This document shows, in pieces, positions 1 through 27,018 of a DNA stretch of 27,018 bases (position 1 is the stretch's first letter; the number at the start of each line of letters is the position of its first letter). The position numbers were made by a program, and so were the translations under genes. This stretch comes from a virus. Location of the stretch: IMG/VR virus record IMGVR_UViG_3300007541_000163, positions 1 to 27,018 of that record. The stretch is one strand, 5' to 3'. The notes under the pieces are model-generated. The model was not told the DNA's origin and searched no databases. It saw only the letters and a program-made list of their open reading frames with translations.

Positions 1-2
1 GT

Positions 3-965
3 AATACTGATGCCACTACTAGTGCTTATTTGGATTTCTACGTAAAGAGTGGTGTTACTGGTGGAACGGCAGTATCTTTAACCAATGTTATCAGAATAAA
101 TGAAAGTGGATTAATACCAGTAACAACTTCTACGTTTAATTTGGGTGGAACCTCGAACAAATGGAATCATATTTACGCAGATAATATTACTGCAACTAAT
201 ATTAATGCCCCAATTAGTGGAAATGCCGACACTGCAACAAAATTATTAAATGCTAGAAACTTTAGTGTTAGTGGTGATGTAACTACAGCATCTCCTGTAT
301 CTTTTGATGGTACTGCTAATGTTGATTTAGCTGTTAGTCTACCTACCATACCTGGATTAACTGCAGGTACTTATGGATCAGCAACACAAATTCCGACAAT
401 TACTGTTAATAATAAAGGAAAAGTTACTGCAGTATCTGTAAACACTTTTACTCCTGCAAACTCCCAAACTTCTGATGCATTATTAACTCAAACAAATGCT
501 ACTAATGCTAATTATTATCCAACATTTGTAAATTCCAATAATGCCGCACCAGGAACTGCAGAATCTTATTTTACTACAGATAAATTTACCATAAATCCAA
601 GTAATGGTAATTTAGTAGTTAGTGGTACTGTTACTGCAAACTCTGATGCTAGACTGAAAGATAATGTAGAAACAATCAATGATGCTTTAAATAAAGTTTT
701 ATTATTGAGGGGAGTTGAATATGATAGAAATGATATTGAAGGTAATCCTCATCAAATTGGTGTAATTGCTCAAGAAGTTGAAGAAGTACTTCCAGAATTA
801 ATTAATGGTCAAGGAGATGAGATTAAGTCTGTTGCATATGGTAACTTTGCTGGTCTTTTTATTGAGGCATTTAAAGAGCAACAGAAGACAATTCAAGAAC
901 AAAATGCTAAAATAGATCTGTTGACCAAGCAAGTCGAGGCACTTATGGAAAAATTGGGGGGTTGA
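3..965 (+). CDS. Tail fibre protein with C-terminal S74 chaperone domain (5' partial)
   Basis: The reading frame is open from the window edge, so the N-terminus is missing; the TTG at 30 is not a credible start. The visible part has the low-complexity Thr/Asn/Ser/Gly composition of phage fibre shafts, including an ADTATKL...FDGTANVDLA stretch typical of tail-fibre repeats. The last ~100 residues match the intramolecular chaperone of endosialidase (Peptidase_S74): NSDARLKDN, then an IGVIAQEVEEVLPEL block, then a C-terminal coiled coil (EQQKTIQEQNAKIDLL). In this family the domain trimerises the fibre and then cleaves itself off just before the Ser of the NSD motif. A second S74 tail ends the gene at 3252-9068 with near-identical junction DNA. 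The stop TGA lies inside the next promoter's -35 region. Function as a virion fibre is a family-based inference. Confidence 0.85.
   Translation, partial: NTDATTSAYLDFYVKSGVTGGTAVSLTNVIRINESGLIPVTTSTFNLGGTSNKWNHIYADNITATNINAPISGNADTATKLLNARNFSVSGDVTTASPVSFDGTANVDLAVSLPTIPGLTAGTYGSATQIPTITVNNKGKVTAVSVNTFTPANSQTSDALLTQTNATNANYYPTFVNSNNAAPGTAESYFTTDKFTINPSNGNLVVSGTVTANSDARLKDNVETINDALNKVLLLRGVEYDRNDIEGNPHQIGVIAQEVEEVLPELINGQGDEIKSVAYGNFAGLFIEAFKEQQKTIQEQNAKIDLLTKQVEALMEKLGG
623..648 (+). repeat. 26-nt direct repeat at S74 junction, copy 1
   Basis: These 26 bases are identical to 8771-8796. Both copies encode GTVTANSD, exactly where the variable fibre body joins the S74 chaperone domain. Downstream the two genes stay similar as protein but differ as DNA. 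A short identical block at a domain boundary is the expected footprint of module exchange by recombination, though strong conservation of the cleavage site could also preserve it. Confidence 0.75.
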
Positions 966-990
966 CCCCTTCTGAATCATCTGCTACAAT
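962..990 (+). promoter_or_regulatory. Sigma70-like promoter overlapping a fibre gene end and small hairpin
   Basis: TTGACC at 962-967 and TACAAT at 985-990 are separated by exactly 17 bases. The -35 box overlaps the stop of the fibre gene and the loop of a small GGGG-TTGA-CCCC hairpin (958-969) followed by only two T residues, so the hairpin would be a weak terminator. Predicted transcription start is near 997, which supports ATG 1019 over TTG 962 as the start of the next gene. The arrangement resembles the stronger terminator/promoter overlap at 9076-9111. Confidence 0.65.
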
Positions 991-1018
991 ACCTGAGAAT
1001 TCAACGCAAAAATTCCAA

Positions 1019-1198
1019 ATGCAAGATGAGTACCTTACGCGGTGTGTGGTAGATCCTGCTCGCAAAACAGTTTACATCTATTCGAGTGAAGGGACGGAAC
1101 AAGAACTGGTATGTGAGACCACAGATCAGTTTATGAATGTGCTAAAATTTATTCGTTCTACGGTTGATGAAGACATTCTTGCATACGCTCCTGTATGA
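1019..1198 (+). CDS. Small conserved-type hypothetical protein, 59 aa
   Basis: No recognised function. The frame can be opened further at TTG 962, but that TTG is the -35 element of a well-spaced promoter, so ATG 1019 is preferred. The product starts MQDEYLTRCVVDPARKTVYIYSSEG and is soluble, with a likely beta-rich first half and a short amphipathic helix (TDQFMNVLKFIRSTVDED). Its stop overlaps the start of the next gene by 4 bases (ATGA), so the two are probably translated together as an early-type mini-operon between two virion or tRNA blocks. Confidence 0.7.
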   Translation: MQDEYLTRCVVDPARKTVYIYSSEGTEQELVCETTDQFMNVLKFIRSTVDEDILAYAPV

Positions 1199-1392
1199 AA
1201 ACTTCTAAAAATTCATTAATTGAACCCAAGGTAAAAACTACACCAGAGAATGTAAAAGAAGCAAACGAAGCACTATTCTGTGCTAAAATGACTTTACCAG
1301 CAGCAGCAAAGCACTGTGGAATGACTCAAAAGGAAATGAAAATGACCTTTCTTGAGTATTTGAAGTATCACCCACCCACATACAAACAGTGA
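1195..1392 (+). CDS. Small HTH-like hypothetical protein, 65 aa
   Basis: Starts at an ATG overlapping the previous stop (ATGA). The N-terminal ~25 residues are polar and Lys-rich. Residues ~30-60 read as a helix-turn-helix-like block: ALFCAKMTLPAAAKHCGMTQ, in which 'LPAAAKHCGMTQKEM' has the spacing of a recognition-helix motif like that of small phage regulators. A DNA-binding role is therefore possible but rests only on this short pattern. It lies directly upstream of the tRNA promoter and its inverted repeat, which is suggestive for a local regulator but unproven. Confidence 0.7.
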   Translation: MKTSKNSLIEPKVKTTPENVKEANEALFCAKMTLPAAAKHCGMTQKEMKMTFLEYLKYHPPTYKQ

Positions 1393-1395
1393 TAC

Positions 1396-1445
1396 GAAGA
1401 CTTGACAATCAGCAGATCCTATCCTATGATTGTTAAGTCATCTTC
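1396..1445 (+). repeat. Inverted repeat enclosing the tRNA promoter
   Basis: The left arm 1399-1411 (GACTTGACAATCA) pairs with 1427-1439 (TGATTGTTAAGTC) over 13 base pairs with one G-U. After a 3-base bulge, GAA 1396-1398 pairs with TTC 1443-1445. The loop is 15 bases. The -35 box lies wholly in the left arm and the -10 box overlaps the start of the right arm. With no T-run it is not a terminator. It could be an operator or an RNA hairpin at the leader of the tRNA transcript. Confidence 0.6.
1402..1430 (+). promoter_or_regulatory. Sigma70-like promoter for the tRNA cluster
   Basis: TTGACA at 1402-1407 and TATGAT at 1425-1430 have a 17-base spacer, a near-consensus vegetative promoter. The predicted start near 1437 lies about 11 bases before the first tRNA, so it most likely drives tRNA-Ile and the two tRNA-Leu genes. 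Confidence 0.75.
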
Positions 1446-1447
1446 AA

Positions 1448-1522
1448 GGGACTGTCGCCTATTGGTTAAGGCCCACTGCTTATAACGGTGTGAACTGAGT
1501 TCAATTCTCAGCAGTCCTACCA
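1448..1522 (+). tRNA. tRNA-Ile (anticodon UAU), CCA encoded
   Basis: Acceptor GGGACTG pairs with CAGTCCT (one G-U at the end), D arm GCCT/AGGC, anticodon arm CACTG-CTTATAA-CGGTG, and T arm CTGAG-TTCAATT-CTCAG. The loop puts TAT at the anticodon, reading AUA. The discriminator A is followed by an encoded CCA (1520-1522), unlike the two tRNA-Leu genes downstream. UAU is an uncommon bacterial isoleucine anticodon, since AUA is usually read by a lysidine-modified CAU tRNA. Phage genes here are AT-rich and use ATA often, which could explain carrying it. Confidence 0.85.
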
Positions 1523-1528
1523 AAAAAT

Positions 1529-1611
1529 GGGACGGTGGTGGAATCGGTAGACACACCAGACTTAAAATCTGTCGGGCATTGCCTGTGGGGGTTCAAGTCC
1601 CCCTCGTCCTA
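1529..1611 (+). tRNA. tRNA-Leu (anticodon UAA), copy 1
   Basis: Class II tRNA with a long variable arm. Acceptor GGGACGG pairs with TCGTCCT (G-U at both ends), anticodon loop CTTAAAA, T arm GGGGG-TTCAAGT-CCCCC, discriminator A 1611, no encoded CCA. Bases 1536-1572 (D arm through anticodon arm) are identical to 1640-1676 in the next tRNA. No group I intron interrupts the anticodon, unlike many cyanobacterial tRNA-Leu(UAA) genes. A 15-base palindrome centred at 1620 separates it from copy 2. Confidence 0.9.
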
Positions 1612-1632
1612 CTGGGCATTATGCCCAACTAA

Positions 1633-1716
1633 GCGAGTATGGTGGAATCGGTAGACACACCAGACTTAAAATCTGTTGGGAGTAATCCCGTGGGAGTTCA
1701 AGTCTCCCTACTCGCA
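1633..1716 (+). tRNA. tRNA-Leu (anticodon UAA), copy 2
   Basis: Acceptor GCGAGTA pairs perfectly with TACTCGC, the anticodon loop is CTTAAAA, the variable arm is long, the T arm is GGGAG-TTCAAGT-CTCCC and the discriminator is A; no CCA is encoded. It shares a 37-base identical core with copy 1 but has a different acceptor stem, variable arm and T stem. This looks like duplication or recombination between two tRNA-Leu lineages rather than a simple tandem copy. Confidence 0.9.
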
Positions 1717-1720
1717 TTTG

Positions 1721-1763
1721 GGAGGGAATATTAAAGGTCTCTTTTTATATAAGAGCGCCCTCC
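1721..1763 (+). other. Long stem-loop leader after the tRNAs
   Basis: GGAGGG 1721-1726 pairs with CCCTCC 1758-1763. Inside it CTCTT 1739-1743 pairs with AAGAG 1751-1755 around an AT-rich loop. There is no T-run after the outer stem, so it is not a classic terminator. It could protect the 3' side of the tRNA transcript or the 5' side of the following mRNA. The role is unknown. Confidence 0.45.
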
Positions 1764-1771
1764 ACACAAAA

Positions 1772-1778
1772 CTAAATA
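1772..1778 (+). promoter_or_regulatory. Possible T4-type late promoter (CTAAATA)
   Basis: CTAAATA resembles the single-box late promoter of T4-like phages (TATAAATA). It lies only 21 bases before ATG 1799, leaving a very short leader, so this assignment is weak. Confidence 0.35.
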
Positions 1779-1798
1779 CTAAAAAAGGATTTGGTAGT

Positions 1799-2083
1799 AT
1801 GAAATATAAGCTCACAAAATCTTATTGTTGGTTTGAAGTTGAATCAATGAGAAGAGTTGTGAAAATGTATTTTATAAACAATGTTCCTTTTACTTGGGAT
1901 GATTTAACAGAAGAAGAAGAAAATAATATATCTTATTTTGAAGCATGGGCAAATGACTATGGAAAAATTTTTGATAATGAATATATGTTTAGAGCGTCTG
2001 GTTATTTGGTAATGGAAGAATGTCACCCATGTCTTTTTGATATGGAATTAGAAAACGAAGAACTTCTTGCTGAACTTGATTGA
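1799..2083 (+). CDS. Small acidic hypothetical protein, 94 aa
   Basis: Not recognised. The open frame runs back into tRNA-Leu copy 2, which cannot be coding. ATG 1799 has an AGGA about ten bases upstream and follows the stem-loop and CTAAATA box, so it is the chosen start. The product (MKYKLTKSYCWFEVESMRRV...) has a basic, beta-like N-terminus and a strongly acidic remainder with aromatic residues (FTWDDLTEEEENNISYFEAW) and an acidic tail (MELENEELLAELD). No signal peptide or membrane segment is visible. It stops three bases before the oxygenase-like gene and may be co-translated with it. Confidence 0.7.
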   Translation: MKYKLTKSYCWFEVESMRRVVKMYFINNVPFTWDDLTEEEENNISYFEAWANDYGKIFDNEYMFRASGYLVMEECHPCLFDMELENEELLAELD

Positions 2084-2086
2084 ATT

Positions 2087-3187
2087 ATGTTTGATGCAAC
2101 TGTATATGACTATGATATTGAGAAGTACAACTTGGATCATTATATTATAAGTTGTATCCAAAAATATTACCCAACTGTTAAAGATCTTTCTATTTTACAT
2201 GAGACTGTTCATCCCAAAAAAGTAGGTGAACTTGTAAAACTTGTTGGTAAAGATCTTGCAGATACCAATTTTTATTCTTTATTTGATGAATTAGTTGAAG
2301 AATATATTCTTCCGTCATTAAATACCGAAGTCCTCATACAAAAATTTGGCAATATTAGAATAACAATTCCTGATCAAGACAAAACAGGCACTGTTTTGCC
2401 ATATCATCAAGGAAGATGGGTCGGTAATGGTCTTGGATTAAGAACCATTTGGGTCCCATTTACTGATGCATATTCTTCAAATTCTCTTCAAATAATTGGA
2501 ATAGAAAAAAGTAGAGAAATTACAAAAAATTCTACAATAGAGAACTGGGACTATGAAAAACTTCAAAATGTTTGTATTGATAATAGTTACCCAGTAAATA
2601 TAAAGAAAGGTCAATATTTATTGTTCACTCAAGAAAACATTCATGGTGGAGTTCCTAATAGAACTGGAAAAACCAGAATAAGTATAGATGTTAGAGTTTT
2701 ACTTAAAAATGGTCAACCACATAGGAAGTGGCCTGGATCATATTTTAGAATTTTGGGAGATAGTAAAATATCTTCCAGAAAAGTTAGGATTGAGGAGCAT
2801 GAAAATGTTGTTACTTATGCTGAATATGAAGGATTTAAGACTAGGAATATAGATCTTCACTTTCAGACACTAACTATTAAAGATTATTGTAATAGAATGG
2901 GATATACATTTCCACATCAAACTGGTGACAATGAAGGTAGAAATCATTCTTATTTGGAATATCTTTTAAATGAAAAAAAATTAGATCATATTTTGATGTT
3001 TAGTATATATTCTTTACCTGATAATTCAGAAAGACGTAAATATATTTTAAGACTTGCTTTGGACAACAAATGCAAATTGCATTTTGCAAATGAAGAGTTT
3101 GTTCTTTATGAAGAAAGTATGTTGAATAAGATAGAATATCTTAGAAATTTTACATCTGATTGGAGCAGTCCAGTTTGTTATAATTAA
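2087..3187 (+). CDS. 2OG-Fe(II) oxygenase-like protein (HxG variant) fused to a sporadic-carbohydrate-cluster domain
   Basis: Residues ~1-225 look like a PhyH-type / 'sporadic carbohydrate cluster' 2OG-Fe(II) oxygenase: PYHQGRW at 105-111, IWVPFTDAYSSNS after it, and ENIHGGVPNRTGKTRISIDVR, which supplies the distal His186 and the 2-oxoglutarate Arg197. The proximal metal motif is H107-Q-G109 where HxD is expected, so the Asp ligand is missing. Fe/2OG halogenases carry Ala or Gly at this place, but loss of activity is equally possible. Residues ~245-345 (HFQTLTIKDYCNRMGYTF, DHILMFSIYSLP, LHFANEE) resemble, from memory, the LIC12192-type 'sporadic carbohydrate cluster protein', usually a separate small gene beside such oxygenases. 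Here the two appear fused. The likely field is surface carbohydrate or nucleotide-sugar modification. The substrate is unknown. Confidence 0.65.
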   Translation: MFDATVYDYDIEKYNLDHYIISCIQKYYPTVKDLSILHETVHPKKVGELVKLVGKDLADTNFYSLFDELVEEYILPSLNTEVLIQKFGNIRITIPDQDKTGTVLPYHQGRWVGNGLGLRTIWVPFTDAYSSNSLQIIGIEKSREITKNSTIENWDYEKLQNVCIDNSYPVNIKKGQYLLFTQENIHGGVPNRTGKTRISIDVRVLLKNGQPHRKWPGSYFRILGDSKISSRKVRIEEHENVVTYAEYEGFKTRNIDLHFQTLTIKDYCNRMGYTFPHQTGDNEGRNHSYLEYLLNEKKLDHILMFSIYSLPDNSERRKYILRLALDNKCKLHFANEEFVLYEESMLNKIEYLRNFTSDWSSPVCYN

Positions 3188-3213
3188 TTTGCGATAACTA
3201 GTAGTTTTTTATG

Positions 3214-3221
3214 AATAAATA
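3214..3221 (+). promoter_or_regulatory. T4-type late promoter (AATAAATA)
   Basis: AATAAATA closely matches the TATAAATA late box of T4-like phages. It sits in the only intergenic gap (3188-3251) before the giant structural gene, 30 bases before its ATG, consistent with late expression of a virion protein. Confidence 0.6.
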
Positions 3222-3251
3222 AATTATAATAACAGCAACTAGTGTATAAAA

Positions 3252-6200
3252 ATGGGTCTTAGTCGCTTAGATAATTTTCTAAAGAATAGTAGAGGGGATA
3301 TTCTTTATGTAGATCCCTCAAGTATTGATTCAACAGATAGTATTGAAAATCAAGGTAACTCTTTGGTTAGACCTTTTAAAACAATTCAAAGAGCATTAAT
3401 TGAAGCTGCCAGATTTTCGTATCAAGTTGGACTGGATAATGATAGGTTTAGTAGAACCACTGTTATTGTTTATCCAGGTGAGCACTTAATTGATAACAGA
3501 CCTGGATGGATACCCATTCATGATAATCCTGTTAGTGGAAATAATTGGTTAACTAGAGGAGGTGCTTATTCAAATGCACTTGAGGGATTTAATCTAGATA
3601 CTAATTTTGATGTAAATAGTGAGAATAATTCATTATATAAAATGAATTCTGTGTATGGTGGAGTAATTATTCCTCGTGGTACATCTATTGTTGGATTAGA
3701 TCTTCGTAAAACAAAAATCAGACCCAAATTTGTTCCTAACCCTCAAGACGATACGGTCGATTCAACTTGTTTGTTTAGGGTGACAGGAACTTGTTATTTC
3801 AATCAATTTACATTCTTTGATGCTGATCCAAATAGTTTAGTATATAAAGATTATGGACTAAACTTATCAGTACCAAATTATTCTCACCACAAACTAACTT
3901 GTTTTGAATATGCTGATGGTGTTAATCCTGTAGCATTTGATAATGATGATTTAAATTATAATACAACAAAAACTGATCTTGATTTATATTATGAAAAAAT
4001 TGCATTAGTTTATGGTCCTTCCAGCGGGAGAGAAATTTCACCAGTATTTCCAAGTGTTGATGTTGATATTCAATCAAAAATTGATGAATATAGAATTGTT
4101 GGATCAATAGGTCAAAATATAGGGATAACCAGTATTAGATCTGGCGATGGTATTAATTCATCAAATATAATTACTGTAGATATTTTAGAACCAATTAATG
4201 GTCTTGATGTTGATACTCCTATTAGAATCGAAGGAATTCCAGCATCTGGATACAATGGATCTTTTGTTATTAGGAGTGTTGAAGATCCAACTACAATTAC
4301 ATATACAGTATCAAGTCCACCAGTAGATCCTTTACCAACAATTATTGCTGGATCTCCAACATTGAATATTAGTGTAGATACTGTAACTTCTGCTTCTCCA
4401 TATATCTTTAACTGTTCATTGAGATCAGTTTATGGTATGAATGGTCTACATGCAGATGGATCTAAATCTGATGGATTTAGATCTATGGTTATCGCACAAT
4501 TTACTGCGATCGGACTTCAAAAAGATGATAATGCTTTTGTAAAGTATAATCCTATTTCTGGTGCATATGAAGATTCTGTTAGTGTACCAAATTTACATAC
4601 AAATTCTTTATCAGTATATAAACCGTCTTATGATACTTTTCATATTAAAGCATCAAATAATGCTTTCTTGCAATTAGTATCTGTCTTTTCAATTGGTTTT
4701 GGTAATCATTATATTTCCGAGAGTGGTGGTGATTTATCAATCACAAACTCAAATTCAAACTTTGGTGCAAAAGCTTTAGTATGTAAAGGATTTAGAAAAG
4801 ATGCATTTCCTAGAGATGATGCTGGATATATCACACATATCTTACCACCACAGGCAATAAATTCCCAAGAAATTACGGTTGAATATGGTGCTATCGATGT
4901 TGAGACTACTATAGCACAACTTAATAATACTAGATTGTATCTTTATAATGAATTAAATCGAGACATACCTCCAAAATCTGTTATTGAGGGATATCGAATA
5001 GGTTCTAAATTTGATGATAGACTAAAAGTTGTAATTAATAATCAAGAAAAATCTGCATCTATTATAATGCCAGACACACAGGGTTCTGGTATATATGAGT
5101 GTTCTTCTTTTAAAATAGCAACTGTTGGAAGAACTAATATTGGTATTAATAGCATAAGTTCAAATATTCTTACTTTAACAGAACCACATTTATTTGAATC
5201 TGGTGAAACCATTCGTATTTTTAGTGATGATGGTGAACTTCCAGACGGAATTTCAAATAATAATGTATATTATGCTATCACTTCTGGTATCAATAATGAT
5301 CAAATTAAATTGGCAAGAACACTTGACGATAGTGTTAGTGAAAGTGCAGTAACTGTCAATAATAAAGGTGGAATTTTAACAATAGAATCTAGAGTTTCTG
5401 ATAAAAAGTCTGGAGATATTGGACATCCAGTTCAATATGATGAGTCTGTAGGTCAATGGTATATTACAGTAAGTTCTGTAAATAATGATATCTATAGTAC
5501 AATTACCAGTTTAGGTTTTCCTTCTTTAGGAAAGGCAACATCAAAAACTTATATATCTAGAACACCAGATAATAGATCTCTAGATAGTAAAATTTATAAA
5601 GTTAGATATGTAATACCAAAAGATAGTACTGTTATTTCTAGACCTCCAGAAGATTCATTTGTATTGCAAGAATCCAATACAACTAGTGGATTTAGTGACT
5701 CTGAAGTTGCAAAATTCATGAATATTAGTGCTGTAACGTTATCTAATACTTCTGAACTTAGAAATCCAAGATTCATTAGTAATGCAATTCATAATCCTGC
5801 CGTTGGAATTGCGACAATATTTACTGATACTGCTCACCAGTTGTCAATTGGATCAAAAGTAGAAATTAAAAATGTTATTTCATCAAATAATATAACTGGA
5901 ATTGCCAATACTGGATATAATGGCATTTATGATGTTTTAGATACACCAACAAGAAAATCTTTTAGTATTGGAATAACGACTAGTACTGGAATTTTTAGGT
6001 CAAATATCAATATAAGAAATCTTGATTTGCCTATTTTTAAGAGAAAAGAATTAGATAAAACTTTTTGGATTTATAAAACTGAAGAAATTCAAGATTATAT
6101 TCCAAATTCTAGGGACGGTGTATATCATTTAACTATAATTGATTCATCAAGTTCTCCTACAGTAAATCCATTTACAGATCTAAAGTTTTCTCAGCCATTA

Positions 6201-9068
6201 AAGAATTTATATCCACAACTTGATAGAGATAATCCAGAAAATAATCCAAATAAAACTAGAACTTTTGCTTTACCTACTCCAATTGGACTAACTGAAATTG
6301 ATAATCCTCAGAACAGTTTAACTAGAGAAGTTATTGAAAACACTATTAGTAGTTTTAATTATAATATTGGTATTCTTGATATACATTCACAAACTGGAAG
6401 TTCTCATACTATTACAACAAAACCAGATCATGGTTTGAATCGTGTTACTAAAGTATCTATTATCAATCCTGGAATTAACTATGGTGATGGGTCTGGAGGA
6501 GTTCAGGTATTATATAATGCTTCCTTAATTGGAGCTGCTGGATCTGTCGTTGGTAAACATGCAACAGCAAATGTTGAGGTAGATGTAAATGGAAGCATTA
6601 CTAATGTCAAAATAGTTGACGGTGGATCTGCATATGGGATTGGTAATACCCTTACAGTAGTTGGTGTTGGAACTACGACTGGTTGGGTTGCTGGATATGT
6701 CGTAGTTGATCAAATATACGATAATACTGGAGATGTGCTTAAATTATCGGGATTAAGAGATTCTAGGTTCGGTGAATATAATAATCTTTATAGAATTACT
6801 AATATAAATGTTGGTGATGATCATAATATAACAGTCTCTTCTGCATCTACGATTTACTCACACCCAGCATATGGTCAAAGGGAAGTTATAAGTGGAGTTA
6901 ATACTGATGGATTGATTAATATTAATACTTCAATCCTTTCTGATGTTACTTTATATTTAACTGGACAATCTATTGGAATTAATTCTACTTTTTATAATAA
7001 TATAACTGGAATTACTACGATAACAACAAATAATTCTCATGGATTATTGGTTGGTAATAAAATCGTTGTAAGTGATGTACCAGGTATAGACCAGTATAAT
7101 AAAACATATTATGTTAGGAATGTAATTAATAACAATACTATCGATGTTTTTTCTGGAGCAGGAGTTACTTCACTATTACCAGCTTCTGGTGGATACATTT
7201 ATCCTGTAGGATTTGATGATCAACAAGACATTATTGATATTGATAAAGAATATGATTCGTCTAGACTTGTTGCCAGATATGCTGGTATAACTACTACTTC
7301 AACTACTTTATTGGGTGACCCTGCAATTAACACTATTGCGGTTACTAACGCAACTCATAGAGGTTGGGAAGTTGGTGACTATATCATTGTTAATAAAGAG
7401 ATAATGCGTATTAATCAAAGTGTCATAAATGACACTTCTTTGAGCGTATTCCGTGGACTTTTTGGAACAAGAAAAGACATTCATCCAGCTGGATCTGTAA
7501 TAAGAAGGGTTAAATTTATACCAACTGAACTTAGAAGAAATTCTATTATTCGTGCATCTGGACATACATTTGAATATCTTGGATATGGTCCTGGTAACTA
7601 CTCTACCGCATTACCTTCAAGACAAGACAGGCAGTTTAAAAATATTGAAAGAATTTTATCACAATCTTCTGCAATTAATGGTGGTACTCCATTCTATAAT
7701 GGATTGGATGATAAAGGAAATGCATACACTGTAAATAAATTTACCAGTGGTTCTACTGGTACAGATTTGCTCACTAATGCTCCAATACCTACTGTTAGGG
7801 GAGAAGATATAACGAGTGATAATTCATCTGTTGGGTATGATATTTTATCTACAGAGCAATTAACTGTTAATAGAGGTATAAAAGTTGATGGTGGTAAAGA
7901 TAACAATATTATCTCAGAATTTAATGGTCCAACAATCTTTAACGAAAAAGTAACCGTTAAAGATTCTATTGAGGGAAATAGTATTCTTATTCAAGGTGAT
8001 CAAACAATTTCTAGAGAAATAAGTATAGGAATTGGCACACCAGAAATTGCTGGAAATATTGGTGATTCTAAAATAAATGCAGAACCAAAAGATGGTGGAA
8101 CATTTGGTTGGGTATACACTGATAATAATACTTGGAATGAGTTTGGACCAATAAAAACGACTGCAGATAATTATTATGTTGGTTTATGGAGTGGAACCTT
8201 TAGAGGTGATGGATCAGGATTAGCAAATGTCTCTGATGTATGGGTTTTTGATGGTGTTGGAATCTCTACTACCACAAATGTTGGTATTGAAACGACATCT
8301 GCAAAACCTGGATACTCTCTTTATGCTGCTGGTCCTGTATTATTTGAGAATAATGTTGAATTTAGATCAGAAGCTTTAGTTTGGAATATTGAGAAAGGAT
8401 GGATAGTTGAGACTGGTATCAGTACATTTAATCAGCAGGTCAATTTTAATACCTCAAATCATACAGGTGTCTCAACATTTATAAATCAAGTTATTATAAG
8501 CACTAATCCACAAATAACTGGAGGTGCTAATGAACTTGGTCAATATGTAACTTTTAGACAAACTGATCAAGCGTTAACAAATGCTTATTTGTATGGTGGA
8601 ATTAACTTTGAGGGTAATGATGTTGGTAATAGTGGTGTAAGGGGTTACATTAGAGGTGCTTCTGAAGGTGCTGCTGGTCAATTTGCATTGGTCTTTGGAA
8701 CTCAAGAATCTGGGGCATCTAATCCTCAAGAGAGACTTAGAATCAGTGGTGCGGGTAATGCTACCTTCTCTGGTACTGTTACTGCAAACTCTGATGAGAG
8801 ACTTAAGGAGAATGTCGTTGGAATTGGTAATGCTCTAAGTAAAGTTCTTGACCTCAGAGGTGTATACTTCAACCGTGTTGGTCAACCAGAACGTGAGATT
8901 GGTCTTATTGCACAAGAGGTTGAAAATGTTCTTCCTGAACTTGTATTTGAATCTCCAGATGGAGTTAAGTCTGTTGCATATCAAAACATGGTTGCTGTTC
9001 TAATTGAGGCAATCAAAGAGCAGCAAGAGCAGATTAACGAACTCAAGGCGCGATTGGACAGTCTTTGA
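3252..9068 (+). CDS. Giant virion structural / tail-fibre protein with S74 chaperone tail, 1938 aa
   Basis: The N-terminus MGLSRLDNFLKNSRGDILYV, then RPFKTIQRALIEAARFS and TVIVYPGEH, is the pattern of large cyanomyovirus structural proteins and suggests a beta-helix/pectate-lyase-like head. The body is Ser/Thr/Asn/Ile/Gly-rich with repeated domains: each has a Thr-rich strand, 'H-x-L...G', a beta strand, then 'YN-x-x-Y-x-V', near residues 290, 635, 850 and 1250. A different module near 1355 reads GDYIIVNKEIMRI...VFRGLFGT. The C-terminus from N1846-S1847-D1848 is an S74 domain (ERLKEN, IGLIAQEVENVLPEL, then a coiled coil), predicted to release about 92 residues by self-cleavage before S1847. 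The start is ATG 3252 downstream of a late promoter; no strong Shine-Dalgarno is seen. Its likely job is host recognition at the tail. Whether it is a long or short fibre or a baseplate spike is undecided. Confidence 0.85.
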   Translation: MGLSRLDNFLKNSRGDILYVDPSSIDSTDSIENQGNSLVRPFKTIQRALIEAARFSYQVGLDNDRFSRTTVIVYPGEHLIDNRPGWIPIHDNPVSGNNWLTRGGAYSNALEGFNLDTNFDVNSENNSLYKMNSVYGGVIIPRGTSIVGLDLRKTKIRPKFVPNPQDDTVDSTCLFRVTGTCYFNQFTFFDADPNSLVYKDYGLNLSVPNYSHHKLTCFEYADGVNPVAFDNDDLNYNTTKTDLDLYYEKIALVYGPSSGREISPVFPSVDVDIQSKIDEYRIVGSIGQNIGITSIRSGDGINSSNIITVDILEPINGLDVDTPIRIEGIPASGYNGSFVIRSVEDPTTITYTVSSPPVDPLPTIIAGSPTLNISVDTVTSASPYIFNCSLRSVYGMNGLHADGSKSDGFRSMVIAQFTAIGLQKDDNAFVKYNPISGAYEDSVSVPNLHTNSLSVYKPSYDTFHIKASNNAFLQLVSVFSIGFGNHYISESGGDLSITNSNSNFGAKALVCKGFRKDAFPRDDAGYITHILPPQAINSQEITVEYGAIDVETTIAQLNNTRLYLYNELNRDIPPKSVIEGYRIGSKFDDRLKVVINNQEKSASIIMPDTQGSGIYECSSFKIATVGRTNIGINSISSNILTLTEPHLFESGETIRIFSDDGELPDGISNNNVYYAITSGINNDQIKLARTLDDSVSESAVTVNNKGGILTIESRVSDKKSGDIGHPVQYDESVGQWYITVSSVNNDIYSTITSLGFPSLGKATSKTYISRTPDNRSLDSKIYKVRYVIPKDSTVISRPPEDSFVLQESNTTSGFSDSEVAKFMNISAVTLSNTSELRNPRFISNAIHNPAVGIATIFTDTAHQLSIGSKVEIKNVISSNNITGIANTGYNGIYDVLDTPTRKSFSIGITTSTGIFRSNINIRNLDLPIFKRKELDKTFWIYKTEEIQDYIPNSRDGVYHLTIIDSSSSPTVNPFTDLKFSQPLKNLYPQLDRDNPENNPNKTRTFALPTPIGLTEIDNPQNSLTREVIENTISSFNYNIGILDIHSQTGSSHTITTKPDHGLNRVTKVSIINPGINYGDGSGGVQVLYNASLIGAAGSVVGKHATANVEVDVNGSITNVKIVDGGSAYGIGNTLTVVGVGTTTGWVAGYVVVDQIYDNTGDVLKLSGLRDSRFGEYNNLYRITNINVGDDHNITVSSASTIYSHPAYGQREVISGVNTDGLININTSILSDVTLYLTGQSIGINSTFYNNITGITTITTNNSHGLLVGNKIVVSDVPGIDQYNKTYYVRNVINNNTIDVFSGAGVTSLLPASGGYIYPVGFDDQQDIIDIDKEYDSSRLVARYAGITTTSTTLLGDPAINTIAVTNATHRGWEVGDYIIVNKEIMRINQSVINDTSLSVFRGLFGTRKDIHPAGSVIRRVKFIPTELRRNSIIRASGHTFEYLGYGPGNYSTALPSRQDRQFKNIERILSQSSAINGGTPFYNGLDDKGNAYTVNKFTSGSTGTDLLTNAPIPTVRGEDITSDNSSVGYDILSTEQLTVNRGIKVDGGKDNNIISEFNGPTIFNEKVTVKDSIEGNSILIQGDQTISREISIGIGTPEIAGNIGDSKINAEPKDGGTFGWVYTDNNTWNEFGPIKTTADNYYVGLWSGTFRGDGSGLANVSDVWVFDGVGISTTTNVGIETTSAKPGYSLYAAGPVLFENNVEFRSEALVWNIEKGWIVETGISTFNQQVNFNTSNHTGVSTFINQVIISTNPQITGGANELGQYVTFRQTDQALTNAYLYGGINFEGNDVGNSGVRGYIRGASEGAAGQFALVFGTQESGASNPQERLRISGAGNATFSGTVTANSDERLKENVVGIGNALSKVLDLRGVYFNRVGQPEREIGLIAQEVENVLPELVFESPDGVKSVAYQNMVAVLIEAIKEQQEQINELKARLDSL
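8771..8796 (+). repeat. 26-nt direct repeat at S74 junction, copy 2
   Basis: Identical to 623-648; it encodes GTVTANSD at residues ~1841-1848 of the giant fibre protein, immediately at the predicted self-cleavage point. Confidence 0.75.
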
Positions 9069-9075
9069 ACTGGTC

Positions 9076-9099
9076 GGGGGGTTGACACCCCCCTTTTTT
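9076..9099 (+). terminator. Rho-independent terminator with a -35 box as its loop
   Basis: GGGGGG (9076-9081), loop TTGACA, CCCCCC (9088-9093) and TTTTTT (9094-9099). The stem is six G-C pairs directly followed by six T residues, eight bases after the fibre stop codon. The six-base loop is a consensus -35 hexamer. Confidence 0.9.
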
Positions 9100-9111
9100 G
9101 TGCTGTATAGT
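9082..9111 (+). promoter_or_regulatory. Sigma70-like promoter nested in the terminator
   Basis: TTGACA 9082-9087 and TATAGT 9106-9111, spacer 18. Predicted start near 9118, giving a short leader before GTG 9137. It would separate the early-type helicase/methyltransferase transcript from late fibre transcription in almost no space. Confidence 0.8.
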
Positions 9112-9136
9112 GGGCAGGTATTAAACCAAGTTTTTT

Positions 9137-12100
9137 GTGAGCACTTCTCTTCTTACCAAGCAAACCGAATTCACTTCTAATAATATTAGTGAAAGTGAAA
9201 TCAATACTTGGTTTTACATTTTGTATAATCATAATCTTCATTTGTTCTTTTTTGGTCAAGCAAAAGACTCTAGGAAGAATAAACGGCATAATGATACTGA
9301 TTATACAAAACTTATTGGAAGTTGGAATCTTCTAGGTCATAAACATACTACTTATTGGATTGGCATTAAACAGGTAGGACATCACCTTGATAAAAAGGTT
9401 CATCCAGAAATTGAAGCATTTCCAAATTGTGAAAGTAATTCTGGATCTGGTTCTAATGAAGTTTTTATGTTGAAAGGATTTAGTTTAGAGCGTACATTGC
9501 AAGTATGCCTCAATATTGTAAACAAACTTTTTGGTGAAGCAACGTTTGAAGATGCAAAAAAACTTGTACTCAAACATTATCAAAAAGATTTTGGTATTAA
9601 AATTCGTTCTGCTTGGGAAAAACATAAACAATTTCTTCTGAATGCTAAATGTCGTTCTGGAAAGAATATTATGGTTCTCAGTCATATTGTGGATGAAAAC
9701 GATAAATTGTCTATTGCATGTTCTCGTTCTGGATCTCCAGGAAAAGGTTGGGAAAATGATAAAGAATATTTTCCATCGGTTAAATTTATTAATGTTAAAG
9801 ATAAGGGATGGGAACAAGAACTTGCTTATTGGATGCTTCAAGATGGTGTACAAATTGTTGTTTGGGGAACGGTTCAAAGTCTGACCAATCGTGCTGAAGA
9901 ACTTTGTAAATATCATATCGATTTTATTGCAATTGATGAGGCACATATTGGTAGTCAGGCACAACAATTTACAAGTCTTTATAATAAGTTTAATGAATCT
10001 CAAAATGAAGTAATTAAACTTATTTACATTACTGGAACTGCAGATAAATTGTTCCCTTCTTTTAATAAAGAAAATAGTTTTGTATATTCTTATTGGCAAG
10101 AACAACTAGATGTTCGTAAAGGATTATTTGGTGATGAATATCGTCCTAAAATGAGGGTTCATTTTGCAAAATATGAATGTGAGGAATATAAAAAGATTTT
10201 TGGTGATGATCCAGATGCTATGGGTAACATTTTTACACTGAAAGAAAAGAAGGGTAAGGATTCTGAGTTTCTTTATGATTCTCTTGCCCGTAGTTTTGCT
10301 ATGAAGTTTTACGGTCCAGAACAGTCTAAACTTCGTCTTCCTAATCGTTTGCTTCAAGGCAATTACCATATGATGTCAATGAAGGGAGTTGGTGAGTGTC
10401 ATGCATTTAAAAAAATTGTAGAATGTTATATTCCAACTCTTGTAGTTACTGGTGAAACGGATGAAGATCAAAAGACAATCAATAATTTTTGTCTTCGCAA
10501 TTCTAAAGCACTTATTATCACTTGTAGTGCCAATGTTCTTGGAATGACTTGTGAGTATATTGATACTGTTATCAATTGTCATGGTGGAGAGTCTAAAGAA
10601 TTTTGGCAACAGTTTTCATTTCGTGGTGGATCTGGAAATCATGATTGGGATGTAATTGATTTTGATGCAGAACGAGGACTTCGTGTAATATGTGAATCTT
10701 ATCAGAAAGCAACTGATACAGAACCAGAACTTTTAAACTATGATCAAAGCGATTTTATAGTTATTGATGAATGGTTGAATGGATTTAAACAACTAAATCA
10801 AGATAGGATTGAGCAAATTTTGCACAATAGTTTTGAATCTGTAAAACCCAGTTTTTCTAATATTGTAAAGGGACTTGATCTTGATGATATTGACTTTTTT
10901 GATTTTGAATTGGATTCAAATCTAACAGATATTATTTCTGAAGAAATTTTAAATGAAAATGGTGCAAATAATAAAAATTGTATTAAAAAACTGAATAACA
11001 AAAAAGAAAAATCCAATGATCCCGAAAGTCAAAAAGTAAAGACTGTTAAGGCACTTCTAGAGTCTATTCGTCTTGTTATGACTTATATTATTTCTGAAGA
11101 TATTAAGGTTTATACAATTAACTCTATTATTAAAACCGAAGTTTATAAAAATATTACTGGAGATCATAATAAAATTCTTGAAAAGGTTATTGATAAAAAT
11201 CCCAATAGTAAAAATGCTATTAATGAAAAAATTAGTGCATTTAGTTGCGTTATTAAAAAAAAGTTGAAGGAATCTAAGGCAAAAACCTTAGATGAGTACA
11301 GTGTATCCTTACAAACTCAAAAGAGTATTCCTATGGATCTTTTTGATTCTATGCTTGATAACTGCAATGATTTTTCTAAAGTCTATATGTTTGGTGATCC
11401 CAGCGGATCTCACACTGCCCGTCTTCTGGAGAGGAACATTAATCCAAACAATGTTACTGTGTGGGAGAGTTGCGATAGTCACCGTAATCGTGTAAAATAT
11501 GTAAATGAAGATGTAAATATTGTTGATTCTCATCCAAATATGAAGTTTACTGCTATTCTTGCCAATGCCCCATATAAAGATTCTACTAAGAAGGCAAAAA
11601 ATAATAAACTTTGGCCCCTTTTTGTTGAGCAACATCTTGATTTGATTGCTCCTGGTGGAGATCTGTGTGAAGTTACTCCCACGTCTGTTTTGGGTATTAC
11701 AGGTAAAGGTAAGAAGTTTATGAAGTTGTTCTCTACAAAGTATAATCTAAAAATGATTGATTATACTGCAGATGATTACTTTACAGAAAGTGTTGCTATT
11801 TGTCGTTGGCATCTTACAAACGAACCTTATCAGGGTAAAACGCTTGTTATTACTCACGATGAATCTTTTATTTGGGATTTGAGGAACGGTCTTCCTTTAA
11901 TTGGAGATGCTGCAATTAAGCAGAGCATTCTTAATAAAATTGCTAACTCCAGTCATCCTCGTATTCCTTTGAAAATGGGTCAAGATATTGCTAAAGAAGA
12001 TCATGTACCTGATGGTAAGTATGAAATCTACCACTCATCCAAAAAAATTAAACGTACTAACATTGTTCCTACAACTGGGGATGTACTAAAGTTTGTTGCA

Positions 12101-12391
12101 CCATTCTCTTCCACTTATAAAAAAGGAGGTGTTTTTATTACCAATGGATATGTGGGTATGCTTAATTGTTGGTGTCCTATTGCTTCGGAAGAAGAGGGGA
12201 ATCGCCTCCTCAAAATTTTTGATAAAAAGATCATTCAGTTTTTTATTGATTCTTATAAAAGGAATAGTGGATTTACTGCTGCTATTAAAAATGGTGAAGT
12301 ACCTGACATCACGGACTATGATAATTTGCCTGATCAATTTGGTTTTACCGAAGAAGAAGTTGAGTATTTAAAGAAGAATAATGTCATCTAA
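9137..12391 (+). CDS. SF2 helicase-adenine methyltransferase fusion, R-M-like, 1084 aa
   Basis: Begins at GTG 9137, the first in-frame start after the promoter. Residues ~25-55 (FYILYNHNLHLFFFGQAKD, then Arg and His) weakly resemble a GIY-YIG nuclease. Residues ~170-600 are a superfamily 2 helicase: CRSGKN (K176, with Asn where Ser/Thr normally follows), DEAH at 267-270, a TGTA motif III and WQQFSFRGG as a degenerate motif VI. A charged linker follows. Residues ~735-900 are an N6-adenine methyltransferase-like domain: FGDPSGSHT (D754) as a variant motif I, VTVWES as motif II, and NAPY at 810-813 in place of NPPY, followed by WPLFVEQHLDLIAPGG and a P-S/T-x-L loop. The order recalls single-chain type ISP or type III restriction enzymes. 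Possible roles are restriction of competing phage, self-modification or counter-defence. Helicase and methyltransferase folds are fairly sure; a nuclease is not. The end overlaps the next gene by 11 bases. Confidence 0.75.
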   Translation: MSTSLLTKQTEFTSNNISESEINTWFYILYNHNLHLFFFGQAKDSRKNKRHNDTDYTKLIGSWNLLGHKHTTYWIGIKQVGHHLDKKVHPEIEAFPNCESNSGSGSNEVFMLKGFSLERTLQVCLNIVNKLFGEATFEDAKKLVLKHYQKDFGIKIRSAWEKHKQFLLNAKCRSGKNIMVLSHIVDENDKLSIACSRSGSPGKGWENDKEYFPSVKFINVKDKGWEQELAYWMLQDGVQIVVWGTVQSLTNRAEELCKYHIDFIAIDEAHIGSQAQQFTSLYNKFNESQNEVIKLIYITGTADKLFPSFNKENSFVYSYWQEQLDVRKGLFGDEYRPKMRVHFAKYECEEYKKIFGDDPDAMGNIFTLKEKKGKDSEFLYDSLARSFAMKFYGPEQSKLRLPNRLLQGNYHMMSMKGVGECHAFKKIVECYIPTLVVTGETDEDQKTINNFCLRNSKALIITCSANVLGMTCEYIDTVINCHGGESKEFWQQFSFRGGSGNHDWDVIDFDAERGLRVICESYQKATDTEPELLNYDQSDFIVIDEWLNGFKQLNQDRIEQILHNSFESVKPSFSNIVKGLDLDDIDFFDFELDSNLTDIISEEILNENGANNKNCIKKLNNKKEKSNDPESQKVKTVKALLESIRLVMTYIISEDIKVYTINSIIKTEVYKNITGDHNKILEKVIDKNPNSKNAINEKISAFSCVIKKKLKESKAKTLDEYSVSLQTQKSIPMDLFDSMLDNCNDFSKVYMFGDPSGSHTARLLERNINPNNVTVWESCDSHRNRVKYVNEDVNIVDSHPNMKFTAILANAPYKDSTKKAKNNKLWPLFVEQHLDLIAPGGDLCEVTPTSVLGITGKGKKFMKLFSTKYNLKMIDYTADDYFTESVAICRWHLTNEPYQGKTLVITHDESFIWDLRNGLPLIGDAAIKQSILNKIANSSHPRIPLKMGQDIAKEDHVPDGKYEIYHSSKKIKRTNIVPTTGDVLKFVAPFSSTYKKGGVFITNGYVGMLNCWCPIASEEEGNRLLKIFDKKIIQFFIDSYKRNSGFTAAIKNGEVPDITDYDNLPDQFGFTEEEVEYLKKNNVI

Positions 12392-12788
12392 AAACAAGCA
12401 TAATAAAAAACATGGATCTATATTAGATAGATCTGATGAACGCATTAAACAAACGCAGGAGGTATTTACTCCTCCTGCATTAATTGATAAGATGATTGGT
12501 GATCTTCCAGAAGAAGTTCTTAAAGATCCAAACTCAAAATTTATTGATAACTGTGCTGGTGATGGTAACTTTTTGGTGCAATTATTTAAAACACTTAAAC
12601 AGTATCATACCGAACAACATATTCTCAACAATATGTTGTATGCTGTAGAATTAATGGAAGATAATCATGAAGAATTATGTAAGAGATTGGGTGTTCCAAT
12701 AGATCATCCCCACTATGTCTGTACTAATGCCCTAACTTATGATTATATATTCATGAAGAAAATCACATTAGATCAATTTATGGATTGA
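12381..12788 (+). CDS. N-terminal half of an N6-adenine DNA methyltransferase, 135 aa
   Basis: TQEVFTPPALIDKMIGDLP (residues ~25-43) matches the usual entry to Eco57I/HsdM-like methyltransferases. FIDNCAGDGNFL (54-65) is a clear SAM-binding motif I and YAVELMEDN an acidic motif II. The protein then stops at residue 135, just where NPPY (motif IV) would be expected, so no catalytic motif is present. The upstream fused protein has NAPY but a poor motif I, and the genes overlap by 11 bases. A split or heterodimeric enzyme, a regulatory subunit, or a remnant of a longer gene are all possible. No frameshift continuation with NPPY is visible in the 57 bases before the next gene. Confidence 0.7.
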   Translation: MSSKNKHNKKHGSILDRSDERIKQTQEVFTPPALIDKMIGDLPEEVLKDPNSKFIDNCAGDGNFLVQLFKTLKQYHTEQHILNNMLYAVELMEDNHEELCKRLGVPIDHPHYVCTNALTYDYIFMKKITLDQFMD

Positions 12789-12791
12789 CCC

Positions 12792-12815
12792 GATCCCCGC
12801 GCTTGGGGGTCTTTT
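12792..12815 (+). terminator. Rho-independent terminator
   Basis: GATCCCC 12792-12798 pairs with GGGGGTC 12805-12811 (one G-U), loop GCGCTT, followed by TTTT. It begins three bases after the stop of the methyltransferase-half gene. Confidence 0.75.
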
Positions 12816-12819
12816 GCTG

Positions 12820-12825
12820 TATACT
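12820..12825 (+). promoter_or_regulatory. Possible -10 box (TATACT) for the second helicase
   Basis: TATACT follows the terminator T-run in the context TTTTGCTGTATACT, closely matching TTTTGTGCTGTATAGT after the 9076 terminator. TTGACC at 12785 is too far (29 bases) to be its -35 box, so only the -10 is supported. The repeated context suggests the same terminator-plus-promoter module. Confidence 0.4.
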
Positions 12826-12845
12826 ATGTTCAACGCACACGACCC

Positions 12846-14093
12846 ATGACCCTGAACCTTCGACCCACACAAGAAGAAGCAAGGTCCATTATGGACCGAG
12901 TTCGTAAAGGAATCATTGTCATGCCCACTGGTGCAGGCAAATCCTTCACGATGGTTGCGGACGCACTTGAGCAACTTAAGTCTGGTCCAAAAACCATTCT
13001 TGTTGTTGCTCCCCGCATTCTTCTAGCACAACAATTGAGGGAGGACTTTATGAAGTTTCTTCCGTCTAATTGTGTACATATCTGTCACGTTCATACTGGA
13101 GAGTCTGTTTACTTCAGTACAACATCACCTAAAAAGATTGCACTTTTTAATGATGTTGCTCGTGGAGTATCTGAGTCTTGTGTAATTTTTACTACCTACA
13201 ACTCTTTGAATAAAGTTGTAGATTCCAATATTCATATTGATACTGTTTATTTTGATGAATCGCACAACTCAGTCAAGAAGAACTTTTTTGATTCTACCAG
13301 GCATCTCTCTGCTAATGCTAACCGCTGCTATTTCTTCACTGCTACTCCTAAGTATTCTCACACTGTATCCAAACCTGGGATGAACAATCCCGAAGTTTAC
13401 AATCAGATCATTTACAACGTCCCTGCTCCACGCCTCATTAACGACGGTTCTATCCTTCCTCCTAAGATCAATGCCATTCGTATCCCCTCTGACCGTCTGA
13501 AGGGCGAGGAGGCGGCAGAGAGGGACTGTATGACACTCCTTGATACCATCTGCAATGAGGATCATATGGAGAAGGTTCTGATTGCAGCACCAAATACAAA
13601 AGTCATGATGCGTATGCTTGCTGAGACCGACTTTATGTCAGAAGTTCAGTCTATGGGATATGACCTTCTTTGGATCACTAGCAAGCATGGTGCCTTCTTG
13701 AATGAGAACAAGATTACTCGTGAGGAGTTCTTCTCTCTAATTCAAGAATTTGGTGCAGATCCAGACAAAAAGTTTGTAGTTCTGCATTACTCTATTCTTA
13801 GTGAAGGTATCTCTGTTCCTGGTCTGACTTCTCTAATTCTTATGCGTCAGATGAATGTTATTGAAATGTGTCAGTCTGTTGGTAGGGTTATTCGCCTTCA
13901 TCTTGACGATATTAAAAGGATTCAGAAAGGAACTCTTGTTCCTGGTAAACTTCAAGACTATAAAAAATCATTTGGTCTTGTTCATGTTCCTGTATATGAT
14001 AATGTAGGAATCTCCACTGTTAATCGTCTTCAGGATGTTGTAGATACTGTATTTGTTGAAGGTAAACCTGCGATTAGTGTGATTAAAAAATGA
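12846..14093 (+). CDS. SF2 DEAD/DEAH-type helicase, Res-like, 415 aa
   Basis: Complete superfamily 2 motor: MPTGAGKS Walker A at 26-33 (K32), VVAPRILLAQQL as motif Ia, YFDESH at 135-140 as motif II, FFTATP as motif III, HYSILSEGISVPGL as motif V and CQSVGRVIR as motif VI. It is compact, with no extra nuclease or methyltransferase domain. An ATP-dependent DNA or RNA translocase role is expected, perhaps in recombination/replication (a UvsW-like job) or with the preceding modification genes. Phage T4 UvsW is longer (about 500 aa), so equivalence is not claimed. It has its own terminator and probable promoter upstream, is visibly richer in G+C than its neighbours, and its stop overlaps the next ATG (ATGA). 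Confidence 0.9.
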   Translation: MTLNLRPTQEEARSIMDRVRKGIIVMPTGAGKSFTMVADALEQLKSGPKTILVVAPRILLAQQLREDFMKFLPSNCVHICHVHTGESVYFSTTSPKKIALFNDVARGVSESCVIFTTYNSLNKVVDSNIHIDTVYFDESHNSVKKNFFDSTRHLSANANRCYFFTATPKYSHTVSKPGMNNPEVYNQIIYNVPAPRLINDGSILPPKINAIRIPSDRLKGEEAAERDCMTLLDTICNEDHMEKVLIAAPNTKVMMRMLAETDFMSEVQSMGYDLLWITSKHGAFLNENKITREEFFSLIQEFGADPDKKFVVLHYSILSEGISVPGLTSLILMRQMNVIEMCQSVGRVIRLHLDDIKRIQKGTLVPGKLQDYKKSFGLVHVPVYDNVGISTVNRLQDVVDTVFVEGKPAISVIKK

Positions 14094-14308
14094 CGGATAA
14101 AGAACTGAAAGAAATCTACAATTTTTATAAAAACTGTAGTGAAGGTTTTGTCACAAAGGATGGATATGCTGCAGTACCTTGCGGAAAACAATTTATGATA
14201 GTATACTGTGGTGAGCAGTTAAAACTTTGTAGGAATGAATCTTCAGCGATGAACTTCATCAAAAAACATCGCTCAAAACCAAAACCTGGAACTATTTTTG
14301 TAAAATGA
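14090..14308 (+). CDS. Small hypothetical protein, 72 aa
   Basis: Not recognised. Starts in an ATGA overlap with the helicase stop and ends in another ATGA overlap, so it belongs to the helicase operon. The product begins MTDKELKEIYNFYKNCSEGF and has a beta-like middle (YAAVPCGKQFMIVYCGEQLK) followed by a basic tail (KKHRSKPKPGT). Three cysteines are spread without an obvious metal motif. No signal or membrane segment is visible. Confidence 0.7.
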   Translation: MTDKELKEIYNFYKNCSEGFVTKDGYAAVPCGKQFMIVYCGEQLKLCRNESSAMNFIKKHRSKPKPGTIFVK

Positions 14309-14499
14309 AAACTAAATTTATTTGCGTTTCGCCAATTAGTCCAAAAGCAAAATTAAATTTTGAACTTGAAATGCTTGGACTTCATTCATGTAGGGTAAAG
14401 CATGAAGAGAATGATTTTTATTATCTTGAATCTTTAAATAAAGAATACTATTTTACAGTAAATAAAAAAGACGATTCTAATTGGAGGATTATCCAATGA
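14305..14499 (+). CDS. Small hypothetical protein, 64 aa
   Basis: Not recognised. ATGA overlap with the preceding stop gives the start. The chain (MKTKFICVSPISPKAKLNFE...) looks like an alternating alpha/beta mini-domain with aromatic residues (NDFYYLESLNKEYYFTV) and ends DDSNWRIIQ. It carries the ribosome-binding GGAGG for the following gene inside its last codons and overlaps it by 4 bases. Confidence 0.65.
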   Translation: MKTKFICVSPISPKAKLNFELEMLGLHSCRVKHEENDFYYLESLNKEYYFTVNKKDDSNWRIIQ

Positions 14500-14711
14500 A
14501 AATTGGAACCATGACAGATCCAAGGACACTTGTGCAAATCACATGTGATCGTGAAGGACTAAAAATTATGATAGAAGCAGCAACTGCTGCCATTCAATGG
14601 TGTAATGACTATAACATGGGAGATGAATATGATACGGATATTGGTCCATATCATGAAATGAGGTATGCTCTCATGGAAAAATATGAAGAAGTTTATGGAG
14701 AATATAAATGA
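14496..14711 (+). CDS. Small hypothetical protein, 71 aa
   Basis: Not recognised. An upstream in-frame TTG (14481) is rejected because GGAGG at 14483-14487 sits nine bases before ATG 14496. The product has an N-terminal strand (PRTLVQITCDREG), a long helix (LKIMIEAATAAIQWCNDY) and a second acidic helix ending EKYEEVYGEYK, so it is probably a small alpha-helical protein. It lies in the same tight operon, 4-base overlaps on both sides. Confidence 0.7.
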   Translation: MKIGTMTDPRTLVQITCDREGLKIMIEAATAAIQWCNDYNMGDEYDTDIGPYHEMRYALMEKYEEVYGEYK

Positions 14712-14902
14712 AAATGCCCACTAAATCTGAATTGATTCATTTAAAAATTCAAGCAGCAATGCGTGAGCACTGCTTTGATGAAGACCAGATGAAATATCTT
14801 GGAATTCGTGAGGGAGAGCATTGGTATCTCGTTGGCAATGAGCATGAAGTCCCAGTGTCGGCAATTGAAGAGTTTGAACATGAAGGGTGGGTTGATGCAT
14901 AA
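14708..14902 (+). CDS. Small hypothetical protein, 64 aa
   Basis: Not recognised. Starts at ATG 14708 overlapping the previous stop; ATG 14714 is an alternative. The sequence MKMPTKSELIHLKIQAAMRE then GIREGEHWYLVGNEHEVPVS reads as an N-terminal helix followed by a small beta element. It is soluble and acidic. Its 3' end overlaps the next gene by 8 bases, linking the helicase operon to the oxygenase-like genes. Confidence 0.65.
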   Translation: MKMPTKSELIHLKIQAAMREHCFDEDQMKYLGIREGEHWYLVGNEHEVPVSAIEEFEHEGWVDA

Positions 14903-15392
14903 GGAGTTTTTTGTAGACTCTAAATTTACTAAATTTTTTAATGACTATTTTACCGTTGCATGTTCTCTTGATTTTTTGAAGGAAACAAAACTCAGCTCCC
15001 TCAGTAAAAACTGCTTCGCTACAGTAAATCTTCTAAAGTATGAACAAGAAGAAATATTCTATCAAATGATAGCAGAACTTCAATTAATATGCTCAAAAAT
15101 ATTGGAATCTAAATTGGAGTATACTTATATACATCTTGTAGACTACACCAATGGTGGAATTATGCGTCCGCATAGCCATGAACATGCAGAAGACTTTAGC
15201 TACATTTTGTATCTAAATACATGTGCTGATGGAAACACTGTGTTAAAATACAAAAATTCCACCAAATCAGTAACTCCAATTAAAGATAAGATCTTGCTCT
15301 TTTCTTCTAAGATAGTACATAGTTCGAATTATTCGAATTCTAAAAAAGTACTTGTTGGTGGTTTAAAAATTAAGAGGGAATCTCATGGATGA
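14895..15392 (+). CDS. 2OG-Fe(II) oxygenase/cupin-like beta-helix protein, 165 aa
   Basis: Start ATG 14895 is preferred; the longer frame from 14799 lies inside the upstream gene. The C-terminal half has the double-stranded beta-helix layout of small phage oxygenases: MRPHSHEHAEDFSYILYL (H93, H95, H97 as candidate proximal ligands), then PIKDKILLFSSKIVHSSNYS with distal H142, then KKVLVGGLKI. Lys151 stands where an Arg usually binds 2-oxoglutarate, so cosubstrate use is uncertain. A protein, nucleotide or sugar hydroxylase is possible. It is the first of three such genes in 2.1 kb, which share fold but little sequence. Confidence 0.6.
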   Translation: MHKEFFVDSKFTKFFNDYFTVACSLDFLKETKLSSLSKNCFATVNLLKYEQEEIFYQMIAELQLICSKILESKLEYTYIHLVDYTNGGIMRPHSHEHAEDFSYILYLNTCADGNTVLKYKNSTKSVTPIKDKILLFSSKIVHSSNYSNSKKVLVGGLKIKRESHG

Positions 15393-15564
15393 TAAATTAC
15401 AAAAACGCCGCGATGCATTTAATCTTTTTTATGAAAGCGTTTTAAAGCCAGATCACGAACTTCGTCAATTAGCACATGAACAAGAATGCTTCTATGAGTT
15501 GATGGAATGGAGAAGTGAAGTTCTATTTCATCTAGATGGAAGGAGAAATGAAGAGTTCAACTGA
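15385..15564 (+). CDS. Small hypothetical protein, 59 aa
   Basis: ATG 15385 overlaps the end of the oxygenase-like gene by 8 bases, with GAGGGAA at 15374-15380 as a possible ribosome-binding site. The product MDDKLQKRRDAFNLFYESVL continues with HELRQLAHEQECFYELMEWR and ends RRNEEFN; it is entirely helical in appearance and highly charged. Short, but the clean overlaps on both sides and the ribosome-binding site favour a real gene. No function is assigned. Confidence 0.6.
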   Translation: MDDKLQKRRDAFNLFYESVLKPDHELRQLAHEQECFYELMEWRSEVLFHLDGRRNEEFN

Positions 15565-16093
15565 TTTTTTTATTAAAGAGTTTGCTATTCCATTCTACCA
15601 ATCTAAAGTAATTAATTGGGAAAAAAAGAAACAATTATTGTTTAAAATATATAATAACAATGCAAACCTAACGATACAAAAATTAGAAGAACAGTATACT
15701 GATTATGATATTAGAGAAAAGAATGAATACACACCATTTATAGAATCTATCTTGTATGATGATATAAAAAAGTTCTTTGATACTCTAAATATTACTCAAA
15801 CTAAAATTAAACATTCTTGGTTCCAAGCATATAATAAAGCCCATTGTCATGGAGTTCATAATCATGGATTCGGTGGATTTAGTATGGTTTGTTATATAAA
15901 ATATAATCCATTAAATCACTTACCAACAACTTTTATTGCTCCATTTGTTTCTATGATTGATGGTAATGTATTGGAATATGAACCAGAGGGAGTTGATGAG
16001 GGAACAATTATCTTTTTTCCATCCGCTTTATCTCATTATGCTCCAACAAATATTAGCGAAGATCAAAGGATAATCTTATCTGCAAATTTTTAA
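15548..16093 (+). CDS. 2OG-Fe(II) oxygenase-like protein, 181 aa
   Basis: GGAAGGAGAAATG supports ATG 15548, although the Shine-Dalgarno spacing is short; ATG 15536 is the alternative. The C-terminal half has the phage oxygenase signature: AHCHGVHNHGFGGFSMVCYI (H104, H106 as likely proximal ligands), a TTFIAPF strand, EGTIIFFPSALSHYAPTN (distal H163) and QRIILSANF (Arg174 for 2-oxoglutarate). Length is usual for single-domain phage oxygenases. The N-terminal half is Lys- and Asn-rich. The substrate is unknown. It overlaps the small gene before it and is followed within 8 bases by another beta-helix protein. Confidence 0.75.
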   Translation: MKSSTDFFIKEFAIPFYQSKVINWEKKKQLLFKIYNNNANLTIQKLEEQYTDYDIREKNEYTPFIESILYDDIKKFFDTLNITQTKIKHSWFQAYNKAHCHGVHNHGFGGFSMVCYIKYNPLNHLPTTFIAPFVSMIDGNVLEYEPEGVDEGTIIFFPSALSHYAPTNISEDQRIILSANF

Positions 16094-16100
16094 AAAACCT

Positions 16101-16748
16101 ATGGAAATACTTTATCCCGATGATCCAAGATCTTTTGAGTCATTTTATTTTTGTGATAATCTGATTTACAAAGCATATAATTTGCTTAGTAAATATGATA
16201 TTAACAATTTATTGGATGAAATTGATAATGAGTTAGAAGTATCTGTAAACAAATGGGATATGTCTGTGGAAGCAACACATGAACTCCCAAATAGAAAATT
16301 GTGGTACAACGTAAGTTGGGCAAATTTTTTTAGATTAGTCAAATCCCACCTACAAAATTACGCTGAAATTACTAATAATTCATGGTATTCTGAACTTGAA
16401 GTACAATCTTATTGGGCAAAAAGATTCAAAGGAACAAAAATAGAAAACTATAATCAAGAGTTGTATATAAATTACGGTAATACTCATAAGCATGAACATT
16501 TTGATTTGGGAATGATATTTTATCTTAAGAATCCATCTAGAATATATGGTACTTTGATTGAAAATGAAGGTAGAGAAATTATCGTACCTGGAGATGAAAA
16601 TTCTTTGTTAATACATCATTCTCATATTAATCATCAACCAGTTATGCCCCCACCAATTATAGCTGAAGATTATTATAGATGTGTTATAGTTTTAGATTTT
16701 ATGCATCCATCAAAAATGGATCATTATATGCGTGGAGGTGCAGTATGA
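16101..16748 (+). CDS. Oxygenase-like beta-helix protein, 215 aa
   Basis: The C-terminal part again shows a metal-binding beta-helix: INYGNTHKHEHFDLGMIFYL (H129, H131, H133 and D135 as candidate ligands), IIVPGDENSLLIHHSHINHQ (distal H175 or H178) and YYRCVIVLDF (Arg193). The N-terminal ~100 residues contain several Trp and may form a lid. The pattern fits a divergent 2OG-Fe(II) oxygenase or a cupin; the doubled His motifs make ligand choice ambiguous. ATG 16101 follows the previous stop by 7 bases and the stop overlaps the next start by 4. Confidence 0.6.
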   Translation: MEILYPDDPRSFESFYFCDNLIYKAYNLLSKYDINNLLDEIDNELEVSVNKWDMSVEATHELPNRKLWYNVSWANFFRLVKSHLQNYAEITNNSWYSELEVQSYWAKRFKGTKIENYNQELYINYGNTHKHEHFDLGMIFYLKNPSRIYGTLIENEGREIIVPGDENSLLIHHSHINHQPVMPPPIIAEDYYRCVIVLDFMHPSKMDHYMRGGAV

Positions 16749-17017
16749 TAGCACCAGATAGAATTATGATACTAAGTATAATAAGAAAAATAAGCAAACA
16801 CCAAGAAAAAATTGGTTATAGTAATTTTTCTCATTTTACCAATAGTAATGTTTCTAATTTTACCAGAGATGAATTTATGTGGATGAAGAATAACAAAAAA
16901 ATATATAATGATATAAAGAAAAAGTTTTTGACATATATTGGATCTCATAGATCTAGAAATCATGATTTAGAAAAAATGTTATGTAGATTGGGGTTGTCAG
17001 ATAGATTAATCAGGTGA
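16745..17017 (+). CDS. Small basic hypothetical protein, 90 aa
   Basis: Not recognised. Start ATG 16745 overlaps the previous stop (ATGA); the frame upstream of it is inside the neighbouring gene. The protein (MIAPDRIMILSIIRKISKHQ...) is basic and helical, with a Ser/Asn/Phe-rich centre (SNFSHFTNSNVSNFTRDEF) and a Lys/Arg-rich C-terminal half, so nucleic-acid binding is conceivable. A promoter for the next gene starts inside its 3' end. Confidence 0.6.
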   Translation: MIAPDRIMILSIIRKISKHQEKIGYSNFSHFTNSNVSNFTRDEFMWMKNNKKIYNDIKKKFLTYIGSHRSRNHDLEKMLCRLGLSDRLIR

Positions 17018-17023
17018 TATAAT
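16994..17023 (+). promoter_or_regulatory. Sigma70-like promoter before the HNH/radical SAM cassette
   Basis: TTGTCA 16994-16999 and a perfect TATAAT 17018-17023, spacer 18. The start would fall near 17030, 26 bases before ATG 17056. It marks a new transcription unit running through the HNH, radical SAM, carbamoyltransferase and SGNH genes. Confidence 0.7.
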
Positions 17024-17055
17024 AGAATCCACTAAGCACTCATTTAACGGGTTTT

Positions 17056-17529
17056 ATGGAACATCTCAAGATAAAACCACATCATACTATATTGGTACTT
17101 AACTCATCTTATATTCCAATAAACTTTACAAGTTGGAAGAGAGCAGTAGTTTTGATTTTAAAACAAAAAGTTCAAGTTATTTCTGAAAGAGTTATTAGAC
17201 TTATTAATTACATTAAAATTCCATTGAATACGTCATCAAGAGAAAAACCAACAAAAACAGCAATTTACAAAAGAGATAATAACACCTGTCAATATTGTGG
17301 TTCAAAATCAAAATTAACATTGGATCATGTAATTCCTCGTAGCAAAGGAGGTGAAGATACTTGGGAGAATCTGGTTGTTGCATGTAGTTCATGTAATGTT
17401 AAAAAAAGTGATAAATTACTTGAACACACTTCTATGAAATTAATTAGAAAACCAAGAGCACCATGGAATAAAATAACTTTTGAACTTATGAATTCAAAAG
17501 TTTCTGAGTGGAATCAATTTACTTATTAA
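17056..17529 (+). CDS. HNH endonuclease of cyanobacterial type, 157 aa
   Basis: The N-terminus ILVLNSSYIPINFTSWKRAVVL followed by a segment ending at a YIKIP motif is the leader typical of cyanobacterial HNH nucleases. The nuclease core has Cys78-x-x-Cys81 (TCQYCG), LTLDHVIPRSKGG with catalytic His91, TWENLVVAC with Asn105, and Cys110-x-x-Cys113 followed by N114, giving an HNN-type beta-beta-alpha-metal site with a zinc finger. It may be a free-standing homing-type enzyme, a DNA-processing nuclease, or a host-acquired gene. It has its own promoter and leads a cassette of modification enzymes. Confidence 0.9.
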   Translation: MEHLKIKPHHTILVLNSSYIPINFTSWKRAVVLILKQKVQVISERVIRLINYIKIPLNTSSREKPTKTAIYKRDNNTCQYCGSKSKLTLDHVIPRSKGGEDTWENLVVACSSCNVKKSDKLLEHTSMKLIRKPRAPWNKITFELMNSKVSEWNQFTY

Positions 17530-17543
17530 TCGAGGATTTATTA

Positions 17544-17732
17544 ATGAGCGACTCTAAGTTTCCTTATAATTCTATGCCAGTTAGACTGGATATAAAATCT
17601 AAAAAGATAACTACAGAGATTTGTTTTTTTGCTGATATATCTCATGCTGAGAAGTACATTGCAAGGTATGGACTAACAAAAAGAGAATATAAATTATCTA
17701 AACCAAGAAAAAAGAAGAATGAATCAGTTTAA
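17544..17732 (+). CDS. Small basic hypothetical protein, 62 aa
   Basis: Start ATG 17544 has GAGG eight bases upstream, better than the TTG at 17508 inside the HNH gene. The product has a beta-rich centre (VRLDIKSKKITTEICFFADI), a helix (SHAEKYIARYGLTKREYKL) and a strongly basic tail (KPRKKKNESV). It overlaps the radical SAM gene by 14 bases, so the two are probably co-translated. It could be a partner or leader peptide for the radical SAM enzyme, but nothing in the sequence proves this. Confidence 0.65.
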   Translation: MSDSKFPYNSMPVRLDIKSKKITTEICFFADISHAEKYIARYGLTKREYKLSKPRKKKNESV

Positions 17733-18552
17733 TACTCCACAAATAGAATTGCATGTTACTCATGCATGTAATTTTACTTGTGAAGGTTGCTCTCATTATT
17801 CCAACCATGGACATTCTGGAAATCTAAGTTTATCAGATGCTGAAGATTGGTTGTTAAACTGGAGTCAAAGAATAAAACCAAAGTCTTTTGTAATTCTTGG
17901 AGGTGAACCAACACTTAATAAGGATTTGTGTGATATTTTATATCTTGTTCGAATGGCGTTTCCAGATCCTTATACTAAAATAGATTTAGTTTCTAATGCA
18001 AGTTTTTTACACAATCACCCAGGATTATCTGTTGCACTATTGGCAACACAAGCAAACTTAGCAATATCTATCCATAGTGTTAAGGATAAAAACTACGCTA
18101 AAAAATTTAAAAGGGGATATGAACTTGCTAAGTCATGGAGACATGATTTGGGAGTTCATGTAGAATTTTGGGATTTTACAAATAATCATTGGATACCACA
18201 ATATAAAGGATATGGTAATAACATGATGCCATATGAGGACAATAATCCAAGACTAAGTTGGGAGAAGTGCATATCAAAACATGCTATACAACTTCATGAG
18301 GGTAAGCTATGGAAGTGTCCATCTTTGGCATACTTGCCAATGCAAGCTGATAAATACAAATTGGACTCAAAGTGGAACAAATATTTAAAATATAAACCAC
18401 TTGATTATAATTGTACTGACGAAGAATTGCTTGAATTCTTATCAAAAGAAGATGAATCATTTTGCTCAATGTGTCCAGCAAATACTTTAGAACCATATAT
18501 TAAAAAAGATCCAACATTGCCTGTTAGTTATTGGGAGAAATTGAATGAGTGA
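17719..18552 (+). CDS. Radical SAM enzyme, 277 aa
   Basis: CNFTCEGC provides Cys17, Cys21 and Cys24 for the [4Fe-4S] cluster that splits S-adenosylmethionine. FVILGGEPTLNKDL contains the GGEP motif (61-64), and LVSNAS and LAISIHS are the next barrel strands. The C-terminal third has further cysteines (CISKHAI, KCPSLAY, CSMCPA) in an arrangement like a reduced SPASM/Twitch domain, which may hold an auxiliary cluster. Such enzymes modify peptides, nucleic acids, sugars or cofactors. The small basic gene overlapping its start could be a substrate or partner; the carbamoyltransferase and SGNH genes downstream favour a tailoring pathway. The product cannot be predicted. Confidence 0.85.
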   Translation: MNQFNTPQIELHVTHACNFTCEGCSHYSNHGHSGNLSLSDAEDWLLNWSQRIKPKSFVILGGEPTLNKDLCDILYLVRMAFPDPYTKIDLVSNASFLHNHPGLSVALLATQANLAISIHSVKDKNYAKKFKRGYELAKSWRHDLGVHVEFWDFTNNHWIPQYKGYGNNMMPYEDNNPRLSWEKCISKHAIQLHEGKLWKCPSLAYLPMQADKYKLDSKWNKYLKYKPLDYNCTDEELLEFLSKEDESFCSMCPANTLEPYIKKDPTLPVSYWEKLNE

Positions 18553-18796
18553 AGAGATTAAAAAAGAGCATCCAGAAATTGCTGAAGTTGAATGGATTGA
18601 CGACGCATTTTATGTTGTGGAATCAAGATTTATGTGGAAAAGTGTTCGTAAAGACACGGGTAGGGATTTTATATTTGGATTAACCAAAGAGTCTGTAACT
18701 AAAGCAACAAGATGGTACTTAAAGTGTGAGCAAGATGGAACTTTAAATGAAATTAGTAAAGTAGTTGGTGATGGTATAGTAGGTGGTAAATTGTAA
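18545..18796 (+). CDS. Small hypothetical protein, 83 aa
   Basis: Not recognised. Overlaps the radical SAM stop by 8 bases and ends 13 bases before the carbamoyltransferase, whose strong ribosome-binding site lies in that gap. The protein is acidic at the N-terminus (MSEEIKKEHPEIAEVEWIDD), then FYVVESRFMWKSVRK and a helix ending ATRWYLKCEQDGTL. No membrane or signal sequence. Position between two enzymes suggests an accessory or carrier role, but no carrier motif is seen. Confidence 0.65.
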   Translation: MSEEIKKEHPEIAEVEWIDDAFYVVESRFMWKSVRKDTGRDFIFGLTKESVTKATRWYLKCEQDGTLNEISKVVGDGIVGGKL

Positions 18797-18809
18797 AGGG
18801 AGGTAGTTT

Positions 18810-20234
18810 ATGATTACTTGGGGAATATCTGCAAATAGTCATAATGCAGCATTATCTATTTTTTTTAATGATAGATTAGTTTTTGCTAGTGAGAGTGAAA
18901 GATTTAGTAAAATAAAGAATGACCCCGATATACCAGAGTCATTAATAAATCATGCTCTTGTTTATGGAAAACCAGATTTAGTTTGTTGGTATGAAAATCC
19001 ATTCAAGAAAAAGATTAGGCAAGTAATTGCAGGACAAGGATTTGGAGTCGATAATTTTAAAAAGTATTTTGATTGTAAACATAAATTCATAGATCATCAC
19101 TACAGTCATGCTTGCGCTGGTCATTTTACCAGTAAATTTAATCACTCTGCTGTTGTTGTGATTGATGCTATTGGAGAATTTACTACATTAAGTATTTGGG
19201 AAGCATATAAAAAAGAGTTGCATTTAAAATATAAACTTAGATATCCAAATAGTATAGGACTTTGGTATTCTGCAATGACTCAACGTTGCGGATTTAAACC
19301 AAATGAGGAAGAATATATTTTAATGGCAATGTCTGCATTAGGCGACAAAACAAAATTGAAAGATAAGATTATTGATGAACTAATAGATTTGAATTTTAAT
19401 TGCAAAAGAAATTTTCATAGAGGTTGTTTAGATTGGAGACCAGAAGAATCGATTGAAGATATTGCTGCAGCAACTCAAGAAGTTTATGAATTGCTTTTTA
19501 AACAGGTATTGACAAAGGCAAAAAAACTTGTACGTTCTGATAATCTTACTTTAGTTGGTGGTTGTGCTTTAAATTGCGTAGCAAATATTAATGCATATGA
19601 TTTTTATAAAAATGTTTGGATTATTCCTGCACCAGGAGATGCTGGATCTGCGATAGGAGCAGTTCTTGCACATAAAAAGATTAAAATTGATTTTACTCCA
19701 TATCTTGGATATAAGATATTACATAAAGATAATAATCAGGATATTGTTAATTACTTAATTAAACATAGAGTTTGTGGTCTTGCTAGAGGAAGAGCAGAGT
19801 TTGGACCTAGGGCTTTAGGTGCTAGAAGTTTACTTGGTGATCCTACTTTTAAAAATATAAAAAATGTTGTGAATGGGATAAAGAAAAGAGAATCATTTAG
19901 ACCATTCTCACCAGTAGTACCAATTGAATATGCATCTAAGTATTTTGATATGCATAGTGATATGGTTGAAAGTCCTTATATGCAATACGCTGTAAAGTGC
20001 AAGATGCCAGAACTTTTGCCTGGAGTTATTCATGTTGATGGAACTAGTAGAGTTCAAACTGTGAGAAAGTCTGATGCTCCAAGGCTACATGAACTCCTTT
20101 TACGTTGGGGCAAGGCAACAGGACATCCAGTTCTTTTGAATACTAGTTTAAACATTAAGGGAGAACCAATATTAAATGATGAAGATGATTGTATAAGATG
20201 GTCAAAGCAAAATAAAGTAAAGATATTCTCATGA
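18810..20234 (+). CDS. NodU/CmcH-type O-carbamoyltransferase, 474 aa
   Basis: Transfers a carbamoyl group from carbamoyl phosphate, through carbamoyl-AMP, to a hydroxyl on a sugar or other acceptor. The N-terminal Kae1/YrdC-like part has WGISANSHNAALSIF, DHHYSHACAGHF (metal-binding His set) and VVIDAIGEF. The C-terminal part has VGGCALNCVANIN, APGDAGSAIGA, RGRAEFGPRALGARSLLGDP, FRPFSPVV and LLNTSLNIKGEPI. All diagnostic blocks are present, but 474 aa is shorter than many family members (about 550-600). GGGAGGT a few bases before ATG 18810 is a strong ribosome-binding site. It lies between the radical SAM and SGNH genes, so one pathway is likely. The acceptor is unknown. Confidence 0.92.
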   Translation: MITWGISANSHNAALSIFFNDRLVFASESERFSKIKNDPDIPESLINHALVYGKPDLVCWYENPFKKKIRQVIAGQGFGVDNFKKYFDCKHKFIDHHYSHACAGHFTSKFNHSAVVVIDAIGEFTTLSIWEAYKKELHLKYKLRYPNSIGLWYSAMTQRCGFKPNEEEYILMAMSALGDKTKLKDKIIDELIDLNFNCKRNFHRGCLDWRPEESIEDIAAATQEVYELLFKQVLTKAKKLVRSDNLTLVGGCALNCVANINAYDFYKNVWIIPAPGDAGSAIGAVLAHKKIKIDFTPYLGYKILHKDNNQDIVNYLIKHRVCGLARGRAEFGPRALGARSLLGDPTFKNIKNVVNGIKKRESFRPFSPVVPIEYASKYFDMHSDMVESPYMQYAVKCKMPELLPGVIHVDGTSRVQTVRKSDAPRLHELLLRWGKATGHPVLLNTSLNIKGEPILNDEDDCIRWSKQNKVKIFS

Positions 20235-20962
20235 AAAATATAGAGGATTTAAAATTCTTTCCGATAGAAGATAAGGTTGAAGATGCAAATTGGTTTGATC
20301 AGGATAGTAAAGCATTATACAAAAAGAATTTAAAGTCTCAACCAACAGATTGGATTTATAGGAATAAAGTAGTCAGATACTTTACAAATTCTCATGGGTA
20401 TAGGACTAAAGAATTTAAAGATATAAACTGGGCAAAATCAATAGTTATATTTGGTTGTTCTCATGTTTTTGGTGTTGGAGTATCTGAAGATGAGACAATA
20501 TCTTATCATCTTTCTGATATGGCAAAAGTAAATGTTGTAAATATGGGAGTTCCTGGTTCTTCTCCAATGTTTTCTTTACATAATTCTTTAATGATGTTGG
20601 AGTCTTTACCTAATCCTATTGGTATTGTTTTTGGTTGGTCTTCTTATTTAAGATGCCCATTATATTTGAACGACAAGGTAGTTCATTGTGGTAGTTGGAA
20701 TGAAGACATTGCTAGTTTGGGTAAGTCTTGGAGATTATTTGATTCTCATGCAGAGTCTTTTTTAAAATTAACTAGAATCAATGCAATACAATTATGGAAT
20801 AAGATAAGGTACTACGATTTTACATTATTTCCATCAAATAAGAATATAATACCAGAGTGTAAATTCATTAAGAAAGTTGATTCTGCAAGGGACTGTGTTC
20901 ATTCTGGAACTGTTACAAATAAAATGATTGCAAAGTATATTGCAGAATCTATGAGTTTGTGA
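20231..20962 (+). CDS. SGNH-like hydrolase/acyltransferase, 243 aa
   Basis: IVIFGCSHVFGVGVSEDET places a nucleophile Ser77 in a GCSH block I, VVNMGVPGSSP gives the block II Gly and Asn-type context, and DCVHSG near the C-terminus gives Asp221 and His224 in the DxxH block V. No signal peptide is seen, so it acts in the infected cell. Members hydrolyse or transfer acyl groups on carbohydrates and lipids. The start overlaps the carbamoyltransferase stop by 4 bases, implying coupled expression. The N-terminal 60 residues are extra and unassigned. Confidence 0.75.
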   Translation: MKNIEDLKFFPIEDKVEDANWFDQDSKALYKKNLKSQPTDWIYRNKVVRYFTNSHGYRTKEFKDINWAKSIVIFGCSHVFGVGVSEDETISYHLSDMAKVNVVNMGVPGSSPMFSLHNSLMMLESLPNPIGIVFGWSSYLRCPLYLNDKVVHCGSWNEDIASLGKSWRLFDSHAESFLKLTRINAIQLWNKIRYYDFTLFPSNKNIIPECKFIKKVDSARDCVHSGTVTNKMIAKYIAESMSL

Positions 20963-20991
20963 TAAAATTGATTTGTAAATGAGGAGGATTG

Positions 20992-21126
20992 ATGACTACA
21001 AGGCAATTTGTAACTAAGTCTGGTGATACTTGGGAATGGGAAGAAACCCCAGAGACTATTGAAGCATTGAAGCAACTACACGAATCTGTAATTAACGCAA
21101 ATGAACAACAAACCACTGAAAGTTGA
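20992..21126 (+). CDS. Small hypothetical protein, 44 aa
   Basis: GAGGAGG at 20981-20987 lies four bases before ATG 20992, one of the best ribosome-binding sites in the window. The product MTTRQFVTKSGDTWEWEETP then helical ETIEALKQLHESVINANEQ is short, acidic and soluble. It overlaps the next gene by 26 bases in another frame. Function unknown; a real gene is favoured by the ribosome-binding site. Confidence 0.65.
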   Translation: MTTRQFVTKSGDTWEWEETPETIEALKQLHESVINANEQQTTES

Positions 21127-21328
21127 AGAAGTAAGAGAGGCATCAACACAATTTTTTGATCTATATAAGATTGTATATGATGATCTAAAATTCTATCATT
21201 CGGACGTAAAAGGAGAAGAAGTTCTTAAAGCAATGGAACAAATTTGTGGATTAGCACAGAAACTTCGAATTCAAAAACAAATAGAAAACCAACCATTTGG
21301 ATTTAATAAAAAACAAAATGAAGAATAA
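21101..21328 (+). CDS. Small hypothetical protein, 75 aa
   Basis: Not recognised. Begins at ATG 21101 inside the previous small gene. The product (MNNKPLKVEEVREASTQFFD...) appears all-helical with a likely coiled or bundled pair of helices and a polar tail (ENQPFGFNKKQNEE). No catalytic motif is visible. Confidence 0.6.
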   Translation: MNNKPLKVEEVREASTQFFDLYKIVYDDLKFYHSDVKGEEVLKAMEQICGLAQKLRIQKQIENQPFGFNKKQNEE

Positions 21329-21410
21329 AATAAAAAGAATTTTGAACAGAATTAGAAATTTTGTTCAAAGACTTAAGAATAAAAATAGAGACCCTTACAT
21401 CTATAGGTAA
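21318..21410 (+). CDS. Very small basic protein, 30 aa
   Basis: ATG 21318 overlaps the previous stop region, and the frame runs to TAA 21408-21410, one base before the next ATG. The product MKNKIKRILNRIRNFVQRLK followed by NKNRDPYIYR is an amphipathic, strongly basic helix with an aromatic C-terminus. Coding is plausible from the tight packing and strong bias in composition but is not proved. It could also be translational coupling for the next gene. Confidence 0.45.
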   Translation: MKNKIKRILNRIRNFVQRLKNKNRDPYIYR

Positions 21411-21411
21411 A

Positions 21412-21723
21412 ATGTACGAATCTTTGAATTGCTTTGAAGAAGCACTAAAACACTTTGGCACTAGAGTTGATATGATTATTGCTATGGAAATGTCCCGTAG
21501 GATTACTCCAGAAGAATCATATCAACAAATTAAATCAGAATTGAAGGAACTTAAAAAGTGTCGTAAAATGTATAAAAAAGAAGGGCAATGCTCTGAAAAT
21601 TCAGTTAACTTGGATTCTGATAAGTCTGAATACTACTGGCAACCTGATAGAAATAAAACATATGATCAAATGATTGCTGATGGATGGACTATGACTGATG
21701 ATGGGTTCTGGGTTAAAGAATAA
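21412..21723 (+). CDS. Small helical hypothetical protein, 103 aa
   Basis: ATG 21412 is chosen over TTG 21361 because the region before it is better explained by the 30-aa frame that ends at 21410. The product has a helical first two-thirds (SLNCFEEALKHFGTRVDMII, then EESYQQIKSELKELKKCRKM) and a C-terminal module (YDQMIADGWTMTDDGFWVKE) with conserved-looking aromatic residues. It is not recognised. It is the last gene before the late promoter at 21731. Confidence 0.6.
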   Translation: MYESLNCFEEALKHFGTRVDMIIAMEMSRRITPEESYQQIKSELKELKKCRKMYKKEGQCSENSVNLDSDKSEYYWQPDRNKTYDQMIADGWTMTDDGFWVKE

Positions 21724-21730
21724 TACCAAA

Positions 21731-21738
21731 CATAAATA
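21731..21738 (+). promoter_or_regulatory. T4-type late promoter (CATAAATA)
   Basis: CATAAATA differs from the T4 late box TATAAATA by one base, lies in the 43-base gap before the tail-tip genes, and is 28 bases before ATG 21767. Confidence 0.6.
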
Positions 21739-21766
21739 GGTATTATTAAAGTTTATTATTTAAAAG

Positions 21767-22309
21767 ATGGCTGCAATATTAACGTCTACAGGAATAGCAT
21801 TTCCTGATGGTACGTCATTAACTTCAAAATATGATGTAATACCTCAGAGTACTGTAGGGGTGTTTTTTCAAGCATCTGCTCCAACGGGATGGACTCAAAA
21901 TACATCTTATAATGATAGGGCATTGCGAGTTGTTAGTGGAACTGGTGGTGGATTTGGTGGCGCCACAGTATTTTCTTCAATATTTCCCAACACTGCTAGA
22001 TCAGTTAGTGTTGGGTTTAGTGCTATAGTTCCAGTTAGTGGAACAGTTGGAGGTCATACTCTTTCTGTAACTGAAATTCCAGACCACACTCATAATTCAT
22101 TGACTGGTGGAACTGCTAGTGCAGCGTCAGGAGCTAGCACATTTAGATTATCGGGAACAAATGCAACTGGTGGAGTTATATCACCAACAGGATTGGGTCA
22201 ATCTCACGATCACCCCTTCTCTGGAGAAATAAATTTTACCACAACTGGTACTGGTACTATTAATATGAATTTGCAGTACATCGACGTAATTATTTGCAGT
22301 TTCAATTGA
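21767..22309 (+). CDS. Tail-tip/collar-like virion protein with HxH motifs, 180 aa
   Basis: The N-terminus LTSTGIAFPDGTSL is the short leader of many phage tail proteins. VFFQASAPTGWTQ...NDRALRVVSGTGG is the collar-type fold found near receptor-binding tips. IPDHTHNS (H107, H109) and GQSHDHPFSG are HxH-type metal motifs as in T4-like fibre tips that bind iron. The C-terminus NMNLQYIDVIICSFN is a typical end strand. It is Gly/Thr/Ser rich with no signal peptide. It forms a tandem pair with the next gene, 7 bases downstream, probably encoding two related tip subunits or alternative adhesins. Confidence 0.8.
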   Translation: MAAILTSTGIAFPDGTSLTSKYDVIPQSTVGVFFQASAPTGWTQNTSYNDRALRVVSGTGGGFGGATVFSSIFPNTARSVSVGFSAIVPVSGTVGGHTLSVTEIPDHTHNSLTGGTASAASGASTFRLSGTNATGGVISPTGLGQSHDHPFSGEINFTTTGTGTINMNLQYIDVIICSFN

Positions 22310-22316
22310 TACTATC

Positions 22317-22952
22317 ATGGCAAGACTACTAAGCACTGGAATACAATTTGATATTGCAGATCCTAATAATGTTATCAATAGTTACTATTGGTTATATCCA
22401 GCAGGAACTAGAAAAATATTCTATCAAGCATCTGCTCCAAGTGGTTGGACGCAAGTAACTAGTGCAACTGCTCCAGGACCAGTTTTTACCAATGTTAATG
22501 ACCTTGCATTGCGAGTAGTAAATAGTACAACTACTGGGGGTAGTTGGGGAACTGGTGGAACCCAAGGAGCAACTGGTGCAAATTTCACCACATTACTTGG
22601 TGGAACCTCTCCAAACATATCTTTGAGTTATAGTGGAACGTTTCCTGTAAGTATTCCTAATCCACTTGCTGCTATTATTGGTAATACAACTCTCAGCATA
22701 AATCAAATTCCAAACCATACTCATACAGGAACAATTGCAGGAGTTAATGGTGCCAATGCTACACCATTCAGTAATGCTGGAGCAAGAGTTGTTACTGGAT
22801 CTGATGCAACAGGTGGAATGATAGAGTCTACTGGAGGTGGTGCTCATCGTCACCCATTTAGTGGAAGTGTTACTTTTACTAATGTTGGAGCTACTGGTAA
22901 TATTAACATGGAGGTGCAATATATTGACGTTATACTTTGCTCATTAGACTAA
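22317..22952 (+). CDS. Paralogous tail-tip/collar-like virion protein, 211 aa
   Basis: Shares the plan of the preceding protein: STGIQFDI leader, FYQASAPSGWTQ, NDLALRVVNSTTTGG, LSINQIPNHTHTG, GAHRHPFSGSVTF and NMEVQYIDVILCSLD. The pair therefore arose by duplication, with extra Gly/Thr-rich loops and a YWLYPAG insertion here. The HTH and HRH motifs preserve the putative metal sites. Differences concentrate in the loops, as expected for receptor-contacting surfaces. A late promoter overlaps its last codons. Confidence 0.8.
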   Translation: MARLLSTGIQFDIADPNNVINSYYWLYPAGTRKIFYQASAPSGWTQVTSATAPGPVFTNVNDLALRVVNSTTTGGSWGTGGTQGATGANFTTLLGGTSPNISLSYSGTFPVSIPNPLAAIIGNTTLSINQIPNHTHTGTIAGVNGANATPFSNAGARVVTGSDATGGMIESTGGGAHRHPFSGSVTFTNVGATGNINMEVQYIDVILCSLD

Positions 22953-22956
22953 ATAC
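22949..22956 (+). promoter_or_regulatory. T4-type late promoter (CTAAATAC)
   Basis: CTAAATAC begins at the stop codon of the second tail-tip gene and is 33 bases before ATG 22989, the usual distance for late boxes in this window. Confidence 0.5.
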
Positions 22957-22988
22957 TGTTATAATTTTATTGAATTGATTTTAAAAAT

Positions 22989-23324
22989 ATGGCACAGATC
23001 AAATCAGGTGACTTTTGCCCTTTAATTCAAGACAAATGCAAAGGCATTGAGTGTTCTTGGTATACTCAAATTAGGGGTGTAAATCCTAATACTGGAGAAC
23101 CAGTTGATGAGTGGCAATGTGCAATTAATTGGTTACCAATGCTTATGATTGAGAATTCTCAGCAGCAAAGATCTACAAGTTCTGCTGTTGAATCTTTTAG
23201 AAATGAGATGGTAAAAGCAAACGAAAATAATATTAATATGTTGTCTGCTGCAGCACAAATGCTTCAAAATGCACAAGATTATAAAATACTTAAAGCAAAC
23301 GTAGAAGAGGTCTCTGATCAATGA
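22989..23324 (+). CDS. Cys-motif protein, possible metal-binding, 111 aa
   Basis: The first 45 residues hold four cysteines (FCPLIQDKCKGIECSWY and EWQCAINWLP), at spacing C-x6-C-x4-C followed ~20 residues later by C, a pattern able to bind zinc or an Fe-S cluster. The rest is helical and Gln/Asn/Ala-rich (NSQQQRSTSSAVESFRNEMV, AAAQMLQNAQDYKILKANVE). From memory this type recurs in marine phages, but no function is known to me. It sits in the late, structural-type operon and overlaps the following gene by 4 bases. Confidence 0.7.
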   Translation: MAQIKSGDFCPLIQDKCKGIECSWYTQIRGVNPNTGEPVDEWQCAINWLPMLMIENSQQQRSTSSAVESFRNEMVKANENNINMLSAAAQMLQNAQDYKILKANVEEVSDQ

Positions 23325-24097
23325 AAAAGTTCACTTTAATTGAAGCGGATAGATATATCAGTATTGATGGTGTGGGCATATTCTTCCCAGAAGATAAGTG
23401 GCCTTTTGCAGATATTGAGCATCTTTGGGCAATTCAATGGAAAGATAATGGAACACCTGAAGGAACTGGTGAAGTTGAATATGATTCTCCAGTTCCAAAT
23501 ACTCCTGCAACTAGAGATATGATCACACGTTACGTTGATCATTTTAATGAAGAATATAATCTACAACTTGAAATAAAGAGAAGACAAGAAGAAGAAGAAT
23601 TAAATAATGTTGGTTCCTGGCAACAAGTGATGCAAGATCTTGAAGAAAGAATGGAATCAATGCAGCAGAGGCATGAAGAATCCTTAACACAAGCAAGATT
23701 AGACGCCGATAGGCAAGTTGAAGAAGCACATAAAAGAATAGCAGAAGCGCACGAAAGTTTATTCTACTCTGTACCAAAAGTTGAGGAAGTAAATGATGAA
23801 AACGAAGTTGTTTTTGAAGATGAAACTAGTCCAAGTTTAGTTGTTTTTGATGCAGCAATTGATCCTTCTATCTTTGAAGATTCTATTGAAGAAGAAGAGT
23901 TGACAGAAGAATTAGATATCGAAGATGATATACTAACAGAAAATTTTGCTGGTGTTGACTTGTCTTTACTTGAGGATGATTTTAAGTTAGAATTACTTTT
24001 TGACGATGATCCAACGGAGCAAATAGTTCCTGAAATTGAAGAATTGATTTCAGATTCTTCAGATGAAAATGTACCAAACGCTGAAATTCCTGATTAA
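23321..24097 (+). CDS. Acidic coiled-coil late protein, 258 aa
   Basis: Three parts: residues 1-75 form a compact domain (SIDGVGIFFPEDKWPFADIE, then TPATRDMITRYVDHFNEEYN); 76-150 are a Glu/Arg/Gln coiled coil (EIKRRQEEEELNN ... RMESMQQRHEESLTQARLDA); 150-258 are extremely acidic with runs of Asp/Glu and few basic residues. The architecture suggests a virion or assembly protein with a disordered acidic tail, maybe a scaffold or DNA-mimic-like tail, but no family is assigned. ATGA overlap with the Cys-motif gene gives the start. Confidence 0.65.
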   Translation: MKKFTLIEADRYISIDGVGIFFPEDKWPFADIEHLWAIQWKDNGTPEGTGEVEYDSPVPNTPATRDMITRYVDHFNEEYNLQLEIKRRQEEEELNNVGSWQQVMQDLEERMESMQQRHEESLTQARLDADRQVEEAHKRIAEAHESLFYSVPKVEEVNDENEVVFEDETSPSLVVFDAAIDPSIFEDSIEEEELTEELDIEDDILTENFAGVDLSLLEDDFKLELLFDDDPTEQIVPEIEELISDSSDENVPNAEIPD

Positions 24098-24099
24098 AT

Positions 24100-25266
24100 A
24101 TGAACCAACAATTGATTGACAAAAACTACTTAGTTATTCCTAATTTTATATCATCAGAACGAGCAAAAGAATTAGCAAAAGAGTTTAAACACTATAGTGA
24201 TACTCATAATCTTGAGGATGATCCCCAAGTTCATGGTTGTGTATCAAAGTTTGATCATATACCATTTGTACAATTACTTGTAGAAAAGAATACTCAAGTT
24301 GGACAATTAGTGGGGGAGCAAGTTCTTCCTACATATTCCTATGCAAGGATATACCAAAATGGTAATGTGCTAGATGGTCATCTTGATAAGGGTGAGTGTG
24401 AAATATCTTTGACATTGAACCTTGATTGTGACAAACCTTGGGATATTTGGATTGAATCTCCAGATAATGCAAAAACATATGTTACCTTAAATCCTGGAGA
24501 TGCAATGGTTTATTTGGGAACTATTGCTAGACATGGTAGAGATCCTTTTGATGGTGAATATTGCACTCAACTATTCTTGCATTATGTTAATGTCAATGGA
24601 CCACATAAGTTAAAGTATTTTTGCAAACAAAACACATACGTTGAAGATGCAACTAAACCACCACAAAAAGAAGAACCACCAGAGAAAACAATAGTATTTA
24701 CAAGTACAAATCCACTTGCTGACTTTATTAGGGTGTATGATAACATTCTTACAAAAGAGGAATGTGATAATATTATCAAAGAGTACTGTAATAGTGAAGA
24801 GTGGACAACTGCACTAGTAGGAGCTGGTCAAGAATCTACTGCAGTAAGAAATTGTGATATTTTACATATATCACAACCAGATGTAATATCAAATAATCAA
24901 GAGATTAGAAAAAACATTGATGATTTGCTGTTTCGTAAATCATTTGTTGCAGCAAAAAAATATGTTGAAGAATTCTCAACTCTATCATTAGAATCTGATA
25001 GTGGATATGATTTATTGAGATATAATGTTGGTGGATTCTATCGTCAACATACTGATAGTTATAAAGCAAATCCAAGAACTCTGTCCATGTCAATCAATCT
25101 AAATGATGATTATATCGGTGGTGAGATGGCATTTTTTGATAGAGATATTCAAATTAGAACAGAGCCAGGATCTATAATAGTATTCCCCTCAAACTTCATG
25201 TATCCACACGAGATAATGAAGGTTATTGAAGGTGTTAGATACTCTATCGTTACTTGGTTTATTTAA
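24100..25266 (+). CDS. Double-domain 2OG-Fe(II) oxygenase (prolyl-4-hydroxylase-like), 388 aa
   Basis: Two oxygenase domains in one chain. Domain 1 (~1-175): GHLDKGECEIS gives H94-x-D96, NPGDAMVYLGTIARHGRDP gives H145, and FLHYV closes the fold; no Arg occurs at the usual 2-oxoglutarate position. Domain 2 (~205-388): FYRQHTDSY gives H317-x-D319, GGEMAFF, GSIIVFPSNFMYPHEI gives H370, and GVRYSIVTWF gives Arg380, a textbook prolyl-4-hydroxylase-like set. A Pro/Glu/Lys linker (~180-205) joins them. In the family the reaction is hydroxylation of a protein side chain. In a late operon, a virion or host protein target is possible. The start is ATG 24100 two bases after the previous stop. Confidence 0.9.
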   Translation: MNQQLIDKNYLVIPNFISSERAKELAKEFKHYSDTHNLEDDPQVHGCVSKFDHIPFVQLLVEKNTQVGQLVGEQVLPTYSYARIYQNGNVLDGHLDKGECEISLTLNLDCDKPWDIWIESPDNAKTYVTLNPGDAMVYLGTIARHGRDPFDGEYCTQLFLHYVNVNGPHKLKYFCKQNTYVEDATKPPQKEEPPEKTIVFTSTNPLADFIRVYDNILTKEECDNIIKEYCNSEEWTTALVGAGQESTAVRNCDILHISQPDVISNNQEIRKNIDDLLFRKSFVAAKKYVEEFSTLSLESDSGYDLLRYNVGGFYRQHTDSYKANPRTLSMSINLNDDYIGGEMAFFDRDIQIRTEPGSIIVFPSNFMYPHEIMKVIEGVRYSIVTWFI

Positions 25267-25284
25267 ACTTAACTTTTAATTACT

Positions 25285-25506
25285 ATGGCATTATCAAAAT
25301 CAGTAGAAGACTCACTTAAAGAAGCAGAGCAATCACTTCGCAATGCACTTGCTTTTGCCGCTAGACAAGAAAGACCAATGGTATGTACCTGCATATCAGA
25401 TATGATTCAAAAAATTGATAGCGTAATTCATGTTGATTCTATTCTTGATCAACTTGAAAATAGGAAAGAAGGTGATCGTGGTACTTGGGGACCAACAATA
25501 GATTAA
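25285..25506 (+). CDS. Small helical hypothetical protein, 73 aa
   Basis: Not recognised by function. MALSKSVEDSLKEAEQSLRN followed by a helix containing RPMVCTCISDMIQKIDSVIH looks like two antiparallel helices with a C-T-C dithiol pair between them, ending in the GDRGTWGPTID tail. It is soluble, with no signal peptide. It lies 18 bases after the oxygenase and is probably part of the same late transcript. Confidence 0.65.
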   Translation: MALSKSVEDSLKEAEQSLRNALAFAARQERPMVCTCISDMIQKIDSVIHVDSILDQLENRKEGDRGTWGPTID

Positions 25507-25517
25507 ATAGTAAATAA
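25502..25517 (+). promoter_or_regulatory. Possible T4-type late promoter (two TAAATA boxes)
   Basis: ATTAAATA (25502-25509) and GTAAATAA (25510-25517) lie side by side starting at the stop codon of the previous gene, 18-26 bases before ATG 25536. Confidence 0.4.
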
Positions 25518-25535
25518 AGTAAAACATAAAGCAAA

Positions 25536-25919
25536 ATGAACTCAAATGTTCTCAATAAATCTGGTTTGCTTTGTTTGAAGTTAACTTCACACTATAGAAA
25601 TCAAACTAAGTTTATATTAACTAGAAAGGAACAAGCAGAAGGTGAGACCCTTGAGGTTAAATTAAGGAAGAGACAACTCAATAAGAATCTTGATTTGGGT
25701 TCATTTTTGCTTGATACTAGTGGTAAAAAATACTATAGAATATATCAGTACAATGAAGATGGTAATATTTTACATGCCATCATAGATAGTATCACGGGAA
25801 CAGTGTATAAACCAAGATCTAATGGTTATCCAAATAAGGATCTGTCATGGGATATTGATGAATGTATAAGAGTTGCTGATTGGAAGGGGTATTACCTCAA
25901 CGCCAATCCCGCGATATAA
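25536..25919 (+). CDS. Paralogue A of a small beta-rich phage protein, 127 aa
   Basis: Not recognised by name. The core SGKKYYRIYQYNEDGNILHA and IIDSITGTVYKP, then DWKGYYLNAN, align with SGRKYHKIYM..., HAFIDKKNGYVYKP and DWAGGYLYMR in the gene at 26188, so the two are duplicated. The N-terminus is basic (LTSHYRNQTKFILTRKEQAE). The fold looks like an antiparallel beta sheet with a DWxGxYL end. The 25945 gene overlaps neither copy and lies between them. Confidence 0.7.
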   Translation: MNSNVLNKSGLLCLKLTSHYRNQTKFILTRKEQAEGETLEVKLRKRQLNKNLDLGSFLLDTSGKKYYRIYQYNEDGNILHAIIDSITGTVYKPRSNGYPNKDLSWDIDECIRVADWKGYYLNANPAI

Positions 25920-25920
25920 T
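25915..25920 (+). promoter_or_regulatory. Likely -10 box (TATAAT) for the 25945 gene
   Basis: Perfect TATAAT overlapping the stop of the previous gene. A poor -35 candidate, TTACCT at 25892-25897, lies 17 bases upstream, so only the -10 is convincing. Confidence 0.45.
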
Positions 25921-25944
25921 TACAAGGTCTCATCAAAAACAATC

Positions 25945-26118
25945 ATGCCTTACCCCCTTGGTATTGACAATCCTATTGTCGTCCGTGGAGTAGTTGGAAG
26001 CAGTCGCTGGGCACTGTACTGGAAGGAAGACTGGATCAAGATTGGCACCTTCTCTAATGAACATCTTGCATATGGTGCTCGTCGTGCCATTCTGCGTGGT
26101 TTGGGGTATGACGCCTGA
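25945..26118 (+). CDS. Small G+C-richer hypothetical protein, 57 aa
   Basis: Start ATG 25945, not the upstream frame that overlaps the previous gene. MPYPLGIDNPIVVRGVVGSS then RWALYWKEDWIKIGTFSNEH ends ARRAILRGLGYDA. It is Trp- and Gly-rich with no signal or membrane segment. Codon use is visibly G+C-richer than most neighbours (CTGCGTGGT, CGTCGTGCC), pointing to different ancestry or early expression. A terminator follows directly. Confidence 0.65.
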   Translation: MPYPLGIDNPIVVRGVVGSSRWALYWKEDWIKIGTFSNEHLAYGARRAILRGLGYDA

Positions 26119-26131
26119 ATAACTGGCACAC

Positions 26132-26160
26132 AAGGGTCTCCAGTCACCTGTAGACCCTTT
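26132..26160 (+). terminator. Stem-loop terminator, weak T-run
   Basis: AAGGGTCT 26132-26139 pairs with AGACCCTT 26152-26159. Inside, CAG 26141-26143 and CTG 26148-26150 extend the stem beyond one mismatch. A T-rich TTTATTATT follows. It starts 13 bases after the 25945 gene's stop. Confidence 0.65.
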
Positions 26161-26187
26161 ATTATTAGATCAGTTCAGACACCCATC

Positions 26188-26556
26188 ATGTCTACTACCA
26201 CCTTCGCTGACTTCAAAGCAGAACAAGACGCCCGCAACACCATCCACCTCAACATCGTCAAGTATTGCCTGATGCTGTGTGATGCTCTCACTCAAGTTGC
26301 TCCTACTTCTGTTGGGTACAATTACGGTTATGAACTTGATAGTTCTGGTCGTAAGTATCACAAAATCTACATGACCATCAACGGTCGTCGTGACAGCATC
26401 CATGCTTTCATTGACAAGAAAAATGGTTATGTGTACAAACCTGCCAGTGTAAAAGCGCCTGCTAAAGGTGTTCGTTACAATCTCATGATCATCAGCGAGC
26501 GCGAAGAGATGCTTGAGAAGTGTGATTGGGCGGGTGGTTACCTTTACATGCGATGA
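26188..26556 (+). CDS. Paralogue B of a small beta-rich phage protein, 122 aa
   Basis: Homologous to the 25536 gene in its core (SGRKYHKIYMTINGRRDSIH, HAFIDKKNGYVYKP, CDWAGGYLYMR). Its N-terminus differs (MSTTTFADFKAEQDARNTIH, a helix with two Cys-containing turns) and the codons are G+C-richer (CACCACCTTCGCTGACTTC). Duplicate genes in such different base composition suggest the copies came from different phage lineages rather than a recent local duplication. Function unknown. The stop overlaps the next ATG by 4 bases. Confidence 0.7.
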   Translation: MSTTTFADFKAEQDARNTIHLNIVKYCLMLCDALTQVAPTSVGYNYGYELDSSGRKYHKIYMTINGRRDSIHAFIDKKNGYVYKPASVKAPAKGVRYNLMIISEREEMLEKCDWAGGYLYMR

Positions 26557-26651
26557 TATATTTTCTTATTATAAGTGCTGGCGTTGCATGGGCAATGCTG
26601 GCACTGTTCTCTCCCTGGTTTAATCATTTAGATGACACTGAAAAGTTTTAA
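26553..26651 (+). CDS. Small single-span membrane protein, 32 aa
   Basis: ATG 26553 in an ATGA overlap; stop 26649-26651. MIYFLIISAGVAWAMLALFS forms one hydrophobic segment, followed by PWFNHLDDTEKF. It precedes two more putative membrane proteins. Lysis-related or membrane-accessory roles are possible, but no holin family is recognised. Confidence 0.5.
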   Translation: MIYFLIISAGVAWAMLALFSPWFNHLDDTEKF

Positions 26652-26656
26652 TTAAC

Positions 26657-26962
26657 ATGCCAACATTTGAAGCATCTATTAAGACAGTCCCGACTGGAAC
26701 TGATTTTAAAGTCACAACCGAAGCAGGAAGCATTGGTACAGCAAGGCAACAAATTGAAAAACTTTATGATCCTATCTACATTCGTAATCTTAGGGAGGTG
26801 GGTGGAGGTTCTTCACTCACTGATGCTGGAGACGTTGGTGGATGGGTAGTCATTGGTAGTATTGTATTTGTACTCTGGTTAATTGTGGAGTATTGGTGGA
26901 TTATTTTACCAATTGCTGTAATCTGTTTAATTGCATGGTTGTATAGCATTTTTTCAAAATGA
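26657..26962 (+). CDS. Small membrane protein with two C-terminal hydrophobic segments, 101 aa
   Basis: Residues 1-55 are soluble (MPTFEASIKTVPTGTDFKVT, then GSIGTARQQIEKLYDPIYIR) and appear to fold as a small domain. From ~62 to the end two adjacent hydrophobic stretches (VVIGSIVFVLWLIVEYWW and IILPIAVICLIAWLYSIF) probably make a membrane hairpin. No cleavable signal. Not recognised; the two-span layout with a soluble head could be holin-like or an unrelated phage membrane protein. Confidence 0.65.
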   Translation: MPTFEASIKTVPTGTDFKVTTEAGSIGTARQQIEKLYDPIYIRNLREVGGGSSLTDAGDVGGWVVIGSIVFVLWLIVEYWWIILPIAVICLIAWLYSIFSK

Positions 26963-27018
26963 CAAGAACCGACAAACTTATCTTTGTGGGATCATTTATT
27001 TGGTTTATGCATTGGGGA
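26959..27018 (+). CDS. Putative small membrane protein (3' partial)
   Basis: Starts in an ATGA overlap with the preceding stop and runs to the window edge with 20 codons (MTRTDKLIFVGSFIWFMHWG). A short basic head followed by a hydrophobic segment suggests a membrane protein. The end and function are unknown. Confidence 0.45.
   Translation, partial: MTRTDKLIFVGSFIWFMHWG

What the first reader, a model, noticed from the sequence alone, without database searches (positions are those of the whole stretch)
9076..9111. Terminator loop is the -35 box of the next promoter
A GGGGGG-TTGACA-CCCCCC-TTTTTT hairpin ends the giant fibre transcript, and its six-base loop is a consensus -35 element with TATAGT 18 bases on. 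One 36-base element ends late transcription and starts an early-type unit; DNA cruciform formation or passing polymerases could link the two activities. Weaker forms occur at 958-990 and near 12785-12825, where TTTTGTGCTGTATAGT and TTTTGCTGTATACT follow the T-runs.
Basis: seen in the sequence. Interest (0 to 1): 0.7.

Follow-up and report, generated by a model that had tools for sequence, protein, structure and literature searches.

The report
Fused terminator and promoter in cyanophages
A 36-base stretch in a marine cyanobacterial virus appears to be both the stop signal for one gene and the start signal for the next, with part of the start signal sitting in the loop of the stop hairpin; the same fused design recurs with many different stems in related viruses and was absent from the few sites of this type that I could check in cyanobacterial genomes.

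Summary
Shuffled windows give about 0.001 such composites. It is not a one-off. An IMG/VR scan that fixed only the -35, T-tract and -10 found the flanking arms complementary at 43 of 113 sites (4.6 expected), with 38 different stems. A permuted -35 gave 1 of 21, bacterial genomes 3 of 119, cyanobacterial genomes 0 of 19. Carriers are almost all Kyanoviridae-like. In ten Kyanoviridae genomes 30% of strong terminators have a -10 just after the U-tract; a consensus-like -35 in the hairpin is a subset. Orthologous fibre ends keep hairpin plus -10, but the loop is TTGACA only in some. The closest known kind is the PeSL promoter-terminator cassette of T4-like phages; in RB49/phi1 I find the two signals in tandem, not fused. 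I read this as a new, fused variant: it ends late fibre transcription and starts an early-type unit by host sigma-70-type polymerase. The cruciform idea is unsupported; polymerase hand-over is untested. No transcript data were available.

The parts
3252..9068 (+). giant tail-fibre gene (1938 aa, Peptidase_S74 C-terminus), late-type, upstream of the element
   Evidence: PHROG 529 tail fiber E=0; Pfam Peptidase_S74
9054..9077 (.). decayed copy of a 24-bp dyad (TGTGMCAGTT-N4-AACTGTCACA), 28 nt upstream of the -10
   Evidence: PWM score 6.6 on the minus strand, a top-ten window position; intact copies (11-18) at the same place in L522, L523, L528, L529, L532
9076..9093 (+). intrinsic terminator hairpin GGGGGG-TTGACA-CCCCCC
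9082..9087 (+). -35 hexamer TTGACA, at the hairpin tip
9094..9099 (+). U-tract of the terminator, inside the promoter spacer
9106..9111 (+). -10 hexamer TATAGT, spacer 18 (start of transcription predicted near 9118)
   Evidence: -10 kept in orthologues
9137..12391 (+). downstream ORF, Eco57I-like DNA methyltransferase/helicase-like, early-type; GTG start context shared with L524-L526
   Evidence: PHROG 22930, PHROG 3689, Pfam Eco57I
12792..12825 (+). second composite: hairpin GATCCCCGCGCTTGGGGGTC, T4, then -10 TATACT (12820-12825); no -35 in loop
26107..26165 (+). third composite: intact dyad TATGACGCCTGAATAACTGGCACA (26107-26130), hairpin 26132-26159, -10-like TATTAT 26160-26165
958..990 (+). 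promoter-like TTGACC-17-TACAAT over GGGG/CCCC; no T-run, not a terminator

Best explanation
The element is a fused intrinsic terminator and sigma-70-type promoter of a Kyanoviridae-like cyanophage. RNA polymerase leaving the late tail-fibre gene makes the G6/C6 hairpin and U6 and stops around 9094-9099, before it reaches the -10. The same DNA, read as a duplex by host polymerase with a primary sigma factor, gives a -35 (TTGACA) and a -10 (TATAGT) that start a separate transcript near 9118 for the methyltransferase/helicase unit. The spacer between -35 and -10 is the 3' arm plus the U-tract, so both signals and the insulation between them fit in 36 bp. Shown by sequence: the architecture, its covariation over many stems, its bias to Kyanoviridae, its place between genes, and its retention at orthologous fibre ends. 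Inferred: that it terminates and initiates in the cell, and that late-to-early insulation plus compact, exchangeable gene cassettes are the reason for it.
For: Exact composite, chance about 0.001 per window. Scan with unconstrained arms: 43/113 paired vs 4.6 +- 2.1 with arms re-dealt between sites, 38 distinct 5' arms; permuted hexamer 1/21; bacterial genomes 3/119; cyanobacterial genomes 0/19 sites from 386 genomes. Ten Kyanoviridae genomes: TTGACA (>=5/6) inside terminators at promoter spacing 24/568 vs mean 3.8 over 179 permuted hexamers, first of 180; 0/354 in T4, RB49, phi1, 44RR. -10 at 7-15 nt after the stem in 79/264 strong terminators vs 10-24 in other equal windows. Carriers resemble Kyanoviridae: 40/45 and 57/59. 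Placement: 58/91 have both an upstream stop within 60 nt and a downstream start within 150 nt (random 48/600); 1/91 inside an ORF (random 212/600). Orthologous fibre ends keep hairpin + T6 + -10 in nearly all loci long enough to tell. Upstream gene structural, downstream genes methyltransferase/helicase.
Against: No transcript data. In most orthologues of this very site the loop is CACTG, TACTA or CAATG, so the -35 is not required there. Spacer 18 with no TGn is weaker than the family norm (17 with TGC), and relatives with TTGACA have spacers of 18-19. Fold z-score for the single hairpin is only -1.55, because G6/C6 composition alone folds well. Straboviridae also show some excess of -10-like hexamers at 7-15 nt (31/227 vs 13-20).
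Confidence: 0.78

Rival explanations
1. Terminator followed by an extended -10 or dyad-activated promoter; TTGACA in the loop is incidental. The -10, helped by an upstream dyad-binding factor, does the work.
For: Most orthologues lack TTGACA but keep the -10, and several carry an intact dyad 28 nt upstream of it; only 21/79 Kyanoviridae composites have a -35 of >=4/6; dyad (PWM>=10) in 20/79 composites vs 2/3000 random positions.
Against: TTGACA beats 179 permuted hexamers in loops and pairs with arms far above chance in the unconstrained scan. At the window's own site the dyad is decayed where TTGACA is present.
Confidence: 0.2
2. Plain terminator only; the -35/-10 match is chance and the downstream gene is transcribed otherwise.
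For: Sigma-70 consensus matches alone are no more frequent in the window than in shuffles.
Against: The joint arrangement is about 1000-fold above chance in the window and strongly enriched in the phage group.
Confidence: 0.06
3. The G-run/C-run dyad is a protein operator over a -35 box (repression), not an RNA terminator.
For: Some IMG/VR sites have GGGGTTGACACCCC and a -10 but no T-run.
Against: 38 distinct stem sequences with pairing kept, followed by T-runs: pairing, not sequence, is conserved.
Confidence: 0.04
4. Terminate-and-restart: polymerase released at the U-tract stays on the DNA and re-initiates at the overlapping promoter, or the hairpin forms a DNA cruciform that toggles promoter use.
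For: RNAP recycling and re-initiation after intrinsic termination at original and nearby promoters when sigma is kept is shown in vitro (PMC6978380); here the distance is about 0-12 bp.
Against: Late T4-type transcription uses gp55, not the primary sigma (own knowledge), so a late polymerase would need a sigma exchange; arms of 6-7 bp are poor cruciforms; no data here.
Confidence: 0.12

Closest known systems
PeSLs (promoter-early stem-loops) of T4-like phages: Arbiol et al. 2010, Comeau et al. [quoted passage not shown]
   Same: Early sigma-70-type promoter plus intrinsic terminator in one short intergenic cassette, many copies per genome in gene-shuffling regions; ACG-2014f carries about 8 copies of such a cassette with shared flanks
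   Different: In RB49/phi1 the -35 lies about 12-32 nt downstream of the terminator stem (tandem) and never inside it; in Kyanoviridae the -35 is in the hairpin and the spacer is the 3' arm + U-tract. Neither PeSL paper was held, so they may already note the fused form.
Intrinsic (Rho-independent) terminators
   Same: GC stem, short loop, U-tract
   Different: Loop is a promoter hexamer instead of UUCG/GAAA-type loops; a generic sample of viral G4-N6-C4-T6 hairpins had CTTCGG most often and no TTGACA in 133
Post-termination RNAP recycling/re-initiation (Kang et al. 2020, PMC6978380)
   Same: A nearby promoter could be re-used by polymerase after RNA release
   Different: In vitro bacterial system, not a sequence element; coupling here is untested

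Membership tests
Intrinsic terminator | GC-rich hairpin followed by a U-tract at a gene end | tested here: met
   7-bp stem, -14.6 kcal/mol, T6, 7 nt after the fibre stop codon
Intrinsic terminator | RNA 3' end mapped at the U-tract | not testable with these tools
   no Term-seq data held
Sigma-70-type promoter | TTGACA and TATAAT-like hexamers spaced 16-18 | tested here: met
   11 of 12 matches, spacer 18
Sigma-70-type promoter | Mapped transcription start | not testable with these tools
   none available
PeSL (T4-like promoter-terminator cassette) | Early promoter plus stem-loop terminator in one intergenic cassette | tested here: met
PeSL (T4-like promoter-terminator cassette) | Tandem layout as in RB49/phi1: terminator, then promoter starting 12-32 nt downstream | tested here: not met
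   the -35 lies inside the hairpin; 18 such in Kyanoviridae, 0 in RB49/phi1
PeSL (T4-like promoter-terminator cassette) | Multiple similar copies per genome that mediate module exchange | tested here: inconclusive
   Copies shown in ACG-2014f; different downstream genes follow the same fibre-end cassette in relatives; the window itself is a 27-kb fragment with three divergent composites

The most novel reading that the evidence does not exclude
Cyanomyoviruses use a lineage-specific regulatory grammar in which a terminator hairpin is built into the fixed interval between an upstream dyad site and an extended -10, with the loop optionally serving as the -35, so that polymerase stopping at one gene module is handed over directly to the promoter of the next.
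Probability: 0.15. Interest if true: 0.8.

Novelty: new variant of a known kind. Interest (0 to 1): 0.6.

Why it matters
Cyanophages of this group are among the commonest viruses in the sea, and how they partition early and late transcription on one strand is poorly mapped. A fused stop/start element that can be recognised by pattern gives a genome-wide prediction of transcript boundaries in isolates and metagenomes. It also offers a compact insulated promoter for synthetic biology, and a clean test of whether termination and re-initiation can be coupled at one site.

Tried and rejected
Search by the downstream protein found no relatives; searching with the fibre C-terminus did. The exact 12-mer GGGTTGACACCC hit only 1 of 17 named phages, because stems vary; this led to the scan with unconstrained arms. 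Cruciform: rejected for short arms. Operator reading: rejected because stems vary with pairing kept. A first genome search with a locus as centre failed and was redone with a genome handle. PeSL papers and the Syn9 transcriptome paper were not held, so their contents could not be checked. One BLAST query with a variant element gave only chance hits.

Full report
CHECK OF THE OBSERVATION. The 36-base string is present as described: G6 9076-9081, TTGACA 9082-9087, C6 9088-9093, T6 9094-9099, TATAGT 9106-9111. RNA folding closes one further U-A pair inside the loop (7 bp, loop UGAC, -14.6 kcal/mol). A strict composite (TTGACA with complementary arms, T4+, TANNNT at 16-18) occurs once in the window and 0.001 times per first-order shuffle. 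The promoter scan by itself is uninformative: 96 promoter-like sites vs 102 in shuffles. The joint arrangement is what stands out. Of the two weaker forms claimed, 958-990 has no T-run, and 12792-12825 is a terminator followed by TATACT without a -35 in the loop.

SURROUNDINGS. Upstream lies a 1938-aa tail-fibre gene with a Peptidase_S74 C-terminus, a structural and hence late-type gene. Downstream come an Eco57I-like methyltransferase/helicase-like ORF, an N6-methylase fragment and a DEAD-box helicase. The contig is a virus record of 27,018 bases, and its nearest named relatives are Synechococcus and Prochlorococcus phages. A late-to-early boundary is therefore plausible, but timing is inferred from gene content.

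IT RECURS. GGGGTTGACACCCC is frequent in IMG/VR; about half of the first 121 sites are followed by a T-run, usually with a -10 at promoter spacing. That search fixed the stem, so I repeated it with free arms: TTGACA-N7-T5-N5-TATAAT. Of 113 distinct viral sites, 43 have a stem of at least 5 Watson-Crick pairs (at least 3 GC) around the hexamer. Re-dealing arms between sites gives 4.6 +- 2.1 (maximum 11 in 200). The 43 sites use 38 different 5' arms. Controls: the permuted hexamer TACAGT gives only 25 loci in the whole collection, with 1 of 21 distinct sites paired. The same pattern in bacterial genomes gives 3 of 119. In 386 genomes drawn from the phylum of a Melainabacteria-type genome, i.e. 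cyanobacteria in the broad sense, there were only 19 sites and none was paired. Pairing kept over changing sequence is evidence for an RNA-level hairpin and against a protein operator.

WHO CARRIES IT. Proteins encoded near the elements resemble Kyanoviridae in 40 of 45 free-arm loci and 57 of 59 G4 loci. In ten complete Kyanoviridae genomes, TTGACA (5 of 6 or better) lies inside a terminator hairpin at promoter spacing in 24 of 568 terminators; permuted hexamers average 3.8, and TTGACA ranks first of 180. Four non-cyanobacterial T4-like phages give 0 of 354 and two cyanopodoviruses 0 of 36. Independently of the -35, 79 of 264 strong terminators have a -10 hexamer 7-15 nt after the stem, vs 24, 17 and 10 in later windows of equal size; 37 of the 79 are extended -10s (TGn). 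Straboviridae show a smaller excess there (31 of 227 vs 13-20) and a separate peak near 40 nt. So the general design in this phage family is 'terminator with a -10 right behind it', and the -35-in-loop is one version of it.

PLACEMENT. Of 91 paired sites, 58 have an upstream ORF stop within 60 nt and a downstream ORF start within 150 nt, vs 48 of 600 random positions; 1 of 91 lies inside a long ORF, vs 212 of 600. In Synechococcus phage ACG-2014f, seven copies between 27 and 52 kb all sit in gaps between co-directional annotated genes. One directly follows a tail protein gene and one directly precedes a helicase. Their flanks resemble each other from the upstream stop to the downstream start, as expected of exchangeable cassettes.

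THE SAME SITE IN RELATIVES. Searching with the fibre C-terminus gave twenty close loci (L522-L541). Where the contig continues, nearly all keep hairpin, T-run and a -10 right behind the stop codon (L534/L535 do not). The loop is TTGACA in L524-L527 and L538 and in the window, but CACTG, TACTA, CAATG or CATTG in others. TTGACA loops occur with two different downstream genes: GTG-start sequences like the window's in L524-L526, another gene in L527 and L538. The relatives with other loops mostly carry an intact 24-bp dyad 28 nt before the -10 (L522, L523, L528, L529, L532; scores 11-18), which is decayed in the window and in the TTGACA relatives (at most 6.6). My reading is that two ways of making the same promoter work alternate at this site; the number of independent events is small. 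Across all Kyanoviridae composites dyad and -35 are not exclusive (9 have both).

MECHANISM. Shown: architecture, covariation, phage-group bias, placement, retention. Inferred: the hairpin/U-tract stops the fibre transcript just before the promoter's -10, while host polymerase binds the same duplex and starts near 9118. Because the spacer is the 3' arm plus U-tract, read-through into the next unit is limited without extra length. Cruciform extrusion is not needed and is unlikely with 6-7 bp arms. [quoted passage not shown]), but late polymerase would carry a different sigma (own knowledge), so I rate it low.

COMPARISON WITH THE KNOWN. PeSLs are cited as composite promoter-terminator motifs that mediate shuffling in T4-like phages (references seen in PMC4503421; the papers themselves were not held). 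In RB49 and phi1, the phages in which I remember PeSLs being defined, I find terminators followed by early promoters whose -35 starts mostly 12-32 nt after the stem, with none inside it. The Kyanoviridae form works like a PeSL but is fused; I file it as a new variant, with the caveat that the PeSL papers may already describe it. PMC4503421 notes that S-PM2 has few PeSLs by the usual description, which fits a search that looked for the tandem form. Sullivan et al. 2010 (PMC3037559) predicted sigma-70 promoters and terminators separately; the passages found there describe no overlap.

Noticed in passing
window 26107-26130; also L766-L845 sites and ACG-2014f, P-SSM2 genomes: A 24-bp dyad, consensus close to TGTG(A/C)CAGTT-N4-AACTG(T/G)CACA, lies at a nearly fixed distance (25-26 nt before TGCTATAAT at 93 of 110 sites from a scan allowing 20-28) upstream of cyanophage promoters, with or without a terminator in between; it looks like a binding site for an unknown regulator.
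   Followed up: partly
Synechococcus phage S-BM1 (L765) about 2501-2569 and 14 IMG/VR loci such as L448, L493, L520: A larger subtype, GGGAGGTAACTGGCAAAATCCAG-TTGACA-CCTCCC-T6-TATAAT, with an inner hairpin before the -35; similar sequence in 341 phage records; in S-BM1 it lies about 1.1 kb upstream of psbA.
   Followed up: partly
window 12381-12788: Short N6-methylase-like ORF directly after a larger methyltransferase-like ORF (9137-12391) and before a DEAD-box helicase: possibly a split restriction-modification-like module in a phage.
   Followed up: no
P-SSM2 (NC_006883.2) 48607 and 235154: Variant composites in which the -35 is in the 5' arm of the hairpin (ACCCTTGACATattATGTCAGGGGT-tttataat), so that the loop and 3' arm form the spacer.
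   Followed up: no
window 1402-1430: Strong promoter-like TTGACA-17-TATGAT in an intergenic stretch, without a terminator.
   Followed up: no

What the first reader, a model, noticed from the sequence alone, without database searches (positions are those of the whole stretch)
9137..12391. Single-chain helicase-methyltransferase with an N-terminal GIY-YIG-like segment
The order (possible nuclease, SF2 helicase, adenine methyltransferase) recalls type ISP or type III restriction enzymes, but key motifs are altered: GKN in Walker A, NAPY for NPPY, and a poor motif I. It could be a phage-borne system against competitors, a DNA-modification enzyme, or a decoy/anti-restriction protein. A system like this in a cyanomyovirus would be worth characterising.
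Basis: partly seen in the sequence, partly recalled or inferred. Interest (0 to 1): 0.75.

Follow-up and report, generated by a model that had tools for sequence, protein, structure and literature searches.

The report
Phage restriction-like enzyme, split methylase
A cyanobacterial-virus gene joins a DNA-cutting domain, a DNA motor and only half of a DNA-marking (methylating) enzyme in one protein, and the missing half, which binds the methyl donor, is made by the small gene right behind it, a two-piece design that recurs in many phages and in a few bacterial operons.

Summary
The ORF is real: 9137-12391, 1084 aa. It holds a T5orf172-type GIY-YIG-like domain, an SF2 helicase whose best PDB match is the type ISP enzyme LlaBIII, a helical region, and an Eco57I-type adenine-methyltransferase end with motif IV (NAPY). 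The 'poor motif I' is explained by the next gene. ORF 12381-12788 (135 aa, overlapping by 11 nt) carries methyltransferase motifs X, I, II and III and stops before motif IV. The methyltransferase is therefore split: a constant SAM half ('alpha') and a variable NPPY/target half ('beta'). Support: about 73 of 76 alpha genes with a full upstream region in IMG/VR sit directly behind a beta. Aeromonas phages fuse beta and alpha naturally; that model matches class-beta methyltransferases across both parts. Alpha and beta match adjoining parts of CamA. Actinobacterial chromosomes carry the same modules as alpha / T5orf172-helicase / beta operons. Minimal beta+alpha pairs sit at the same tail-fibre/uvsW locus in P-SSM2. 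Most likely this is a phage-borne, type-ISP-like restriction-modification assembly with a two-gene methylase. Anatomy is strong; restriction activity is inferred. GKN and NAPY are rare substitutions in an otherwise conserved copy, so a decoy is unlikely but not excluded.

The parts
9137..12391 (+). large subunit ORF, 1084 aa, GTG start
   Evidence: PHROG 22930 + 3689; 44 relatives in IMG/VR
9194..9481 (+). N-terminal T5orf172-type GIY-YIG-like domain (residues ~20-115); conserved positions R50, D85, H89, E108
   Evidence: conservation (R50 45/51, D85 51/51, H89 48/51, E108 45/46); T5orf172 Pfam hits in four relatives; hhalign
9554..10816 (+). SF2 helicase-like ATPase (residues ~140-560)
   Evidence: Foldseek/VIA: LlaBIII, RadD
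9644..9667 (+). Walker A AKCRSGKN (residues 170-177); position 177 normally S/T
9935..9946 (+). Walker B DEAH (residues 267-270)
   Evidence: D 52/52, E 52/52
11021..11362 (+). all-helical region after the helicase (residues ~629-742), coupler-like in position
   Evidence: AlphaFold secondary structure; position as in type ISP enzymes (PMC4872093)
11378..11527 (+). pseudo N-half of the methyltransferase: beta-alpha-beta fold with DPSG in place of motif I (residues ~748-797)
   Evidence: absent from minimal beta subunits
11534..12388 (+). beta half: motif IV onward plus putative target-recognition region (residues ~800-1084)
   Evidence: Pfam Eco57I; CamA/M.TaqI match of the beta profile; alignment
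11564..11575 (+). motif IV NAPY (residues 810-813)
12381..12788 (+). alpha subunit ORF, 135 aa: motifs X (FTP), I (DNCAGDGNF), II (YAVELMEDN), III; ends before motif IV; overlaps the large ORF by 11 nt
   Evidence: Pfam N6_Mtase 20-89/311, phrog_4376, conservation, pairing
12546..12569 (+). motif I DNCAGDGN of alpha (residues 56-63)
   Evidence: D56, G60, G62, N63 invariant in 9 cyanophage alphas
9076..9093 (+). intrinsic terminator after the tail-fibre gene
   Evidence: also upstream of relatives L015, L017, L020, L021, L025, L026, L110
9082..9111 (+). sigma-70-like promoter TTGACA-N18-TATAGT, its -35 inside the terminator loop
   Evidence: 11 of 12; TTGACA also in L015, L017, L020, L021; TATAAT-like -10 in most relatives

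Best explanation
A phage-encoded, type-ISP-like restriction-modification assembly whose adenine methyltransferase is split over two overlapping genes. The large subunit (9137-12391) carries a T5orf172/GIY-YIG nuclease-like domain, an SF2 DNA motor, a helical region, a degenerate first methyltransferase half and the catalytic/target half (motif IV onward). The small subunit (12381-12788) supplies the SAM-binding half (motifs X, I, II, III). Together they would form one N6-adenine methyltransferase that recognises a sequence and marks phage DNA. At unmarked sites the motor would be activated and the nuclease would cut. Shown by sequence and comparison: modules, motif split, gene pairing, natural fusion, bacterial operon. 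Inferred: physical assembly in this phage, methylation, ATP-driven motion, cleavage, and the target (host DNA or competing phages).
For: Motif complement: alpha profile matches CamA 28-84, beta profile matches CamA 151-293 and M.TaqI 98-172. Pairing: of 82 distinct alphas, 6 have the upstream cut by the contig end; 68 of the other 76 have an upstream gene with the motif by a strict pattern, 67 of them overlapping, and 5 more by eye, against 43 of 1672 other ORFs. Minimal betas begin a few residues before NPPY and so lack any SAM half (P-SSM2, ACG-2014f gp191). Natural beta-alpha fusion in Aeromonas phages; its model (pTM 0.71, alpha part pLDDT 84-96) aligns over residues 1-374 with class-beta MTases (Z 10.6, rmsd 3.5, 160 residues), while alpha alone aligns to CamA 9-158 and beta to CamA 155-577. 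In the window model the part after ~800 is unfolded without alpha (pLDDT ~30). Restriction-like parts: LlaBIII best fold match; nuclease positions conserved; GIY-YIG of another kind (LEM-3-like) fused to beta in Klebsiella and Vibrio phages; actinobacterial operons alpha / T5orf172-helicase / beta. Purifying selection. T5orf172 is a GIY-YIG subfamily with a glutamate-dependent nuclease example, Odn (PMC10448857).
Against: The nuclease domain does not reach a Pfam cutoff in the window protein. This copy has GKN and NAPY, rare at positions that are otherwise conserved. The most common form fetched at this locus is alpha+beta without nuclease or motor, so methylation can stand alone. The bacterial relatives have no tested function known to me.
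Confidence: 0.6

Rival explanations
1. Modification only: alpha+beta methylate phage DNA to escape host restriction, and the helicase/nuclease-like part only helps target search or DNA remodelling and does not cut.
For: Minimal alpha+beta pairs without helicase or nuclease are common at the same tail-fibre/uvsW locus (P-SSM2, L041-L094). Nuclease domain sequence is weakly matched.
Against: Putative nuclease positions stay conserved in the helicase form; two unrelated GIY-YIG types are joined to beta in different phages; the same T5orf172-helicase is kept in bacterial operons.
Confidence: 0.25
2. Recombination or replication factor: a T5orf172-helicase acting with the adjacent UvsW-like helicase on branched DNA, with methylation as a strand mark.
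For: T5orf172 was proposed as a Holliday-junction nuclease in phages (PMC7824862); a UvsW-like helicase gene follows at 12846-14093 and in most relatives; RadD is a strong fold match of the motor.
Against: uvsW also follows alpha+beta pairs that have no helicase and other loci have the system without uvsW nearby (L116, L082), so the neighbourhood is not specific; TRD regions are highly diverse as in specificity subunits.
Confidence: 0.1
3. Decoy or decaying copy: this particular protein is inactive (GKN, NAPY, degenerate motif I) and at most binds restriction enzymes or DNA.
For: N177 and A811 are each found only here; dN/dS of the window pair is at the high end, 0.24-0.26.
Against: The window departs from highly conserved positions no more than other divergent members (4 of 91); DEAH, motif VI-like R, N810 and Y813 are kept, and N and Y of the motif contact the target adenine in LlaGI (PMC4872093); motif I is supplied by alpha.
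Confidence: 0.12

Closest known systems
Type ISP restriction-modification enzymes (LlaGI, LlaBIII)
   Same: Order nuclease - SF2 motor - helical region - adenine MTase - target region; LlaBIII is the best PDB fold match.
   Different: T5orf172/GIY-YIG-like instead of Mrr nuclease; MTase motif I missing from the chain and supplied by a second gene; carried by a phage.
Synechococcus phage proteins annotated 'type II restriction-modification system restriction subunit' (MA10, S-CAM7 gp055) and 'DNA methyltransferase' (S-CAM7 gp056)
   Same: Homologous over most of the length, 30-36% identity; alpha is nearby in each.
   Different: Alpha is annotated only as a hypothetical protein and the split was not noted; S-CAM7 and ACG-2014f keep helicase and beta as separate genes.
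Actinobacterial operons alpha / T5orf172-helicase / beta (Rhodococcus, Cellulomonas, Frondihabitans)
   Same: Same three modules, beta starting MSKKFDVVIGNPPYQ, degenerate alpha-like C-terminus on the helicase.
   Different: Chromosomal, alpha first, beta a separate gene, alpha fused to the helicase in Frondihabitans.
Aeromonas phage permuted MTase (phiAS5 ORF0215, phrog_11371)
   Same: Beta and alpha halves homologous to the window pair by motif and profile.
   Different: One chain, no helicase or nuclease.
CamA / M.TaqI / Eco57I gamma-class adenine MTases
   Same: Both halves align to them.
   Different: Unsplit, motifs in order X-I-IV.

Membership tests
Type ISP RM enzyme | N-terminal Mrr-family PD-(D/E)XK nuclease | tested here: not met
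   N-terminus matches the T5orf172 group instead; feature list from PMC4872093
Type ISP RM enzyme | SF2 helicase-like ATPase | tested here: met
   conserved motifs
Type ISP RM enzyme | all-helical coupler between ATPase and MTase | tested here: inconclusive
   helical region 629-742 predicted; LlaBIII alignment spans 71-805 but residue-level match of the coupler not shown
Type ISP RM enzyme | complete gamma-class MTase on the same chain | tested here: not met
   motif I degenerate on the chain, intact on the next ORF
Type ISP RM enzyme | target recognition domain and ATP-dependent cleavage | not testable with these tools
   C-terminal region of low model confidence; activity needs experiments
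gamma-class N6-adenine MTase (Eco57I type) | motif X, motif I and NPPY together | tested here: met
   only jointly: motif IV (NAPY) on 9137-12391, motifs X/I/II on 12381-12788
T5orf172 / GIY-YIG superfamily | match above the family cutoff | tested here: inconclusive
   window below cutoff; relatives L091 and L134 above; profile alignment E=4.5e-6
Type III RM | separate Res subunit with C-terminal nuclease and Mod subunit with complete MTase | tested here: not met
   helicase and catalytic MTase half are on one chain, no complete Mod
P1 DarB-like MTase-helicase | homology to DarB | not tested
   DarB itself was not compared; no DarB-named family came up in the PHROG scan of the window protein

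The most novel reading that the evidence does not exclude
A general two-component adenine methyltransferase in which one small constant SAM-binding subunit serves several interchangeable catalytic/target subunits, so that phages change specificity, and add or drop a motor and nuclease, without replacing the SAM half; in the window form this gives a phage-borne restriction system that spares its own marked DNA and cuts host or competing DNA.
Probability: 0.35. Interest if true: 0.82.

Novelty: new variant of a known kind. Interest (0 to 1): 0.64.

Why it matters
It would add a naturally split, permuted adenine methyltransferase to the restriction-modification field, with the SAM half reused beside many target halves. 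It would give a concrete candidate for how lytic cyanophages tell their own DNA from other DNA, in phages that already exist in culture (S-CAM7, MA10, P-SSM2), and it gives a likely function to the small hypothetical genes of phrog_4376.

Tried and rejected
Close-relative scan of IMG/VR with the single protein found nothing; the alignment found 44. Direct PDB sequence search with the window protein gave nothing. PADLOC gave no hit for the large protein. A scan of bacterial genomes with the helicase alignment gave nothing; the alpha alignment gave 9. The idea that NAPY/GKN mark a decaying gene was tested by counting departures from conserved positions and not supported. PD-(D/E)XK identity of Bellamy gp87 and the Lak ORF could not be confirmed by Pfam or PDB sequence search. 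Alphas that lack a beta by my pattern were checked by eye: L030, L035, L056, L086 and L089 do have NPPY; L032, L061 and L131 remain unexplained. Literature searches found no description of a split adenine methyltransferase of this kind, in an open-access library only.

Full report
What is there. The ORF at 9137-12391 (+) is a complete 1084-aa frame with a GTG start. It lies behind a long tail-fibre-like gene (3252-9068) and before a UvsW-like helicase (12846-14093; phrog_16). The record is a 27-kb virus fragment; its relatives are Synechococcus myophages, so 'cyanomyovirus' is likely, but no host was established. A terminator at 9076-9093 and a sigma-70-like promoter at 9082-9111 share the same bases, and this arrangement recurs in front of several relatives, so the two genes probably start their own transcription unit.

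Domains. Residues ~20-115 form a T5orf172-like, GIY-YIG-superfamily domain. The window copy scores below the Pfam cutoff, but relatives score above it and the family profile aligns with that group with the same landmark residues. Position 85 is D in 51 of 51, position 108 is E in 45 of 46 and position 50 is R in 45 of 51 sequences. Residues ~140-560 are an SF2 motor with DEAH intact. Residues 629-742 are helical. The whole model's best PDB match is LlaBIII, a type ISP restriction enzyme. Residues 748-797 form a beta-alpha-beta unit with DPSG where motif I would be. From ~800 on come motif IV (NAPY) and a C-terminal region that is very diverse among relatives.

The missing half. ORF 12381-12788 overlaps the large gene by 11 nt. 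It matches the first part of N6-adenine methyltransferases only (N6_Mtase profile positions 20-89 of 311), has invariant motif X and motif I residues in nine cyanophage copies and ends before motif IV. Profiles of the two proteins fall on adjoining parts of the same known enzyme, CamA: alpha at 28-84, beta at 151-293.

How general the pairing is. An IMG/VR scan gave 359 alpha relatives, 80 of them fetched, and 44 loci of the helicase form. Of 82 distinct alphas, six have the upstream side cut by the contig end. Of the other 76, 68 have an upstream gene with the motif-IV pattern by a strict rule, 67 of them overlapping, and five more by eye. The background is 43 of 1672 ORFs. The partner may be a minimal 186-207-aa beta that starts a few residues before NPPY (as in P-SSM2), a ~330-aa beta with the pseudo first half, a helicase gene plus beta gene (S-CAM7, ACG-2014f), or the single large chain of the window. 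Two loci carry two different betas before one alpha (L067, L113). S-CAM7 0910CC49 has two beta-alpha pairs.

Fusion evidence. Aeromonas phages encode beta and alpha as one chain in the order IV-onward, then X-I-III (phiAS5 ORF0215). Its predicted model aligns across both parts with class-beta methyltransferases, which have that same permuted order (M.BceJIV, Z 10.6, rmsd 3.5, 160 residues). Taken separately, its alpha part aligns with CamA 9-158 and its beta part with CamA 155-577. Unsplit relatives in the ordinary order also exist (KIL1 gp76, phAPEC8 gp78). In contrast, in the window model without alpha, residues 801-1059 stay at pLDDT ~30; the alignment there is shallow, so this is only suggestive.

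Relatives outside phages. Three actinobacterial chromosomes carry an operon of alpha, a ~1096-aa T5orf172-helicase with a degenerate alpha-like C-terminus, and a 351-aa beta that begins a few residues before motif IV; in Frondihabitans alpha is fused to the helicase. A gut phage (NatCom_35866) has an alpha-like gene, a full Eco57I-type methyltransferase and a T5orf172-helicase. Other nuclease types stand beside beta elsewhere: LEM-3-like GIY-YIG fused to beta in Klebsiella and Vibrio phages; in Bellamy and Lak phages a neighbour looks PD-(D/E)XK-like by eye only.

Most likely mechanism. Alpha and the C-terminal half of the large subunit assemble into one adenine methyltransferase that reads a target and marks phage DNA. 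At unmarked sites the motor and the N-terminal nuclease act, as in type ISP enzymes. Assembly and methylation are inferred with good support; movement, cleavage and the biological target are inferred from family knowledge. T5orf172 nuclease activity is known for Odn of phage ICP1 (PMC10448857).

The odd residues. GKN and NAPY are each found only in this copy among 52 and 27 sequences. N810 and Y813, whose counterparts contact the target adenine in LlaGI (PMC4872093), are kept. The copy is no more divergent at conserved positions than other outlying members, and selection on the family is purifying. Reduced activity of this copy remains possible.

Novelty. The parts are known kinds. A naturally split adenine methyltransferase with a constant SAM half beside many target halves, in one branch joined to a type-ISP-like motor and a GIY-YIG-like nuclease, was not found in the literature searched (open-access library only). 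I therefore call it a new variant of a known kind.

Noticed in passing
L067 4433-6399 and L113 8097-10234: Two different beta genes in a row before a single alpha, suggesting one SAM subunit serving two specificities.
   Followed up: partly
L005 5896-6459 (Bellamy gp87) and L139 309-1052 (Lak-B2): Genes between or beside beta and alpha with PD-(D/E)XK-like motifs by eye (GID..QFKFK; GVDAV..VIQVKF); not confirmed by Pfam or PDB sequence search.
   Followed up: partly
L167 2017-7002, L168 1398-6461, L169 3770-9209: Actinobacterial chromosomal operons with the same alpha / T5orf172-helicase / beta modules.
   Followed up: partly
L027, L029, L031, L034, L038, L104: Helicase and beta are two ORFs overlapping by ~55 nt where the window has one gene; a natural split or a frameshift site.
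   Followed up: no
L032, L061, L131: Alpha genes without a recognisable beta directly upstream.
   Followed up: no
L155 733-1146: Alpha at 63% identity in a 20-kb contig filed under a Rhodobacteraceae MAG; probably a phage contig binned with it.
   Followed up: no
window 24100-25266: 388-aa ORF: first half matches 'ferrochelatase' phage families, second half DNA endonuclease V; an unusual fusion or a misnamed family.
   Followed up: no
window 1448-1716: Three tRNA genes, Ile(TAT) and two Leu(TAA) side by side.
   Followed up: no
window 17719-20234: Radical-SAM domain protein followed by a Nol-like carbamoyltransferase.
   Followed up: no
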